Of a stretch of DNA of 57,879 nt, positions 1 to 57,879 are shown piece by piece. Made by a program: the position numbers and the translations under genes. The stretch covers positions 1 through 57,879 of the forward strand of contig DATIGE010000075.1 of the NCBI GenBank assembly GCA_035454885.1, read 5' to 3'. The notes beneath the pieces are model-generated. The model worked only from the letters and a program-made list of their open reading frames with translations. It did no database searches and was not told where the DNA came from. This DNA comes from a bacterium. Its GTDB lineage: Bacteria > UBA10199 > JACPAL01 > GCA-016699445. How positions within the stretch are numbered: position 1 is the first letter of the stretch; each line of letters starts with the position of its first letter.

Positions 1-144
1 ATCGAGAGACTGACTTCATCGATCTTCTTCTCCGATCCGGTTTCAATCCTTCTTGCCGGAAGCCTCATGGAACCTCGACCCATAAGTTTATGGATAACAT
101 GCCCTTAGTATCGTAGAATACCTCGAAAATCGCACGGAGGAGCC
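1..144. other. Leader region before the first gene
   Basis: I see no convincing coding sequence here. A purine-rich ribosome-binding site (GGAGGA) sits just before the ATG at 145. A TAGAAT-like -10 hexamer is visible near 113, but no good -35 partner accompanies it, so the promoter is only suggested. Confidence 0.4.
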
Positions 145-1044
145 ATGCCGGCCGACGAAAGCAATCCGGAACATACGGTCATCACGCGCGTGGACGATCT
201 CTCCTTGCCGGACGAAAAATACGCCCACCTGGTCTTCCTGGCCGGTCCCCAGATGGGCCAGATGCACCTGCTCAAGGAGGGACGCGTCGTGCTCGGGCGC
301 TCCGCCGACGCCGACATCCCCATCGCCGACCTGGGAATCTCGCGCCGCCATTGCCAAATCGACTACTCGGACGGGGTCACCGTCATCAAGGACCTGGGAA
401 GCACCAACGGGACCTTCGTGAACGGCCACCGCATCCAGGAACGGCAGCTCGGCGACGGCGACAAGGTCCAGCTCTCCACCTCGACCATCTTCAAATACAC
501 CTACCAGGGACGGGCCGAAAACGTCTTCCATCAGGAAATCTACAAGATGGCGACGACGGACGCCCTCACGGGGGCCTATAACAAGAGATACTTCGAGGAA
601 CGGGTGCGCGAGGAGTTCAGCTTCGCGCTGAGAAACAACGTCCCGCTGTCCCTCGTCCTTTTCGACCTCGACCACTTCAAGAGGGTCAACGACGAGCACG
701 GGCACCCGGCCGGCGACCACGTCCTGAAACACGTCGGAGGGATCGCACGCTCCATCGTGCGCCAGGAGGATATCCTGGCGCGCTACGGCGGCGAGGAATT
801 CGTCATTCTTCTGAAGGGCTCGAACGTCCAGGGCGCCGTCTCGGTCGCCGAGCGCCTGAGAAAGGCGGTGGAGGCGGCTCCCGTCGTCTTCGAGGGGCGG
901 ACGATCGGCGTCACGGTGAGCGTGGGAATCGCCGTACTCGCCGGGCAGAACTTCGCGGACTGGTCGAATATGCTCAAGTGTGCGGACGAACTCCTCTACC
1001 AATCCAAGAGATCCGGCCGAAACCGCGTGAGTTTCGTGAATTAA
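145..1044 (+). CDS. FHA-domain diguanylate cyclase
   Basis: Predicted cytoplasmic enzyme making cyclic di-GMP from two GTP. Residues about 25-125 form a forkhead-associated (phosphothreonine-binding) domain, seen as GRSADADI, SRRH and GSTNGTFVNG. Residues about 165-299 form a GGDEF domain whose signature is GGEEF (about residues 215-219), a form compatible with activity. An RxxD product-inhibition site (RQED) lies five residues before it, so feedback control is likely. The ATG at 145 follows a strong GGAGGA site. FHA-GGDEF proteins respond to Ser/Thr phosphorylation; a Ser/Thr kinase is encoded at 53048-56743, but any link between the two is inference. No membrane segment is visible. Confidence 0.93.
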   Translation: MPADESNPEHTVITRVDDLSLPDEKYAHLVFLAGPQMGQMHLLKEGRVVLGRSADADIPIADLGISRRHCQIDYSDGVTVIKDLGSTNGTFVNGHRIQERQLGDGDKVQLSTSTIFKYTYQGRAENVFHQEIYKMATTDALTGAYNKRYFEERVREEFSFALRNNVPLSLVLFDLDHFKRVNDEHGHPAGDHVLKHVGGIARSIVRQEDILARYGGEEFVILLKGSNVQGAVSVAERLRKAVEAAPVVFEGRTIGVTVSVGIAVLAGQNFADWSNMLKCADELLYQSKRSGRNRVSFVN

Positions 1045-1135
1045 GAACGAGATTTCTTGCTTCTCCCCCGTTGACGCGCTACGGCTTGCGCCCCTTGCCA
1101 GGGGTGGCGCGATTTGCCGCCGTTTGATAAAATGA

Positions 1136-2293
1136 ATGGAGATCATGAAAATCAATGACGCAGGACGGAAACTCGACTGGACCAACATCCTCTTTCTCTT
1201 CCTTTCCCCCGTGGTCGCGGTCGGAGGCACCCTCTGGTACGCGCTCCACTTCGGCGTTCAATGGCCGGATCTCGCGATTTTCTTCGTCTTTTACGTCCTG
1301 ACGGCGGGCATGGGGATCTCGGCCGGTTATCACCGTCATTTCGCGCACCGGAGCTACGAGTGCCATTGGGCGCTCGAACTCTTCTACCTCGTCTGCGGGG
1401 CGGCCTCCCTTCAGAACTCGGCGCTCCGGTGGTCACGCGACCATCGCGTCCATCATCAACACATCGATCAGGACGAGGACCCGTACAACATCCAAAAAGG
1501 CGTCTTTCACGCCCACATGGGTTGGATCTTTTTTAAGAGCCCCAAGGACGACGATTTCAGCAACGTCCCTGACCTGACCCGGAACAGGCTCGTCGTCTGG
1601 CAGGACCGCTACTATCTGCCCATCGCCATCGCCTTCGGATTCGTACTGCCGACCCTGATCGGGTGGGCCTTCGGCCGTCCCCTGGCGGGGCTTCTTTGGG
1701 GAGGCTTCGTCAGGGTGGTGGTCGTCCATCACCTGACGTTCTTCATCAATTCATTGGCGCACAAGGTCGGCAAACGCCCTTTCACCGAGGCCTTTTCGGC
1801 GCGTGATTCGTGGTGGCTCGCCTTCCTCACCTACGGCGAGGGGTATCATAATTTTCACCACCGTTTCGCCTCGGACTACCGGAACGGCTACCGCTGGTAT
1901 CATTGGGACCCGACCAAGTGGTGGGTCACTCTCATGAGTTGGGCCGGCGTGGTGGGACGTGTCACTCGATACCGGAAGGAAATGCTCCTGAAGGCGCGCA
2001 TCGAGACCGAGTTCGAGCGCGTGCGCCGTCGCATGGCGGCGTCCCCGACCCGCTTTCAAGACCGGCTCGAAAAAAGGCTGCAGATCGCGCGAAGCGCCGT
2101 GGAGGCCGCCGCCGCCCGCTGGGAAAAGGCCAAGATTCGGTATCAAGAAATGGCCGCCGAAGGTTCTCAGAGGGCCCGGGAGCTGTGGAAACTCAAGATT
2201 CGGGAGTACCGGTTTCAACTCGAGGCCTCCCAGGCCAAATGGGCCGTGCTCATCCTGGTGATCGAACGCCTCTCCCATCACCGGCCGGGTTAA
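1136..2293 (+). CDS. Fatty acyl-CoA/lipid desaturase with coiled C-terminal tail
   Basis: Membrane di-iron desaturase of the stearoyl-CoA (delta-9) type, which introduces a double bond into an acyl chain. All three histidine boxes are visible: HRHFAH, HRVHH and HNFHH, between hydrophobic segments. The last 100 or so residues (from about 285) are rich in Arg, Lys, Glu and Ala and look alpha-helical or coiled; the usual bacterial family member ends near the third box, so this tail is an extension. The start may be the ATG at 1136 or the in-frame ATG at 1145, which has GGAG only three bases before it. It lies near other lipid-modifying genes (3684-6730). Confidence 0.9.
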   Translation: MEIMKINDAGRKLDWTNILFLFLSPVVAVGGTLWYALHFGVQWPDLAIFFVFYVLTAGMGISAGYHRHFAHRSYECHWALELFYLVCGAASLQNSALRWSRDHRVHHQHIDQDEDPYNIQKGVFHAHMGWIFFKSPKDDDFSNVPDLTRNRLVVWQDRYYLPIAIAFGFVLPTLIGWAFGRPLAGLLWGGFVRVVVVHHLTFFINSLAHKVGKRPFTEAFSARDSWWLAFLTYGEGYHNFHHRFASDYRNGYRWYHWDPTKWWVTLMSWAGVVGRVTRYRKEMLLKARIETEFERVRRRMAASPTRFQDRLEKRLQIARSAVEAAAARWEKAKIRYQEMAAEGSQRARELWKLKIREYRFQLEASQAKWAVLILVIERLSHHRPG

Positions 2294-2419
2294 AAAAATT
2301 TCCCCCATTTCCGGATTCTTCGGGTAAGGTAAAGGCCTCACTCGGGTTCACACCGCTTCTTCAATCAGGTAGAAAGCAAAGAAAACCCAAACATAACGGA
2401 AGGATAGAAGGCATTGATC

Positions 2420-3682
2420 ATGACCACCGCATCGCACGAAACGACGTTTGACACGCTCAAACTCCACCCCAACCTGCTGAAAGGCATCCACCACATGGGC
2501 TTTTTGAAGCCGACGCCCATCCAGGCCCAGGCGATCCCCGCCATTCTGGAGGGCCGCGACGTCATCGGGCTCGCCCAGACGGGCACCGGCAAGACGGCCG
2601 CCTTCGTCCTGCCCATCCTCCACAAGCTGCTTCAGGTCCCGGGGCGGAAGGCCCCCCGCGCCCTCATCATCGCGCCGACACGGGAACTGGCCCTGCAATC
2701 GATGGAACACTTGAAGTCCCTTTCTCGTTTTGTCCACCTCAAGGGCACGGCCATCTTCGGCGGCGTCTCGTTCCAGCCCCAGATCTCCGCGATTCAAAAC
2801 GGCCTGGACGTGCTCTCGGCCACGCCGGGGCGCCTGCTGGACCACGTCGAGGCGGGCCGGCTCAAACTCTCCGAGGTGGAGATGTTCGTTTTGGACGAGG
2901 TGGATCAGATGCTGGACATGGGATTCCTCCCGGCGATCCAGAAGATCCTCAGGCTCTTGCCGCCCAAGAGACAAAACCTCGTCTTTTCCGCGACGCTCTC
3001 CGCGGAGATGTCGGCTCTGGCGCACAAGATCCTCGCCAACCCGGTCACGGTCCAGGTCGGGCAGCGTTCGTCGGTCGCGGCCGGGATCCGGCACGCGGTC
3101 TATCCCGTCCCGAGGCACCTGAAGACCGAACTCTTGGTGGAAATCCTGCGCGGCCAGGGCATGACGTCCGTCCTCATCTTCACGCGCACCAAGCGGAACG
3201 CGGACCGTCTGGGCCACAAACTTGAGAAAAAGGGCTTTACCGTCTCCGTCATTCACGGCGACCGCAACCAAAACCAGCGCCTGCGGGCCTTGGACGAGTT
3301 CCGCCGGGGAAGAAGCCAGATCATGGTGGCCACCGACGTCGCCGCGCGCGGCATCGACGTCGACGACATCTCGCACGTCGTCAACCTGGACGTCCCGGAG
3401 ACGCCGGAAACCTACGTCCACCGGATCGGCCGAACCGCCCGAGGGGACGCCACCGGCGACGCGTTCACGTTGGTGGACCGCGACGAGGAACCTCTCATCC
3501 GGGACATCGAGAGAATCCTGAAACATGCGCTCCCGCGCGTGACCCTGCCTGACTTTGATTACAAGAAGCCGAAGGAGGAAGGACCTGCGCATCACGCCCC
3601 CCAACGCGGCCATCGACCCCCGCAGGGTAGGCCCGGGGGCCGTTTCGGCGGCCATTTCCACCGGCCGGGAAACCGAAGGTAG
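2420..3682 (+). CDS. DEAD-box ATP-dependent RNA helicase (RhlE-like)
   Basis: ATP-dependent RNA unwinding protein, probably in ribosome assembly or RNA turnover. Visible motifs: Q motif region (PTPIQAQAIP), motif I AQTGTGKT, Ia PTREL, Ib TPGR, motif II, motif III SAT, motif V ATDVAARGID and motif VI HRIGRTARG. Motif II reads DEVD instead of the canonical DEAD; the acidic catalytic residues remain but Ala is replaced by Val. The C-terminus from about residue 390 is a short basic Gly/Arg/His-rich tail, common in RhlE-type proteins for RNA binding. The reading frame opens at a TTG at 2414, but the ATG at 2420 is the likelier start, with AAGGATAGAAGG upstream. Confidence 0.93.
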   Translation: MTTASHETTFDTLKLHPNLLKGIHHMGFLKPTPIQAQAIPAILEGRDVIGLAQTGTGKTAAFVLPILHKLLQVPGRKAPRALIIAPTRELALQSMEHLKSLSRFVHLKGTAIFGGVSFQPQISAIQNGLDVLSATPGRLLDHVEAGRLKLSEVEMFVLDEVDQMLDMGFLPAIQKILRLLPPKRQNLVFSATLSAEMSALAHKILANPVTVQVGQRSSVAAGIRHAVYPVPRHLKTELLVEILRGQGMTSVLIFTRTKRNADRLGHKLEKKGFTVSVIHGDRNQNQRLRALDEFRRGRSQIMVATDVAARGIDVDDISHVVNLDVPETPETYVHRIGRTARGDATGDAFTLVDRDEEPLIRDIERILKHALPRVTLPDFDYKKPKEEGPAHHAPQRGHRPPQGRPGGRFGGHFHRPGNRR

Positions 3683-3683
3683 G

Positions 3684-4580
3684 TCAGTAAGACACCTGAC
3701 AGTAGCTGGGGACCCAGCTCTTGGCGAGAAGATCGGGTGAGACGCCGTTGTAGTCGAAGGCCAGCCCGTCTTCGACCATCCGGTCGACGTCGAAGAGCAG
3801 CTTCGATTCCGGGATGTCGTTGAAGAACACCCGATAGAGCGGCTTGACCAACCATTTGGCCACGCGGATGCCGAGAGGCCCGATAAAATTCCGCCTCTGG
3901 CCGATATGCGCCAGCTCGTCGACCATGATTTCGTGGAGCAAGGCGCGGATGCGGTCGCGGGCCTCGGGCTCGTCGGCGAAGACCTCGTCCAGAAGGCGGT
4001 CCACGTGCTGGTAGAAGGTGATGCCCATGAGCTCCGTCACGAAGGCCGGGGCGGCCATGAGGGATTCCGGCAGGTGGGGAAAGATGCGGTAGATCCTCTG
4101 CATCCATTTGCCGGGCGGCACCCACTCCACTTCGTCCAGCTGCATCGTGCGGAACATCTCGTGAAAGAGGCGGACGTGGCAGAACTCCTCGCAGAGATGG
4201 TATCGGCTGATCTTGTCGGTCGTCGTTTTCGACTCCGCCAGGGAAGGGATGGCGTCCCAGGCCCCCGAAATTCCCACCCACTCGTGCCGCGCGAACTTGT
4301 AAATGCAGGTCAGGAGGAGCGTCTTGCGGTCGAGGGTCTTCGGGTCATCCTGCATGTGGACGTAATTCCGGTAGAAAACCTCCGGACGGTCCAACGGGCG
4401 CCGGGACCGGACGGGATTTTCCCGGTAGCTTCGGATCAGGTCCTTCTTCTTGAGCAGGTCCCGCTCGCTCTCCACGATGTCGCCGTCGTGGGCCTGCGTG
4501 TAGCTCCAGTAATTTTCAAAGTTCCTTTTCCGCTCTTCCGCGGTGCTGGGGGTGAAAATCGAGAGATAGTTTCTTGTCAT
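3684..4580 (-). CDS. Ferritin-like di-iron protein (possible AurF-type oxygenase)
   Basis: A 298-residue soluble protein with repeated E/D-x-x-H elements typical of carboxylate-bridged di-iron four-helix proteins: EEFCH with a following HE, and DELAH near residue 230. The length and spacing recall the AurF/ferritin-like oxygenase group, but the substrate cannot be read from sequence. I chose the ATG at 4580 (MTRNYLSIF); the frame is open further upstream, but that part overlaps the next gene and has unlike composition. It lies 41 bases downstream of the fatty-acid hydroxylase-like gene in the same direction, so the two are probably co-transcribed under the TetR operator at 5229. A role in modifying fatty acids or aldehydes is inference. 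Confidence 0.7.
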   Translation of the reverse strand: MTRNYLSIFTPSTAEERKRNFENYWSYTQAHDGDIVESERDLLKKKDLIRSYRENPVRSRRPLDRPEVFYRNYVHMQDDPKTLDRKTLLLTCIYKFARHEWVGISGAWDAIPSLAESKTTTDKISRYHLCEEFCHVRLFHEMFRTMQLDEVEWVPPGKWMQRIYRIFPHLPESLMAAPAFVTELMGITFYQHVDRLLDEVFADEPEARDRIRALLHEIMVDELAHIGQRRNFIGPLGIRVAKWLVKPLYRVFFNDIPESKLLFDVDRMVEDGLAFDYNGVSPDLLAKSWVPSYCQVSY

Positions 4581-4621
4581 CAAAAGATGATGGCAGGATG
4601 CCGCCCGCAAATACAGGGAAA

Positions 4622-5236
4622 TTAGGGTCTGGAACCCATTTTCGTTGCCGCGGTGTGGCGAACCGGGCCGGTGCGGTAGCTGCCGAAGACCCAATCCCAG
4701 AGGGGCGTGGTGACGCCGAACTGTTCGGCTTCATGGCGAAAATGGTGTTGGAGGTGATAACGTCTCAGGTACTTCATTGCCCTCGAACGGGGATGGAAGC
4801 GGTGCGCCATGAAATGCACCCATTCGTAGAAGAGGTAGCCGACGAAGACGCCGTCCATGAGGAGGGCCGCCGTGGCAAGATTCCAGGAGAGGAGCGCGAA
4901 AACGAGATACACCACGGTCCCGAAGCCGAGGCTCGCAACGGGCGGGGCCACGATCAGGTCCGCGGTGTCGGCGCTCGCATGATGCGCCATGTGGAGCCCG
5001 GAGGCCAGCGTGCGCCACGGCTCCTTCACGTCGGTCCAGTGAAAGATGAAACGGTGGAGGCCGTACTCGATCAGGGTCCAGGCGAAGACGCCGATCGCGA
5101 CCAGGCCCACGGCGTCGATGAAAGACCTTGGATGGGCCCAAAGAGACAGGTAAGCGATAAGGACCCCGAGGGGGACGTACAGGGCCATCGCCATCCAGGG
5201 ATTGCGGAAACGACGGACAAGGCTTGAAGTAACCAT
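4622..5236 (-). CDS. Sterol desaturase/fatty-acid hydroxylase superfamily membrane protein
   Basis: Integral membrane non-haem di-iron protein of 204 residues. Histidine clusters fit the fatty-acid hydroxylase superfamily: HRFIFH, HMAHH, HFMAHRFH and HLQHH, spread among four or so hydrophobic segments. Members hydroxylate or desaturate lipids or carotenoids; the substrate here is unknown. The start codon at 5234-5236 lies inside the palindrome 5229-5244, so a bound repressor would cover the translation start region. I see no clear ribosome-binding site upstream, so the message may be leaderless or the true start may be an internal ATG near 5194. Confidence 0.82.
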   Translation of the reverse strand: MVTSSLVRRFRNPWMAMALYVPLGVLIAYLSLWAHPRSFIDAVGLVAIGVFAWTLIEYGLHRFIFHWTDVKEPWRTLASGLHMAHHASADTADLIVAPPVASLGFGTVVYLVFALLSWNLATAALLMDGVFVGYLFYEWVHFMAHRFHPRSRAMKYLRRYHLQHHFRHEAEQFGVTTPLWDWVFGSYRTGPVRHTAATKMGSRP

Positions 5237-5244
5237 ATGGTTAC
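5229..5244. promoter_or_regulatory. TetR operator 1, perfect palindrome
   Basis: GTAACCATATGGTTAC is a perfect 16-base palindrome with the form GTAACC-N4-GGTTAC. It lies between the divergent hydroxylase-like gene (minus) and the TetR gene (plus) and overlaps the start codon of the former. The same half-sites recur at 5282-5297, which makes it the likely operator of the adjacent regulator. Confidence 0.8.
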
Positions 5245-5262
5245 AATATAAAGAATCAATTC

Positions 5263-5922
5263 ATGAAGGTCAAACAGAAAAGTAACCTTTCGGTTACAAT
5301 AAAAAGAAACCCTGAGAAAACAAAGGGCTCCATCCTTGAGGTGGCCACGAACCTCTTCGCCCAGCATGGCTTTCACGGGACGGGACTGAACGACATCTGC
5401 AGAAAGGCCCGGGCCAACAAGCGCATGATCTACCATTATTTTGGCAACAAGGAGGGTCTCTATCTGGCCGTCCACCGTCGGGGTTGGGAGCAGTTGGCGT
5501 CCTGGTTCGCCCAGGAGCTCACCCGGAACGGAACGCCGGCGACGCCGCTGGACCCCGCCAACCTGCTCCTCGAGGCGATCCGGATCTTCCACGACTTCGT
5601 CGCGACGAACCAAATCTTCGTCCGGCTGATCATGTGGGACGGCTTGGAAGGCGGGACGGCCTCACGGGCGCTCTGGAAGGACATCCGGGGGCCGATCTAC
5701 CGCCAGATCGAGACGCTGGTCCGCCAGGGCCAGGCCGCGGGCGCGGTCCCGAAGGACCTCGATCCGGGACATCTCATCATCTCGTTCATGGGGGCGATCG
5801 CGTTTTACTTCTCCCACGCGCACACGATGGTGGACATCTTCCACAAGGACACGCTGTCGGGGGAGGCGGTGGACGAGAGGAAGCAGCAGGTCTTGGCTCT
5901 GTTCAGGAAGTTGATGGGTTAA
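5263..5922 (+). CDS. TetR-family transcriptional regulator
   Basis: A 219-residue repressor-type protein. The N-terminal helix-turn-helix is seen at about residues 20-65 (ATNLFAQHGFHGTGLNDIC then ANKRMIYHYFGNKEGLY), followed by an all-helical ligand-binding domain with a conserved TetR C-terminal look. It is divergent from the hydroxylase-like/di-iron pair. Two GTAACC-N4-GGTTAC dyads flank its start region, one upstream and one inside codons 7-12, which strongly suggests autoregulation and control of the neighbouring lipid genes. The ATG at 5263 is used here; the second operator inside the first codons could mean translation begins later. Its 3' end overlaps the convergent SDR gene by 20 bases. 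Confidence 0.92.
   Translation: MKVKQKSNLSVTIKRNPEKTKGSILEVATNLFAQHGFHGTGLNDICRKARANKRMIYHYFGNKEGLYLAVHRRGWEQLASWFAQELTRNGTPATPLDPANLLLEAIRIFHDFVATNQIFVRLIMWDGLEGGTASRALWKDIRGPIYRQIETLVRQGQAAGAVPKDLDPGHLIISFMGAIAFYFSHAHTMVDIFHKDTLSGEAVDERKQQVLALFRKLMG
5282..5297. promoter_or_regulatory. TetR operator 2
   Basis: GTAACC-TTTC-GGTTAC carries the same half-sites as the palindrome at 5229. The two centres are 53 bases apart, about five helical turns, so two dimers would sit on the same DNA face. This copy lies within the annotated first codons of the regulator gene. Confidence 0.78.
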
Positions 5923-6730
5923 GCCTCTCCTCCCGCGTCTTTACCCTCACCCGCCCCAACAACCACGCGATCAGCCAGGGACAGAACCGTTGCAACGGGA
6001 CGGCGACGTGCCCGAGCCCCGTCAGGATCCGTTCACGGCGGCGGCATTGGATCGCACGGACGATCTTCCGGGCCGCCTTCTCCGCGGGCATCTGAAGCCA
6101 GCCGGGGACCGGGTCTTTCGCGCCGTCCCTCACGCGACCCAGGTTGTCCGTGACGCGGATGTCCGACCGGATGAAGCCCGGGCTGATAAGCGTGACCGCC
6201 ACGCCGTTCCGTCTCATCTCGGCGCGAAGCGAATCCGCCAGGGCCCTCACGGCGAACTTGCTCATGGCGTAGGCCCCGGTCGTCGGAGTCGCGACGTGGC
6301 CGCTCACGCTCCCGACGATCACAAACGATCCCCGCGACTTTTTCAGATCCTCGACGGTCGCATAAAACGTCCGGAGGACGCCGAAGACGTTCGTCTCGAA
6401 CTGGCGGCGGAAATCGTCCAGGACCAGGTCCTGGACCAGGCCGTTCACGCCGAAGCCGGCGTTGGCCACGACGACGTCGATCCCGCCGAACTCCCTTCGC
6501 GCCACCTCGGCCGCGCGCTCGAGGTCCCCGTCCGAGGTCACGTCACCCGACACGGCGACGGCCGAGCCCCCGCCCGACCGGATCTCCTTGGCCAGCCGGT
6601 CGATCCGGTCCGCCCTCCGGGCGACCAAGACGAGCCGCGCGCCCCGCGCCGCATATTCCCGCGCGAGCGCCTCGCCGATACCGGACGAGGCCCCCGTGAC
6701 GATCACAACCTGATTTTTTAGCGGACGCAT
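5903..6730 (-). CDS. Short-chain dehydrogenase/reductase (SDR)
   Basis: NAD(P)-dependent oxidoreductase of the classical SDR family, 275 residues. Visible features: nucleotide-binding TGASSGIG near residue 12, NAG motif (VANAGFG), catalytic Ser in GSVSG and the YxxxK pair in AYAMSK. A C-terminal hydrophobic stretch (PWLIAWLLG) may bind membrane. Substrate unknown; acyl or sterol-like ketone reduction would suit the neighbouring lipid genes, but this is inference. The ATG at 6730 has a good GAGGAGG site. It is convergent with the TetR gene (20-base overlap) and divergent from the phosphorylase-like gene with only 27 bases between starts. Confidence 0.9.
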   Translation of the reverse strand: MRPLKNQVVIVTGASSGIGEALAREYAARGARLVLVARRADRIDRLAKEIRSGGGSAVAVSGDVTSDGDLERAAEVARREFGGIDVVVANAGFGVNGLVQDLVLDDFRRQFETNVFGVLRTFYATVEDLKKSRGSFVIVGSVSGHVATPTTGAYAMSKFAVRALADSLRAEMRRNGVAVTLISPGFIRSDIRVTDNLGRVRDGAKDPVPGWLQMPAEKAARKIVRAIQCRRRERILTGLGHVAVPLQRFCPWLIAWLLGRVRVKTREERLNPSTS

Positions 6731-6757
6731 GGCGCCTCCTCTGGTACAACACCGCGC

Positions 6758-7495
6758 GTGACCTCTCCCATCGCCGTCCCTCTCGCCGTCGTCTACGCGC
6801 TCACCGATGAAGTGAAACCGCTCCTCAAGGAATCATCGATCCGGACGAAAATCATCACCAAACCCGCCTTGATTCAATTCACATCTTTCCGAGGCGTGAA
6901 CGTCGTCTTCTGCCGGACCGGTGTGGGGCTGTCCAACGCCCACGAGGCCGCGGAGCGCCTGTTCGAGCACGCGGCCCCGGCCCTCGTCCTTTCCGCCGGT
7001 TGCGCGGGCGCGGCGCATCCCGATCTCAAGGCCGGCGACCTCGTCCTTCCCAACGAAATCCGTTCCGAGGCGCCGACGGACCGGTTTTCCACCTCCGAGC
7101 GGGAGCGGTCGGAACTCGAGCGGCTCATCCGGGAAGAGGACCTGCCCTACCGCGCGGGCCCCTTGATGACGCTCTGGAAGATCGCGGGAAAAGGGGCCAA
7201 GGAAGAGGCGGGCTCGAAAGGCGCCGCCTGCGTGGACATGGAAACGGCGGCGGTGGCCGCGATCGCCGAGAAATCCGGCACTCCCTTCGTCTCGCTGCGC
7301 GCCATTTTTGATCCGCTGGAGGAGGAATTCCCGTCGAAGGAACCCTACGACGAAGAACACCCCGTGTCCTATCTCCTGAGAAACCCCAAGGTCCTTCTGA
7401 AGATTCCGCGCTACGTCAAAGCCAGCGCCCTGTGCCAAAAGAACCTCTTCACGGTGATCTCCCGCTTCATCGACTCCCGGTCGTCCGCCCGATGA
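6758..7495 (+). CDS. Nucleoside phosphorylase/nucleosidase-like protein
   Basis: A 245-residue protein of the PNP/UDP phosphorylase superfamily (MTA/SAH nucleosidase-like). Seen: the Gly-rich early segment VVFCRTGVGLSNA, the core LSAGCAGAAHPDLKAGDLVL and the late CVDMETAAVAAIAEK, where VDMET is the family's ribose-binding signature. Relatives include hopanoid-associated phosphorylases (HpnG-like) and futalosine hydrolases, so the substrate is not fixed. The start is a GTG at 6758 without a clear ribosome-binding site, only 27 bases from the divergent SDR start. The 3' end overlaps the convergent photolyase gene by 29 bases. Confidence 0.75.
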   Translation: MTSPIAVPLAVVYALTDEVKPLLKESSIRTKIITKPALIQFTSFRGVNVVFCRTGVGLSNAHEAAERLFEHAAPALVLSAGCAGAAHPDLKAGDLVLPNEIRSEAPTDRFSTSERERSELERLIREEDLPYRAGPLMTLWKIAGKGAKEEAGSKGAACVDMETAAVAAIAEKSGTPFVSLRAIFDPLEEEFPSKEPYDEEHPVSYLLRNPKVLLKIPRYVKASALCQKNLFTVISRFIDSRSSAR

Positions 7496-8960
7496 ACGCC
7501 TCCGCTTCCGTGACACGCCGCTGCCGCTCCGACGGAGACATCTTGAGGAGGGTCTTCACCATCACGCCCAGGCGGGGATTCCGGGAAAGCAGGTCCCGGT
7601 GGCGGGCGACGAAGCGCCAGTAGAGCGCCGTGAGCGTCTCGCACCAGGGCCCTTTGTGGAAATCGCTCATTTTCAGGAGATAGTTCGCGCCCGCAAAATA
7701 CGGCTTGGTGGTCATGAGGCCTCCGTCCGCGTATTGGCTCATGCCATAGAGGTTGGGGACCATGATCCAGTCGTAGGCGTCCACGAACATCTCCATGAAC
7801 CACCGGTACGCCTCGTCCGGATGGACGTCCGAAAGAAGCATGGCGTTTCCCAAGACCATCAGCCGTTCGATGTGATGCGCATAGCCCGTCTCGGCCACCC
7901 GGCGGATCACCCGGTCGACGGGGTCGACGCCCAAGGTCCCGTCGTACCAGGCGGAAGTCAGCGCCCGGTCGTTCTCCAAAAAGTTCGACGTCCGCTGCTG
8001 GACCCCTTCGCGGACGTAGACGACCCGGATGAACTCCCTCCAGCCGATGATCTGGCGGATGAAGCCCTCCAGAGAGGCCAAGGGCGTATCCGCCTCGCGG
8101 GCGAAGGCGAGCGTCCTCTGAAGGATTTCGTCGGGATTCACGAGACCAGCATTCAAGGCCGGCGAGAGGAGGGAATGAAAAAGGGTCCCCTCCTTCTCCG
8201 AAATGGAATCCTCGTAGGGCCCGAACTTTTCGAGCCGCCGTTCCAGGAAATCCTCGAACGCGGCGCGGGCCTCGTCGGAGCTGGTGGGGTAGACGAAACC
8301 ATCGGTCGATCCCAAATTTCCCGGAAAGCGCTCGCCGACGTAGGCCGAGGCCTCTCGAACATAGGGATTGTCTCCAAACCTTTTCGGGGAAGGGACGGCA
8401 AGATCTCTCGGAATTCGTTTCGGGTTCTCCGCATCGAAACTCCACCGCCCGCCAACGGGTCCGCCGCCGATGTCCATGAGAACGCCCAGGCGTTTCCGTT
8501 GAAAGATGTAGAACTTGGCCATCATGTAGGCGCGCGTCTTGCCGAAGAACGCGTCCGCCGTCTTCAGATCGGTCAGGAAATTGGGCGTGGCATGCCAGAC
8601 AACCTGAAGGCCCGTCTTTTCTGAAAACGTCCGGATCCTTTTTTCGAGCAGGAAATCCGTCGGTTCGGCGATGTGGACCCTTCTCACTCCGGTTTTTTCC
8701 AAATGCCGGAACAGATCGCCCGGCCCCCGGATTTGATGATATTCGATGTAATCGCAGGGAGCGCCCCGTTTTTCCAAGACTTCGGCCGCGTAGCGCTTCA
8801 TCGACGCGCGGTGCAGCACGAGCTTTTTCTTGTGGAAGCTGAGCGGGTAATTCCGGTCTCCGAAAAAAAGGGGATCCTCGACCAGGAACGCGCGCCGCCC
8901 CGCCATGACCGCCGGGTGGCGGTCATGGAGCTGGTGGGGAAAGATGAGCGCGGCTTCCAC
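7467..8960 (-). CDS. Cryptochrome/photolyase-related flavoprotein lacking Fe-S cysteines
   Basis: Member of the prokaryotic photolyase-related family (PhrB/FeS-BCP type), which repairs (6-4) or related UV photoproducts using FAD and light. Recognisable are the N-terminal FPHQL start, the FAD-domain segment with IGWREF and YVREGVQQR, and the AHHIERLMVLGN and YADGGLMTTKPY motifs. In PhrB-type enzymes the region after the last motif carries three of the four cysteines for a [4Fe-4S] cluster; here it is shortened to KMSDFHKGPWCETLTALYW with a single Cys, so the cluster is probably absent. The frame opens at TTG 8996, but GTG 8960 gives the family-typical beginning (497 residues). Confidence 0.85.
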   Translation of the reverse strand: MEAALIFPHQLHDRHPAVMAGRRAFLVEDPLFFGDRNYPLSFHKKKLVLHRASMKRYAAEVLEKRGAPCDYIEYHQIRGPGDLFRHLEKTGVRRVHIAEPTDFLLEKRIRTFSEKTGLQVVWHATPNFLTDLKTADAFFGKTRAYMMAKFYIFQRKRLGVLMDIGGGPVGGRWSFDAENPKRIPRDLAVPSPKRFGDNPYVREASAYVGERFPGNLGSTDGFVYPTSSDEARAAFEDFLERRLEKFGPYEDSISEKEGTLFHSLLSPALNAGLVNPDEILQRTLAFAREADTPLASLEGFIRQIIGWREFIRVVYVREGVQQRTSNFLENDRALTSAWYDGTLGVDPVDRVIRRVAETGYAHHIERLMVLGNAMLLSDVHPDEAYRWFMEMFVDAYDWIMVPNLYGMSQYADGGLMTTKPYFAGANYLLKMSDFHKGPWCETLTALYWRFVARHRDLLSRNPRLGVMVKTLLKMSPSERQRRVTEAEAFIGRTTGSR

Positions 8961-9029
8961 TCGGAGCTTTATGCCACGGCGGAGACATGCGGGCAATCCG
9001 GATGGTGGCGGCCCTCGCGATCCGCCGGT

Positions 9030-9923
9030 TTACAATCGCCGCAACGCGGCGCCGGGATAGGCCCGATCGGTCGTCTCGACGAACGTTTCGATCCGATCCC
9101 AAAGGATCTTGAGCCCCAACCCCATCGTGAGGGCGGCGTTTCCCGGCTCCCGGCGGCTCAGATAAAGCCGGAAAAGGCCTTGATCGGCGCCTTTCTCGTA
9201 ATAGACCCGGTAAGGGTAATCCGGATCGATGGCGGAAACGCCTTGCGCGGGGGTGGGCGCTTCCTGGTCGACGGCGCCCTTCGGCGCCGGAGACCGGCTC
9301 AAATTGGGATTCCAGCGGGTCATGAGCGGCTCGCGGGAATTGAGTACCAAGGCCTGTCCCGAGACCACACGGAGGCGCTCGAAGTTGGGAACCTGGAACA
9401 GCATCATCAATTGGTGTTCGAACAGGCCGACGGCGCGGGAATCGCGTCCGAACTCCCGCCACATTTCGGCATGCGAAAAGACCATTTCCTTGATCTCCCG
9501 AAGGGGCTCCGCCTCGTTCCGCGTCCGGCGCATTTTTTGGGAAATAAGGCGTCGGCCGCCGCCGTCCGGCCAGTATTCCTTTCGAAACTCCACGAGATCG
9601 GTCCATGGGTCCTCGCTCAGATCGAAAAACAACGAATATCGGGGCCGGGAGAGCCTGAAGCGATCGTCGCCGTCCCACCGCATTCGCCACAGGGTGTCGG
9701 GAATGGGCTTGTCACCGGAATCCCCGAGGAACCGCCGCGCCTCTTCGAGCACCGGCCGGATCCCGGAGACGAAGGCCTGTTGATTTTCGGACGTCAGCGT
9801 GGCCGAACGCCATCCGCTCTGCGGCGACCCGAAGGGGACCCTCGGAAAACCCAAGGGATTGAAGCCGAAACAACTCACGAATCCCGAGAGGGACGCGTTC
9901 CCGCCCGTGAAAAGCGCGTTCAA
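9030..9923 (-). CDS. Hypothetical protein translationally coupled to metH
   Basis: I do not recognise this 297-residue protein. It has no signal peptide, no membrane segment and no metal-binding cluster I can name; it is rich in Arg, Phe and Trp and looks like a soluble globular protein. The TTG start at 9923 overlaps the TGA stop of metH (TTGA), with GGAGG seven bases upstream inside the metH end, so it is likely translated by coupling with methionine synthase. The photolyase gene follows 69 bases downstream in the same direction. Only three or four cysteines and no catalytic motif are evident. Confidence 0.65.
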   Translation of the reverse strand: MNALFTGGNASLSGFVSCFGFNPLGFPRVPFGSPQSGWRSATLTSENQQAFVSGIRPVLEEARRFLGDSGDKPIPDTLWRMRWDGDDRFRLSRPRYSLFFDLSEDPWTDLVEFRKEYWPDGGGRRLISQKMRRTRNEAEPLREIKEMVFSHAEMWREFGRDSRAVGLFEHQLMMLFQVPNFERLRVVSGQALVLNSREPLMTRWNPNLSRSPAPKGAVDQEAPTPAQGVSAIDPDYPYRVYYEKGADQGLFRLYLSRREPGNAALTMGLGLKILWDRIETFVETTDRAYPGAALRRL

Positions 9924-12900
9924 ACATCGCCTCCGATGAAATTCATCGCCGTTCCGACGCTAAAGTAGGAGCAATCCGGGTGGTGAAAGACCAACGCCGA
10001 CACGCTCGCCTCGGGTTCCATCATCATGCCTTCCGTGAGCCGGATCCCGATGTCCTCGGGATGGATCAGCTTCCAGAGGCCGGCCTGGTCGTCCAGATTG
10101 GGGCACGCCGGGTAGCCGAAGCTGTAGCGCTTGCCGCGATACTTTGCCGTCAGCCTCTCCTGCATCGTCATCGCCTGTGGATCGGGGAATCCCCAGTCCT
10201 CCCGGATGCGCCGGTGCAGCCACTCGGCGCAGCCTTCGGCGGTTTCGAGCGCCAGCGCCTGCAGGGCGTGGGACTTGAGGTACTCGCCCGACGCCTTGTA
10301 CGCCTCCGATCGCTCGCGCACGCCCTGCCCCGCGCCGACGACGAAGAGCACAATGTGGTCCCTCTTTGCGGCGCTGGGCGGAAGGACGTAATCGGCGAGG
10401 CACAAGCCGTCTTCCTTCCTTTGCCGCGGAAATCGGAAGACGTGGATCGGACTCTTCCCCCCGGGGGCGAAGAGCCGGATCTCATTCCCGGACCCCTCCG
10501 CCTCGAAGAACTGCCAGACGGCTTTCACTTTCAAAAACTTCGCCGCCTCCGCCTTCACCTCTTCCACGCGCTCGTTGAGTTCGATCGCTTTGGGGTCGCG
10601 GTCCGCGAGGGCCTTCTCGAAGTTCCCCTTGAAGCCCAGATGTTTTGAATAGAGCATCTGCGGGTTGACGTAGGACCAGATCTCCTTCAACTGCGGGACG
10701 TCCCGGACCTTGCGGTCCAGGTAGGGCGCGGGCGGGATCGGGACGCCGAGCCCCACCTTGCCGCTGCGGGTCTCCGTCTCCGGAGACAATTCGTGTTCGG
10801 ACGCCCGCAACGCCTCCGCGCCGATCGCCGACTTCACCCCCTCCAACAGGATTTTCCGCGACTCGTCGTTGCCGAGTTGATTGGCGAGCGAGAGCCCTGT
10901 CATGGCGTCCTTGGCGTAGAGCACCAGTTGGTCGTACGAAGGAGCGATCTTCGACCGCGTGAACTTGTCCGACAGCGCCGCCCCGCCGACCAGGAGAGGG
11001 ACCTGAATCCCCGCGGCCTTCAGATCCCCCGCCGTCACCACCATCTGCTGGGCGGATTTCACCAAGAGCCCCGACAATCCGATCATGTCCGGCTTATGCG
11101 CGTGATACGCCTTGATCAGCTCCTCGGGAGGGACCTTGATGCCGAGATTGATCACCTCGTAACCGTTGTTCTTGAGGATGATCTCGACTAGGTTCTTCCC
11201 GATGTCGTGGACGTCGCCCTTGACGGTGGCGAGCAGGATCTTCCCCTTGGCCGCCGTCTCCGACTTTTCCATGAACTGCTCGAGATGCGCGACGGCCGCC
11301 TTCATCGCCTCGGCGGACTGCAGCACCTCCGCCACGATGAGCTCGTTCGCATTGAAGAGCCGCCCCACCTCCGCCATGCCGGCCATGAGCGGGCCGTTGA
11401 TGATGTCCAGGGGCTTGGCCTCTTTCCGTTTCAATTCGAGGTCCGGGATCAGGCCGTCCTTGGTGCCCTGAATGATGTACTGGGCGAGACGCTCGTCCAG
11501 CGGCAGGTCCCGCGCCGCCTTCTTCTCCTTCTTGATGTGCTTGCGATAAAATTCGGTGATCGCCGCGATGTTCGCCTGGTTGATCGCCGCCCTCTGCTCG
11601 GCACTCTGCTTTCTCCAGTCGGGCGAGGTCACAGCGCCCCTCCCATCGAAATTAAACAGCAAATTCTCAGCCAGCTTCCTTTCTTCTTCCGGGATCGACG
11701 CGAACCGCTCCAGCTTCTCCGCGTTCACGATGGCCAGATCGAGGCCTGCCTTGGTGCAGTGATAGAGAAAGACGGAATTCACGACTTCGCGCGCCGCCGG
11801 CGGCAGCCCGAACGAGATGTTGGAGATGCCCAGGATCGTCTTGACGTGCGGGATCTTCCCCTTGATCAACCGGATGCCTTCGATTGTCTCGACCGCGCCT
11901 CCAATGTAGTTGGCGTCTCCCGTGGCCGTCGGAAAGACAAGCGGATCGATGACGATGTCCTCGGCGCGGAGTCCGAATTTTCCCGTCAGGAGCCCGATCG
12001 ACCGCTCCGCGACGGCGAGCTTGCGCTCCCGCGTGAACGCCTGGGCCTGGACGGGGTCCTCGTCGATGCAGCCGACGACCACGGCCGCCCCGTACTTATG
12101 GACGAGAGGACAGATTTTCTCGAACTTCTCCTCCCCGTCCTCCAGGTTGATGGAATTGATGATCGCCTTCCCCTGGCTGTACGTGAGCGCCTTCTCGACG
12201 GCCCTCGGGTCCGTCGTGTCGATCATGAGCGGGGCTTTGATCTTGCGGATCAGTTTTTCGTAAAAGGGATCGATGTCCGGCAACTCGTCCCGATCGGTCG
12301 ACTGGAGGCAGACGTCGATGACGTGCGCCCCGTTGCGCACCTGGCGGCGAGCGATCTCCGTCGCTTCCTCCCATTTTTCGGCGTTCACCAGGTCCTTGAA
12401 GAGGCGCGATCCGATGACGTTGGTGCGTTCGCCGACGACCAAGGGACGGTTGTCGTCCGTCGCCTCCACGACTTCGATGCCGGAATAGAAAGATCGCCGG
12501 GTCCGGGTTTGGCGCGCCAAACCCCTGCGGTCAGGGCGCGGCCTCTTCCCCTCCGCCATCTGCGCGATCGCAGCGATGTGCCTCTCCGTCGTCCCGCAAC
12601 AGCCGCCGACGATGTTGAGCCAGCCGTTGTCGGCGAAGCGTTCCAGCTGCCTCGCCAACGAATCCGGCGTCTCCAGATACAAACCCTCTTCGTCCGGCAA
12701 GCCGGCGTTCGGGTAACAGGACACCGCCGTTTCCGCGAGCTCGTGGATCGTCCGGATGTGATCGGTCATGAATTCGGGACCGGTGGCGCAATTCAGCCCG
12801 ACGGCGAGCAGGGGCAAATGGGCGAGCGAAACCACCAGCGCGTCCGCCGCCTGGCCGGCGAGCATCGTGCCCATCGGCTCGATCGTGCCGGAGACGACGA

Positions 12901-13477
12901 TCGGACGCGTCGTGCCCAATTCGTCAAAAGCCTTCCGGACTCCGATCACCGCCGCCTTGATGTTGCGCGTGTCCTGCGAGGTCTCGATCAAGAGGATGTC
13001 GGAGCCGCCCTCGACGAGGCCCAGGGCCTGAACGCGGAAGTTCTCGATGAGCTGATCGAAGGTCACACCGCCGGTGACCGTGATCGACTTGGTCGTGGGC
13101 CCCATTGACCCGGCCACGAACCTCGGCTTTTTGGTCGTGGAGAACTCCTTCGCGGCCCGGACGGCGAGCTCCGCGGCCTTCCGGTTGATCTCGTGCGCCT
13201 TGTCCGACAGTCCGTATTCGCCCAGGACGAGCGGTGTCGCTCCAAAGGTATTGGTCTCCGCGATGTCGGCGCCCGCGTGGAAGTACTTCCGATGAACCTC
13301 CAAGATGACGTCAGGCCGGACGAGGACGAGGTTCTCGTTACAGCCCTCCAAGTCCGGTCCGCCGAAGTCGGCGGCGGTGAGGTTCTTTTGTTGGAGCATG
13401 GTACCCATGGCGCCATCCAGGACCAGAAGGCGCTGCGCCATTAACTCCCTGATCTCATTCGTTTTATCCGTTTCCAT
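9920..13477 (-). CDS. metH: Cobalamin-dependent methionine synthase
   Basis: Transfers a methyl group from 5-methyltetrahydrofolate to homocysteine through methylcobalamin; cytoplasmic. All four modules are present in 1185 residues. The homocysteine/Zn domain has GLNCATGP near residue 227 and the Cys-Cys pair in GGCCGTT near 290. The pterin domain runs about 350-610. The cobalamin domain has the ligand motif DVHDIGKN near 754. The C-terminal reactivation (AdoMet) domain runs about 930-1185 with RFSFG-like RYSFGYPACP. The length is normal for the family. The ATG at 13477 gives METDKTNEIRELM. The upstream space to the divergent gene is only 76 bases, so no cobalamin or SAM riboswitch fits. Confidence 0.97.
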   Translation of the reverse strand: METDKTNEIRELMAQRLLVLDGAMGTMLQQKNLTAADFGGPDLEGCNENLVLVRPDVILEVHRKYFHAGADIAETNTFGATPLVLGEYGLSDKAHEINRKAAELAVRAAKEFSTTKKPRFVAGSMGPTTKSITVTGGVTFDQLIENFRVQALGLVEGGSDILLIETSQDTRNIKAAVIGVRKAFDELGTTRPIVVSGTIEPMGTMLAGQAADALVVSLAHLPLLAVGLNCATGPEFMTDHIRTIHELAETAVSCYPNAGLPDEEGLYLETPDSLARQLERFADNGWLNIVGGCCGTTERHIAAIAQMAEGKRPRPDRRGLARQTRTRRSFYSGIEVVEATDDNRPLVVGERTNVIGSRLFKDLVNAEKWEEATEIARRQVRNGAHVIDVCLQSTDRDELPDIDPFYEKLIRKIKAPLMIDTTDPRAVEKALTYSQGKAIINSINLEDGEEKFEKICPLVHKYGAAVVVGCIDEDPVQAQAFTRERKLAVAERSIGLLTGKFGLRAEDIVIDPLVFPTATGDANYIGGAVETIEGIRLIKGKIPHVKTILGISNISFGLPPAAREVVNSVFLYHCTKAGLDLAIVNAEKLERFASIPEEERKLAENLLFNFDGRGAVTSPDWRKQSAEQRAAINQANIAAITEFYRKHIKKEKKAARDLPLDERLAQYIIQGTKDGLIPDLELKRKEAKPLDIINGPLMAGMAEVGRLFNANELIVAEVLQSAEAMKAAVAHLEQFMEKSETAAKGKILLATVKGDVHDIGKNLVEIILKNNGYEVINLGIKVPPEELIKAYHAHKPDMIGLSGLLVKSAQQMVVTAGDLKAAGIQVPLLVGGAALSDKFTRSKIAPSYDQLVLYAKDAMTGLSLANQLGNDESRKILLEGVKSAIGAEALRASEHELSPETETRSGKVGLGVPIPPAPYLDRKVRDVPQLKEIWSYVNPQMLYSKHLGFKGNFEKALADRDPKAIELNERVEEVKAEAAKFLKVKAVWQFFEAEGSGNEIRLFAPGGKSPIHVFRFPRQRKEDGLCLADYVLPPSAAKRDHIVLFVVGAGQGVRERSEAYKASGEYLKSHALQALALETAEGCAEWLHRRIREDWGFPDPQAMTMQERLTAKYRGKRYSFGYPACPNLDDQAGLWKLIHPEDIGIRLTEGMMMEPEASVSALVFHHPDCSYFSVGTAMNFIGGDV

Positions 13478-13553
13478 GGCTTACGACCCCAACTTTGACG
13501 CTCTGCGTAAAGAGTACGCAACTTTTCGGTCTCAGAATCGATGAATCGGCGCG
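13478..13553. promoter_or_regulatory. Divergent intergenic region metH / hypothetical
   Basis: A 76-base space serving two divergent genes. It contains a TTTGACG-like -35 element and a small dyad GCGTA-N5-TACGC at 13504-13518. No riboswitch-sized structure fits. Confidence 0.35.
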
Positions 13554-15182
13554 ATGTCGCAAGCAATCTTCTCGAGCCTATTTGTCTGCGGACTATCTTC
13601 CAATTCCTCCCTCGAGCGCTATCTGGCCCTCTCCGCCCTCCGGGACCTGACCGGAATCCGGGAGGGGTTGAGCGACCTGCACGGCGCCGCGACCCGGGGG
13701 ATCCGGATGATGGTGGACGGAATGGCCCCGGTGGCCGATCCAAGTCTCATCCGCCACGTGAGCGAAAGGGAGGGCGACCTGGCCCCCCTGCTGATGGAAT
13801 CCCGCGGGCGTTCCATCGTCGACGACTACCGACGGTTTCGCGCCCTCACGCATTCCTCGGGGCCGACCACCTCCACCTGGGCGCCGCGACTCTTCGTCTC
13901 CGGGCAGGAAGTCATTGCGAAGACCCTCGAGTTACCCGCAGGGACCAACTCCGTTTCCTCGTTTCTGGAGGATCTGAAGTCCCTTCCCGCCGACCTCGCC
14001 GGTGGATGGCCTTCCATCAATTTCTTCGAAGACTGCCAAGCCCTTCTCCTGGGCGATACGGTAAGCAATTTGAGACACGCCCGCAGCTACCTGGCGGAAA
14101 TGGGAAGCGAATTTTTCGGCCAACCGATCCTCCTGGAGGACCTGCTCGCCGGATTCATTTGCGATTTGCCCGATTACCGTCTGGCTGCACTGGATATCGA
14201 GTTTGTCCGCCGCGGCCACATGGACATTCGGGGGACCATCCAGACGGCTGCCGGAGACCGGAACGTCGTCCGTTTTCGAAGATCGATTCCGATTCGCCCC
14301 CGCGACGGTCAATCCTGGATCGCGCGCAGCTACGGGATCGCGGTTGCGGAGGGCTCCCTTCAGGGAAAAGGGATCGGGCGGCGCCTGACCCAGCGGTTTC
14401 TGGCCTTTCTTCAACGACTGGGCGTCGATGCCCTGGAATTTCCCGCGGCTCACGCCGGTGCCTTGGTTTTTCCCCGTTTGGGCTTTGATTTCGCGGGACC
14501 CGAAGCGCGAAATCGGGTCAAGATCCAGTTTCGAGAGTTTCTCAGGAAGAACGCCCCCCATCGGGATTCGATGGACGACGACAATTGGGCCCGGGTCGAA
14601 CACGCATGGGACATCGCTCTCTTCCGTCTCGGGAACAAACACCCTTCAGGCCGCGACTTTCTCATTGAGCTCGGCCGGGGCGGCAACCGGTTCGAATTCC
14701 CGGTCCGCTTCTGGACACGCCCTGACTACGAGGGATGGGGTTTGCTTTTCGCCGAGAGAACCCCTCCCGAATGGAACCACCTCGCACCCGAAACGAGACG
14801 CGTGCTCTTTGATTATCTCCGGACTCACGATCAGCTCCCCGCCCTCCTTAACTCGTTCCAAGATCACGTCGCGAACCTCCATGAGGCCCTTGGCAACTGG
14901 ATCTTCCCCGTCGGCTTCTATCTCAAGAACCGCAGGGATCATAACCATCTTCACATGCTCTCCCCCGAAGAGGTCCAGGAGTTCCACGAGCAATTCGTCC
15001 ACACGGCCCACCTCATCGCCTGGCTAGCCGCCGGCGATACGCGAGACACCCCACTGGGCCGCGCCTTTTGGAAGACCGTGAGCGGACCGGCGTGGGACCT
15101 GATGCCGCAGATCGTTGAGGCCGCCAAGGAGATGCTGGATCTTTCGATCAGGCTTCCCGAATCCCCCGCTCAGGGGATTTGA
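13554..15182 (+). CDS. Hypothetical protein with GNAT-like acetyltransferase segment
   Basis: A 542-residue soluble protein I cannot assign to a family. Around residues 260-320 it has a GNAT-type acyl-CoA-binding look: a beta-strand (SYGIAVAEGSL) followed by QGKGIGRRLTQRFLAFLQRLG, which matches the Q/R-x-x-G-x-G/A loop and helix of motif A, then ALVFPRLGFD, reminiscent of the GNAT motif B 'YxxxGF' element. The N-terminal 250 and C-terminal 200 residues are unlike anything I recognise. It is divergent from metH and overlaps the convergent MDR gene by 13 bases. Protein or small-molecule acetylation is a possibility only. Confidence 0.6.
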   Translation: MSQAIFSSLFVCGLSSNSSLERYLALSALRDLTGIREGLSDLHGAATRGIRMMVDGMAPVADPSLIRHVSEREGDLAPLLMESRGRSIVDDYRRFRALTHSSGPTTSTWAPRLFVSGQEVIAKTLELPAGTNSVSSFLEDLKSLPADLAGGWPSINFFEDCQALLLGDTVSNLRHARSYLAEMGSEFFGQPILLEDLLAGFICDLPDYRLAALDIEFVRRGHMDIRGTIQTAAGDRNVVRFRRSIPIRPRDGQSWIARSYGIAVAEGSLQGKGIGRRLTQRFLAFLQRLGVDALEFPAAHAGALVFPRLGFDFAGPEARNRVKIQFREFLRKNAPHRDSMDDDNWARVEHAWDIALFRLGNKHPSGRDFLIELGRGGNRFEFPVRFWTRPDYEGWGLLFAERTPPEWNHLAPETRRVLFDYLRTHDQLPALLNSFQDHVANLHEALGNWIFPVGFYLKNRRDHNHLHMLSPEEVQEFHEQFVHTAHLIAWLAAGDTRDTPLGRAFWKTVSGPAWDLMPQIVEAAKEMLDLSIRLPESPAQGI

Positions 15183-16174
15183 AGCACAATTTTCCCGAAC
15201 ACATCGCGCGAAAGCATCTTTTCATGAGCCGCCCGGGCCCGCTCCAGCGGGAACGTCGAATCGACGACGGGCCTGAGGCTGCCGGTTTCCACGAGCTTCA
15301 GGATTTGGAGGAGTTCGCCGCGGCCACCCATGAAGCTTCCATGGAATGTGAGGTGACGGAGGTAGGCCTGCCGGAGGACGATCGTCGCCGTATCGCCCGT
15401 GGTCGCGCCGCAGAAAACCAGGCGCCCCTCCTTGGCAAGCGAGTCGACGCTTTCGGCAAAAACTTCTCCTCCGATATGTTCAAAGACCACGTCGACGCCC
15501 CGCCCCTGGGTGAGCTCCATCACCGCCTTCGAAAAATTCGGCTCCTTCGCGTAGTTGATTCCATCGTCTGCGCCCAAGGACTTGGCTTTGGAGAGTTTGG
15601 CGTCCGTCGAGGCCGTCGTGATCACGCGCGAGCCCAGATATTTCGCGATCTGGATCGCCGCGCTCCCGATGCCGCTGCCGGCGGCGTGGATGAGGACGGT
15701 CTCGCCGGCTTGGAGCTTCGCCCGCGTCACCAGCATGTGCCAGGCCGTGAGAAATACGAGGGGCACGGCCGCCCACTCGACGGGGGTCAGTTTTTTCGAG
15801 ACGGGGATCACGTCCCGTGAATCCACGGCTATCTTCTCCGCATAACCGCCCTGCCTCTGAAATCCGAGGAGTTGATAATGGTCGCAGAGGCTCTCCTTGC
15901 CCGCGAGACAGGCCTCGCACACGCGGCAACCCGCGCCCGGGGCGACGACGGCGAGATCGCCCGTTCCGGTGACCCCGCAGACGTCGGAGCCCAAGACGTG
16001 CGGCATCGGAATCCGCGCACCCGGGATCCCCTGCCGGACCCAAACATCAAGATGATTCAGCGCGCAGGCCTTGATGGAGAGAACGACCTCGTTCGGCCGC
16101 GGACTCGGATCCGGCGACTCCGCCGTCTCCAAGACCTCCGGCCCGCCATGCCGCCTGAAAATCGCCGCCTTCAT
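15170..16174 (-). CDS. Zinc-type alcohol dehydrogenase/quinone oxidoreductase (MDR)
   Basis: NAD(P)H-dependent medium-chain dehydrogenase/reductase, 334 residues from the ATG at 16174 (a GTG at 16183 is an alternative). The N-terminal GroES-like part has ALNHLDVWVRQG and HVLGSDVCG. The structural-zinc Cys pattern C-x2-C-x2-C-x7-C is seen in CRVCEACLAGKESLC. The Rossmann domain shows HAAGSGIGSAAIQIAK. The catalytic zinc ligands are less complete than in classical ADH, so the protein may act as a zinc-containing or quinone-type enone reductase. It lies just upstream of the 42-haem gene region in the same direction; no functional link is evident. Confidence 0.88.
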   Translation of the reverse strand: MKAAIFRRHGGPEVLETAESPDPSPRPNEVVLSIKACALNHLDVWVRQGIPGARIPMPHVLGSDVCGVTGTGDLAVVAPGAGCRVCEACLAGKESLCDHYQLLGFQRQGGYAEKIAVDSRDVIPVSKKLTPVEWAAVPLVFLTAWHMLVTRAKLQAGETVLIHAAGSGIGSAAIQIAKYLGSRVITTASTDAKLSKAKSLGADDGINYAKEPNFSKAVMELTQGRGVDVVFEHIGGEVFAESVDSLAKEGRLVFCGATTGDTATIVLRQAYLRHLTFHGSFMGGRGELLQILKLVETGSLRPVVDSTFPLERARAAHEKMLSRDVFGKIVLQIP

Positions 16175-16210
16175 GGGCGACACTTACCCCGTCGACACCG
16201 AGTTTGGGAA

Positions 16211-16226
16211 GTCCCTCATCAGGGAC
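16211..16226 (-). terminator. Hairpin overlapping the stop of the 42-haem gene
   Basis: GTCCCT-N4-AGGGAC is a perfect 6-base stem that includes the TGA stop (16219-16221). No T-run follows, so it may only be an mRNA 3'-end stabiliser or a weak terminator. Confidence 0.35.
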
Positions 16227-19200
16227 AGACACCCGTCACCGGGTTCATGCCGGGACAGGGACACATCCCCGGGACCGGCGGGTTCGGGATGTGGCAGGTG
16301 CTGCACCAGTCGGCGCCGCTCCCGGGGAATTCGACGGTGAAGGGATTGCAGACCTTCGGAGACCGGTTGTGATCCGGGGAATGGCAGTCATGGCACCGGT
16401 CGGGATTCCCGGAGGGGAATCCGGCCAGCCTGGCGCGCAGGTAGTTCTTGCCGTGTCCCGCGGCCGGCCTCCAACTGGGGACCGAATGGGAGACGACGCC
16501 GGTCGTGTGGCATCGGGAACACCTCTTGGCCTCCTTGGCCACGCCGCTGATTCCCAGCAAGTCCGCGCCGTGGCAAATCTTGCACATGTTCGTATCGCCC
16601 GAATGCGCCTCCTTGTAGGACTCAAGAACGGAATACCAACCGTGATTGTATTTCCATGAGTGCGGCGTGCTGGGAGGGACGCCGGCCCTGTAGATCCAGC
16701 TGTCGGGGGACAGGCTGAGCCTCACATGCGGGTAGGCCTCGTGACACGAGCTGCAGGCGTCCGCGTTCAATCCGGCCCCGGCGAGTCCGAGGGGTTCCAG
16801 TCCCGTTCCGAAGTTCGGATGGCAGGCCGTGCACGGGCTGGTGAGCCCCGTCGCGCCGGCGAGGAACGATGGCGTATGCTGCCCTCCGATCGGCGTCGCC
16901 GTCGGGAGATCGACCCAATTGGCGTACTTGACGTGCGGATAGCCGGGATGGCAGCTCATGCAGTTCTTGCCGTTCAAGAACTTGCCGTAATCCCCGCCAT
17001 GGCAGTTCGAACAGCGGTTCGGGGTATCGACGAAACCGCCCTGCTTTTGCTCCACGAACTTGCGCCCGTGGAGGAACATGCGGTCCACGCTTGTCGTCCA
17101 GGTACACGACCAGCAATCCGTCTCGTCGTCTGGGTTGCAGCAAGTCCCCGAGCCCGTCGTCGTTTCCACTTCCTTGGCCACCCACTCCGGTGAATGGGGA
17201 AACTCGGTATGACAACTCTTGCAGGAGACGCCGGAGGTCCCGCCCAGGAGGTCGGTCCCGTGGCAGGCCTTGCACGCCTCCCGCTCGACCGGCGTGTCGG
17301 CCTTGGGCCCGTGGGCCGTCGTCGCCCACCCCGCAATGACGGAATGGGGATAATCGGCATGGCAGCTAAAGCAACTGACCCCGGAGTGGCCACCCTGCAG
17401 GTCCGCGCCGTGGCAGACTTTGCAGGACGTCAGATCCCCACTCAGAGTCGTCTTGACATGGACACCGTGACCCGTCCCCGCGCTCCAGCCGGCGGCGTCA
17501 TGCGGATAGGTCGCATGACAGCTCTTGCAGGAGACGCCGCTCGTTCCCCCGAGGAGGTCGGTCCCGTGACAGGTCTTGCACGCCTCGCGTTCCGCCGGCG
17601 TGTCCGACTTGGAACCGTGACCGAGCCCGGACCAACCGGGGATGACCGAGTGGGGGTAGTCGGGGTGGCAAGTAAAGCAGCTGACACCGGAGTGGCCGCC
17701 GCTCAGGTCGGCTCCGTGACAGAGCTGGCAGGTCGTCAGAACGCCGCTCAAGGTCGTCTTGACGTAGCTCCCATGGCCGGTCCCCGCGCTCCAGCCGGCG
17801 GCGTCATGCGGATAGGTCGCATGACAACTCTTGCAGGAGACACCGCTCGTTCCCCCGAGGAGATCGGTCCCGTGGCAGGTCTTGCAGGCCTCGCGTTCGG
17901 CCGGCGTGTCCGACTGGGAACCGTGCCCCGTTCCGGACCAGCCCGGGATGACGGAATGGGGATAGTTCGCGTGGCACGTGTTGCAGCTGACCCCGGAGGT
18001 GCCCCCCTTCAGGTCGCTTCCGTGGCAGGCCTTGCATGCCGTGAGGTCCCCGCCGAGGGTCGTCTCGACGTAGGCGCCGTGACCGGTCCCGGTCTCCCAG
18101 TCCGCGGCGTCATGCGGGTAGCTCGCGTGGCAGCTCTTGCAACTGACGTGCGAGATTCCGCCCAGGTAGTCGTTGCCGTGACAGACCTTGCAGCTGGTGA
18201 GGTTCCCGCCGAGCGCGGCCTTGATGTAGACGCCGTGCCCGGTCTCCGTCTCCCATCCCGCGGCGTCATGCGGGTAGCTCGCGTGGCAGCTCTTGCAGCT
18301 GACGTGCGAGATCCCGCCCCGATAGTCGTTTCCGTGACAGATCTTGCATGACGAGGCATCGCCCGAGAGCGGCGGGTTCATGACGTACTGGCCGTGGCCC
18401 GCGTAGGTGTCCCAATTGGTGACGCCAAGATCCGCCGATTCGTGACGGAGATAGCTCGGGTGGCACTGCTGGCAGGACTGATAGCCGGGCATCGCGAAAT
18501 TGAGGCCGGCTCCGTGGCAATCCTTGCAAACGGAGATATTTGCCAGCGCGACGGGACCGTGGACGAGACCGGACGGCCAGCCCGGAGCGTGCGGGTAGCT
18601 GGCGTGACAGGACGTGCAGCTGGGGCCGTTGGTGATCGCGGATGGGACGAGGCCGACCCCGTGACAACGCGACGTGGCGCACGAGGCGCTGGTGTGCGCC
18701 ACGACATAATTTCCATGTTCCTGCGACTGCCCGGGAGGGCGCAGCCATCCTGGCTGCACATGGGGATAGGTCGCATGGCAGGAGAAGCAGGACGGATTGG
18801 ACCGGGCCCCTCCCTTGTAATCCGTTCCGTGACAGAGCTGGCACTCCGGTCTTTTGGAGGACGGAAGCGTGTATTGCCCGTGTCCTCCGTAGGTCCCCCA
18901 GGCGATGGAGGAGAACTTGTTGTGCGGATACGTGGGATGGCAGGAGAAACAATTCTTGCCGTCGGCCTTGACCTTCTTGAGATCCGCCCCGTGGCAGATC
19001 TGGCAAGGAACCGTGCTGCCCGAGTAGTCCGACTGGACCTTCTCTCCGTGCCCGCCCGCGTAGGGCAGCCAGCTGCTTGGCAAGGGATGGGGGTAATCGT
19101 CGTGGCAGGAGAAACAGTTCTTGCCGTCCAAAGGCGCGGACAGATCCGCGCCGTGACAGGCCTGGCAGGCGGACGTCCCCACGGCCAGCACGGTCGAGCC

Positions 19201-19968
19201 GTGCTGATCCTCCCATCCGTCTGGATGGGGATACAGATCGTGACAGGAGCCGCAGGCGACGCCCGAGAGACCGCCCTTCAGATCCGTACCATGGCATTGG
19301 CTGGCGCAGGCGTCGGAGCCGGCGGCGATGGCGACGCTCCCGTGCTGGTCCGGTTTCTCCCAATCGGCATCGTGGGGATAGAGCGCGTGGCACTGGTAAC
19401 AGGAGACGCCGCTCTCGCCTCCCTGGAGATCCGCCCCGTGGCACGGTTGGCAGCGCGTCTTCCCCGACCCCTTGGCCTCGACACCGTGCTGGGCGGCCTG
19501 TGCCCATGCCGGCGGGTGCGGATAGGTGGTATGGCAGAGATCGCACGAGACGCCTGAGAGCCCTCCCTGAAGGTCGGCCCCGTGGCAGAGGGTCGCGCAC
19601 GCGCCTTGGCCGTTGTTCCGCACCTCATCCCCGTGTTTCCCCTCTCCGACCCAACCGTCCTCATGGGGAAACATGGGATGACAGGTAAAACAGGCGGTCC
19701 GGCTTTCCTCCCCTCCCGGATCGGCCATGTGGCACTTCAGACAGACGGCGGGATCGAACTGGACGGCCCAGGCCCCGTGGGAGGCAGGATTGTCCCACCC
19801 TGCGGGATGCGGATAGCCCCCGCTCTCATCGGGCGAGATGTCGCTGGGTTCGCGATTTTCGAGACCCGGGCCCCTCAGGTCGGAGGGACACGCCTCCAGA
19901 AAAAGAAGGGCCGTCGCGACGAAGAGGCATCGCAGGACGACGGCCATTCTTGGATGACGATAACTCAT
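16219..19968 (-). CDS. Giant multihaem c-type cytochrome, 42 haem motifs, putative lipoprotein
   Basis: A 1249-residue exported protein that should carry covalent haem along its whole length. I count 39 CxxCH, two CxxxCH (CATLCH, CASQCH) and one CxxxxCH (CATSRCH). The chain is built from alternating half-modules: CxxCHGxDLxGG, then GVSCxxCHxxYPHxxxW ending near xHG. Each pair thus offers two extra His (in YPH and HG), enough for bis-His ligation of each haem. The N-terminus has a signal peptide and a possible lipobox (LEAC, Cys 27; Glu at -2 is unusual). The start is ATG 19968 or 19947. The central part contains recent tandem duplications. A CRP/FNR-like dyad lies upstream at 20080. Likely an extracellular or outer-membrane electron-transfer wire; function inferred. 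Confidence 0.9.
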   Translation of the reverse strand: MSYRHPRMAVVLRCLFVATALLFLEACPSDLRGPGLENREPSDISPDESGGYPHPAGWDNPASHGAWAVQFDPAVCLKCHMADPGGEESRTACFTCHPMFPHEDGWVGEGKHGDEVRNNGQGACATLCHGADLQGGLSGVSCDLCHTTYPHPPAWAQAAQHGVEAKGSGKTRCQPCHGADLQGGESGVSCYQCHALYPHDADWEKPDQHGSVAIAAGSDACASQCHGTDLKGGLSGVACGSCHDLYPHPDGWEDQHGSTVLAVGTSACQACHGADLSAPLDGKNCFSCHDDYPHPLPSSWLPYAGGHGEKVQSDYSGSTVPCQICHGADLKKVKADGKNCFSCHPTYPHNKFSSIAWGTYGGHGQYTLPSSKRPECQLCHGTDYKGGARSNPSCFSCHATYPHVQPGWLRPPGQSQEHGNYVVAHTSASCATSRCHGVGLVPSAITNGPSCTSCHASYPHAPGWPSGLVHGPVALANISVCKDCHGAGLNFAMPGYQSCQQCHPSYLRHESADLGVTNWDTYAGHGQYVMNPPLSGDASSCKICHGNDYRGGISHVSCKSCHASYPHDAAGWETETGHGVYIKAALGGNLTSCKVCHGNDYLGGISHVSCKSCHASYPHDAADWETGTGHGAYVETTLGGDLTACKACHGSDLKGGTSGVSCNTCHANYPHSVIPGWSGTGHGSQSDTPAEREACKTCHGTDLLGGTSGVSCKSCHATYPHDAAGWSAGTGHGSYVKTTLSGVLTTCQLCHGADLSGGHSGVSCFTCHPDYPHSVIPGWSGLGHGSKSDTPAEREACKTCHGTDLLGGTSGVSCKSCHATYPHDAAGWSAGTGHGVHVKTTLSGDLTSCKVCHGADLQGGHSGVSCFSCHADYPHSVIAGWATTAHGPKADTPVEREACKACHGTDLLGGTSGVSCKSCHTEFPHSPEWVAKEVETTTGSGTCCNPDDETDCWSCTWTTSVDRMFLHGRKFVEQKQGGFVDTPNRCSNCHGGDYGKFLNGKNCMSCHPGYPHVKYANWVDLPTATPIGGQHTPSFLAGATGLTSPCTACHPNFGTGLEPLGLAGAGLNADACSSCHEAYPHVRLSLSPDSWIYRAGVPPSTPHSWKYNHGWYSVLESYKEAHSGDTNMCKICHGADLLGISGVAKEAKRCSRCHTTGVVSHSVPSWRPAAGHGKNYLRARLAGFPSGNPDRCHDCHSPDHNRSPKVCNPFTVEFPGSGADWCSTCHIPNPPVPGMCPCPGMNPVTGVCP
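17463..18330 (-). repeat. In-frame tandem duplications inside the 42-haem gene
   Basis: Near-identical DNA recurs with a 306-base offset (around 17472-17616 versus 17778-17922; 102 residues, four haems). Another block recurs with a 156-base offset (around 18090-18180 versus 18246-18336; 52 residues, two haems). Differences are mostly single bases, which points to recent expansion by unequal recombination or slippage while keeping frame. Confidence 0.8.
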
Positions 19969-20079
19969 GGGACCAGGCCACAACGGTTATCGGGACCGAA
20001 TCGGGAATGTTGTGCTGTTCCAGGTCAGGTCTGTCGCGGTCGGACGGGCCTTGGCTATGACGGGCGTTATCTCGCGATA

Positions 20080-20091
20080 TGATCCAGATCA
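20080..20091. promoter_or_regulatory. CRP/FNR-like dyad TGAT-N4-ATCA upstream of the 42-haem gene
   Basis: TGATCCAGATCA lies about 117 bases before the ATG at 19968. The same core TGAT-N4-ATCA occurs before two other cytochrome genes (35416, 40935). The core matches the inner bases of the FNR-type consensus TTGAT-N4-ATCAA; the outer bases differ. Confidence 0.5.
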
Positions 20092-20110
20092 CATGAACGA
20101 TGAGGCGCGT

Positions 20111-20443
20111 TCACTCTCTCGTGGCGTCGTAATATTCTTCCTGGTCGAACTTCCAGTCCTTGTTCTTGTCGAATTTCCAGACGCCGCCGTACTTTTGGTA
20201 GTAGCCGCTCGCCATCCGGAAGCGAAGGAGCTCGTCGGGATCAAGCCTGCCGTTCCCGTTGAAGTCGAACCTTTTCTCGAACTTCGTCACGGGCCGCGTC
20301 GTCCAACGCCGGATCTGGTGCGCGACGATCCTCCGGCTGGTCGAATTGGGATTGGCGGCCTCCTCGTAGAGGACCGGCGTGCTGGTCACGCAGCCCGCCA
20401 GAAGAGAGGTCAGGAGAACCGAAAGAAAGAGCTTATTTGACAA
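20111..20443 (-). CDS. EF-hand lipoprotein
   Basis: A 110-residue exported lipoprotein. The signal peptide ends in a clear lipobox (LAGC, Cys 18). Two EF-hand-like loops are visible: DFNGNGRLDPDE, a near-perfect DxNxDGxIxxxE calcium loop, and DKNKDWKFDQEE, a degenerate one. It probably binds calcium in the periplasm or at the surface; partner unknown. The start is a TTG at 20443 overlapping the end of the EamA gene upstream (stop at 20433-20435), so translation is coupled. It lies directly upstream of the 42-haem gene on the same strand, separated by the dyad at 20080. Confidence 0.75.
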   Translation of the reverse strand: MSNKLFLSVLLTSLLAGCVTSTPVLYEEAANPNSTSRRIVAHQIRRWTTRPVTKFEKRFDFNGNGRLDPDELLRFRMASGYYQKYGGVWKFDKNKDWKFDQEEYYDATRE

Positions 20444-20852
20444 GGACGACCCCCGCGACGATCAGGACCGCGCCGGCCAGGCGTTTCCAGCTGAACGGCT
20501 CGCCGAGAAAGGTCACGGACAGGACCATGGTCACGAGAGGCGCGGCCGCCAGGATGGGAAAGACCCGCGAGGCGAGGTCGTTCTTGAGGATGGAGAAGTA
20601 GACGCCCACGAACGTCGTGGCGAGGACGGCGGGAATGAGAATCAGGCCGAGCGTCCTTCCGGATACCTGAAAGAGAGGTTTGACGTTTCCCGCAACGAGG
20701 CAGGCGCTCATCAGGAGGACGGAGATGAAGACGCTGCGGATCGTAAAAACGGTCAGGGGCGCCGCATCCCGAAGGCTCGCCTTCTCAAAAATCGCCGCGG
20801 CTCCCGCCAGGACGGCGACCAAAATGGAGAGAAGGAAATTCCGTAGAGCCAA
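20433..20852 (-). CDS. Single-domain EamA/DMT-type membrane protein
   Basis: A 139-residue integral membrane protein with about five hydrophobic helices, matching one EamA half (typical DMT exporters have two). The ending FLGEPFSWKRLAGAVLIVAGVVLV is the usual EamA repeat terminus. Proteins of this size work as homodimers or heterodimers; the substrate is unknown. It follows the MFS gene by 24 bases and overlaps the EF-hand lipoprotein gene, so the three may be one operon. Confidence 0.8.
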   Translation of the reverse strand: MALRNFLLSILVAVLAGAAAIFEKASLRDAAPLTVFTIRSVFISVLLMSACLVAGNVKPLFQVSGRTLGLILIPAVLATTFVGVYFSILKNDLASRVFPILAAAPLVTMVLSVTFLGEPFSWKRLAGAVLIVAGVVLVK

Positions 20853-20876
20853 GAGTCCGCCTTGCCGTCCTTTGGA

Positions 20877-22175
20877 TCACATCTTGGGAGAAAATTCCAC
20901 AGCGAAGGCGGGCTCTTCCTCCCTGCGGTGCCGCGACTCCGCCGCCCAGAGCGATAGGGCGAAGAAAAGGGAGAGAACGGAAGCCCCGAGCCACAAGGCC
21001 TTCACCTGCGAGAAATCGGAGATTCCTCCGGAGACCGCCCGGCCCGCTTCGATCATCCGGCCGCTCAAGAAATCCTGCAAGGCCGCCCCCAGGTAACTGA
21101 ATCCCCCGATGAATCCCAGGGCCGCGCCGCTGGCCCGCTTCGAGCACAAATCCATGGCGGCCAGCCCCCCCAAGAAAACCAGCTGCCCGCCCACCGCGAA
21201 ACCGGCGGCCGCCATGCCCACAGAGACCAGCCAGGGACGCGTCGAAGGGGCATACAGCAGGACCCAAAGGGAGACGATCAGCAACAGGCCGTAGCCGCAG
21301 GCGGCGGGGGCGCGGCGGGCCTGGAAGAAGCGGTCGGAAATGGGTCCCGCGAGGACGGTGCCGGCCACGCCCACAATGGAAAAGAGCGAGACGACGAAGC
21401 CCGCCTCCGGCAGCGAATAGCCCCTTTCGATCTGCAGATAGAGGACGCCCCAGCTGTTGATGGCGTAGCGGGCGACATAGAGGAGCGCGCTCGCCAGCCC
21501 GATGAGCCAAACGTAGGGGTTCCTCAGGACCTCGAGCTGAAGATGGGCGACCGGCCGGTCGTCGCCGTTCCGGCGTCCGGTGAAGTCGCCCTTGTATTCC
21601 GCGACCGGCGGCAGCCCGAGGCTCGACGGACGGTCGGCCATGGTCTTGTAGAGGATCGCCGCGACGGCGAGACAGACCAGCCCCGGCCCGAAGAATCCCG
21701 CCCTCCAGCCCAAGGCCCCCACCAGAAAGGCCGTGGCCGTGAACGTCATCCCCTCCCCCAGATTGTGGGCGACGCTCCAAATCGAATAGCGGGTCCCCCG
21801 CTCCCCGTTGGAGAACCACGACGAAAGAACGACGCCCGAAACCGGAACCCCCACCGACTGGAACCAGCCGTTCACGGCCCAAAGGACGAGAAAGACGGCG
21901 AACGTCCCCGAGAGTCCGAACAGGAGATTGGCGGCGGCGGACACGAAGAGTCCCGTCGCAAAGAGGCGCCGGGGATTGGAGTGGTCGGCGAAAAAACCGT
22001 TGAGCGTCTTGCCGATCCCGTAGGCGACGAGGAGGGCCGAGCCGATGACCCCCATTTGGGCGGCGTCCAAGAGCCCCGCGTCGAGCAGCGGCTTCTTGAC
22101 GACGGAGAAGGAGAGCCGCGTCGTGTAGAAGAAGGCGTAGCCGAGGGTGATGGAGAGAAAGACCCGCCAGCGCAT
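20877..22175 (-). CDS. MFS transporter, organophosphate:phosphate antiporter (GlpT/UhpT)-like
   Basis: Inner-membrane transporter with about 12 helices. The segment RWRVFLSITLGYAFFYTTR and the following SFSVVKKPLLDAG resemble the organophosphate antiporter family (GlpT, UhpT), as does the GIGKTLNGFFADHSNPR loop. The open frame runs upstream to 22343, but that part crosses the tRNA gene at 22258-22330 and cannot be protein. The first standard start below the tRNA is ATG 22175, right before helix 1. The sequence between 22176 and 22257 (DPRESAALYKR) looks homologous to family members, so a rare start such as ATT 22256 is possible. Substrate is probably a sugar phosphate, unproven. Confidence 0.82.
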   Translation of the reverse strand: MRWRVFLSITLGYAFFYTTRLSFSVVKKPLLDAGLLDAAQMGVIGSALLVAYGIGKTLNGFFADHSNPRRLFATGLFVSAAANLLFGLSGTFAVFLVLWAVNGWFQSVGVPVSGVVLSSWFSNGERGTRYSIWSVAHNLGEGMTFTATAFLVGALGWRAGFFGPGLVCLAVAAILYKTMADRPSSLGLPPVAEYKGDFTGRRNGDDRPVAHLQLEVLRNPYVWLIGLASALLYVARYAINSWGVLYLQIERGYSLPEAGFVVSLFSIVGVAGTVLAGPISDRFFQARRAPAACGYGLLLIVSLWVLLYAPSTRPWLVSVGMAAAGFAVGGQLVFLGGLAAMDLCSKRASGAALGFIGGFSYLGAALQDFLSGRMIEAGRAVSGGISDFSQVKALWLGASVLSLFFALSLWAAESRHRREEEPAFAVEFSPKM

Positions 22176-22257
22176 CCGCTTGTAGAGGGCGGCGGATTCT
22201 CTTGGATCGGAGATTCGCGGCCGGGCTGGATCCGGTTTGAAGAAGTGAAAAAGAATG

Positions 22258-22330
<73 letters not shown>

Positions 22331-22431
22331 GATCTACCCGCATTGCGACCAGTTGAAGCGGCGGATTGACGGCAAGGGTAAAACAAGGGATCAGAAGACA
22401 TCAATAACAAAGTAACCCCAAGAGGTGACCG

Positions 22432-22794
22432 ATGAACCGATCCAACGCCGCACTCCTCAACTGGGCCACTCTCGGATGGGCGGTCCTCACGCCCTTGACG
22501 GGCGTCTTCGCATCCCGTCTGCCGGCCCTCTTTCACCCCGTCTGGGCCCTCGTGACGATCCCTCTCCTGGTCGCCCTTCAGGCGTCGCGGATCGGGAGAA
22601 ACCAGGGTTTGGATAAACGGGCCTCCAAGATCGACACATCCCGGCGCTACATCATCATCCTCCTGCTCGTCTTCTCCTTTTTTACCGGATTGGGCGTCCA
22701 GATGGGATTCTTCTCCCTGCTCTTCCATCAAGTCATCGTCTGGCCGATGGTGGTTTACATGGGGGTGGATTGCGTGAGAACCGCGGCGGGCTAG
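22432..22794 (+). CDS. Small integral membrane protein, unknown function
   Basis: A 120-residue protein with three to four predicted membrane helices (about residues 10-28, 35-50, 73-92 and 95-112) and a basic middle loop. The start at 22432 has AAGAGGTGACC upstream. I recognise no family. It is the only plus-strand gene between 16 and 49 kb. Its stop codon shares the CTAG at 22791-22794 with the convergent ccmD stop. It may relate to the respiratory genes next door, but nothing in the sequence shows this. Confidence 0.7.
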   Translation: MNRSNAALLNWATLGWAVLTPLTGVFASRLPALFHPVWALVTIPLLVALQASRIGRNQGLDKRASKIDTSRRYIIILLLVFSFFTGLGVQMGFFSLLFHQVIVWPMVVYMGVDCVRTAAG

Positions 22795-22931
22795 GGCGCG
22801 TTTTTTTTCTGTCCGATCCGGTCGATCTTTCTTTCCAGTTCGGGGATCTTCCGCGCCAGGTAAAACAAGTACGCGACCGGCAGGATCCAGAAAATCGCAT
22901 ATCCGACGAAAAGATAACGAGAGGTATCCAT
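22791..22931 (-). CDS. ccmD: CcmD, small haem-exporter subunit
   Basis: A 46-residue protein, MDTSRYLFVGYAIFWILPV followed by AYLFYLARKIPELERKIDR, found directly downstream of ccmC. One membrane helix near the N-terminus (YLFVGYAIFWILPVAYLFYLA) followed by a basic amphipathic tail is the known architecture of CcmD, which holds CcmE next to the CcmABC complex. The ATG at 22931 follows GGAGATAAG, one base after the ccmC stop. It terminates in the palindromic CTAG shared with the opposite gene. Confidence 0.88.
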   Translation of the reverse strand: MDTSRYLFVGYAIFWILPVAYLFYLARKIPELERKIDRIGQKKNAP

Positions 22932-22932
22932 C

Positions 22933-23619
22933 TTATCTCCCTTCTTGGTCCCTGACGCTCAGAAGCTCGCTCTTATGCTCCAATCCCAAGAGGCGGGCCC
23001 TCACCCAGTAGACTGATATGAACAAGAGCAGGACCGCGAGGTTCGTTACGAGCAGGGTTATTTTCATCTCCACCGGCATGTTCTCCTTCTTCCCCAGGAC
23101 GGATGGGTGAACCCCCCGCCACAAACGGACCGAAAGGGAGATCAGCGGCAGATCGAGGAGACCGAAGAGGGTCACGACGGCGGCATAGACAGGCCCCCGG
23201 GGATCCCCCTCGAAAAAGCGCCGCAGGAGGAGACAGGCGAAAAAAATGAGCCAGATCAGAAGGGTCGTCGTCAGGCGGGGATCCCACGTCCACCACGTGC
23301 CCCAAATGGGCTTGGCCCAGACCGGGCCGCTCGCCAGCACCATCGTGCAAAACAGGAGTCCGACGGACGCCCCGGCGTGGGAGAGACGATCGAACCGCGA
23401 CTTGCGCTTGATCAAATAAAGGAGGGCGAAAAGTCCCGCCAGGCTGAATCCGCAGTACATCGCGAACGCGCACGACACGTGAAAATAGAAGAGCTTCTGG
23501 ACGAGACCCTGATTCACCTCCTCCGGCGAGTAAACGAAGATCAAGTAGTAGGCCGCCGTCAACAGGAGAAAGGCCGCGGCCGGAAGGACCGGGAACAGCG
23601 CCGAGGATAGTTTCTTCAT
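22933..23619 (-). CDS. ccmC: CcmC, haem-handling membrane protein
   Basis: Inner-membrane protein of the haem-handling family that loads haem onto CcmE during System I cytochrome c maturation. 228 residues with six hydrophobic helices and the tryptophan-rich WWD signature WGTWWTWDPRLT near residue 110, which binds haem at the periplasmic face. Conserved His residues are visible before and after it (YFHVSCAFAMY and GVHPSV). It is preceded by ccmB (4 bases) and followed immediately by ccmD. Confidence 0.95.
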   Translation of the reverse strand: MKKLSSALFPVLPAAAFLLLTAAYYLIFVYSPEEVNQGLVQKLFYFHVSCAFAMYCGFSLAGLFALLYLIKRKSRFDRLSHAGASVGLLFCTMVLASGPVWAKPIWGTWWTWDPRLTTTLLIWLIFFACLLLRRFFEGDPRGPVYAAVVTLFGLLDLPLISLSVRLWRGVHPSVLGKKENMPVEMKITLLVTNLAVLLLFISVYWVRARLLGLEHKSELLSVRDQEGR

Positions 23620-23623
23620 ACCT

Positions 23624-24313
23624 TCAGTGGCTCTCCAACAGAACGTCGAACACCGTCAATGATAAGACGACGTAGATCAGGTCAAAGGCGAGTAATAGAT
23701 AGATCCAGGACAAATTCAAGAAGACTTTCATGCCGGAGGGATCGTATTCTAGGCTTTTCACCACGCCGATGACGAGCGGCGACAGGATGGGATAGGCTAT
23801 GACCGGGAGCATGAGGTCCTTGCTCGTCTCTCCCAAAACCATCCCTGAGAACGTGGTCCCGATCGCCGAAAATCCGATCGCTCCCAGGACGAAGGGAACC
23901 CAGGCGGCCCGGAGGTAGAGCAAGGGATCCGGGACGTTGAACAAGGCGACCACCACGATGAACATCAGCAGCTCCAGTACGATCATGAAGACGATGTTGA
24001 ACAGGAGCTTGCTCAAGTAGAGGGGCAGGAACACCCCCTTCACCAGGCGAATCCCGTCCAGGGCCTTGCCCCGCATGTCCGCCTCGAACGTGCGGCTCAT
24101 GCGCAGCATCCCGCCGAAGAGGGATCCCAGCCAGATGAAGGGGCACGCGTAAGGCACGGGGGACCGCCCCTCCAGATCGATGCCGAACTGAAAAATGATG
24201 ACGACGAGGAGGGTGAAAAAAACGATCGAAATGAACGCCGCGGCGCGCCGGCCGAGCAGGAGCGCGTCCTTCCCGAACAGGAGCGCGAATTGCCGGCGGA
24301 ACGGGGCGCTCAT
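23624..24313 (-). CDS. ccmB: CcmB, haem exporter permease
   Basis: Membrane subunit of the CcmAB transporter, 229 residues with six hydrophobic helices. The segment FSGMVLGETSKDLMLPVIAYPILSP, split here by family-typical helix breaks, and the Arg-rich RMSRTFEADMRGKALDG loop are characteristic. I use the ATG at 24313, which overlaps the ccmA stop in ATGA; the frame is open further upstream, but that part lies over ccmA and is a shadow. It acts with CcmA to release haem-bound CcmE from CcmCD. Confidence 0.94.
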   Translation of the reverse strand: MSAPFRRQFALLFGKDALLLGRRAAAFISIVFFTLLVVIIFQFGIDLEGRSPVPYACPFIWLGSLFGGMLRMSRTFEADMRGKALDGIRLVKGVFLPLYLSKLLFNIVFMIVLELLMFIVVVALFNVPDPLLYLRAAWVPFVLGAIGFSAIGTTFSGMVLGETSKDLMLPVIAYPILSPLVIGVVKSLEYDPSGMKVFLNLSWIYLLLAFDLIYVVLSLTVFDVLLESH

Positions 24314-24939
24314 TGTCTCAGCTTTCCGCCTTCCAGATACAGGACGCGATCGAAGAGCTCCGAACCCCTTTCGATGAGATGATTGGAGATGAGGACGTGG
24401 GCCCCCTCCCCCCTCAGACGGGCGATGACCTTCACCAGATGGTCGTAGGAGATCTGATCCAAGGCCCCGAAGGGCTCGTCCAGGAAGTAGAAAGTGGCCG
24501 GCATCAGGAAGGTCCGGGCGAGCGCCGTCCTCATTTTCTGACCGAGGGACAGTTGACGGACCGGGGTGTCGAGCAACGACTCCAGGAGAAAATCCTGCTC
24601 CGCCCTTTCGAGTCTCGCCCCGTCCGCCTGATAGAGCCTTTGATAGAAGGAAAGGTTTTCCCGCACGGTCAGGTCGTCGTAGAGATAACAATCGGGCGTG
24701 AAGAGGCTGAAATCGGCCTTGGGATCGCGAAGCCGGATCGTCCCCGAGCGGGGCCTCAGAAGTCCGCACAGGACCTTCATCAACGTCGTCTTCCCGGACC
24801 CGTTCGCGCCCCTCAAGACCGCGATCTCCCCCCGGTGGAGGGTCAAATCGAGATCGTTGAGGATGCGCCGGTAGCCGTAACTCTGGGAGAGGCCGCGGGC
24901 CTCGAGAAGGACCTCGCCTTCCGGAAGGGAGTCGGCCAC
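24310..24939 (-). CDS. ccmA: CcmA, ABC ATPase of the haem exporter
   Basis: Cytoplasmic ATP-binding subunit that powers release of holo-CcmE. 209 residues. Walker A GANGSGKTT, signature LSLGQKMRTALA and Walker B FYFLDEPFGALD are all present, with the H-loop at LISNH. The start is GTG at 24939, directly after the stop of the upstream gene (TGAGTG); the end overlaps ccmB by four bases. Translational coupling along the operon is therefore tight. Confidence 0.95.
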   Translation of the reverse strand: MADSLPEGEVLLEARGLSQSYGYRRILNDLDLTLHRGEIAVLRGANGSGKTTLMKVLCGLLRPRSGTIRLRDPKADFSLFTPDCYLYDDLTVRENLSFYQRLYQADGARLERAEQDFLLESLLDTPVRQLSLGQKMRTALARTFLMPATFYFLDEPFGALDQISYDHLVKVIARLRGEGAHVLISNHLIERGSELFDRVLYLEGGKLRQ

Positions 24940-25614
24940 TCAGTCCCTCCGCTCCGGTTGGACCAGGTGATAGAGCCCGGCCAAGGCGACGATGCCGGAG
25001 AGCACGAGGGCGATTTTTTGATACGGATACTCCCAGTAGGAGCCGACCGAGAAGGCGCCTTCCGCGGACGCCGGGGGGGGAGAAGAGGCGCGCATCAGGT
25101 CGCTGGGGCCCTGGGGAAGTGCCTCCGCCTCGGCCTCAGCGGGCTCCTCCTGCGGCGGTTTGACGTCGGTCACCCAATAGGGCGAACCCTCTCCGACCGA
25201 TAATTCGATCTTCCTCTCCTTTTCGCCCTCCTTGAGCCCCAGGTCCGTCATTTCATAGAGCTTCCCGTTCCACATCGTTCCGATCAAGTAGGAAAAGGAG
25301 GGATCCATGAAGATGTTCTTGAATTGGAAGCGCCCCTGTTCGTCGGTCTTCTTGTTCAACATCAGCACGCGCTGGCCGTTCTGAAAAACGACGATCGCAA
25401 CCGTCTGTCCCGGCACCGGGGCCTTCTTTCCGCCGCCCTTCATCTCCACGAGCGTTCCGTCGAAAACCCCCATCTGCATCCCCTGAAACTGCGGCATCTG
25501 GGCCATGGGCGGCATTCCCTCCGCCATCCCCCCCATGGGCTGCTGCGCCTGGGCCCCACCTTTGGGAAACGAGAGGAGGAGAAGAAGGAAACCGGCCAGG
25601 AGAGTGGTCTTCAT
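24940..25614 (-). CDS. Exported Met-rich protein of the ccm operon, membrane-anchored
   Basis: A 224-residue protein not found in the classical ccm set. A signal peptide (cleavage near AQA-QQ) is followed by a Met/Gly/Pro-rich stretch (about residues 25-50: MGGMAEGMPPMAQMPQFQG), a carboxypeptidase-regulatory-like beta domain (TVAIVVFQNG...TDEQGRFQFKNI), an acidic Pro/Ala linker and one C-terminal membrane helix (IALVLSGIVALAGLYHLV). It would sit in the periplasm tied to the inner membrane. The Met-rich stretch could bind a soft metal or haem; this is inference. The ATG at 25614 overlaps the previous stop in ATGA. Confidence 0.72.
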   Translation of the reverse strand: MKTTLLAGFLLLLLSFPKGGAQAQQPMGGMAEGMPPMAQMPQFQGMQMGVFDGTLVEMKGGGKKAPVPGQTVAIVVFQNGQRVLMLNKKTDEQGRFQFKNIFMDPSFSYLIGTMWNGKLYEMTDLGLKEGEKERKIELSVGEGSPYWVTDVKPPQEEPAEAEAEALPQGPSDLMRASSPPPASAEGAFSVGSYWEYPYQKIALVLSGIVALAGLYHLVQPERRD

Positions 25615-26075
25615 AACGGCACCCTTTGAATTTTTCTGCCGCACCGGCTGCAAAAATTGGCTCCAGCCTCCAAGGCCGCCCCGCATTGGGAGCAGAACTT
25701 GGGGACGGCGGCCTGAGGCGTTTCGTGGGACGGCGGCCTTGTTTCCCGGGCCTGCGGAGTGGTTTCCGGCGGAGGCTGCTCCGCCTCCTGCGCCCGCTGG
25801 TCGATCTCCCTGAGGATCTTGGCGCCCTCCGCGAATGTCTCCTGAAAGAGGGTTTGATAGTCCTGATCGGAGATCTTTTTCATTTTGAGGTCCAGGTCGA
25901 ACTCCTTGAGGCTCTCCAGGACCTCGGCCTTCCGGTAACGCAAGTCCTCGGCGCCCTGCGCGTTCCCCGGAGTTCCGGGCGCCTCCTTCGACAGGAGGGG
26001 GGAGAGCATCGGGGTGACCAGGAAATAGAGGACGACGAAAAAGATCAGGACCAGAAGGAAGGTCGCGAGCGTCAT
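25611..26075 (-). CDS. CcmI-like protein with C-terminal zinc ribbon
   Basis: A 154-residue protein: one N-terminal membrane helix (residues 3-24), then KAEVLESLKEFDLDLKMKKISDQDYQTL, here split by ordinary spacing, which resembles the start of CcmI/CycH (ExDxxxGKISxxDY), a Pro-rich linker and a C-terminal zinc ribbon CSQCG-x9-CSRCG. No TPR part follows, so it is a shortened CcmI-type scaffold. The ribbon, if the helix places the C-terminus in the cytoplasm, could bind zinc there. It overlaps the CcmF-CcmH gene and the next gene by four bases each (ATGA). Confidence 0.75.
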   Translation of the reverse strand: MTLATFLLVLIFFVVLYFLVTPMLSPLLSKEAPGTPGNAQGAEDLRYRKAEVLESLKEFDLDLKMKKISDQDYQTLFQETFAEGAKILREIDQRAQEAEQPPPETTPQARETRPPSHETPQAAVPKFCSQCGAALEAGANFCSRCGRKIQRVPL

Positions 26076-28582
26076 GACTCGAACTCCTTCAATTCCTCGG
26101 ACAGTTTCCGGGCGTAGGGGTCGTCCGGCGTGACCTCCGGGGCCCGGGCCCGCGCAGCCGGGACAGCCACCCTCCTCGACCAGACCCGGATGATGAGGCC
26201 TGCAAGCGCCAGACAGGCCACGAGAACGACCCCCGGAGCGAGGTAACCCACTTTAAAAAAACCCTTCTCGGGAGGGGCCGTCAAGACCGTCATCCCGTAC
26301 TGGCCGATGAAGGACTTGATGATATCGTCGTCGCTCCCTCCGGACTCCATCATCGCGAAGATCCGCGCCCTCTCCCTCTTCGCGAAATCGCACGTGCACA
26401 CGCGCAGGTTCGTGCGCACACATCCGCCGCACTGGCACAGGAGCTTCTCGGTCAGATTCTTAAGCTTCTGAAACGACGGGTCGTCCGGGGAACGGTTCTG
26501 GAAGGGATCGACCGCGTTCTGCTCCTCGCTGCTCACGTGCATTCCCGCCGGCGGCTCCACTTGCGCCTTGACCGGCAGGGGCAGGCCGATCAGCGAAATC
26601 AGGATCAGGGGGGCCAGGGCCTCCGCCGGCTTGATGCGTGTGAAGCGCGGCAGGAGAACGACCACCGTCCCCAGCAGAATGACGAGCCCCCCGAGCCAGA
26701 CGAAGCTGATCAGCGGATTGAGGATCACGCGAATGTCCGCGACCCCCGTCGTCTCGTCGATATTGCCCAGGACGAGGTACACGTCCTTGAACGGCGCGTG
26801 GTACATATCGACCTCGGTGGTGGGCTGATTGGTGGTCTTGTAGAAGTACCGGGCCGGATACAGATCGGCCAGCTTCTTCCCGTCCCTCGCCAGCTCCACC
26901 TTGGCCACCAGATCCATCTTGTGCTCTGAATCGGCGATCCGGGGTTCCCGATACGTCAGGTGATATCCCGCGAAATCAAAACTCGCCCCCGGCTTGACCG
27001 AAAAGTCGGCCTCTGTCTGAAAGACGGTTCCGGCGATCCCCATGAAAATAAACAGGACGCCGACGTGAACGATGTAGCCGCCGTAGCGGCGGTTCGCGTG
27101 AAGGATCAGGTCGAAAAACGCCGCCATCCAGGGCAGATTCTTCTGACGACGGATGACCCGCGTGCCCCGGAAGAATTCCAGAAAGAGCGTGCCGAGGACG
27201 AAGCCCGTCAGGACCACGGTGCCCAGGGCGTACCAGTGCCGGAGCCCAAGGACCATCGAAAGCGCCGCGGCGACCGCTCCGAAGATCAGCGGTCCCAGCA
27301 GGTTGTTCCTGAGGTTCCTCATCGTGGAGCGCTTCCAGGAAATCATCGGCCCCACGCCCATCAGCAGCAAGAGCGTGAGCGCAACCGGCCCCATGATCTT
27401 GTTGAAGAACGGGGGGCCGACGGAAATCCGGTCACCGGTGACCGCCTCCGAAAGCGTCGGGAACAGGGTGCCCCAAAGCACCGTAAAGGCCGCCACCAGG
27501 AGAACCACATTGTTGATCAAGAACGCGCTCTCCTTCGAAATATAGGACTGGAGGGTGTTCTGGCCCTTGAGCTCCGGAAGCCTCGTGACGATGAGCCCAA
27601 CGCAAAAGAGGAGGGTCGAACCGAGGAACAGGAGAAAATAGGGCCCCAGTTTCGAGCCGGAGAACGCGTGCACCGATTGAACCACTCCGCTCCGCGTCAG
27701 ATAGGTGCCGACGATGGTCATGAGGTAGGTCAGGACGATCAGCACAACGTTCCAGACCATGAGCATACCCCGCTTCTTTTGGATCATCACGGAGTGCAGG
27801 TAGGCCGTGGCGACGAGCCACGGCATGAGGGCCGCATTCTCGACGGGGTCCCAAGCCCAAAACCCTCCCCAACCGAGCTCCACGTAAGCCCAGGCGCCTC
27901 CCAGGATCAGCCCGACCGTGAGGAACAGCCAGGACACCAGGATCCAGCGCCGCGTGGCCTCGATCCACACGGCATCCAGCTTTCGCGTCACGAGTGCCGC
28001 AATCACGAACGCGAAGGGGACCGAAAAGCCGGTGAACCCCAGGTAGAGCGACGGCGGATGCACGACCATGGCGATGTTCTGCAGCAGGGGGTTCAACCCC
28101 TTGCCGTCCTGGGGGGCCGGCACGAGGGGCACGAAGGGGTTGTTGGCGAAGAGGATCAGCGTCAGGAAGAAGAAGACGATGCCCATCAGCGTCGCGTTGA
28201 TCCAGGGCATCCATTCCGGATGTTTGTCGCGGTTCTGCCGGAGGACGACCACCCCGTACAAACTGACCAGCCAAGTCCAGAAGAGAATGGATCCATCCAA
28301 TCCGGCCCAAAGCCCCGTCAGCTTGAAGAAAAAGGGCAGGCTCCGGCTCGAATAGCTGGCCACGTAAAGAATGCCGAAATCGTCCGAGAGAAAGCCCCAC
28401 ACGAGGGTCAGGACGGCGGCCGTGATCAGAAAGAACGCGATCCAGGTCGCCCGCTGTCCGGCGACGACCAACCCCCTCATCCGCCTCCTCGCCCCCGCGA
28501 GGTAGATCAAGAGGGAAAAGAGGGTGACCGGATAAGCGAGGGCCAACAGGTGCGAACCGAAGAAGGAAAGCGAACTATTCAT
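26072..28582 (-). CDS. ccmF: CcmF-CcmH fusion, cytochrome c haem lyase
   Basis: An 836-residue protein joining two System I components. Residues 1-650 are CcmF: many membrane helices, the WWD motif GGFWAWDPVENAALMPW at 239-255 and the late periplasmic domain with HVGVLFIFMGIAG. After a helix or signal-like segment (about 657-673) comes a CcmH domain (690-805) with the thiol motif LLCQCGGC (714-721), extra Cys in VCTC, and QYGMTVLTAPP, followed by a membrane helix (about 778-800). CcmF holds haem and ligates it to apocytochrome; CcmH presents the reduced CxxCH. The classical LRCxxC motif is here CxCxxC. The ccmE gene ends 11 bases upstream. Confidence 0.93.
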   Translation of the reverse strand: MNSSLSFFGSHLLALAYPVTLFSLLIYLAGARRRMRGLVVAGQRATWIAFFLITAAVLTLVWGFLSDDFGILYVASYSSRSLPFFFKLTGLWAGLDGSILFWTWLVSLYGVVVLRQNRDKHPEWMPWINATLMGIVFFFLTLILFANNPFVPLVPAPQDGKGLNPLLQNIAMVVHPPSLYLGFTGFSVPFAFVIAALVTRKLDAVWIEATRRWILVSWLFLTVGLILGGAWAYVELGWGGFWAWDPVENAALMPWLVATAYLHSVMIQKKRGMLMVWNVVLIVLTYLMTIVGTYLTRSGVVQSVHAFSGSKLGPYFLLFLGSTLLFCVGLIVTRLPELKGQNTLQSYISKESAFLINNVVLLVAAFTVLWGTLFPTLSEAVTGDRISVGPPFFNKIMGPVALTLLLLMGVGPMISWKRSTMRNLRNNLLGPLIFGAVAAALSMVLGLRHWYALGTVVLTGFVLGTLFLEFFRGTRVIRRQKNLPWMAAFFDLILHANRRYGGYIVHVGVLFIFMGIAGTVFQTEADFSVKPGASFDFAGYHLTYREPRIADSEHKMDLVAKVELARDGKKLADLYPARYFYKTTNQPTTEVDMYHAPFKDVYLVLGNIDETTGVADIRVILNPLISFVWLGGLVILLGTVVVLLPRFTRIKPAEALAPLILISLIGLPLPVKAQVEPPAGMHVSSEEQNAVDPFQNRSPDDPSFQKLKNLTEKLLCQCGGCVRTNLRVCTCDFAKRERARIFAMMESGGSDDDIIKSFIGQYGMTVLTAPPEKGFFKVGYLAPGVVLVACLALAGLIIRVWSRRVAVPAARARAPEVTPDDPYARKLSEELKEFES

Positions 28583-28593
28583 ATCGTTCGTGA

Positions 28594-29004
28594 TTAGCGG
28601 CGCGTCCCGTCGATCTTCGCCTCATACTTGGAGGAGCATTTCGCCAAAATGTCCGTCGCCGCGAAGCTCCCGTCGGGGTTCATCCGGCCCGTCACCACCA
28701 CTTCGGAGCCTTCCTTGAAGGTATCGGGGGCGAATCCGGTGAACGCCACGGGGATGGAGGCGCCGCCTTCGTCGACGCGGAAGCGGTAGGACATCTTTCC
28801 GGCCCCTTCGATTTTTTCGATCTGAGAGGCATGGCCCGCCACCTTCAGGCTGCTCTTCTCGTACTTCGCCTCGTTCGCCCTCAGCTCGCTGACGGTCACA
28901 TAATACTGGAGGGACGAACGGAACGTCGTCGACAAGACCAAGACGATGAAACCCGAGACGAGAAACAGAATGAACCCCAGCAGGTACCGGAGCTTTTTGC
29001 TCAT
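28594..29004 (-). CDS. ccmE: CcmE haem chaperone, CxxxY variant
   Basis: Periplasmic, membrane-anchored haem chaperone of System I. 136 residues: N-terminal helix (about 6-26), then an OB-fold with VAGHASQIEKIEG, VAFTGFAPDTFKEG and VVVTGRM. The haem-attachment site, HxxxY in most bacteria, reads LAKCSSKY, that is CxxxY. That form is known from Desulfovibrio and archaea and changes the covalent haem linkage from His to Cys. The tail is short. It is the first gene of the ccm operon, 63 bases after the octahaem gene end, with GGAGGG upstream of the ATG at 29004. Confidence 0.94.
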   Translation of the reverse strand: MSKKLRYLLGFILFLVSGFIVLVLSTTFRSSLQYYVTVSELRANEAKYEKSSLKVAGHASQIEKIEGAGKMSYRFRVDEGGASIPVAFTGFAPDTFKEGSEVVVTGRMNPDGSFAATDILAKCSSKYEAKIDGTRR

Positions 29005-29067
29005 GTCACTACTTCAACCCTCCGCCGGTCCCCGTGTCAAGCGGAGACCGGGGCATTTCTCCTGCCG

Positions 29068-32040
29068 CTACCGAAGCGTCGCCTGGGGAAAATCGGTCTG
29101 ATAGGTCGGCGGCGTTGAACCCCAGACGTGCGCCGCTCCCGTTTTGTCGATGCCCAGAAGGGACTCGATCGCGGCATACGTCCCTTGGAGGACCTGGATC
29201 GCATAGGCCGCGTTGTGAATGCCGAGGCTCCCGTCTCGGACCACGGAGTTGTAGTTCCAAACGGCGCGGCGAAGCACCGGATCCGCCTCGACAAAATTAC
29301 ACTGCTGGTAGTCGTCCCGGGTCTTTCCAACGGGCATCGTGCTAAAGCAGGAGTAGGGCTTGGGAGAGGTCGGTTCGCAGGCGTTTGCGACGCTCGTCGT
29401 GAAGCTCGAACAGCTCCCCGCCCAGGCGATGTCGCCGACGGTTATGAAGCCGCCCCCGCCCTCCGTCGTTCCGGCGGAGGCGTTCAGAGGAGTCGCCGCC
29501 TGATTGACGTTGTCCGTGTCGGCCGCCTTGATCAGATTGGAGAGATTCAGGAGGAGTCCTTTGACCTCGTCCTGGATCCCCTCCACCGCGCCGTCCCCGT
29601 CATAGTCGTCCTGCGCCTCGAGGTTGAATTCGGTGAGGCCATCGCCGTGGCAGACCTGGCATGCGCTCAGAAGCTCCACTGTCCCGGCGGCCTCCGTCGT
29701 GCCTCCCACGGAGACCTCGTCTTCCGGCACGCCGTGCAAATGCCCGAGCCCATGACCGGTCCGGAGCTTGAGCGCATGGCCTCCCAGGTGCTGGTACCCC
29801 TCCTCATCGGGCGAGGGGCCCTGCGCCATATGGCAAGTCACGCACTTGTTGTTCTCGGCCGGAAGGTTCGGGTCGGCGGCGACACCGGCCAAGGTGAAGG
29901 ATGGGTCCGCATGGAAGGAGTTTTCGGTCAACGCGAGATCCGGCGTTCCGTCCGCATCGAGATCGGCGATCGCCTGCTTCCCTTCCAGCATCGGGGCCTG
30001 CGGCACATAGTGCATGCCCCCCCTCCAATACTGCGACGCCGTCTGATCCACGGTGCTGCAGATCGCTTCCGCGACGCCGTCGTTGTCCGCATCGCAATTC
30101 TTCGCCTGATTGGCGTAGTTGCCGTCGTGGCAGGCATAGCAGACCGCCGCCTTTCCGGCGTTCACCGTCGACCCGTCGATCGCCATCGTCACATCGCCGT
30201 AAAGGCGGAGCTGAAAAGGATTGGTGGCATCGTGGGGATCGTGGCAGGCGACGCACGTGACGCCGGGAAAGACCCCCGGATCATCCGTCACGGGCTTCAA
30301 TCCGGCGAATCCATCGCTGAGAAAATTGTCGAATCCCTTGGCGGTGTGGCAGCGGGTGCATCCCGAGCTGGTCGCCGTCCCCGGCCAGGAGGACTGATAG
30401 CTGCCGCTCCCGTGCTCCACGCCAGCCGTGTTATGTAGGGAGTTCTGCCACTGCTCTTCTTGGATATGGCACTGGCCGCAGACGCCGTACTGGGAAAAGG
30501 AGAAGGAGATCCGGAGCGGATCGCCTTGGTGTTCGCTGCCCGGCCCATGACAGTTCTCGCACTGGACATTCGAGAGCCTCGCCACCGAGGGGAAATTCTG
30601 AACAAAGGCGTCCCAGGTCAGGCCGTCGGCCGGAAATTCAAACCCGATGCGGCCCGTCAGCGGGTCGACGAAATCCCGCGCGAGATCGTCAAACCCAAAG
30701 GCAGCGTCGTCCTTGTTGTAACCGACCGTGTGAAAGGGCCAGAGATACGGCTCGGGAGCGAGCCACGAGTAGAGATCCATCGCATCCTGAAAGACGTGGG
30801 AGTGCTTGGTGCCGCTCCAGCCCGCGACCATGTCTCCGAAAAATTCCGGGGCGGATCGATCGGTTCCGTCATGACACGAGGCGCACTGAGTGGCCTGAGG
30901 CGAATCCTCCGAGATCGTTCCGACTCCGACATAGTCGGCCGCGTTGATCACGAGGGTGCCCGGCACCTTGACCGTCTTGATCGCCGTGGAACCCGCATTT
31001 CCCGTCGTGCTGTCAAAATGGACAAAGTAGATGCCGGGCACGTCGGGGACGAAGCTCGGGGTCTGTGCGTTCGAAGCGGTCGTGCCGGTATCCGCAAAGG
31101 TCGCGCCCGATCCCGGCGCCTGACTCAGGTCCAACGACCAACTCCAGTCCGTGATCGCGCTCCCCTCGTGCCTGGTGGGATCCGATGCGCTCGCGCCGGC
31201 CGCATTGAGGGTGGGACCGGAGAGATAGACCGTGGTTCCGATTCCAACGTTCGACAACCCGCTCGTCGTATGGATCTCCTTGCCGGCGTCCCGCACGAAG
31301 ACCTCGATGGTCCCGGCGCCCGCGACTCCGTTCGCGTCCGTGATCGTCAGCTTGAAGATCATCTTCGTATCGTTTCGAGAGACGCGAAGGGGCTGCCATT
31401 TGTATCGGTCCGTGGCGTTCAGGAAATCGCCGAGTTGGGGCGCGACGAATTCCAACGTCTCACCCGTCGTCGATCCCACGACCGTCGCTCCCGGACCGGA
31501 TACCTGCTCCCACTTGTACGTCAAGTCGCCCGCGCCCGCGATGACGCTCGTCGCCCCGGAAAGCGTGGCCCCCGAGGCCCCCAGGTCGACGACGTATTCC
31601 GTGACCCCGAAGCGCTCCCGCGTGGTGATCGTCGAACCCTCCGGCACGGTGATCGAGACAAGGGAGCTGGTCGCGGTGATCGTGACCGAGTCGGTCGCGG
31701 CGCCGTTATTGATCGAAAGCTCAACGGCGTAGTCGCCCCCCACATCGGGGGTGAAAACGGGCTCAAGGGTCTTGGCATCGGATAGGGACGCGGTCGATCC
31801 TGCAGGCGCGGAGATCAGGGTCCACGTGGCGGACGTGACTCCGGTACTCGCCGAACCATCCAGCGTCACCGGGGCGTTCAGAAGCACCGTCCGATCGGCA
31901 CCGGCGTTCGCCACGACCGTGCCCGCGGTCTCCGTGGCGCAACCGCCTGCGGCTAGACCTGCAACAACACCGGGCAGCCAGGCGCCAAACAGGGAGGCCG
32001 CTACGAAGCAAGAAAAGAGGAATCGCGGTACGCCCGTCAC
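29068..32040 (-). CDS. Octahaem lipoprotein with N-terminal PKD/Ig-like domains (paralogue 2)
   Basis: A 990-residue exported protein. Signal peptide and lipobox AGGC (Cys 34). Residues about 40-365 are beta-sandwich domains; the first has the PKD-type ANAGADRTV...VTLDGSASTG. Eight CxxCH follow from residue 386: CASCH, CENCH, CGQCH, CTRCH, CVACH, CYACH, CVTCH, CQVCH. Asp-rich loops (DADNDGVAEA, DLDADGTPDL, DYDGDGAVEG) look like calcium sites. The C-terminal 180 residues end VWGSTPPTYQTDFPQATLR, nearly identical to the paralogue at 32121. The start is GTG at 32040. Probably a surface-exposed electron-transfer lipoprotein; the acceptor is unknown. Confidence 0.9.
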   Translation of the reverse strand: MTGVPRFLFSCFVAASLFGAWLPGVVAGLAAGGCATETAGTVVANAGADRTVLLNAPVTLDGSASTGVTSATWTLISAPAGSTASLSDAKTLEPVFTPDVGGDYAVELSINNGAATDSVTITATSSLVSITVPEGSTITTRERFGVTEYVVDLGASGATLSGATSVIAGAGDLTYKWEQVSGPGATVVGSTTGETLEFVAPQLGDFLNATDRYKWQPLRVSRNDTKMIFKLTITDANGVAGAGTIEVFVRDAGKEIHTTSGLSNVGIGTTVYLSGPTLNAAGASASDPTRHEGSAITDWSWSLDLSQAPGSGATFADTGTTASNAQTPSFVPDVPGIYFVHFDSTTGNAGSTAIKTVKVPGTLVINAADYVGVGTISEDSPQATQCASCHDGTDRSAPEFFGDMVAGWSGTKHSHVFQDAMDLYSWLAPEPYLWPFHTVGYNKDDAAFGFDDLARDFVDPLTGRIGFEFPADGLTWDAFVQNFPSVARLSNVQCENCHGPGSEHQGDPLRISFSFSQYGVCGQCHIQEEQWQNSLHNTAGVEHGSGSYQSSWPGTATSSGCTRCHTAKGFDNFLSDGFAGLKPVTDDPGVFPGVTCVACHDPHDATNPFQLRLYGDVTMAIDGSTVNAGKAAVCYACHDGNYANQAKNCDADNDGVAEAICSTVDQTASQYWRGGMHYVPQAPMLEGKQAIADLDADGTPDLALTENSFHADPSFTLAGVAADPNLPAENNKCVTCHMAQGPSPDEEGYQHLGGHALKLRTGHGLGHLHGVPEDEVSVGGTTEAAGTVELLSACQVCHGDGLTEFNLEAQDDYDGDGAVEGIQDEVKGLLLNLSNLIKAADTDNVNQAATPLNASAGTTEGGGGFITVGDIAWAGSCSSFTTSVANACEPTSPKPYSCFSTMPVGKTRDDYQQCNFVEADPVLRRAVWNYNSVVRDGSLGIHNAAYAIQVLQGTYAAIESLLGIDKTGAAHVWGSTPPTYQTDFPQATLR

Positions 32041-32054
32041 ATGCCCCCCACTTC

Positions 32055-32083
32055 GGGGCCCGCTCCATCGAGAGACGGGCCCC
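32055..32083 (-). other. Intercistronic hairpin between the octahaem genes
   Basis: GGGGCCCG (32055-32062) pairs perfectly with CGGGCCCC (32076-32083) across a 13-base loop. It lies between the stop of the first octahaem gene and the GTG of the second. There is no T-run, so it could be an attenuator or an mRNA-processing or stability element. Confidence 0.5.
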
Positions 32084-32120
32084 CCTATTACATCCGCAAC
32101 CGTCCGGCCTACTCACGCCG

Positions 32121-35100
32121 CTATCTGAGCGTCGCCAGCGGGAAGTCGGTCTGGTAGGTCGGTACGGTCGATCCCCAGACCTTTGCTTCAAATTCGGGGG
32201 CAAGTCCAGTCGCCGTGTTGCCGGGTGTCTTCAAGTGCACGCCCGCCTTCTTCGCGATGAAGGCGTAGGTCCCCTGGAGCATCCGGAGCTCATAACCAGC
32301 GTTGTGGATCCCCAAGCTCTCGCCGATGACGATCATGTTGTGATTCCAGATCGCCCGCTTGAGCCAGTTCGGCGCCTGGAGGAAGTTGCAGGTGCGGTAA
32401 CCCAGATTGGCCTTGCTGGTGGTATCGATGAAGATCGGCTTGGTGATCAGACCGTAAGCTCCGGCGGCATCGCAGTCCTTGCCGCCCTTGGGCATCGCAT
32501 CCGTGGCGCCTAGGTATCCGACGCTTGAGACATTGATGGTTCCGTCCCACTTGGCGTAAGTGCCTGTTCTTACATACGCCGTCGTACATTTTTTTGTCAC
32601 TCCATCGCAGATCCCTGTCACGCCAGTGACCGACGTTCCGCAATCCGCATCCACCTTACAGGCACCGAGGGAAAATGTATCCGTGTAGTTCGGAACGACG
32701 GCATTGACCGCGCCGTTCACGCTGGCGAACTGAATGATGCCGGTGAGGTTGATCAGCAACCCCTTCTCCTCGTCCTGGATCCCCTCCTGAACGCCATCGC
32801 CGTCGTAGTCCCCGCGGGCCAGGCGATTGTAACTCGTCAGCTTCGGCCCGTGGCAGGGCTGGCAGGCGTTCTTGACGTTCTGGATTTCCTGCAATTCCGG
32901 CGCGCTCGTCGTCGGTGTCATGTGGAAGGCATGGCCGCCGACCAGTCCGGATCCCTCTTCGGTCTCCTCGGGGGTCTCGGCCATGTGGCAGGTGACGCAC
33001 TTGTTGCTCTGGGTTTCTCCGGGTTTTATGAAGAGGTCTCCGGAGTGATAAGAGTTCGTCGTTGCATCGACCACGATATCCTCGGTGCCGTCCGCGTCGA
33101 CATCCGTAAAGCCCAGCTTCCCTTGAAGGATGCCGGCCTGTGCCACATCGTGGAAGCCGTTGCCCACGTAGTTCGTCGCCGTCTTATCCCAGGTATCGCA
33201 CGTCTGACCGAAGTCACCGGTGTAGTCTTCGATACACCGGCTCTCGAGATACTCCCGGCTCCCGACGTGGCATTCGAAACAGATGGCGGCCTTTCCGGCG
33301 TTGACGGTCTCCTTGGCGCCGTCCACGAACAACGCCCCTCCCTGGCCGTCCGCCACGGCTCCGGCGATCATCGCCGGCTTCATGAAGGTGATCTCGCCCT
33401 CCACGCGGAGGTGGTCGTCATTGGTCGCATCGTGGGGATCGTGGCAGGCCAAACACGTCACCGATGGATACGCCTTGTTGTGCGTCGACGCGGTCAACGA
33501 GATATCCCCGCCGGCCGCGATGGCGGCGGGCAGGTTGTCGACGCCGCCGTTTTCGAGATAGGTCAGGAAGCCCTCGGTGGTGTGGCACTTGGAGCAGGCC
33601 TTTTCGACCGGCCAGTCGTAGTTGACGTGTCCGCTCGTTTCGTTGTGCTTCGAGACGTTCCACTGATCCTCTTGATGGTGACACTGGCCGCAGGTTCCCG
33701 CGTCTTCGGATCGGCCGATCCCGACGGGATCGCCGCTGAAGTGCCGGCTCCCCGGACCGTGACAGTTTTCACACTGAACGTTCGCGAGCTTGGCGACGGA
33801 CGGATGACTCCCGACGAAATCCGCGTAGCTCAAGCCTCCGCCGGCCGGGAAGGCGAATCCCTCGGCGGCCATCAGGTCATCAAAGCCGTCGTTGTCCGCA
33901 TCCAGGTTGAATCCGACCGTATGATACTGAACGTCCGGGACGAGTCCGTCATAGCCCGGCAGACTGAGTTCGAAGATATGGGCGTGCCTCGTGCCGTCCC
34001 ACTCCCCGACGAGGTCTCCGTAGCCCTTGCCAGACTTGTCGGTCGTCCCGTGGCATTCCCCGCACTCGGGCCTCAAGGGCGTCCCGCCCGTGATCGTGCC
34101 GACGCCGGCATACGTGCCGACGTTGATGACGATGGTCCCCGGCGTGTAGGTCACTGGGATGACGGCGTCCGTGTTCTTATACGAACCCAGGGTGGGTGGG
34201 GTCTTCGCATAGACGAGGGCAGTCCCGGCGAGCGGGGGTACTTTGCTCGTATCCAGCGTCGGACAATCCGTATTGACCGGGCAGTAGGTGACCCGATACA
34301 CGCCCGGGAGGTCAGGAACGAAATTCGGCATCTGGGCCGTCGACGTCAACGACCCGCTGTCCGTAAAGACCGCCGCCGAGCCCGGGGCGTCGGTCAGGTC
34401 CAACGTCCATTTCCAGCCCGTGTACTTGATTGAATTGGAGATTTGCGTCGCCCCCGACAGATAGATCTTCTGACCCAGCGGGGCGTTCGGAAGTCCGCTC
34501 TGGGTATGAATCCATTCCCCCGCATCCTCGACATCGATCGCGACCGACGCCGCTGGCACGCCGTCGAGCGTCAAACGGAAGACCATCGTGGTGTCGTCGC
34601 GCGAGATGGGCAGGATCTGCCATTTCATCTTGTCGCTCCGATTTTGGAGGTCCGACATGAGAGGGGCCGTGAAGCTCAGCACGGCCGATGAGGGATCCCC
34701 GATCGTCACGGGAGGTCCGGAGACCTGTTCCCACAGGTAGGTTGTGGCCGGGATGTCTTTCAAAGTCAGGCCGGAGACCTCGCTCGTTGCGGCGGATAAC
34801 ATGGCGCAAGAAGCCCCCAAGTCGACGACGTACAAGGTCTCTCCCAGACGGGTCTCCTCCCGGATGCAGGATCCCTCCGGGATGGTGAAATTCGCGGAGA
34901 CGCTCACCGCGTTTATGACCACATCGTCGTTTAAGGCGGGATCGCCGTTGATCGTCAGCCTCGCCGTGTAGGCGCCGACCACATCGGGGGTGAAGCTGGG
35001 TGAGACCGTCGTGTCGTCGGAAAGGGCCGCCGCGGACCCGCTGGGTTTGCTTTCAAGGATCCATTGGTAGGACGTCACGCCGGTCGACGCCGATCCGTCG

Positions 35101-35327
35101 AGGGTCACCAAGGTCTTGTTGAGGACTGTCTGGTCCGGACCCGCGTTGGCGACGCCCGTTTCGCCGCCGCCTCCGCCGCCTCCACCGCCGCCGCCTCCCC
35201 CTCCCGCGTCCGTCTTCGCGCCCCCGCACCCTCCAAGGACCGTCAGTCCGGAGAGCGCCGGGATCGAGAGGGCTCCCCAAATAGCCAAGACAATCCCGAA
35301 CCTTAACGTCACTCTTGATATCTTCAT
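32121..35327 (-). CDS. Octahaem lipoprotein with poly-Gly linker and PKD/Ig-like domains (paralogue 1)
   Basis: A 1068-residue paralogue of the next gene. Signal peptide with lipobox LGGC (Cys 34), then a run of 14 Gly, then a PKD domain (ANAGPDQTV...VTLDGSASTG) and further beta-sandwich domains to about residue 410. Eight CxxCH: CGECH, CENCH, CGQCH, CSKCH, CLACH, CFECH, CVTCH, CQPCH, at spacings matching the paralogue. Asp-rich loops (DADNDGFDD, DVDADGTED, DYDGDGVQEG) recur. The end is VWGSTVPTYQTDFPLATLR. The long Gly run could be a flexible tether letting the haem part leave the membrane. A promoter-type region with the dyad at 35415 precedes it. Confidence 0.9.
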   Translation of the reverse strand: MKISRVTLRFGIVLAIWGALSIPALSGLTVLGGCGGAKTDAGGGGGGGGGGGGGGETGVANAGPDQTVLNKTLVTLDGSASTGVTSYQWILESKPSGSAAALSDDTTVSPSFTPDVVGAYTARLTINGDPALNDDVVINAVSVSANFTIPEGSCIREETRLGETLYVVDLGASCAMLSAATSEVSGLTLKDIPATTYLWEQVSGPPVTIGDPSSAVLSFTAPLMSDLQNRSDKMKWQILPISRDDTTMVFRLTLDGVPAASVAIDVEDAGEWIHTQSGLPNAPLGQKIYLSGATQISNSIKYTGWKWTLDLTDAPGSAAVFTDSGSLTSTAQMPNFVPDLPGVYRVTYCPVNTDCPTLDTSKVPPLAGTALVYAKTPPTLGSYKNTDAVIPVTYTPGTIVINVGTYAGVGTITGGTPLRPECGECHGTTDKSGKGYGDLVGEWDGTRHAHIFELSLPGYDGLVPDVQYHTVGFNLDADNDGFDDLMAAEGFAFPAGGGLSYADFVGSHPSVAKLANVQCENCHGPGSRHFSGDPVGIGRSEDAGTCGQCHHQEDQWNVSKHNETSGHVNYDWPVEKACSKCHTTEGFLTYLENGGVDNLPAAIAAGGDISLTASTHNKAYPSVTCLACHDPHDATNDDHLRVEGEITFMKPAMIAGAVADGQGGALFVDGAKETVNAGKAAICFECHVGSREYLESRCIEDYTGDFGQTCDTWDKTATNYVGNGFHDVAQAGILQGKLGFTDVDADGTEDIVVDATTNSYHSGDLFIKPGETQSNKCVTCHMAETPEETEEGSGLVGGHAFHMTPTTSAPELQEIQNVKNACQPCHGPKLTSYNRLARGDYDGDGVQEGIQDEEKGLLINLTGIIQFASVNGAVNAVVPNYTDTFSLGACKVDADCGTSVTGVTGICDGVTKKCTTAYVRTGTYAKWDGTINVSSVGYLGATDAMPKGGKDCDAAGAYGLITKPIFIDTTSKANLGYRTCNFLQAPNWLKRAIWNHNMIVIGESLGIHNAGYELRMLQGTYAFIAKKAGVHLKTPGNTATGLAPEFEAKVWGSTVPTYQTDFPLATLR

Positions 35328-35349
35328 AGAGCCTCCCCGTGGGTGTCTA

Positions 35350-35371
35350 AAACTGTGTACTTATACAGTTT
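35350..35371. promoter_or_regulatory. Dyad AAACTGT-N8-ACAGTTT before octahaem gene 1
   Basis: Perfect 7-base arms, 23 bases before the start at 35327. On the minus strand it covers a TATAAG -10-like element (35360-35365) and abuts GATAAA (35369-35374). It could be an operator over the promoter or a leader hairpin. Confidence 0.45.
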
Positions 35372-35414
35372 ATCATCTCGTCAAAATCAACAATGCCATC
35401 CGTCACCCTTGAAT

Positions 35415-35428
35415 ATGATCTTGATCAT
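35415..35428. promoter_or_regulatory. CRP/FNR-like palindrome ATGATCTTGATCAT
   Basis: A perfect 14-base palindrome with core TGAT-N4-ATCA, centred 94 bases upstream of the octahaem gene start. Measured from the possible -10 elements it sits about 60-69 bases upstream of transcription start, near where class I activator sites occur. It shares its core with sites at 20080 and 40935. Confidence 0.6.
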
Positions 35429-35446
35429 GCACACCCAGCCCCCTCG

Positions 35447-36154
35447 CTATTGCGTGTGGCAGACCGTGCACATCATTCCGTTGTCCGGATGCCGGAGTGG
35501 GGTGTGGCAGCTCCGGCAATCGGCGCTCGGCCCGTGCAGGGCGTTGGTCGGCCGCTTGGGAGTCTTCTCATGCGTCGGCGTCGACCGGTGGCACACGTTG
35601 CATGCCTGAGCCCCCACGGACTCTACGGGGAAATGGCACGTCAGACAATGCTCGTTCGTGGGGCTCCCCCACCCCGCCGTGTGGCTCTGAGGCTCGGTCC
35701 GGGAATGGCATCGCTCGCAAAAATCGGGCCCCTTGTGACAGACGGCGCACTGGCTCCGGTCCAATCCCACCATTCCGCCATGGCCCTTGAGCCTCCAAAA
35801 TTCGTTATGATTCTCAGGGGGTTCCTGCTGGTGGCACTTCACGCACTGGGATTCCTGGTGGCAGAGGTAGCAAACCCCCTGATTCCGGAAACCGTACTTC
35901 TTCCAGAGGAAACTCCCGTGCTCCTTGGTCCAGTTGGCGTCATGGCTCTTGGGCCTCGTCTTGGTGGTGCGGCCATCGTGGCAGTCCGAGCACTTCGTGT
36001 CCGCGTCGATGTCCTTATGATCCGCGGCCCACGGGGCGACGAGGTCCTTCGAGACGTCCCCCCATGTGATGTCCCGGTTGCATTGCTTGTTCGCCATCAG
36101 CAACGGCATCAGCAACAGCAATCCGAGGAGCGGTCTTGTCTTCAGAAATCCCAT
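35447..36154 (-). CDS. Nonahaem periplasmic c-type cytochrome
   Basis: A 235-residue exported cytochrome with nine CxxCH: CSDCH, CYLCH, CVKCH, CAVCH, CERCH, CLTCH, CNVCH, CRSCH, CTVCH. The signal peptide probably ends after LLMA; the first Cys (KQC) is not a lipobox. Many extra His suggest bis-His ligation. The dense haem packing (one per about 24 residues) resembles periplasmic shuttles and the haem subunits placed inside porin conduits. The gene overlaps the end of the NrfD::barrel gene by 13 bases, so it belongs to the same operon, and its product is the natural candidate to pass electrons to or through the barrel (inference). Confidence 0.9.
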   Translation of the reverse strand: MGFLKTRPLLGLLLLMPLLMANKQCNRDITWGDVSKDLVAPWAADHKDIDADTKCSDCHDGRTTKTRPKSHDANWTKEHGSFLWKKYGFRNQGVCYLCHQESQCVKCHQQEPPENHNEFWRLKGHGGMVGLDRSQCAVCHKGPDFCERCHSRTEPQSHTAGWGSPTNEHCLTCHFPVESVGAQACNVCHRSTPTHEKTPKRPTNALHGPSADCRSCHTPLRHPDNGMMCTVCHTQ

Positions 36155-38736
36155 ACGAGCCTAACCCTCCCGGAGTGAAACCCGTTGATCCTGTTCTTCT
36201 CGAATTCGTAACCCGCCTTCAGCTTAAGATCCTTGCGGATGCGCCCCTCGATTTCTCCGAAATATGTGCGCACGTCGCTGGATTCATCGCCCGTGAAGAG
36301 ATTGAAGCGGTACAAGTAGAAGGCCGTCCCCGCGCCGACCACCAACCTCTTTTTCATGAATTCCTGGTTAACCGAAAATGAGAGCCCGAAATAGTTGTTT
36401 TTCAGCGTATTGTCACGCCCGCGGTAATAATCGGCCGTGAGCGTCGACGACAGGCCCTTGGCGAGGAAGCCCCGCGTCGTGAACGAACCGTAGGCCTTCG
36501 CGAAACCATGATTGAACGCGCTGGCGACCTGGTTGTGATCCAGGAGGCGCATCCCTCCGCCGACGACGAGGCCGAATTTCTTGCCGAAGCCCTTGTAGAT
36601 CTGGGCCATCGCCTCCGTATACGGCTGGTAGGTCCCGGCGAACGAGAAGGGATCCAGTTCGTTCACGCGAAAATCATAGGCCTCGAGGAGGCGGTGGGCG
36701 GTCACCGTCAGCTTCAAGTCCTGCTTGGGGAAAGAGGTCGACGATCCGAAGTCCAGGTCGCGAAGCTGGTCGGTGAAAGCGGTCACACGGCTGTACAACT
36801 CCCAGTTGGGCGTGATGTTGAGCCAGGCGGCGCCCCCGAAGAGGGTATCATCGAGGTTGCCCTGAAAGATCCGGAACGCGGAGACCTTGTCCCTCAGGTG
36901 AACCCCGCTGAACCGGAACCGCAGGCGGGCGATCGGCGTCCACTGGAGGGCCCCTCCCGCCGTCCAGTCGCCGGGGTCGAAGCCGAACTGGTTTTCATAC
37001 AAATGGACCGGAACGCCCCCGAAGGCGGAGACGACGAATCCCGCGTAGGGCTTGGTCTCCACCGAAAGCCCGTCGAAATGAAGCCCCTCCAACTCATAGA
37101 GATGCTGCCGGCCGGCGCGGATGTTGCTGAAGAGGCCGACCTTGTTGACGTCCAGGTATCCGTAATAGAAGCGGCCGATCGCGTGGCTGCCGAAGGTGTC
37201 GTAGATGCTGCGGTACGGACTGCCGGAATCCTGCTTGTTCAGATCGACGATCACGCCCCCCTGGATCGAGCCTGAAAATCGGTTGATGACCGGATCGCCG
37301 AAATTGAGGGTGACGAGGGTCTCGGCCAGGTGGTCGCTGAACGCCCCCGTGGTCTTCCAGTGGTAATCCTGCATGATCCAGCCGCTGATATGAAAGGGGG
37401 TCTTCGCCTCGGCCGTGCTTCCCGCACCGAGCAGGGCCGCGAGCAAGACCAGCGCCGTGACGACCGGTTTCGTAAGGCCCGACGCCCCTCCTCCCCCGCT
37501 CTTGGCCGGATGCTCCTTGATCGCCCTGCCGTAGTGCACGTCCCCCCTCTCGATGGGGAGAGCCGCCTTCATCAAGAGCGTAAAGGAAAGAAAACCAAAG
37601 GCCCAGATGCCGGCGCAGACCCTGACTTCCACCCAGGACGGGGTGTATTCGATGATATCGCCCAGGGGGCTCGGCACGAAACCGGGAACCACCATCCCCA
37701 TGCCTTTTTCGATCCAAATGCCGACGACGGCGAAGACGGACGCGATCTGGATGAGGCGATCGTGACTGCTGAGCTTGTGGCTCGCAAAGATAATGGTCGC
37801 CACCAGATTCAACCCGATGGACAGCCACGTATAAGGAACGAGCATGTGCTTTCCCTTCAAGCCAAAAAATAGGTATCGGGCGGAGGCGGATTCCAGGGCC
37901 CCGGTATAAAATTCCTTAAAGACCTCGCTTGCAAAGAGAAAGAGGTTGAGGATGAGGGCGAGCGCAACGATGCGTATGAGCACACGAATCACCGTCCTTG
38001 GGACCTCGAAGAGATCCCGCCATTCAATGATGTAGAGGACGAGGAGCATGAGCGAGGGACCGGCGATGAACGACGAGGTCAAGAATCGAGGGGCCATGAC
38101 GGCCGAGTTCCAATACTGCCGGCTTCCCAGACCGCTGAAGAGAAAGGCCGTCACCGGAATGGCGGCCCAAAAGATCGAAAGGTAGATCAAAGGCTTGAAG
38201 AACATGCCCCTGGGTTCTTCCTTTATATATTTTTGGTAGAGGAGATAAAAGGGAATATAGAGCGCCAGGAGCAAGTAGCCGGACAGCAGGAGGACGTCCC
38301 ACGACAGGATCGACATCGGCCAGTTCACGCGTCCCACCCCGGGCATGAGATGCCAGAACCGGTCGGGCCTGCCGATATCCACGACCACGAAGAGCATGCC
38401 CATGCTCACCGCGCACACCGCAAAAAGCTCCCCGATGATGGTGATCTGCTTGACCAGTTCGATCCGGTAAAAATAGGCGGGGATCATCAGCAGGATCGCC
38501 GAGGCCGCGACCCCGACGATGTAGGTGAAATTTGCGATATAGGCCCCCCAAGCGACTTGGTCGGAGAGATTGGAGACGATCAACCCGTGCTTGACCTGTT
38601 CGGCGTAGGCGAAGCCGCCCATGATGACGATCGCCGTCAAGACAACGAGCCAGATCCAATAGAGCGCACTCCCCTTGAGGGCCTGCGCGACCATCTCCTT
38701 CCAAAACCGGAAATACGTTTTCATAGGCACGCTCAA
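36142..38736 (-). CDS. NrfD-like quinol dehydrogenase membrane domain fused to an outer-membrane beta-barrel
   Basis: One uninterrupted frame of 864 codons holds two proteins that normally live in different membranes. Residues 1-405 are NrfD/PsrC-like: eight to ten hydrophobic helices with IGRPDRFWHLM and PMSILSWD. Then come a Gly-rich joint (411-420) and a perfect Sec signal peptide (about 421-444, hydrophobic core VVTALVLLAALLGAG, cleavage AEA-K). Residues 445-864 alternate in porin style, with many aromatic girdle residues and a C-terminal Phe (RVRLVWDF), the usual BAM signal. Signal peptidase cleavage at the internal site would yield an inner-membrane protein plus a barrel. The start is TTG 38736, or ATG 38724. 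It follows the ferredoxin gene without a gap. Confidence 0.85.
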   Translation of the reverse strand: MSVPMKTYFRFWKEMVAQALKGSALYWIWLVVLTAIVIMGGFAYAEQVKHGLIVSNLSDQVAWGAYIANFTYIVGVAASAILLMIPAYFYRIELVKQITIIGELFAVCAVSMGMLFVVVDIGRPDRFWHLMPGVGRVNWPMSILSWDVLLLSGYLLLALYIPFYLLYQKYIKEEPRGMFFKPLIYLSIFWAAIPVTAFLFSGLGSRQYWNSAVMAPRFLTSSFIAGPSLMLLVLYIIEWRDLFEVPRTVIRVLIRIVALALILNLFLFASEVFKEFYTGALESASARYLFFGLKGKHMLVPYTWLSIGLNLVATIIFASHKLSSHDRLIQIASVFAVVGIWIEKGMGMVVPGFVPSPLGDIIEYTPSWVEVRVCAGIWAFGFLSFTLLMKAALPIERGDVHYGRAIKEHPAKSGGGGASGLTKPVVTALVLLAALLGAGSTAEAKTPFHISGWIMQDYHWKTTGAFSDHLAETLVTLNFGDPVINRFSGSIQGGVIVDLNKQDSGSPYRSIYDTFGSHAIGRFYYGYLDVNKVGLFSNIRAGRQHLYELEGLHFDGLSVETKPYAGFVVSAFGGVPVHLYENQFGFDPGDWTAGGALQWTPIARLRFRFSGVHLRDKVSAFRIFQGNLDDTLFGGAAWLNITPNWELYSRVTAFTDQLRDLDFGSSTSFPKQDLKLTVTAHRLLEAYDFRVNELDPFSFAGTYQPYTEAMAQIYKGFGKKFGLVVGGGMRLLDHNQVASAFNHGFAKAYGSFTTRGFLAKGLSSTLTADYYRGRDNTLKNNYFGLSFSVNQEFMKKRLVVGAGTAFYLYRFNLFTGDESSDVRTYFGEIEGRIRKDLKLKAGYEFEKNRINGFHSGRVRLVWDF
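37405..37476 (-). other. Internal signal peptide at the NrfD/barrel joint
   Basis: Encodes residues 421-444: a Lys, a hydrophobic core of about 15 residues and a small-residue cleavage site (AEA). Its presence in the middle of the frame is what makes a two-product reading plausible. Confidence 0.75.
37471..37497 (-). promoter_or_regulatory. Buried Shine-Dalgarno-like run before the barrel part
   Basis: The four-glycine joint is encoded by a purine run containing GGAGGAGG (minus strand, within 37485-37497), a strong ribosome-binding sequence. No ATG, GTG or TTG follows at the right distance; ACG at 37471-37473 is the closest weak candidate. It could be a relic of a once separate porin gene or a working internal entry site. 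Confidence 0.45.
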
Positions 38737-39792
38737 TCAATCAAAGAAGTAATAGAATTGAGGATCCGTCCCCACTTCCTCCTTCAGGACAAAGACGCGT
38801 TTCGAGCTCAGGATGTTCCGGACCTCGCTGTTCGGGTCCTTGAGGTTGCCGAACTTTCTCGCACCCGTCGGGCAGGCCTCCAAGCACGCCGGATATTTCC
38901 CGACGCGCGTGCGGTGCAGGCAAAACGTGCACTTCTCCATCACCCCTTTGGGACGAATGCGGTTCGACAGGTACGACTGGTTGGGGTTGATCTCGTCCGC
39001 CGGGATGGACGGCTCGGTGAAATTGAAATGCCGTGCTTCGTAAGGGCAGGCCGCCTGACAGTAGCGGCAACCGATGCACCAGTTGTAGTCGATGACGACG
39101 ATGCCGTCCGCTTCCTTCCAAGTCGCCTCCACGGGGCAGGCCTTGACGCAGGGCGGATTGCGGCACTGATGACACTGGACCGGAAGATAATATTTGTCTT
39201 TTTGAGGAACCAAATCCGGATTGTAGTAACGGTCGGATTTGTTCAGATCGAAGCTCCCGGCCTCCATCTCCAAGACCGTGATGTATTGAATAGCCGGGTC
39301 GCGCGATTGGTTGTTTTCCTTCACGCAAGCCTCGACGCACTTTCGGTTCCCGTTGCACTTGGAGAGGTTGAGAAAGTAGGCGAATTCGACGCCCGGGATC
39401 GGCTGCGGGTCCGCAATCGTGACGTCGACGCCGTGCTTCTCCTTCGTCTCCTTTTCGAGCCGCCGGAAGACGCGTTCCTTGTCCTCGGGGGTCAGCTCCT
39501 TGTAGTGCTTCTGGAAGAACTCGGCGAACGAGAAGGCCTCGGCGGGCTTCGGAGAGGCGATGACCGCGGCGCCGGCGACCGTGCCCGCCGCCTTGAGAAA
39601 CGTCCGGCGCGAGAGCCGTTTCCCGAAAAAGCGGTCCACCAAGGCATGGATCCTCTTTTTCGACCTCTCGAGATTCACGATTTCGGAATTCCCGTGTTCG
39701 GGCCGGCTCAGTTTCTTGAAGAAACGCCCGATCAATTCACGCAATGTTTTCGCCGACTTCTCGCGATCGGCCGATGAGATCGATGGGTTCAT
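38737..39792 (-). CDS. HybA-like Tat-exported [4Fe-4S] ferredoxin subunit
   Basis: A 351-residue periplasmic iron-sulfur protein that would link the NrfD-like quinol domain to haem proteins. The Tat signal SRRTFLK is at residues 61-67, after an unusually long 60-residue charged N-region. Four cluster sites are seen: CNGNRKCVEAC, CHQCRNPPCVKAC, CIGCRYCQAAC and CTFC-x11-CLEAC. The first site has Asn where the second Cys is expected, leaving three Cys plus possible Asn ligation, so a [3Fe-4S] or altered cluster is likely there. The ATG at 39792 overlaps the tetrahaem stop in ATGA. The end abuts the NrfD::barrel start. Confidence 0.92.
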   Translation of the reverse strand: MNPSISSADREKSAKTLRELIGRFFKKLSRPEHGNSEIVNLERSKKRIHALVDRFFGKRLSRRTFLKAAGTVAGAAVIASPKPAEAFSFAEFFQKHYKELTPEDKERVFRRLEKETKEKHGVDVTIADPQPIPGVEFAYFLNLSKCNGNRKCVEACVKENNQSRDPAIQYITVLEMEAGSFDLNKSDRYYNPDLVPQKDKYYLPVQCHQCRNPPCVKACPVEATWKEADGIVVIDYNWCIGCRYCQAACPYEARHFNFTEPSIPADEINPNQSYLSNRIRPKGVMEKCTFCLHRTRVGKYPACLEACPTGARKFGNLKDPNSEVRNILSSKRVFVLKEEVGTDPQFYYFFD

Positions 39793-40352
39793 CGGGCGCC
39801 TCCTTCCCCTCGGGACATCCAGGACGGCTTCGGGGGCGGCGGCAGGGGCTTCATCGGTTTGAAGGCGGTATCGTGGGAATTGTGGCACTGGACGCAAAGC
39901 TCGATCTTCCCCTCTCCGTTCCAAAGTCCGCTCCGGCGTCCGTGGATATGGGCTTTCCAATCCCGCAATTGGGGGCCGTGGCACTGTCCGCACAATCGAT
40001 GCGATTCATTGAATCCGATCGTCTCGCCCGTATAGAGCCTGAGCTGGTTGTACTGTCCCGGGTTGTGGCAGTTATGGCACCACCAGGTCGGATCCATCTC
40101 CACGCGCTGCGTGGGATGGATGGACTTGATGTTGAGATGCTCTTGGGTCAGAGTTCTCTTCTCGGTGTTGAAATCCTCAGGGGCGGAGTGACATTCGTCA
40201 CACGGATACATTTCAAGCTGAGTGGTTCGTTTGTCGACCTTGTCCAAACCCTCATCGGCATGGGCGGCGACGTTCCCCCACGCCCCGAAGCAAAAGAACA
40301 TGGCGGCAGCGGAGCTTGCGATCCAGAATCGTTTTGCACACGCGCGTCGCAT
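39789..40352 (-). CDS. Tetrahaem c-type cytochrome of the quinol-oxidising complex
   Basis: A 187-residue exported protein: signal peptide (cleavage near AHA-DE), four haem motifs (CDECH, CHNCH, CGQCH, CVQCH) and a Pro-rich tail (KPLPPPPKPS). The order multihaem cytochrome, HybA-like ferredoxin, NrfD-like membrane protein is that of membrane-bound quinone:cytochrome complexes such as Qrc, Cbc and alternative complex III. The gene is first in this set, 103 bases after the monohaem gene end. The protein most likely receives electrons from the ferredoxin and passes them into the periplasm. Confidence 0.9.
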   Translation of the reverse strand: MRRACAKRFWIASSAAAMFFCFGAWGNVAAHADEGLDKVDKRTTQLEMYPCDECHSAPEDFNTEKRTLTQEHLNIKSIHPTQRVEMDPTWWCHNCHNPGQYNQLRLYTGETIGFNESHRLCGQCHGPQLRDWKAHIHGRRSGLWNGEGKIELCVQCHNSHDTAFKPMKPLPPPPKPSWMSRGEGGAR

Positions 40353-40455
40353 GAACCCTTTCCCATCGAGTCACCGGTTCGAAACGATCAAGACCGCCGT
40401 CCCGTCGCTCGCGCCGCGCGACCCTGGAGGCCGCGCGGCGCGCCGCGACAAGACT

Positions 40456-40857
40456 CTACTTCCCCTGCAGGAACTGAATCAGAGTTTTCAAATCCTCAGG
40501 GGAACCGGTAAACGCCTTCTTGTGTTTCACGTCTTTACCCTCGCGAGTGATTGTCCCTTCCTTCTTGAGGAACTTCTCCAGGACAGCCACGTCGGTGCAT
40601 TCAGGCCCGAGTTTTGACAGGTCGGGCGGCGTGACCTTTTCCGCCGCTTCGCCCGCCTCCTCGCCTGAATCCCCTCCGGACGCCGGCAATTTCTCGATGC
40701 CTTCGGATTTTATCGTATGGCACTTGTTGCACTTGTTATCGAGAAAGAGCTTCTTGCCGGCGGGGTTGCCGGCCGCCATGCCGGAACGAACCGGCAGCAG
40801 CAGCGCGCAGGCCAAGACCAGTGCGAACAGCGATACGACCACGGTGCTCTTTTTCAT
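40456..40857 (-). CDS. Monohaem c-type cytochrome
   Basis: A 133-residue class I-like cytochrome with a signal peptide (cleavage near MAA-GN), one haem site (CNKCH, residue about 43) and a C-terminal helix typical of small cytochromes (EDLKTLIQFLQGK). A distal Met is not obvious. An acidic Glu/Ala-rich insertion separates the haem site from the remainder. Good ribosome-binding site (AAGGAGAGG) before ATG 40857. The upstream region holds a CRP/FNR-like dyad (40935). It may be a soluble electron carrier of the conduit. Confidence 0.88.
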   Translation of the reverse strand: MKKSTVVVSLFALVLACALLLPVRSGMAAGNPAGKKLFLDNKCNKCHTIKSEGIEKLPASGGDSGEEAGEAAEKVTPPDLSKLGPECTDVAVLEKFLKKEGTITREGKDVKHKKAFTGSPEDLKTLIQFLQGK

Positions 40858-40934
40858 CTTTCCTCTCCTTATGAATGTTAAAGACCCAGGAACATTTCCT
40901 ACCTTGAATATCCTCCTTTCTCGTCGGCTGTTAA

Positions 40935-40946
40935 TGATGAAGATCA
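40935..40946. promoter_or_regulatory. CRP/FNR-like dyad TGAT-N4-ATCA upstream of the cytochrome c genes
   Basis: TGATGAAGATCA, centred 83 bases before the ATG at 40857, in an AT-richer intergenic stretch (40858-41010) that otherwise shows no gene. Third copy of the core seen at 20080 and 35416. Confidence 0.5.
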
Positions 40947-41010
40947 GCCATCCGTATGTTGCATATCATCGCGATTTTCCACAATACCAAATTATTTCAA
41001 GGACTTCCAT

Positions 41011-42036
41011 TCAGCTGACGGTCCAAGTCTCCCCGGCGGTCAGCACCTTCATCAGATCGCCCTCTCCGAGAGCCTGCCTCGCCTTCGTAACCTGGGCGTG
41101 GATCATCTGATCCAGCGTCGGATTTTCCTTTTGATAGAAGATCCCGATCGGCGTCGGAAACTCCGGAGGATCCATTCCGGAGAGGAGAAAGGTGTAATTG
41201 AGATTCGGCCGGCGGGAGTCATGGACGAGGAGATCCGATTCGACGGCGCCGTCGCCCAGCGTCACTACCTCGGGTGAAAGTTCGCGGAGCCGGATGCCCC
41301 GGTTCCTTTCCCTGCCGAAGAGGAGGGGCTTCCCCTGCTCGAGTTGGAGAACGTGGTCGGGGCGCGTCAGGCGGTCGGACAGCTCCTTGTACGCGTCGTC
41401 GTTGAAGATCACGCAATTCTGAAGAATTTCGACGAAGGCGCTCCCGCGGTGCCTCCCCGCCTGCTCGATGACCATCCCCATGTGGGCCGGGTCGCTGGCG
41501 AGCGTCCGGGCGATGAAGGTCGCTCCTGCGCCGGCGGCGAAAGAGATCGGGTTCAACGGATAGTCCACGGAGCCGAACGGCGTCGACTTCGTCTTCTTTC
41601 CGAATTCGGACGTGGGGGAATACTGCCCCTTCGTCAGCCCGTAGATGCGGTTGTTGAACAGGAGGATCTTCAAATCCGCGTTCTTGCGCAGGGCGTGGAG
41701 GGAATGATTCCCTCCGATCGAAAGGGCGTCGCCGTCCCCGGTCACCACCCAGACGCTCAGATCCGGGTTGGCGACCTTGACACCGGTGGCGATCGCCGGC
41801 GCGCGTCCGTGGATCGTGTGGAACCCGAATGCGTTCACGTAGTACGGCATCCGGGAGGAACAGCCGATCCCCGAAACGATCACGTAATTTTCGCGCCGGA
41901 AACCGAGATCCGCCATCACCTTCTGGACCTGGGCGAGGATCGCGTAATCGCCGCAGCCGGGGCACCACCGGACCTCCTGGCTGGAAACGAAATCCTTCCG
42001 CGTCAGCTTCGGCGCGCTTTCTGCCTTGCCTTCCAC
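41011..42036 (-). CDS. korB: 2-oxoacid:ferredoxin oxidoreductase, beta subunit
   Basis: Thiamine-diphosphate subunit, 341 residues. Motifs: RWCPGCGDYAIL at the N-terminus and the TPP/Mg motif GDGDALSIGGNHSLHALRKN. It acts with the alpha/gamma subunit encoded upstream to convert 2-oxoglutarate (or pyruvate) and CoA to the acyl-CoA with reduction of ferredoxin. The GTG start at 42036 has AAGGAGA seven bases before it and overlaps the korA end by 34 bases. Assignment to 2-oxoglutarate instead of pyruvate is by resemblance and not certain. Confidence 0.9.
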   Translation of the reverse strand: MEGKAESAPKLTRKDFVSSQEVRWCPGCGDYAILAQVQKVMADLGFRRENYVIVSGIGCSSRMPYYVNAFGFHTIHGRAPAIATGVKVANPDLSVWVVTGDGDALSIGGNHSLHALRKNADLKILLFNNRIYGLTKGQYSPTSEFGKKTKSTPFGSVDYPLNPISFAAGAGATFIARTLASDPAHMGMVIEQAGRHRGSAFVEILQNCVIFNDDAYKELSDRLTRPDHVLQLEQGKPLLFGRERNRGIRLRELSPEVVTLGDGAVESDLLVHDSRRPNLNYTFLLSGMDPPEFPTPIGIFYQKENPTLDQMIHAQVTKARQALGEGDLMKVLTAGETWTVS

Positions 42037-43880
42037 GATGAAGTCTCCTTGTCGTCCATGATTTTCTGGATCCCCTCGACGATGTCGCGGATCTTGAATG
42101 GCTGTCCCTGAACCTTCGGCAGGCTGACGGCGTCCACCAGGTACTCCGCCTTCAGCAGGCGCGAGAGCTGGCCGAGATTCAATTCCGGAACGATGACCGT
42201 CCCGAACCGAGAGAGGATGTCTCCCAAATTTTTCGGAAACGGATTCAGATAACGGATGTGGATGCTGGAGACGGAGAGCCCCTTCTTGCGCATCTTCTCC
42301 ACGGCGGAGGTGATCGCGCCGTAGGTCCCTCCCCAGCCGACGACGAGGATCTCGCCCTCCGGGTCTCCGAAAATCTCCTGCGCGGGGATGTCCTCGGCGA
42401 TGCGGGCGATCTTCTCCGCCCTGAGTTTCATCATGAATTCGTGGTTCGCCGGGTCGTAGCTGACGGTCCCCTGGATATTCTGTTTTTCCAGGCCCCCGAT
42501 CCGGTGCTCAAGCCCCGGAGTCCCCGGAATCGCCCACGGCCGCGAAAGGGTCTTTTCGTCCCGCGAATAGGGGAAAAAGGTCGCCGGGTCGGTCGGATGC
42601 CTGACCTCGATCCGGGGAAGCGTCTCGAGTTCAGGGATCCGCCAGGGTTCCGTGCCGTTCCCGAGGTAGCTGTCCGAAAGATAGATGACCGGCGTCATGA
42701 ACTTGACCGCGATGCGGAAGGCCTCGATCGCCATGTGGAAGCAATCCCCCGACGTGGCCGGAGCGATGACGGCCAACGGGCATTCGGAATGCCGGCCGAA
42801 CATCGCCTGCATGAGGTCCGATTGTTCCGTCTTGGTGGGAAGACCCGTCGACGGTCCGCCCCGTTGGACGTCCACGATCACGAGCGGGAGCTCGGTCATG
42901 ACCGCGAGCCCGATTGCCTCCGCCTTGAGCGATAGCCCGGGTCCGCTCGTTCCGGTCAAACCCAGAAGGCCCGCAAAGGACGCCCCGATCGCCGCCCCGA
43001 TCGCCGCGATCTCGTCCTCCGCCTGGAGCGTCAGGACACCGAAGTTCTTATGCCGGGAGAGTTCGTGAAGGATGTCGGAGGCGGGCGTGATCGGATAGCT
43101 CCCGTAAAAGAGCGGGGTCCCGGCCAACTTTGACGCCGCGACGAATCCCAGGGCCGCCGCCTCGTTGCCGGTGATGTTGCGGTAGAGCCCGGGGGCGATC
43201 TTTGCCGGCGCGACCCGGTAGTGCTTCTTGATGACGTCGGCGGTCTCGCCGTAACTGTAGCCGGCCTTCAGGGCCGTTTCGTTGGCAAGGGCAATCGCCG
43301 GCTTCTTGCCGAATTTCTCGTGGATCCATCCGACCGTCACGTCCATCGGGCGCTGATACAGCCAAAACATGAGCCCCAAGGCGTAGAAATTACGGCAACG
43401 ATCCATCTCCTTCTTGGAAATCCCGCAATCCTTGAGCGCGCTCACCGTCAGCGTCGTGATCGGGATCCTGTAGACGAGGTAGCGCGAGAGGCTCGCGTCT
43501 TCGAGGGGATTGGAGGCGTAACCGGCCTTCGCAAGGTTCTGCTCGTTGAAGGCGTCCTCGTTGATGATGAGAATCCCCCCCTCCGCCACGTCCTTGAGGT
43601 TGGTCTTGAGGGCGGCGGGATTCATCGCCACGAGCACGTTGGGGGAGTCGCCCGGCGTCCGGACGTCGCGGGAGGAAAAATTGATCTGAAAGGCGGAAAC
43701 TCCGGCGAGACTGCCCGCGGGGGCCCGGATCTCCGAGGGGTAATCCGGAAGAGTCGCGATATCGTTGCCCAAGACCGCCGTGGTGCTGGTGAATTGCGAA
43801 CCCGTCAGCTGCATCCCGTCGCCCGAATCCCCCGCAAACCGGATGACGACGTCCTGCAGTTCCTCGACCTCTTTTTTCAT
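42003..43880 (-). CDS. korA: 2-oxoacid:ferredoxin oxidoreductase, fused gamma-alpha subunit
   Basis: A 625-residue partner of KorB. The N-terminal gamma-type domain (about 1-195) starts with VVIRFAGDSGDGMQLTGSQF; the alpha part includes GFVAASKLAGTPLFYGSYPITPASDILHEL, here in separate conserved blocks, and QAEDEIAAIGAAIGASFAG, typical of the pyrimidine-binding domain. The gamma-alpha fusion is the usual arrangement in KorA of many bacteria. Reduced ferredoxin made here could feed NfnAB, encoded nearby. The ATG at 43880 opens the gene; 124 bases separate it from the rubrerythrin-like gene. Confidence 0.93.
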   Translation of the reverse strand: MKKEVEELQDVVIRFAGDSGDGMQLTGSQFTSTTAVLGNDIATLPDYPSEIRAPAGSLAGVSAFQINFSSRDVRTPGDSPNVLVAMNPAALKTNLKDVAEGGILIINEDAFNEQNLAKAGYASNPLEDASLSRYLVYRIPITTLTVSALKDCGISKKEMDRCRNFYALGLMFWLYQRPMDVTVGWIHEKFGKKPAIALANETALKAGYSYGETADVIKKHYRVAPAKIAPGLYRNITGNEAAALGFVAASKLAGTPLFYGSYPITPASDILHELSRHKNFGVLTLQAEDEIAAIGAAIGASFAGLLGLTGTSGPGLSLKAEAIGLAVMTELPLVIVDVQRGGPSTGLPTKTEQSDLMQAMFGRHSECPLAVIAPATSGDCFHMAIEAFRIAVKFMTPVIYLSDSYLGNGTEPWRIPELETLPRIEVRHPTDPATFFPYSRDEKTLSRPWAIPGTPGLEHRIGGLEKQNIQGTVSYDPANHEFMMKLRAEKIARIAEDIPAQEIFGDPEGEILVVGWGGTYGAITSAVEKMRKKGLSVSSIHIRYLNPFPKNLGDILSRFGTVIVPELNLGQLSRLLKAEYLVDAVSLPKVQGQPFKIRDIVEGIQKIMDDKETSSWKARQKARRS

Positions 43881-44004
43881 GCCAGGCTCCCCTCCGGGAG
43901 ACTATTTCTCCTCTTGGACGCGGAATGGTGTATGACGCGGCGCTCCGCGCCCCTATGATCTGCGCTGGCTCGCCGGGTGATCTTCGTCATCCGGCCGGCG
44001 GCCG

Positions 44005-44616
44005 TCAGCGATCCCTCTCCGATTCCAGGATGGCTATGTGCTCCCTCTCCTCCGCGGCCAACTCCTCATAGAGTAGACGCTCGGCGCCCTCCGGAAGGGT
44101 CTTGGATTTTTCCAAGAAAAAATTGAGAGTTCTCATCTCCAGGGTGATCGCGCAGTTGTAAAGGGACCGGAGGTCCCCGGTCTCCGAGAAGAAGCGGAGA
44201 TCGTCGAAAAACGGCCGGGGGATCGGGCCTTTCGCGTCCAGGAACCCCTCCTCGTCCACGTGGAGGTGATACTTTTCGTTCAGCTCCTGGGCGTGCTCCT
44301 TCTCCATGCGGGACATGTTTTCGAAAAAGTCGCTGACCTGGGGATCGTCGACAGCCTCCGCGAGGTGGTGATAGAAATGAACGGCTTCGACCTCGATTTG
44401 GAAGGCCTGCTGCAAGGCGAGCAGCCGTTCCTCCACGGCCGATTCCTTGCCCTCGATTCGCGTCAGATCGCCGCCGCAAAGGCATTTTCCAAAGGGAATC
44501 GCGAAGCCGCGGGTCCTCTTCCGGCAGCGGTTGCACCGCCACTGAAACTCGATCCCCGCGCAACAGATGTAGTCTTCGTCAACCGGCTGATGACACTTGG
44601 GGCACTGCGACGCCAT
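44005..44616 (-). CDS. Rubrerythrin-like ferritin-family protein with N-terminal zinc ribbon
   Basis: A 203-residue cytoplasmic protein. The N-terminus has a treble-Cys region (CPKCH, CC, CNRC, CLC) that looks like one or two zinc-ribbon or rubredoxin-type sites. Residues about 65-203 form a four-helix di-iron domain with E-x-x-H pairs (IEVEAVHFYHH, MEKEHAQE, LEMRTLNFF and EEREHIA). Family members detoxify peroxide or store iron using reduced ferredoxin or NADPH. The start overlaps the NfnB gene by 38 bases, suggesting it draws electrons from that enzyme. CPKCH here is a metal-ribbon motif in a non-exported protein, not haem. Confidence 0.85.
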   Translation of the reverse strand: MASQCPKCHQPVDEDYICCAGIEFQWRCNRCRKRTRGFAIPFGKCLCGGDLTRIEGKESAVEERLLALQQAFQIEVEAVHFYHHLAEAVDDPQVSDFFENMSRMEKEHAQELNEKYHLHVDEEGFLDAKGPIPRPFFDDLRFFSETGDLRSLYNCAITLEMRTLNFFLEKSKTLPEGAERLLYEELAAEEREHIAILESERDR

Positions 44617-46033
44617 CCTTCACCTCCTCCTTGGCGAGTCCGAGATACTTGAGGATCCCGCGCGCGGCGCGGCGGCCCGCCCCGAGCGCCAGGATCACCG
44701 TCGCCGATCCCGTGACGATGTCTCCGCCCGCGAACACGCCGGGCATCGAGGTCATTTGGGTTTCCGGGTCCACTTCGAGATAGCCCCACTTGTTGGTCTT
44801 CAGCCCCGGCGTGCTCCGGCTGATGATCGGGTTGGTCACCGTCCCCAGGCCGTACACCACGGTGTCCGCCTTGAACCGGAATTCGGATCCCGGAACGGGA
44901 CGCGGCGACCGTCGTCCGCTCTCGTCCGGTTCCCCCAGTTCCATCCGCACGCATTCCATCTCGACGACGCTGCCCTTCTCGTCGCCAAGCAGGCGGACCG
45001 GATTGGTCAGCCAGCGGAACACGATCCCCTCTTCGGTCGCGTGCCGCAACTCCTCCACGCGGGCGGGCGACTCCTTCTCCGTCCTGCGGTAAACGATGGA
45101 CACCTCCTCCGCTCCCATGCGCAGAGCCGTCCGGGCCGTATCGAGGGCCGTGTTGCCGGCGCCGATTACTGCCACGTGTGTTCCCATCCCGACCGGCGTA
45201 TCGGCCCGCTGAAACCCGTCCATGAGATTCACCCGGGTCAGGAACTCGTTGGCGCTCATGACGCCGTTCAAGTGCTCCCCGGGGATTCCCATGAATTTCG
45301 GCAGTCCCGCGCCCGTGCCGATGAAGACCGCGTCGTAGCCCTTTTCCGCCAGCAATTGCTCGATGGAGAAGATCTTGCCGATCACCTTGTTAAACTCGAT
45401 ATGGACCCCCATGCGGAGAAGGGCCTCGATCTCCTCCTGGATCACCGCGCGCGAAAGCCGGAACGGGGGAATGCCGTAGGAGAGGACGCCGCCCGCCTCG
45501 TGTAGCGCCTCGAATATCGTCACCTCGAATCCGGCCCGCGCCAGATCGTGGGCGCAGGCGATGCCCGCCGGACCCGATCCGACGATCGCGGCTTTTTTGC
45601 CGATCCGCGCGATCGTCTCCCTCTCCTTCAAGCCGTTTTGGATCGCCCAGTCGCCGACGAACCGCTCGAGGTGCCCGATGGCGACCGGATCTCCTTTCCG
45701 GCCGACGACGCACTTCTCCTCGCACTGAATCTCCTGGGGACAGACGCGCCCGCAGACGGCGGGGAGGGGATTGGAGGCGCGCAGAACCTGATAGGCCCCC
45801 GGCATGTCTCCCTCGCCGATCTTCTTGATGAATTGGGGGATGTCGATCGCGACGGGGCAACCCTGAACGCAGAGCGGCTTCTTGCAGAAGAGGCACCGGT
45901 CGGCCTCCAGCTTCGCCATGTCGGGATCGTAGCCGCAGTTGACCTCTTCGAAGTTGCTCCGCCTTTCCTGCGGAGGAAGCTCCTGCATCTTGACGCGGTC
46001 GACCCGGATCTTCTTGCCGCGCGGCTCGCTCAA
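44579..46033 (-). CDS. nfnB: NfnB-like NADPH-binding subunit of ferredoxin:NADP oxidoreductase
   Basis: A 484-residue iron-sulfur flavoprotein of the glutamate-synthase small-subunit family. N-terminal cluster Cys (CLFCKKPLCVQGCP; CGRVCPQEIQCEEKC) precede an FAD domain (AIVGSGPAGIACAHDLA) and an NADPH domain (AVIGAGNTALDTARTALRMGAEE, here the GxGxxA type). With the NfnA gene directly upstream it fits the electron-bifurcating NADH-dependent ferredoxin:NADP reductase better than glutamate synthase, for which no large subunit is nearby. The start is TTG 46033, overlapping the nfnA stop (TTGA) behind AAGGGGG; ATG 45988 is the first ATG. Confidence 0.88.
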   Translation of the reverse strand: MSEPRGKKIRVDRVKMQELPPQERRSNFEEVNCGYDPDMAKLEADRCLFCKKPLCVQGCPVAIDIPQFIKKIGEGDMPGAYQVLRASNPLPAVCGRVCPQEIQCEEKCVVGRKGDPVAIGHLERFVGDWAIQNGLKERETIARIGKKAAIVGSGPAGIACAHDLARAGFEVTIFEALHEAGGVLSYGIPPFRLSRAVIQEEIEALLRMGVHIEFNKVIGKIFSIEQLLAEKGYDAVFIGTGAGLPKFMGIPGEHLNGVMSANEFLTRVNLMDGFQRADTPVGMGTHVAVIGAGNTALDTARTALRMGAEEVSIVYRRTEKESPARVEELRHATEEGIVFRWLTNPVRLLGDEKGSVVEMECVRMELGEPDESGRRSPRPVPGSEFRFKADTVVYGLGTVTNPIISRSTPGLKTNKWGYLEVDPETQMTSMPGVFAGGDIVTGSATVILALGAGRRAARGILKYLGLAKEEVKDGVAVPQVSSAG

Positions 46034-46884
46034 GCGAGAACCCCCTTCTTTTTCAGGCGGCACTCCGACCGGTATTTTTCGAGGGACGCGTGCTCCTCCG
46101 TCCGAAACCTGTTTTGGCGGATCTTCATCTCCTTGAAATCGACCTTGTGGGCGTCCATGTCGGGCCCGTCCACGCAGGCGAAGAGGACCCTTCCGTCGAC
46201 GGTGACGCGGCAGGAGCCGCACATGCCGATGCCGTCGACCATGATCGAGTTCATGGAGGCGAAGGTCGGGATCTTTTTCGGGCGCGTCGCCTCCGCGACC
46301 GCCTCCATCATCCCCAGGGGACCGACCGTGAAGACTTCGTCGATCACCGCCTCGCCCGCCACGACCCGCCTCAAGGCGTCGACGGTCGTCCCCTTTTCCC
46401 CGGCGGAACCGTCCTCCGTCATCAGAATCAGCCGGTCGCTGAATTCCTGAAAACGATCCTTCCAGAAGATTTCCTGGGTGTTGCGGAACCCGATGACCGT
46501 CGTGGTCCGGTTTCCGGCCTCCTTGAAGGCCCTCAAGACCGGATAGACCGGCGCGACGCCCAGCCCCCCGCCGACCAGGACGACGTGTCCCCTTTTTTCA
46601 ACGTGGGTCGGAGAGCCCAGCGGGCCGATGAAATCGAGGAATTCCCGGCCTTCGGCGTAGGTCGACATCTCCTCGGTGGTCTTGCCGACGACCTTGACCA
46701 CCATGGTGACCGTTCCTCCGGTCCGGTCGAAGTCGGCGACGGTGAGGGGGATCCTCTCTCCCCCCTCGTGCAGCCGGACCATCACGAATTGCCCCGGCCG
46801 GGCGGCCCGCGCCACGTCCGGCGCCCGAACCTCCCACAGGAACGTGGTCGGCGCGAAGACCTCCTTATGGACGATGGGGAACAC
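46030..46884 (-). CDS. nfnA: NfnA-like FAD/[2Fe-2S] subunit
   Basis: A 284-residue ferredoxin-NADP reductase-type subunit (also called sulfide dehydrogenase beta). FAD-binding domain (RIPLTVADF in the RxxxS/T-x-A position), NAD-binding VVLVGGGLGVAPVYPVLRAF, split into family blocks, and a C-terminal [2Fe-2S] site with CGSC and FACVDGP. It pairs with NfnB. A C-terminal basic tail of about 35 residues follows the cluster. The start is GTG 46884 with GAGG seven bases upstream, one base after the citrate synthase stop. Confidence 0.9.
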   Translation of the reverse strand: MFPIVHKEVFAPTTFLWEVRAPDVARAARPGQFVMVRLHEGGERIPLTVADFDRTGGTVTMVVKVVGKTTEEMSTYAEGREFLDFIGPLGSPTHVEKRGHVVLVGGGLGVAPVYPVLRAFKEAGNRTTTVIGFRNTQEIFWKDRFQEFSDRLILMTEDGSAGEKGTTVDALRRVVAGEAVIDEVFTVGPLGMMEAVAEATRPKKIPTFASMNSIMVDGIGMCGSCRVTVDGRVLFACVDGPDMDAHKVDFKEMKIRQNRFRTEEHASLEKYRSECRLKKKGVLA

Positions 46885-46885
46885 G

Positions 46886-48178
46886 TCAGGACCTCATTTC
46901 CAGGGGGACGAAATCCCGCTTGCCCGCGCCGGTGTAGATCTGCCTCGGCCGCGCGATCTTTTGCTCGGGATCCAGAAGCATTTCCTCCCATTGCGCGAGC
47001 CACCCCGTCGTCCGCGCGATCGCGAAGAGGACCGGGAAGATTTCCACGGGGAATCCCATCGCCTGGTAGATGAGCCCCGAATAGAAGTCGACGTTGGGAT
47101 AGAGCTTCCTCTTGATGAAATACTCGTCCTCGAGGGCGATTTTTTCCAACTCCAAGGCGATGTCGAGCAGGGGATTGGTCCCCGTCACATCGAAGACCTC
47201 GTGGGCCAGACGCTTGATGATCTTCGCCCGCGGGTCGTAATTCTTGTAGATCCGGTGTCCGAAGCCCATCAGCTTCTTCTCCCCACCCACCACCGCCTTC
47301 AGAAACGCGGGGATCTTGTCGCGGGCACCGATCTGCCTGAGCATGACGAGGACCTCTTCGTTGGCGCCCCCGTGCAGGGGGCCGTAGAGCGTGGCGGCCG
47401 CGGCCGACGTGGCGGTGAACGGATCGATCCTCGAGCTCCCCACGCAGCGCATGACGTTGGTGCTGGCGTTTTGCTCGTGGTCGGCGTGGAGGATGAAGAG
47501 GACGTCGAGGGCCTTTTCGAGGACGCGGTGGGAGACGTATCTCGGCTCGACCATCCGGAACATCATGTTCAGGAAGTTCCCGACGTAGGTCAGATCGTTG
47601 TCGGGCTGGACGTAAGGGAGCCCCCGGCTGTGCCGGTAGCTGTAGGCGGCCAGGGTGATGATCTTGCCGATGAGACGAATCTTCTGAAGATGCCTGGATT
47701 CGGCGTCTGCGATGTTCTTGGCGTCCTTGTAGAATGTGGAGAGGGCGGCGAGCGTGCTGACCAGGATCCCCATCGGGTGGGCGTCGTAATGAAAGCCGTC
47801 CATGAACGTCTTCACGTTCTCATGGACCATCGTGTGCCGCGTGATCTCTTCGGTCCAATCGGCGAGCTGACGCTTCGTGGGCAACTCGCCTTGCAAGATG
47901 AGATAGGACACTTCCAGGTAGGTGCTCTGCTCGGCCAGCTGCTCGATCGGATAGCCCCGATACCGGAGGATCCCCTTGTCGCCGTCGATATACGTGATGG
48001 CGCTCCGGCACGTGGCCGTATTCAAGAGGGCGGGGTCGTACGTGAAAAGGCCCGGACCGTCGGCTGCGGGCTTCATCTTGGCGAATTCCGTCGCGCGGAT
48101 CGCCCCGTTCTCGATGGGAATCTCGCAACGAGACCCGTTCCGGGAGTCTTCGACGATGAGCTTGTCTTGCGGCGTCAT
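46886..48178 (-). CDS. gltA: Citrate synthase
   Basis: TCA-cycle enzyme condensing acetyl-CoA and oxaloacetate; 430 residues, the length of the hexameric type-II family. Conserved segments: HADHEQNASTNVMR, YGPLHGGANEEV (catalytic His), KKLMGFGHRIYKNYDPRA and YPNVDFYSGLIYQ with the catalytic Asp. The N-terminal 50-residue domain with C-x-S-x-I-T-Y-I-D-G-D-x-G-I-L-x-Y-R-G-Y-P is intact. The ATG at 48178 lies 15 bases after the hydroxyacyl-CoA dehydrogenase stop; GGGAGG precedes it. It is co-directional with nfnAB and hbd, so probably in one transcript. Confidence 0.96.
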   Translation of the reverse strand: MTPQDKLIVEDSRNGSRCEIPIENGAIRATEFAKMKPAADGPGLFTYDPALLNTATCRSAITYIDGDKGILRYRGYPIEQLAEQSTYLEVSYLILQGELPTKRQLADWTEEITRHTMVHENVKTFMDGFHYDAHPMGILVSTLAALSTFYKDAKNIADAESRHLQKIRLIGKIITLAAYSYRHSRGLPYVQPDNDLTYVGNFLNMMFRMVEPRYVSHRVLEKALDVLFILHADHEQNASTNVMRCVGSSRIDPFTATSAAAATLYGPLHGGANEEVLVMLRQIGARDKIPAFLKAVVGGEKKLMGFGHRIYKNYDPRAKIIKRLAHEVFDVTGTNPLLDIALELEKIALEDEYFIKRKLYPNVDFYSGLIYQAMGFPVEIFPVLFAIARTTGWLAQWEEMLLDPEQKIARPRQIYTGAGKRDFVPLEMRS

Positions 48179-48193
48179 AGGGGGCCTCCCTTC

Positions 48194-49039
48194 CTAGGAG
48201 TACGTGTAAAAACCCCTCCCCGTCTTCCGTCCCAACCAACCGGCATCGACATATTGCTTCAGGAGGGGACAAGGTTTGAATTTGTCGCCGAACGACGCGT
48301 GAAAAACCTCCAGGACCGAGAGAACGGTGTCGAGTCCGACCAGATCCGCCAAGGCCAGGGGACCCATCGGTTGATGGGCCCCGAGCTTCATCGCGGCGTC
48401 GATCTCCTCGGCCGTCCCGATGCCCTGATAGAGGGCGCAGATCGCCTCATTGATCATGGGGACCAGGATCCGGTTCACGATGAAACCGGCGGAATCCTTG
48501 GAAAGGACGGTCACCTTCCCCATTTTTTCGGCGAGCGCCTTCGTCTGGCGATAGGTCTCGTCCGACGTCTGCAGACCCCGGATGACTTCCACCAGTTCCA
48601 TCATCGGAACCGGATTCATGAAGTGCATGCCGATCACGCGATCCGGCCGCTTCGTCTTTCCGGCGATCCTCGTGATGGAGATGGACGACGTGTTGGAAGC
48701 GAGGCAGACCTCCGGGCGGCAGACGCGATCGAGCTCCTCAAAAACGCCGAACTTGAGCGGTTCGTTTTCCGTCGCGGCCTCGATGATGAAATCGCAGGAA
48801 GACAGATCGCCCATGCGGCTGGAGGTCCGGATCCTCCGCAAGACCGCCTGCGGGTCCTGAACCTTGCCCTTTTCCGCCAGTTTCGCGAGGGACTTCTCGA
48901 TGCCCTTGGACGCCTTTTGGAGGATCTCTTCCTTGAGATCGACCAGAAGGACGTTCAGACCGGCCTGGGCCCCCGCCTGGGCGATCCCGGCGCCCATTTG
49001 TCCCGCACCGACGACCCCTAAATTCTGTATGTCTTTAAT
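48194..49039 (-). CDS. hbd: 3-hydroxybutyryl-CoA dehydrogenase, apparent ATT start
   Basis: NAD(P)-dependent oxidation of 3-hydroxyacyl-CoA. Visible: Rossmann start LGVVGAGQMGAGIAQ, NTSSISITRIA, the catalytic HFMNPVPMMELVE and KDSAGFIVNRI, and C-terminal GRKTGRGFY. The first ATG in frame (48997) is inside the nucleotide-binding loop and would destroy it. The frame is open upstream only to a TAA, with no ATG, GTG or TTG. The ATT at 49037-49039, five bases after GAGG, gives MKDIQNLGVVGAGQMG, exactly the family N-terminus, and a normal length of 281 residues. Confidence 0.88.
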   Translation of the reverse strand: MKDIQNLGVVGAGQMGAGIAQAGAQAGLNVLLVDLKEEILQKASKGIEKSLAKLAEKGKVQDPQAVLRRIRTSSRMGDLSSCDFIIEAATENEPLKFGVFEELDRVCRPEVCLASNTSSISITRIAGKTKRPDRVIGMHFMNPVPMMELVEVIRGLQTSDETYRQTKALAEKMGKVTVLSKDSAGFIVNRILVPMINEAICALYQGIGTAEEIDAAMKLGAHQPMGPLALADLVGLDTVLSVLEVFHASFGDKFKPCPLLKQYVDAGWLGRKTGRGFYTYS

Positions 49040-49192
49040 AAAAACCTCGATTCCGCTTTATAAATCCATTGCCGCACGCCCCGGCGGAAAGCGGTATGAC
49101 TTCAATCAGGCGGGGGGCTGATCGTTGTCAGCGGCGGGGACGGATCAAGCCGCGACGGACGTCCCGGCGAGGGAATGAGACGAGACGATGAG

Positions 49193-49570
49193 TTAGACGG
49201 AGAAACTATGTCCGCACCCGCAAGAGCCGGACGCGTTCGGGTTCTGCACGACGAAACCCGATCCCCGGAAATCCTCCACCCAGTCGACCGTTGCGCCCTT
49301 GAGGTAAGGGAAGCTCACCGGATCGAGCACCACCTTGACGCCGCCGACCTCGGAGATCTGGTCGTCGTCGCGCTGCTCGTCGAAGGTGAATCCGTATTGG
49401 AAACCCGAACAGCCGCCGCCCTGAACGTAGACGCGCAGGTGCTTGCCCTCGGCGTCCTTGTTGGTCGTCGCGAAGGCCTTCACCTTTTCCACCGCCTTTT
49501 CGGTCAAGTTGATCAGTACCCCCGGCGGGACCTGGGGGATCGTATGCGCGGCTTCGGTGGCGGCTTCCAT
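49193..49570 (-). CDS. erpA: ErpA/IscA-type iron-sulfur cluster carrier
   Basis: A-type carrier delivering Fe-S clusters to apoproteins; 125 residues. The three ligand Cys are present: GGGCSGFQYGF and the C-terminal GSCGCGHSF. The preceding N-terminal 18 residues (MEAATEAAHTIPQVPPGV) are an extension. A textbook sigma-70 promoter lies upstream (49600-49629) and AAGGAG precedes the ATG. It would serve the many Fe-S proteins of this region. The 153 bases between its stop and the hbd start hold no gene that I can see. Confidence 0.93.
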   Translation of the reverse strand: MEAATEAAHTIPQVPPGVLINLTEKAVEKVKAFATTNKDAEGKHLRVYVQGGGCSGFQYGFTFDEQRDDDQISEVGGVKVVLDPVSFPYLKGATVDWVEDFRGSGFVVQNPNASGSCGCGHSFSV

Positions 49571-49599
49571 GGATTTTCTCCTTGTCTGTCTCTGGTTAA

Positions 49600-49629
49600 A
49601 CTATAATGATTACGGACCAATTGTGTCAA
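49600..49629 (-). promoter_or_regulatory. Sigma-70 promoter of erpA
   Basis: Minus strand: TTGACA (49624-49629), an 18-base spacer, TATAGT (49600-49605). The -35 is a perfect consensus and the -10 has one mismatch. It predicts a 5' leader of about 20 bases before the ATG at 49570. Confidence 0.75.
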
Positions 49630-49645
49630 GCAAGCGCGTTCAAAC

Positions 49646-50638
49646 ATGAAAATCCTCGTCACCGGCGCCACGGGATTCGTCGGCTCCCACGTCGTCCGAA
49701 AACTCCTCGCCGCGGGTCACACCGTCCGCATCCTCCGCCGGCAAGGCTCGTCGACCAAGATGCTCGAAGGCCTGCCGGTCGAAACGGCGATCGGCGACGT
49801 GACGGAACGCGATCCCGTCTTCAAGGCGGTCGACGGCTGCGAGGCGGTCTTTCACGTGGCGGGACACGTCTCCTTCTGGAGCGGCGCGCGGGAGGCCCAA
49901 AACAAGATCAACATCGACGGCACCCGGAACGCCGTCGAGGCCTGCCTTCATCACAAGGTCAGGCGCCTGGTCCACACGAGCTCGATCGCTGCGATCGGAC
50001 ACGCGCGCGACGGGGAGATCGGCGACGAGACGATCCCCTACAACTGGTGGCCCTACCGCCTGAACTACAACAACTCAAAGTACCGCGCCGAGGAGGAGGT
50101 CCGGCGTGGCATCGAAAAAGAGCTCAACGCCGTCATCGTCAATCCGGCGATCGTCTTCGGGGCCGGCGACGTGAACCTCAACGCCGGCGCCATCGTTTTT
50201 CAGGCGGCCCGCGGCCGTCTCAAGGTCGTTCCGCGCGGGGGCGGCTGCACCTGCTCGGTGGAGGACGTGGCCGAGGGGCATGTCCTGGCGTTCGAAAAGG
50301 GAAAGACCGGCGAGCGTTACATCCTGGGCGGCGAGAATTACACGTGGAAGGACTTATTCACGATGATCAGCGAGGTGGTCGGCCAACCGCCGCCGAAAAT
50401 CTCCATTCCGGACTCCGCTCTGAAGGCGTTCGGCTTCTTCTCCGACGCCGTCTCCCGGGTCACCCACAAGGAGCCCGCGGTCACGCCGGAAACGGCCCGT
50501 ATCACACCCCTGAAGGTCTTTTATTCGTCGGACAAGGCCATCCGCGAGCTGGGATACAAGGTAAGCCCTTTCCGGGACACGATCCGGCAGACCTATGAGT
50601 GGTATCTGGCGAACGGCTACATCAAATCGTCGATCTGA
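49646..50638 (+). CDS. NAD-dependent epimerase/dehydratase (HpnA-like extended SDR)
   Basis: Extended SDR of 330 residues. The N-terminus KILVTGATGFVGSHVVRKLL carries TGxxGxxG; NAD-binding continues with VFHVAGHVSFW; the catalytic motif is Y-x-x-x-K in YNNSKYRAEEE. The NINGTRNAVEA-type helix (NIDGTRNAVEACLHHKVRRLVHTSS, in blocks) is typical of dihydroflavonol reductase and hopanoid-associated sugar epimerase relatives. The substrate is unknown. No squalene-hopene cyclase is in the window, so a hopanoid role is only suggested. Divergent from erpA by 75 bases; no clear ribosome-binding site. Confidence 0.85.
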   Translation: MKILVTGATGFVGSHVVRKLLAAGHTVRILRRQGSSTKMLEGLPVETAIGDVTERDPVFKAVDGCEAVFHVAGHVSFWSGAREAQNKINIDGTRNAVEACLHHKVRRLVHTSSIAAIGHARDGEIGDETIPYNWWPYRLNYNNSKYRAEEEVRRGIEKELNAVIVNPAIVFGAGDVNLNAGAIVFQAARGRLKVVPRGGGCTCSVEDVAEGHVLAFEKGKTGERYILGGENYTWKDLFTMISEVVGQPPPKISIPDSALKAFGFFSDAVSRVTHKEPAVTPETARITPLKVFYSSDKAIRELGYKVSPFRDTIRQTYEWYLANGYIKSSI

Positions 50639-50639
50639 T

Positions 50640-51071
50640 TCACGGCACGACTACGAACGTCACGTCGCTCTGCTCCGTCCCCACCTGTTGGCGGATGCCG
50701 ATCTGATCTCCCGAGTCGCCGTCGATGTTCAAAACAAACCGGCCCGCGTCGTCCGCGGTCGTCGTCGCTTCAAACACCTGGGCGAAGGCGCTGCGGATGA
50801 AGAGGTCCTCCCATCGGAACACGACCCCTCCCTTGGTGACGTTGGCGGCGATGACGGTCGCTCCCGGTTCCACGGACCCGACGTCGCCCGTCACCACGAT
50901 GAGGCCCGTGTCGTCCGGGGGCGTGAGGGAGATGAGCGAGGAAACCGGCGCCGGGATCGAGGCCGGCGGGGCGCTGGCCCCGCTGCTGCAGCCTCCCACG
51001 GAGGAGAAACTTGGAATCAAGAAGAGAAAGCCGGCGGCCAGAAGAAACAAGGTTTTAAGAATTTTTTTCAT
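50640..51071 (-). CDS. Small lipoprotein with a beta-sandwich domain
   Basis: A 143-residue exported lipoprotein: signal peptide with lipobox VGGC (Cys 28), a Ser/Ala/Pro linker and a single beta-rich domain (GLIVVTGDVGSVEPGATVIA...TTADDAGRFVLNIDGDSGDQIGI), like the carboxypeptidase-regulatory or Big-type fold. It is probably a surface or periplasmic structural protein; the function is unknown. It converges with the epimerase gene (1 base apart) and follows a perfect hairpin terminator of the upstream lipoprotein gene. Confidence 0.75.
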   Translation of the reverse strand: MKKILKTLFLLAAGFLFLIPSFSSVGGCSSGASAPPASIPAPVSSLISLTPPDDTGLIVVTGDVGSVEPGATVIAANVTKGGVVFRWEDLFIRSAFAQVFEATTTADDAGRFVLNIDGDSGDQIGIRQQVGTEQSDVTFVVVP

Positions 51072-51098
51072 AGTATCCCTTTAGCATAAAATGGAGAA

Positions 51099-51126
51099 GG
51101 GCCCCACCCATTTCTGGGTGGGGCCC
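51099..51126 (-). terminator. Strong stem-loop terminator
   Basis: GGGCCCCACCCA, loop TTTC, TGGGTGGGGCCC: a perfect 12-base-pair stem, 21 bases after the stop of the lipoprotein gene on the minus strand, followed there by TTCTCCATTTT. The weak T-run suggests a moderate intrinsic terminator. Confidence 0.75.
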
Positions 51127-51146
51127 CTCCCCTCTCTTCATCGAGT

Positions 51147-52865
51147 CTAGTACTTTTCGTACATATACGGGTCGTACGGATGATACGGGTCTTGATACGG
51201 ATTCACCGGGGGCGTCACCTCCGGCACCTCCGGAGTGTTCGTTTCTTCCGGAACGCCCGTGAAGAACGTCTGGTCGAAGATCTCGTGGCTGTTGTTCACG
51301 TCGAAGAAGACGTCGAAGAAGCTGTCCACGTACATCTGCTCCTCGAAATCGTGCGGGTTCGCCGGATCGTACTCCTCGTACGGGAACCAGTCCGCCTCGT
51401 CGGGGATGTGGTCGCAGTCGGAGTCACCGTCGCCGTCCTCGTCCGGACACGGATCGCAGTGGTAGAAGGTCACGATGATCTTGATCGTGTTCCCGACCCC
51501 GACCACCGTGGTCTTGGTCGGATTGTTCGCGTCCGTATCGCCCCAAGAGCCGGTCTCCTCGATCCCGCCGTTCACGGAATCGCCGCCGCCGCCCGGAGTC
51601 TCGTTATCGTAGAACTTGACGCCCACCACGTGGCAGTTCTCGCAGCGCGACGGGTCCTTGGCGATCTCAGCGGGCGTGCAGCAGGGGATCTTCGGCTTGG
51701 GCCCGCACTTCTTGATCTTGACGACCAGGGTGATGTGATAGGTGCAGCCGTCGGCCACCACCGTCACCTCGATCGTCGCCGTCCCTTCGCTCTCGCCCGT
51801 GACCGTCACGTTCGCTTCATTCACATCGACGCCCGCGACCGACGGATCGCTCGAGGTCGCCGTCACGCTGTCCGGGGCAAAGCCGTCCACCAGGGCCAGG
51901 AACGTCCGGCTGGATCCCTTGCAGATCGTGGCCGTGTAGGACTTGTAAATATCGCACGCTCCGCCGCCACCACCGCCGCCGCCGGGACCACCACCACCCG
52001 GGCCGCCGCCGCCCGGACCACCGCCGCCTGGACCGCCGCCACCCGGACCACCGCCACCGGGTCCGCCTCCGCCTGGACCGCCGCCCCCGCCGATGATCCC
52101 CTTCAGATCCAGCGGGACCTTGTCTTGCAGGAGATAATCCTCCGTCTCGCCGACGGCGAATTCGCCCTTCCCTTCCCATCCCTCAGGATAGGCCGCCGGA
52201 TCGATGGGCGTGTCGGAGAGGGTCATCCGGAGCCAGACCTTGTCGGTCACCGCTCCGGCCGCAAACTCGGGCGTCGTCAGGGTCGCCGTCATTCCCGGGT
52301 CCACGTCCACAGGCATGTTCTGGACGATCCATTCCTCGGTCCCTCCCGCGTCCGTCCAGAAGCCGTTCTGGTCGAAGTCGGCGAGCATGTTCACGTAACG
52401 GGTCATCTTGGGGGCCGTCGGGGCCACCGAGACGAGGAAGTCGATCGTGTTGCCCACGCCGGGGGCGAGGAAGGGCGTCAGGAGACCGTCGTCTAAGGCG
52501 TCGTGGTCGCTCTCGCCCGCGGGCTCGGCGATGTTCCGGATCCCGTCCGGATCGGCCGGATCGAGGGCGTCCTTCTCCGCGGAGACGGAGAGGGTTCCGT
52601 CGTCCTTGAAAGGACCGAAGGCGGAATCGGTGATGTCCAGGTGATGCGCCCCGTTGCGGTCAAACCGCGTCGGAAACTCGCACTCGATCCCGGACGGATA
52701 CTGGCAGGGCAGACGGTCCGGGGCGTCGCCGTAATCGCCGACGGCCGCGGCGGGATCCCCCGCGATGAGGAGCGCTTCCGTGCTGCAGCCCAGGCCTCCC
52801 GTGGAGACCAAGGCCGCCGCCGTAGCGAAGAGCAGGGCGGTTTTTTGGATGACGTCGAGCTTCAT
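51147..52865 (-). CDS. Large secreted protein with GEVED-type domain, GGGGP repeat and Big2-like domain
   Basis: A 572-residue exported protein. The signal peptide may end at GLGC (an imperfect lipobox). Residues about 40-255 contain a GEVED-type module (DFDQNGFWTDAGG and GEFAVGETEDYLL). A low-complexity hinge of about seven GGGGP units plus a Gly run follows, then a Big2-like Ig domain (VTATSSDPSVAGVDVNEANV, split), a Cys-rich part (KKCGPKPKIPCC...RCENCH), a thrombospondin-3-like calcium stretch (DEDGDGDSDCD) and a Tyr/Pro-rich C-terminus. The lone CENCH could bind haem but sits among disulfide-type Cys. Probably a cell-surface protein; its partner is unknown. Confidence 0.78.
   Translation of the reverse strand: MKLDVIQKTALLFATAAALVSTGGLGCSTEALLIAGDPAAAVGDYGDAPDRLPCQYPSGIECEFPTRFDRNGAHHLDITDSAFGPFKDDGTLSVSAEKDALDPADPDGIRNIAEPAGESDHDALDDGLLTPFLAPGVGNTIDFLVSVAPTAPKMTRYVNMLADFDQNGFWTDAGGTEEWIVQNMPVDVDPGMTATLTTPEFAAGAVTDKVWLRMTLSDTPIDPAAYPEGWEGKGEFAVGETEDYLLQDKVPLDLKGIIGGGGGPGGGGPGGGGPGGGGPGGGGPGGGGPGGGGPGGGGGGGGACDIYKSYTATICKGSSRTFLALVDGFAPDSVTATSSDPSVAGVDVNEANVTVTGESEGTATIEVTVVADGCTYHITLVVKIKKCGPKPKIPCCTPAEIAKDPSRCENCHVVGVKFYDNETPGGGGDSVNGGIEETGSWGDTDANNPTKTTVVGVGNTIKIIVTFYHCDPCPDEDGDGDSDCDHIPDEADWFPYEEYDPANPHDFEEQMYVDSFFDVFFDVNNSHEIFDQTFFTGVPEETNTPEVPEVTPPVNPYQDPYHPYDPYMYEKY
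51960..52091 (-). repeat. 15-base minisatellite coding for GGGGP units
   Basis: A GC-rich tandem repeat with a 15-base unit encodes Gly4-Pro about seven times, ending in eight Gly codons. Codon third positions vary between units. Such a tract is prone to length change without frameshift. Confidence 0.8.
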
Positions 52866-53047
52866 GATTCCCTCCTATTTTTTGGTTTGAGGAGAGAGAA
52901 TGCAGAGATCATGCCAAACATTGAACATCTTGAAATTATTCAATAAGTTAAATTATAAACGTCGAAATTATGATAACTATATATCTGTTTTCCATATTCA
53001 AACATTCATATTTCTATCTTCCGAAAAATGGATTAGGCTGACGTCCG
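52866..53047. promoter_or_regulatory. AT-rich divergent promoter region
   Basis: These 182 bases hold no gene and are strikingly AT-rich compared with the rest of the window. A perfect dyad TTGAA-N4-TTCAA occurs at 52930-52943. The region must serve the surface protein gene (minus) and the kinase/sigma-54 activator (plus). No clear -24/-12 sigma-54 element was found by eye. Confidence 0.45.
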
Positions 53048-56000
53048 ATGTCCCGAACCATCGACAGACGCTTCAAGGTCATCGGCAGGCTGGGCGAGGG
53101 CATGGCCGGCGAGATCCTCCGCGTCCGCTCCGACGAAGGCGAATTCGCGCTCAAACTCTTAAAACCCTTTCCCGATCCGCGCCTCCAAGACGAGGTCGTC
53201 CGGTCCTTCAAGTTCGAGTTCGGCTTCTTGAAAGACCTGCGGCACCCGAACGTGGTCGCCATCCACGACTTCGGCTTCGACGAAGACTCGAAACGCTTCT
53301 ACTTCACGCAGGAGCTCCTCGAGGGAAGGACCATCCGGGACTTTTGCAAAAAGGCCGCGCCGGAGGTGATCGAGGACTTGTTTCTCCAGGCGGCTCGCGG
53401 ACTCCAGGCCATCCACCGGGCCAGGCTGCTGCACGGCGACCTCAAGGCCGGGAACATCTACGTCATCGAATCCAAGCAAGGCCCTCAAGTGAAATTGATC
53501 GACTTGGGCCTGGCCGATCCGCGCTTCCCCTTTGCCGCCGGCACGCCGGCCACGATGGCACCGGAACAGATCCTCAAGGAGCCCGCCGACGAGCGCACCG
53601 ATCTTTATTCCTTGGGAGTCGTTTTTTACGAGCTCTTCACCGGGCAGAACCCGTTCTTGCGAGACAACGTCCAAGAAACGTACGACGCCCACCTGACCGT
53701 CCACCCGCCCAAGGCGACTCTGGTCAACCCCAAGACTCCGGCCTATTTGAACGAGATCTTCGAAACCTTGCTGGCCAAGAACCCGGCGCGCCGCTACCGG
53801 AACGCCGCGGCCCTCTTGGAGGCCATGGATCTCGCCAAGCCGCGCACCGGCCCGAAAGGGACAAAACCTTGGCGGCCCGATCGTTGGATCGAGCGCCGCA
53901 ACCTCCTCGAGTCCTTGGTGGTGGCCGTCTTGCAGGTACGCGCGAATAAGTTCCAGGCGATCTTGGTCGTCGGAGACGCCGGCTCCGGACGGAGCCGTCT
54001 CCTTCAAGACCTGAAATACGAGCTGCAGCTGAAGGGGATCCCTTTCGACCGTCCGATCCGTGCCGTCCTACCCGAAGAAGAGGAAAAAGCCGTCCATGAA
54101 TTCAAGGCCGCGGGGATGGAACCCGCCGTCGTGCGCGTCCCGCCGTTGACCGAGGCCGAACTCGAAAGTTTTCTGGCCGTCATGAGCGGCCACACGGACA
54201 TCCCCAAGGCCTTCGTCCAGGGCCTGTGGCAAAAGACACGCGGAAATTTGAGCCTCATCGTCTCCATCTTGGAGGGCCTGGCGTCGCAAAACCGTCTCGT
54301 CGACGAACAGGGCCGGTGGAACCTCGCCGTCTTCCGCGAGGGCGCCCTGATCGACGCCCTCCCTCTGCAACCCCGCGACGACACGAATCTGGAAGAACTC
54401 CTCAAGGCCATCCCGCCCGACGACCTTCCCTCCCGTCTGCACCTGCGCGCCCGCATCCTGGAAAAGGAGGGCTGGCGCCTCATCCGCGAGGGAAAGTTCC
54501 CGGACGCGCGCAACCGCCTCGAACGGGCGCTGGCCCTGTTGGAGGAAAGCACGGTTCAGGACCCAGTCCTCTCGATTCACATCCAGAACTTCATCGCCTG
54601 GCTCCTCTGCCAAGAGGGAAAGGTCGACGCCGCCATCACCCTCTTCGAAGAACAGCAAAGGCGCTGGGAAGGCCTGAAACCGGACGCCCAAAAACGGATT
54701 TTGAACAATGACCTGGGCTACGCCTACCTCTTAAGAGGCGACGCCAAGAAGGCGATCGCGGCGCTGGAGAAGTCACAGAAGTTTTACGATAAGGCCGGCG
54801 ACGCCAATACGAAGGTCAAGGGCCTCTACAACCTGGCCGAGGCCTGGGCGGAGGCGGGCCATCTGAAGAAGGCGATCGGTTTCTACGAGCAATGCGCCGC
54901 CGAGGCGCGGTTCGAGCGGAATTTCGAGATCCTCCTCCGCGCCTACAACGGTCTGGGCAAGACTCACCAGCTCCAGGGCCGTCTGGACGAGGCCATGGTC
55001 TCCTACGAAAAGGGCCTCGAACTCGCCCGCTACCTCAAGGACTTCCCGGCCGCCGCGGCCCTGGCGCAAAACATCGGCTCGATCCGGTCCGAGCGCGGCC
55101 AATGGGATGACGCGCGCGACCACCTGAACCTCTCGCTCAAGCTCCTGAACCAGATCTCGGCCAAGAACGTCCACGCCCGCTACCTGGAAGGCCGCGCCCT
55201 CCTCGAATTGGGCGACGTGGCCCGCAAACAGCGCCGGTTCGAGGAGGCGCGCGGCTACGTGCGCGACGCCCGCAGACTCGCCTTCGGCGAGGAGGCCCTC
55301 GCCTCGTTCCGCTTCTGGGTTGTGCTGACCCAGTGCGAGATCGAACGCGACGCTGGCGCCCAGGACAAGCTCAAGGACTTTTTGGCGGATCTCCTTCCCC
55401 TGGCCGCGGATGAGGACCAAAAGAAGCGTTGTTTGGAACTCTCGGCGGGCCTCGAAATTTCCTCGGCAATCCCCGCAAAGGAGGCATCGGACATGGCCGA
55501 TCTTGAAAGAACGCGCAGCCAAATCCTCGAAGAGATCTCGCAGGCCCAAGACGAGCTGGCGGACATCCGCCGCGGAATCGTCGAATCGACGATTGCCCGC
55601 CGGTTCGCCGGGATGAAGCTCATCACCCAGAACAAGGAGATGCTGGAAACCTTCCGGCTGGTGGAGCGCGTGAGCGACACGGTCCTGGCCGTCCTCCTTC
55701 AAGGGGAATCCGGCACCGGCAAGGAATTGATCGCGCGCTCGCTCCACGAAAATTCCAAGCGCGCTCCAAGGCCCTTCGTCGCGGTCAACTGCGCCGCCCT
55801 CCCCGCAAACCTGATCGAAAGCGAGCTCTTCGGCTATAAGGCGGGGGCCTTCACGGGGGCCGTGCGCGACAAGAAGGGTTTGATCGAGGAGGCGAACGGG
55901 GGAACCCTGTTCCTGGACGAGATCGCGGACCTCGAACTCGCCCTGCAAGCCAAGCTCCTGCGCGTGTTACAGGAAAAGGTCATCACCCGCGTGGGCGATA

Positions 56001-56743
56001 CGCGGCCGATCGCAGTCGATTTCCGCCTCGTCTCCGCGACGCATAAGACCGTGAGGGACGAGGTCGCCGCCGGCCACTTCCGCCAGGACCTGTATTACCG
56101 GGTCTGCGAGATCGAGGTCTCTCTTCCCCCGCTCAGGGACCGCAAGGAGGACATCGTTCTGCTCTCGCGGGAATTCCTCCGGCGGACGCTGAAGGACGAC
56201 GGAAAGAAGGAGAAGGTCGAGATCGGGCGCGACCTCATGAAGGCCCTGGTGGATTATCCGTGGCCTGGCAACGTGCGGGAGCTGGAGAGCGCCATCCGCG
56301 TGGCGGCGGCCCTCCGGAGCGGGCCGGTGGTGAGGTTGAAGGATTTACCGGAGACGTTACGATCGCGGCTGCAAAGTTCCCCTTCCCCCTCGCCCAAATC
56401 CATTTTGGGAGAGGGGGTTGGGGGTGAGGGCAAGACCTGGAAACACATCGAGACCCTCGCGATCGCGAAGGCGCTGTTGCGCACCGGGTTCGACGCCAAG
56501 AAGACGGCAGCCGCGCTCGGCTGCGCGGCGTCGACGGTGTATCAACGATTGAGGGAGTCCAAGATCAAGGAGAGGGCGGCGGAATTCGAGAGGGCGTCGT
56601 GGGATTTTGACGCCTCGGCGACCTTGAAGGAGATCAAGAAGACCGTCTTCACCCGTGAGATCGAGGCAGCAGGAGGCAGCCCTTATCAAGCCGCACGCTC
56701 CCTCGGTGTCAGTCCGGCGACGATGTATAAGTGGATGAAATGA
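53048..56743 (+). CDS. Ser/Thr kinase - TPR - sigma-54 activator fusion
   Basis: A 1231-residue cytoplasmic regulator. Residues about 10-265 form a Ser/Thr kinase (ATP-binding Lys 36 in FALKLLK, HGDLKAGN with the catalytic Asp near 131, DLG in place of DFG). An ATPase/helical linker and TPR-like helices follow (about 480-780), then a coiled coil (about 810-850). The sigma-54 AAA+ domain has Walker A GESGTGKE (near 887) and GAFTGA (933-938), needed for sigma-54 contact. Two helix-turn-helix units end the protein (about 1145-1180 and 1210-1231). No receiver domain is present, so the kinase/TPR part is the likely sensor. Possible targets include the divergent surface protein gene. Confidence 0.93.
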   Translation: MSRTIDRRFKVIGRLGEGMAGEILRVRSDEGEFALKLLKPFPDPRLQDEVVRSFKFEFGFLKDLRHPNVVAIHDFGFDEDSKRFYFTQELLEGRTIRDFCKKAAPEVIEDLFLQAARGLQAIHRARLLHGDLKAGNIYVIESKQGPQVKLIDLGLADPRFPFAAGTPATMAPEQILKEPADERTDLYSLGVVFYELFTGQNPFLRDNVQETYDAHLTVHPPKATLVNPKTPAYLNEIFETLLAKNPARRYRNAAALLEAMDLAKPRTGPKGTKPWRPDRWIERRNLLESLVVAVLQVRANKFQAILVVGDAGSGRSRLLQDLKYELQLKGIPFDRPIRAVLPEEEEKAVHEFKAAGMEPAVVRVPPLTEAELESFLAVMSGHTDIPKAFVQGLWQKTRGNLSLIVSILEGLASQNRLVDEQGRWNLAVFREGALIDALPLQPRDDTNLEELLKAIPPDDLPSRLHLRARILEKEGWRLIREGKFPDARNRLERALALLEESTVQDPVLSIHIQNFIAWLLCQEGKVDAAITLFEEQQRRWEGLKPDAQKRILNNDLGYAYLLRGDAKKAIAALEKSQKFYDKAGDANTKVKGLYNLAEAWAEAGHLKKAIGFYEQCAAEARFERNFEILLRAYNGLGKTHQLQGRLDEAMVSYEKGLELARYLKDFPAAAALAQNIGSIRSERGQWDDARDHLNLSLKLLNQISAKNVHARYLEGRALLELGDVARKQRRFEEARGYVRDARRLAFGEEALASFRFWVVLTQCEIERDAGAQDKLKDFLADLLPLAADEDQKKRCLELSAGLEISSAIPAKEASDMADLERTRSQILEEISQAQDELADIRRGIVESTIARRFAGMKLITQNKEMLETFRLVERVSDTVLAVLLQGESGTGKELIARSLHENSKRAPRPFVAVNCAALPANLIESELFGYKAGAFTGAVRDKKGLIEEANGGTLFLDEIADLELALQAKLLRVLQEKVITRVGDTRPIAVDFRLVSATHKTVRDEVAAGHFRQDLYYRVCEIEVSLPPLRDRKEDIVLLSREFLRRTLKDDGKKEKVEIGRDLMKALVDYPWPGNVRELESAIRVAAALRSGPVVRLKDLPETLRSRLQSSPSPSPKSILGEGVGGEGKTWKHIETLAIAKALLRTGFDAKKTAAALGCAASTVYQRLRESKIKERAAEFERASWDFDASATLKEIKKTVFTREIEAAGGSPYQAARSLGVSPATMYKWMK
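56385..56417. repeat. Palindromic repeat inserted in the activator gene
   Basis: CCCCCTCGCCCAAA (56385-56398) and TTTGGGAGAGGGGG (56404-56417) form an inverted repeat with one mismatch and a five-base loop, followed by GTTGGGGGTGAGGG. It encodes a Ser/Pro then Gly-rich linker between the AAA+ and HTH domains. It resembles the dispersed GC-rich palindromes of many environmental genomes; copy number needs a genome search. Confidence 0.55.
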
Positions 56744-56758
56744 CCTTCAACGGACCCT

Positions 56759-57241
56759 TTAGATCCGGACGTAAACGCCGAGCAGGGGACGGCGTGACGG
56801 GCGGTCGGAGACGGCGTCGCTGACGAAGCCGCCGGCGGTGCGGAACTCCACGTGGCCGGCCCCCCTTCCCCCGTAAACCAAGACCGCCCCGACGGGGGCG
56901 TCGAACGGGTCCGTGACGTCGATCTTTTTGAAACCGAATTTCTTCACCAGTTCCTCGCCGGCCTGCTTTGCGTACCGGGTCGTGGGCCGCTCAAAAATGA
57001 CCTTCGCCTCCATCATGGCGTTCTTGACGGCCCGCCAGCAAAGGCGCCGGAAGCGCTTGAACGCGCGGGCTTCCGCGATCCGAACCGCAATCAACATCCC
57101 TTCATCGTAGGAAGGGATCTCCGTGGAAGTTACCGATTTCGGAATATAAGCGAAAAAAGGACGGAACCTCCCCGTGTCCGCCGGATAGGCGGCGAGAGTG
57201 ACATAAAGGGAAAATAGAGCGGTGATGAACATCTTTGTCAT
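56759..57241 (-). CDS. Small exported protein, possible CHAP/NlpC-like Cys-His fold
   Basis: A 160-residue exported protein with a signal peptide (about 1-20). It has a single Cys in LCWRAVKNAMMEAKVI and a late PVGAVLVYGGRGAGHVEFRT segment. The Cys-helix followed by G-x-V-L-V-Y-G-G...G-H-V-E resembles cell-wall amidases or endopeptidases of the CHAP/NlpC type, in which Cys and His are catalytic. The similarity is weak and by eye only. The ATG at 57241 has AAGGAGG upstream. It converges with the activator gene, 15 bases apart. The 189 bases upstream (57242-57430) show no gene. Confidence 0.6.
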   Translation of the reverse strand: MTKMFITALFSLYVTLAAYPADTGRFRPFFAYIPKSVTSTEIPSYDEGMLIAVRIAEARAFKRFRRLCWRAVKNAMMEAKVIFERPTTRYAKQAGEELVKKFGFKKIDVTDPFDAPVGAVLVYGGRGAGHVEFRTAGGFVSDAVSDRPSRRPLLGVYVRI

Positions 57242-57430
57242 CGTTGAGCCTCCTTCAAATTCTTGGCAATTTTGACCAACGCCGCGAGAAAGTAGCCGCG
57301 CTAGCAGGATTCTTAGATTATCGGCTCGACCGCCCGGAAAGGTTCGTGAAAGAATTCTCTATCTCGCAAAGCCCAATGATTCCAGGCGGGTCAAAGATGA
57401 TTTCTCTGTCCACAAAAGTGACCACCACGT

Positions 57431-57879
57431 TCATATTCGTCCGGTTTCCAATGACATTAGAAACGCATCGACGCCGCCGTGTTCAGCCTCGATCTCGCGT
57501 AGCACTTGATCGGCCGGGCCTTGCCGGCGGATGCGGCCGGGAGGGATGGGACCGGGAAGGACGACCGCCCCCGGCAGGTCCATGGAGGTGAATTGGTAGA
57601 CGAAGGGCTCCGGGAGGGCAGCGATGACGAGCCAGCGCCCGTGCGACGATTCGTCGCGGAATGCCTCCCTGGAATAAAACCAGATGCCGCCCTGTGTGCC
57701 GTTGGAGCGCCAAAAGTCGTTCGCGTCGCTGACCGCGTTCAAGAACCTCGATCTCCCGAGCATGTCCAGGCGGCGGGAGTGAAGAAAGGGCCAACGTCCC
57801 CGGTCGATCTGATGGTCCTGCAGGAGGATGTTCACGCCGATCCAGAGCGCGGCTTTGGACCGGGTCACGCGAACGGATT
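57431..57879 (-). CDS. Hypothetical protein, truncated by window edge
   Basis: A minus-strand frame open to the right-hand end of the window; a GTG at 57868 is a possible start, but the gene may begin outside. The 145 visible residues (ILLQDHQIDRGRWPFLHSRR...FWRSNGTQGGIWFYSREAF) look like a real soluble protein but match no family I know. It is co-directional with the small exported protein gene. Confidence 0.45.
   Translation of the reverse strand, partial: SVRVTRSKAALWIGVNILLQDHQIDRGRWPFLHSRRLDMLGRSRFLNAVSDANDFWRSNGTQGGIWFYSREAFRDESSHGRWLVIAALPEPFVYQFTSMDLPGAVVLPGPIPPGRIRRQGPADQVLREIEAEHGGVDAFLMSLETGRI

Follow-up and report, generated by a model that had tools for sequence, protein, structure and literature searches.

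Known electron-transfer systems and the gene cluster

DsrP and ActC are NrfD-like subunits of ten helices, for which quinone-site residues have been listed and ActC His247 and DsrP1 His176 have been assigned to a proton half-channel on the cytoplasmic side (Calisto and Pereira 2021, PMC8076601). In Melioribacter and MBNT15, an Fe-S/NrfD module in which a multiheme cytochrome replaces the molybdenum subunit has been proposed to serve iron reduction (PMC9386147). Porin-cytochrome conduits (Omb/Oma/Omc of Geobacter, OetABI in PMC10553843, and Mtr) pair a barrel gene with a periplasmic multiheme cytochrome, followed by surface multiheme lipoproteins. Parts of each of these arrangements recur in the locus described here. 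FbcH of Bradyrhizobium, the rhizobial cytochrome b/c1, is reportedly made as one precursor that is split by signal peptidase. No precursor known to us from the literature gives rise to both an inner-membrane and an outer-membrane member of a single electron chain.

The window, the whole stretch of DNA that was analysed, comprises 57,879 nucleotides of contig DATIGE010000075.1 (assembly GCA_035454885.1). On its minus strand, one reading frame joining an NrfD-like domain to a predicted outer-membrane barrel lies among cytochrome genes, in the order monoheme c, tetraheme c, DsrO-like Fe-S protein, NrfD-barrel, 9-heme c, two 8-heme PKD-domain lipoproteins, and then CcmE and CcmF/H, which serve heme attachment. 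The genes on either side of the fused frame are as follows.

40456 to 40857, minus strand: monoheme cytochrome c (PF00034)
39789 to 40352, minus strand: tetraheme cytochrome c (four CXXCH, Cytochrome_C7)
38737 to 39993, minus strand: DsrO-like 4Fe-4S protein with Tat signal (Fer4 domains; open frame, true start further in)
35447 to 36154, minus strand: 9-heme cytochrome c, presumed barrel partner (nine CXXCH)
32121 to 35327, minus strand: 8-heme PKD-domain surface lipoprotein cytochrome (domain and heme-motif matches)
29068 to 32040, minus strand: second 8-heme PKD-domain surface lipoprotein cytochrome (domain and heme-motif matches)

Judged by its gene content, the cluster is a complete route for electrons from quinol to the cell surface, with the full gene set in one place. 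A 13-nt overlap joins the barrel stop to the start of the 9-heme gene; most class relatives share it, and at the distant loci checked an 11- to 14-heme gene adjoins the barrel; cytochrome neighbours of the barrel family carry 8 to 14 hemes. As this pairing is retained among relatives, barrel and multiheme cytochrome form a conserved unit, as in porin-cytochrome conduits, and with the two 8-heme lipoproteins the gene set of such a conduit is present. The likeness lies at the level of gene arrangement, and the barrel differs from those of Omb, OetABI and Mtr in its length (about 420 residues), in having no Pfam match and in being fused to an inner-membrane subunit.

The module of Fe-S protein, NrfD and multiheme cytochrome resembles that of Melioribacter and MBNT15, for which, however, no barrel fusion is reported in PMC9386147. 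The Fe-S gene scored 184 bits with NCBIfam DsrO, below the cut-off of 200. The DsrMKJOP sulfite-reduction complex occurs together with dissimilatory sulfite reductase, DsrAB; dsrA gave no match over cut-off in the genome, so the DsrOP-like pair stands outside sulfite reduction here.

Three smaller features of the neighbouring genes are recorded. In the Fe-S partner, the motif for the first cluster, CNGNRKCVEAC, is without its second Cys; L019 and L020 have the same variant, and other phyla show comparable losses (CNGSR, CQGYR, CKGVR). The 9-heme cytochrome has, just past its hydrophobic leader, a motif [AG]N[KQR]xC that is conserved in most relatives and is not a standard lipobox. In the surface cytochrome at 32121 to 35327, a run of 14 Gly directly follows the lipoprotein Cys region.

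One frame with two halves

The 864-codon frame that joins the NrfD and barrel halves is real. It is open from TTG at 38736 to the stop at 36142, and its likely start is the ATG at codon 5 (38724), because NrfD proteins of relatives begin M(R/K)xY. The earlier note had placed an uninterrupted frame at 36142 to 38736; these coordinates are correct for a gene on the minus strand, and the homology of both halves falls in the same frame. Third-position GC is 80 to 82% across the joint, matching both halves. The parts of the frame are as follows.

37543 to 38724, minus strand: NrfD/DsrP-like quinol-interacting membrane domain, residues 5-398, ten transmembrane helices, N-in/C-in (PF03916, NCBIfam DsrP, positive-inside count, AF2/Foldseek)
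37474 to 37542, minus strand: joint, residues 399-421, cytoplasmic side, Gly4 linker (NrfD of relatives ends here; other two frames without stop)
37537 to 37539, minus strand: in-frame GTG400, with GAGAGG 6 nt upstream (sequence)
37485 to 37497, minus strand: Shine-Dalgarno-like GGGGGAGGAGGGG, translated Gly-Gly-Gly-Gly (sequence)
37471 to 37473, minus strand: ACG codon 422, one transition short of ATG (sequence)
37405 to 37473, minus strand: internal signal peptide, residues 422-444, with a signal peptidase I site between AEA and K445 (hydrophobic peak; position shared with relatives)
36145 to 37404, minus strand: predicted mature barrel domain, residues 445-864 (family distribution, identity to class relatives, beta alternation)

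The N-terminal half is NrfD-like, as had been proposed. Residues 5-398 match PF03916 (Pfam, E 6e-32), and this half scores 352.6 bits with NCBIfam DsrP (cut-off 350). AlphaFold with 25 relatives gave ten confident helices, and Foldseek matched the half to the alternative complex III subunit ActC (6btm_C, E 1.4e-12). Loop Lys and Arg number 20 versus 10 on the two sides, which by the positive-inside count places both ends of the NrfD half in the cytoplasm. The protein is like DsrP and ActC in sequence, in its ten helices, in its quinone-site residues and in having its Fe-S partner in the next gene; it differs in its C-terminal barrel, in the lack of dsrA in the genome and in a cluster that leads to surface cytochromes.

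The barrel half

Residues 445-864 are very probably an outer-membrane barrel, to judge from the features of an alignment of ten family members. Hydrophobicity alternates with a period of two (z 3.1 versus shuffles) and helical periodicity is absent; some 20 peaks are strand-like, and W[DNS]F is conserved at the C-terminus. The half is 44 to 62% identical to its class relatives. Neither Pfam nor NCBIfam gave a match to residues 445-864 of this member. Pfam over all ten members gave weak single matches only, the best being PF14905 (OMP_b-brl_3, E 0.004) in one member, and the family profile found no match among solved structures. AlphaFold of the barrel alone, from a single sequence, reached a pLDDT of 29, and as the alignment used to fold the fusion contained NrfD relatives only, the barrel half of that model is uninformative. 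The porin barrel suggested in the earlier note is thus well supported by the alternation, the terminal aromatic residue and the signal peptide, and unproven as a fold. The frame directly links a DsrP-type quinol dehydrogenase to a barrel family for which there is no Pfam model.

Distribution of the fusion

Among the genomes searched, the fusion is seen in one only, on a draft-assembly contig of a single strain. The barrel family is present in 27 of 385 genomes, with separate frames of 410 to 565 aa, fragments aside; within the class it occurs in 9 of 46 genomes and has its own frame in all except the fused genome. The fused frame is the longest of 57 matches above the DsrP cut-off, and none of the other 56 continues into a barrel. 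The next-longest DsrP-type frame (G074, 752 aa) is extended upstream only and ends 9 residues past the domain. Long stop-to-stop NrfD frames (L033, L064, L034, L047, L086 and G074) were considered as further fusions and rejected, as the additional stretch precedes the domain and resembles unused frame. A scan of viral contigs found no relative and a search of the literature found no barrel-NrfD fusion. The earlier note had called for a search for homologues with the same fusion; the genomes searched gave none, and the barrel is a separate gene in all relatives, the distribution that the note had named as counting against its reading.

Genome G009 has the same order of genes (tetraheme, Fe-S, NrfD, barrel, 9-heme, surface cytochrome) with NrfD and barrel unfused and 115 bp apart, which is likely to be the ancestral state. 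The fused genome also has, on C13 (L015:8400-11359), a second DsrP-type NrfD, which is unfused, has its own tetraheme c and Fe-S genes and has no barrel nearby.

The joint

C-termini of the NrfD proteins of relatives fall around residues 400-420 of the fused protein. The joint sequence, AAGAGCGGGGGAGGAGGGGCGTCGGGCCTTACGAAACCG, is a Shine-Dalgarno-like run read as Gly4 and then ACG-AAA-CCG, and its translation includes SGGGGASGLTKPVV. Given the Shine-Dalgarno-like run before the signal peptide, the likeliest reading of the Gly-rich joint is a ribosome-binding site that is now translated, GGGGGAGGAGGGG being a probable relic of that of the barrel gene. ACG422 may possibly be the lost start codon of this gene, for an ATG in its place would begin MKPVVTALVLLAALLGAGSTAEA, a standard signal peptide.

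The internal signal peptide, TKPVVTALVLLAALLGAGSTAEA followed by K445, has its hydrophobic peak at residues 424-442. It coincides with the N-terminal signal peptides of the separate relatives, about 10 residues ahead of the first conserved strand-like motif. The Gly-rich joint and internal Sec signal described in the earlier note are therefore present, as Gly4, as the AEA-K445 site and in the position of relatives' signals.

A sequencing or assembly error could give the same appearance if one wrong base concealed a stop in the joint (codon 415 or 416, for instance) in what would be two overlapping genes with the barrel starting from about GTG400. Were GTG400 the start, one substitution to a stop would suffice, and ten codons in 401-440 lie one substitution from a stop; in addition, relatives all carry two genes and the NrfD paralogue in the same genome is of comparable end length. 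However, substitution errors are uncommon in a consensus, and two would be needed if the barrel started at the more natural codon 422. A frameshift at the G-run was discounted as a way of obtaining two genes: the other two frames have no stop between codon 389 and at least codon 494, so an indel in the joint cannot restore two normal genes. Such an error is unlikely.

It is also unlikely that, in a truly fused frame, the working barrel comes mostly from internal initiation, with the fusion product a by-product. GTG400, preceded by GAGAGG at 6 nt, might serve as an internal start from which a free barrel precursor is made, and GGAGGAGG lies about 13 nt ahead of the non-standard ACG422. Nevertheless, a G-rich gene commonly contains purine runs, and ACG starts are rare and weak.

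Fate of the fused chain

The reading preferred here is that neighbouring NrfD and barrel genes fused in this lineage and that the precursor is split by signal peptidase (probability about 0.6). In this proposal, loss of the NrfD stop let translation run on through the ribosome-binding site and start of the barrel gene, giving the Gly4 linker. The fused chain would insert into the inner membrane as ten NrfD helices with their end in the cytoplasm, and the former signal peptide of the barrel would become an eleventh segment. As the C-terminus of NrfD is in the cytoplasm, the internal signal peptide has the orientation that signal peptidase I requires: with NrfD N-in/C-in, it would insert N-in/C-out and place the AEA-K445 site on the periplasmic side. 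Signal peptidase I would then cut after Ala444, NrfD keeping a short hydrophobic tail, and the freed barrel would pass to the Bam machinery and house the 9-heme cytochrome. Electrons would flow from quinol through NrfD, the Fe-S protein, the tetraheme and monoheme cytochromes c and the 9-heme cytochrome in the barrel to the 8-heme surface cytochromes.

Splitting into two proteins, as in FbcH, is the most likely fate of the chain. The layout is of that type, with a polytopic quinol enzyme ending in the cytoplasm, an internal signal peptide and an exported electron-transfer partner in one frame. It differs in that the partner released would be an outer-membrane barrel and that cleavage is, in this case, predicted. 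We see a slightly better than even chance that a single precursor, split in this way, supplies an electron-export pathway with its inner-membrane quinol dehydrogenase and its outer-membrane barrel in a strict 1:1 ratio.

The earlier note had offered two outcomes, cleavage into two proteins made 1:1 or a chain spanning the envelope. Cleavage is the likelier and spanning is nearly excluded. An uncut chain lying in both membranes as a new trans-envelope conduit would be in keeping with the frame itself, but between the signal helix with its cleavage site and the first strand-like segment there are only about 10 residues (under 4 nm), which cannot bridge the periplasm, so the chain is either cut or non-functional as a two-membrane protein. 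The good AEA cleavage site and the separately exported proteins of relatives also argue against such a conduit, which is highly improbable. Rather than that new conduit, the surrounding genes make up an electron-export cluster of porin-cytochrome type, whose members are normally separate and are fused in one genome. The locus is thus probably a natural-looking, single-genome fusion of normally separate electron-export parts, split by signal peptidase. If expressed as read, it offers a naturally occurring case in which to ask whether a signal peptide within the chain, placed after a ten-helix membrane protein, is able to deliver an outer-membrane barrel.

Quinone site and proton path of the fused NrfD

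D120, S142 and D147 are invariant in alignment A3, the fused copy included, and by our reading of spacing and alignment would be the quinone-site residues. The fused NrfD has no counterpart of ActC His247, a near-invariant residue that is the His of an S-I-H-T motif; in its place there is a two-residue gap (window positions 38140-38175, around residues 188-199). This His is kept in 65 of 67 NrfD sequences, being absent only from the fused copy and from the barrel-adjacent copy of G009 (L018:9901-11118), which has Leu at this position. Both barrel-linked copies therefore lack one and the same residue of the proton path, either inherited in this state from a shared ancestor or lost in two separate events; a test of orthology between them gave a p-AU of 0.21. 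The loss may reflect altered energy coupling or decay.

Decay would fit a fused NrfD that is a degenerating or repurposed copy, serving mainly as a leader for the barrel while the C13 paralogue oxidizes quinol. The fused copy sits on a long branch (0.91), and 11 of 88 near-invariant columns are altered, a second His among them, as well as the equivalent of ActC His247 and DsrP1 His176; the intact, unfused paralogue with its own Fe-S and tetraheme genes and the loss of the same His in G009 point the same way. Against this, D120, S142, D147 and all ten helices are retained, and the partner Fe-S gene is intact and adjoining. Degeneration or repurposing of this kind, which is compatible with cleavage, is unlikely.

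Another unusual NrfD/DsrP-like frame was found in an Akkermansiaceae MAG (L084:5920-7713). Some 160 residues inserted between its helices resemble a cyclic-nucleotide-binding domain and could be a sensor domain within a quinol enzyme.
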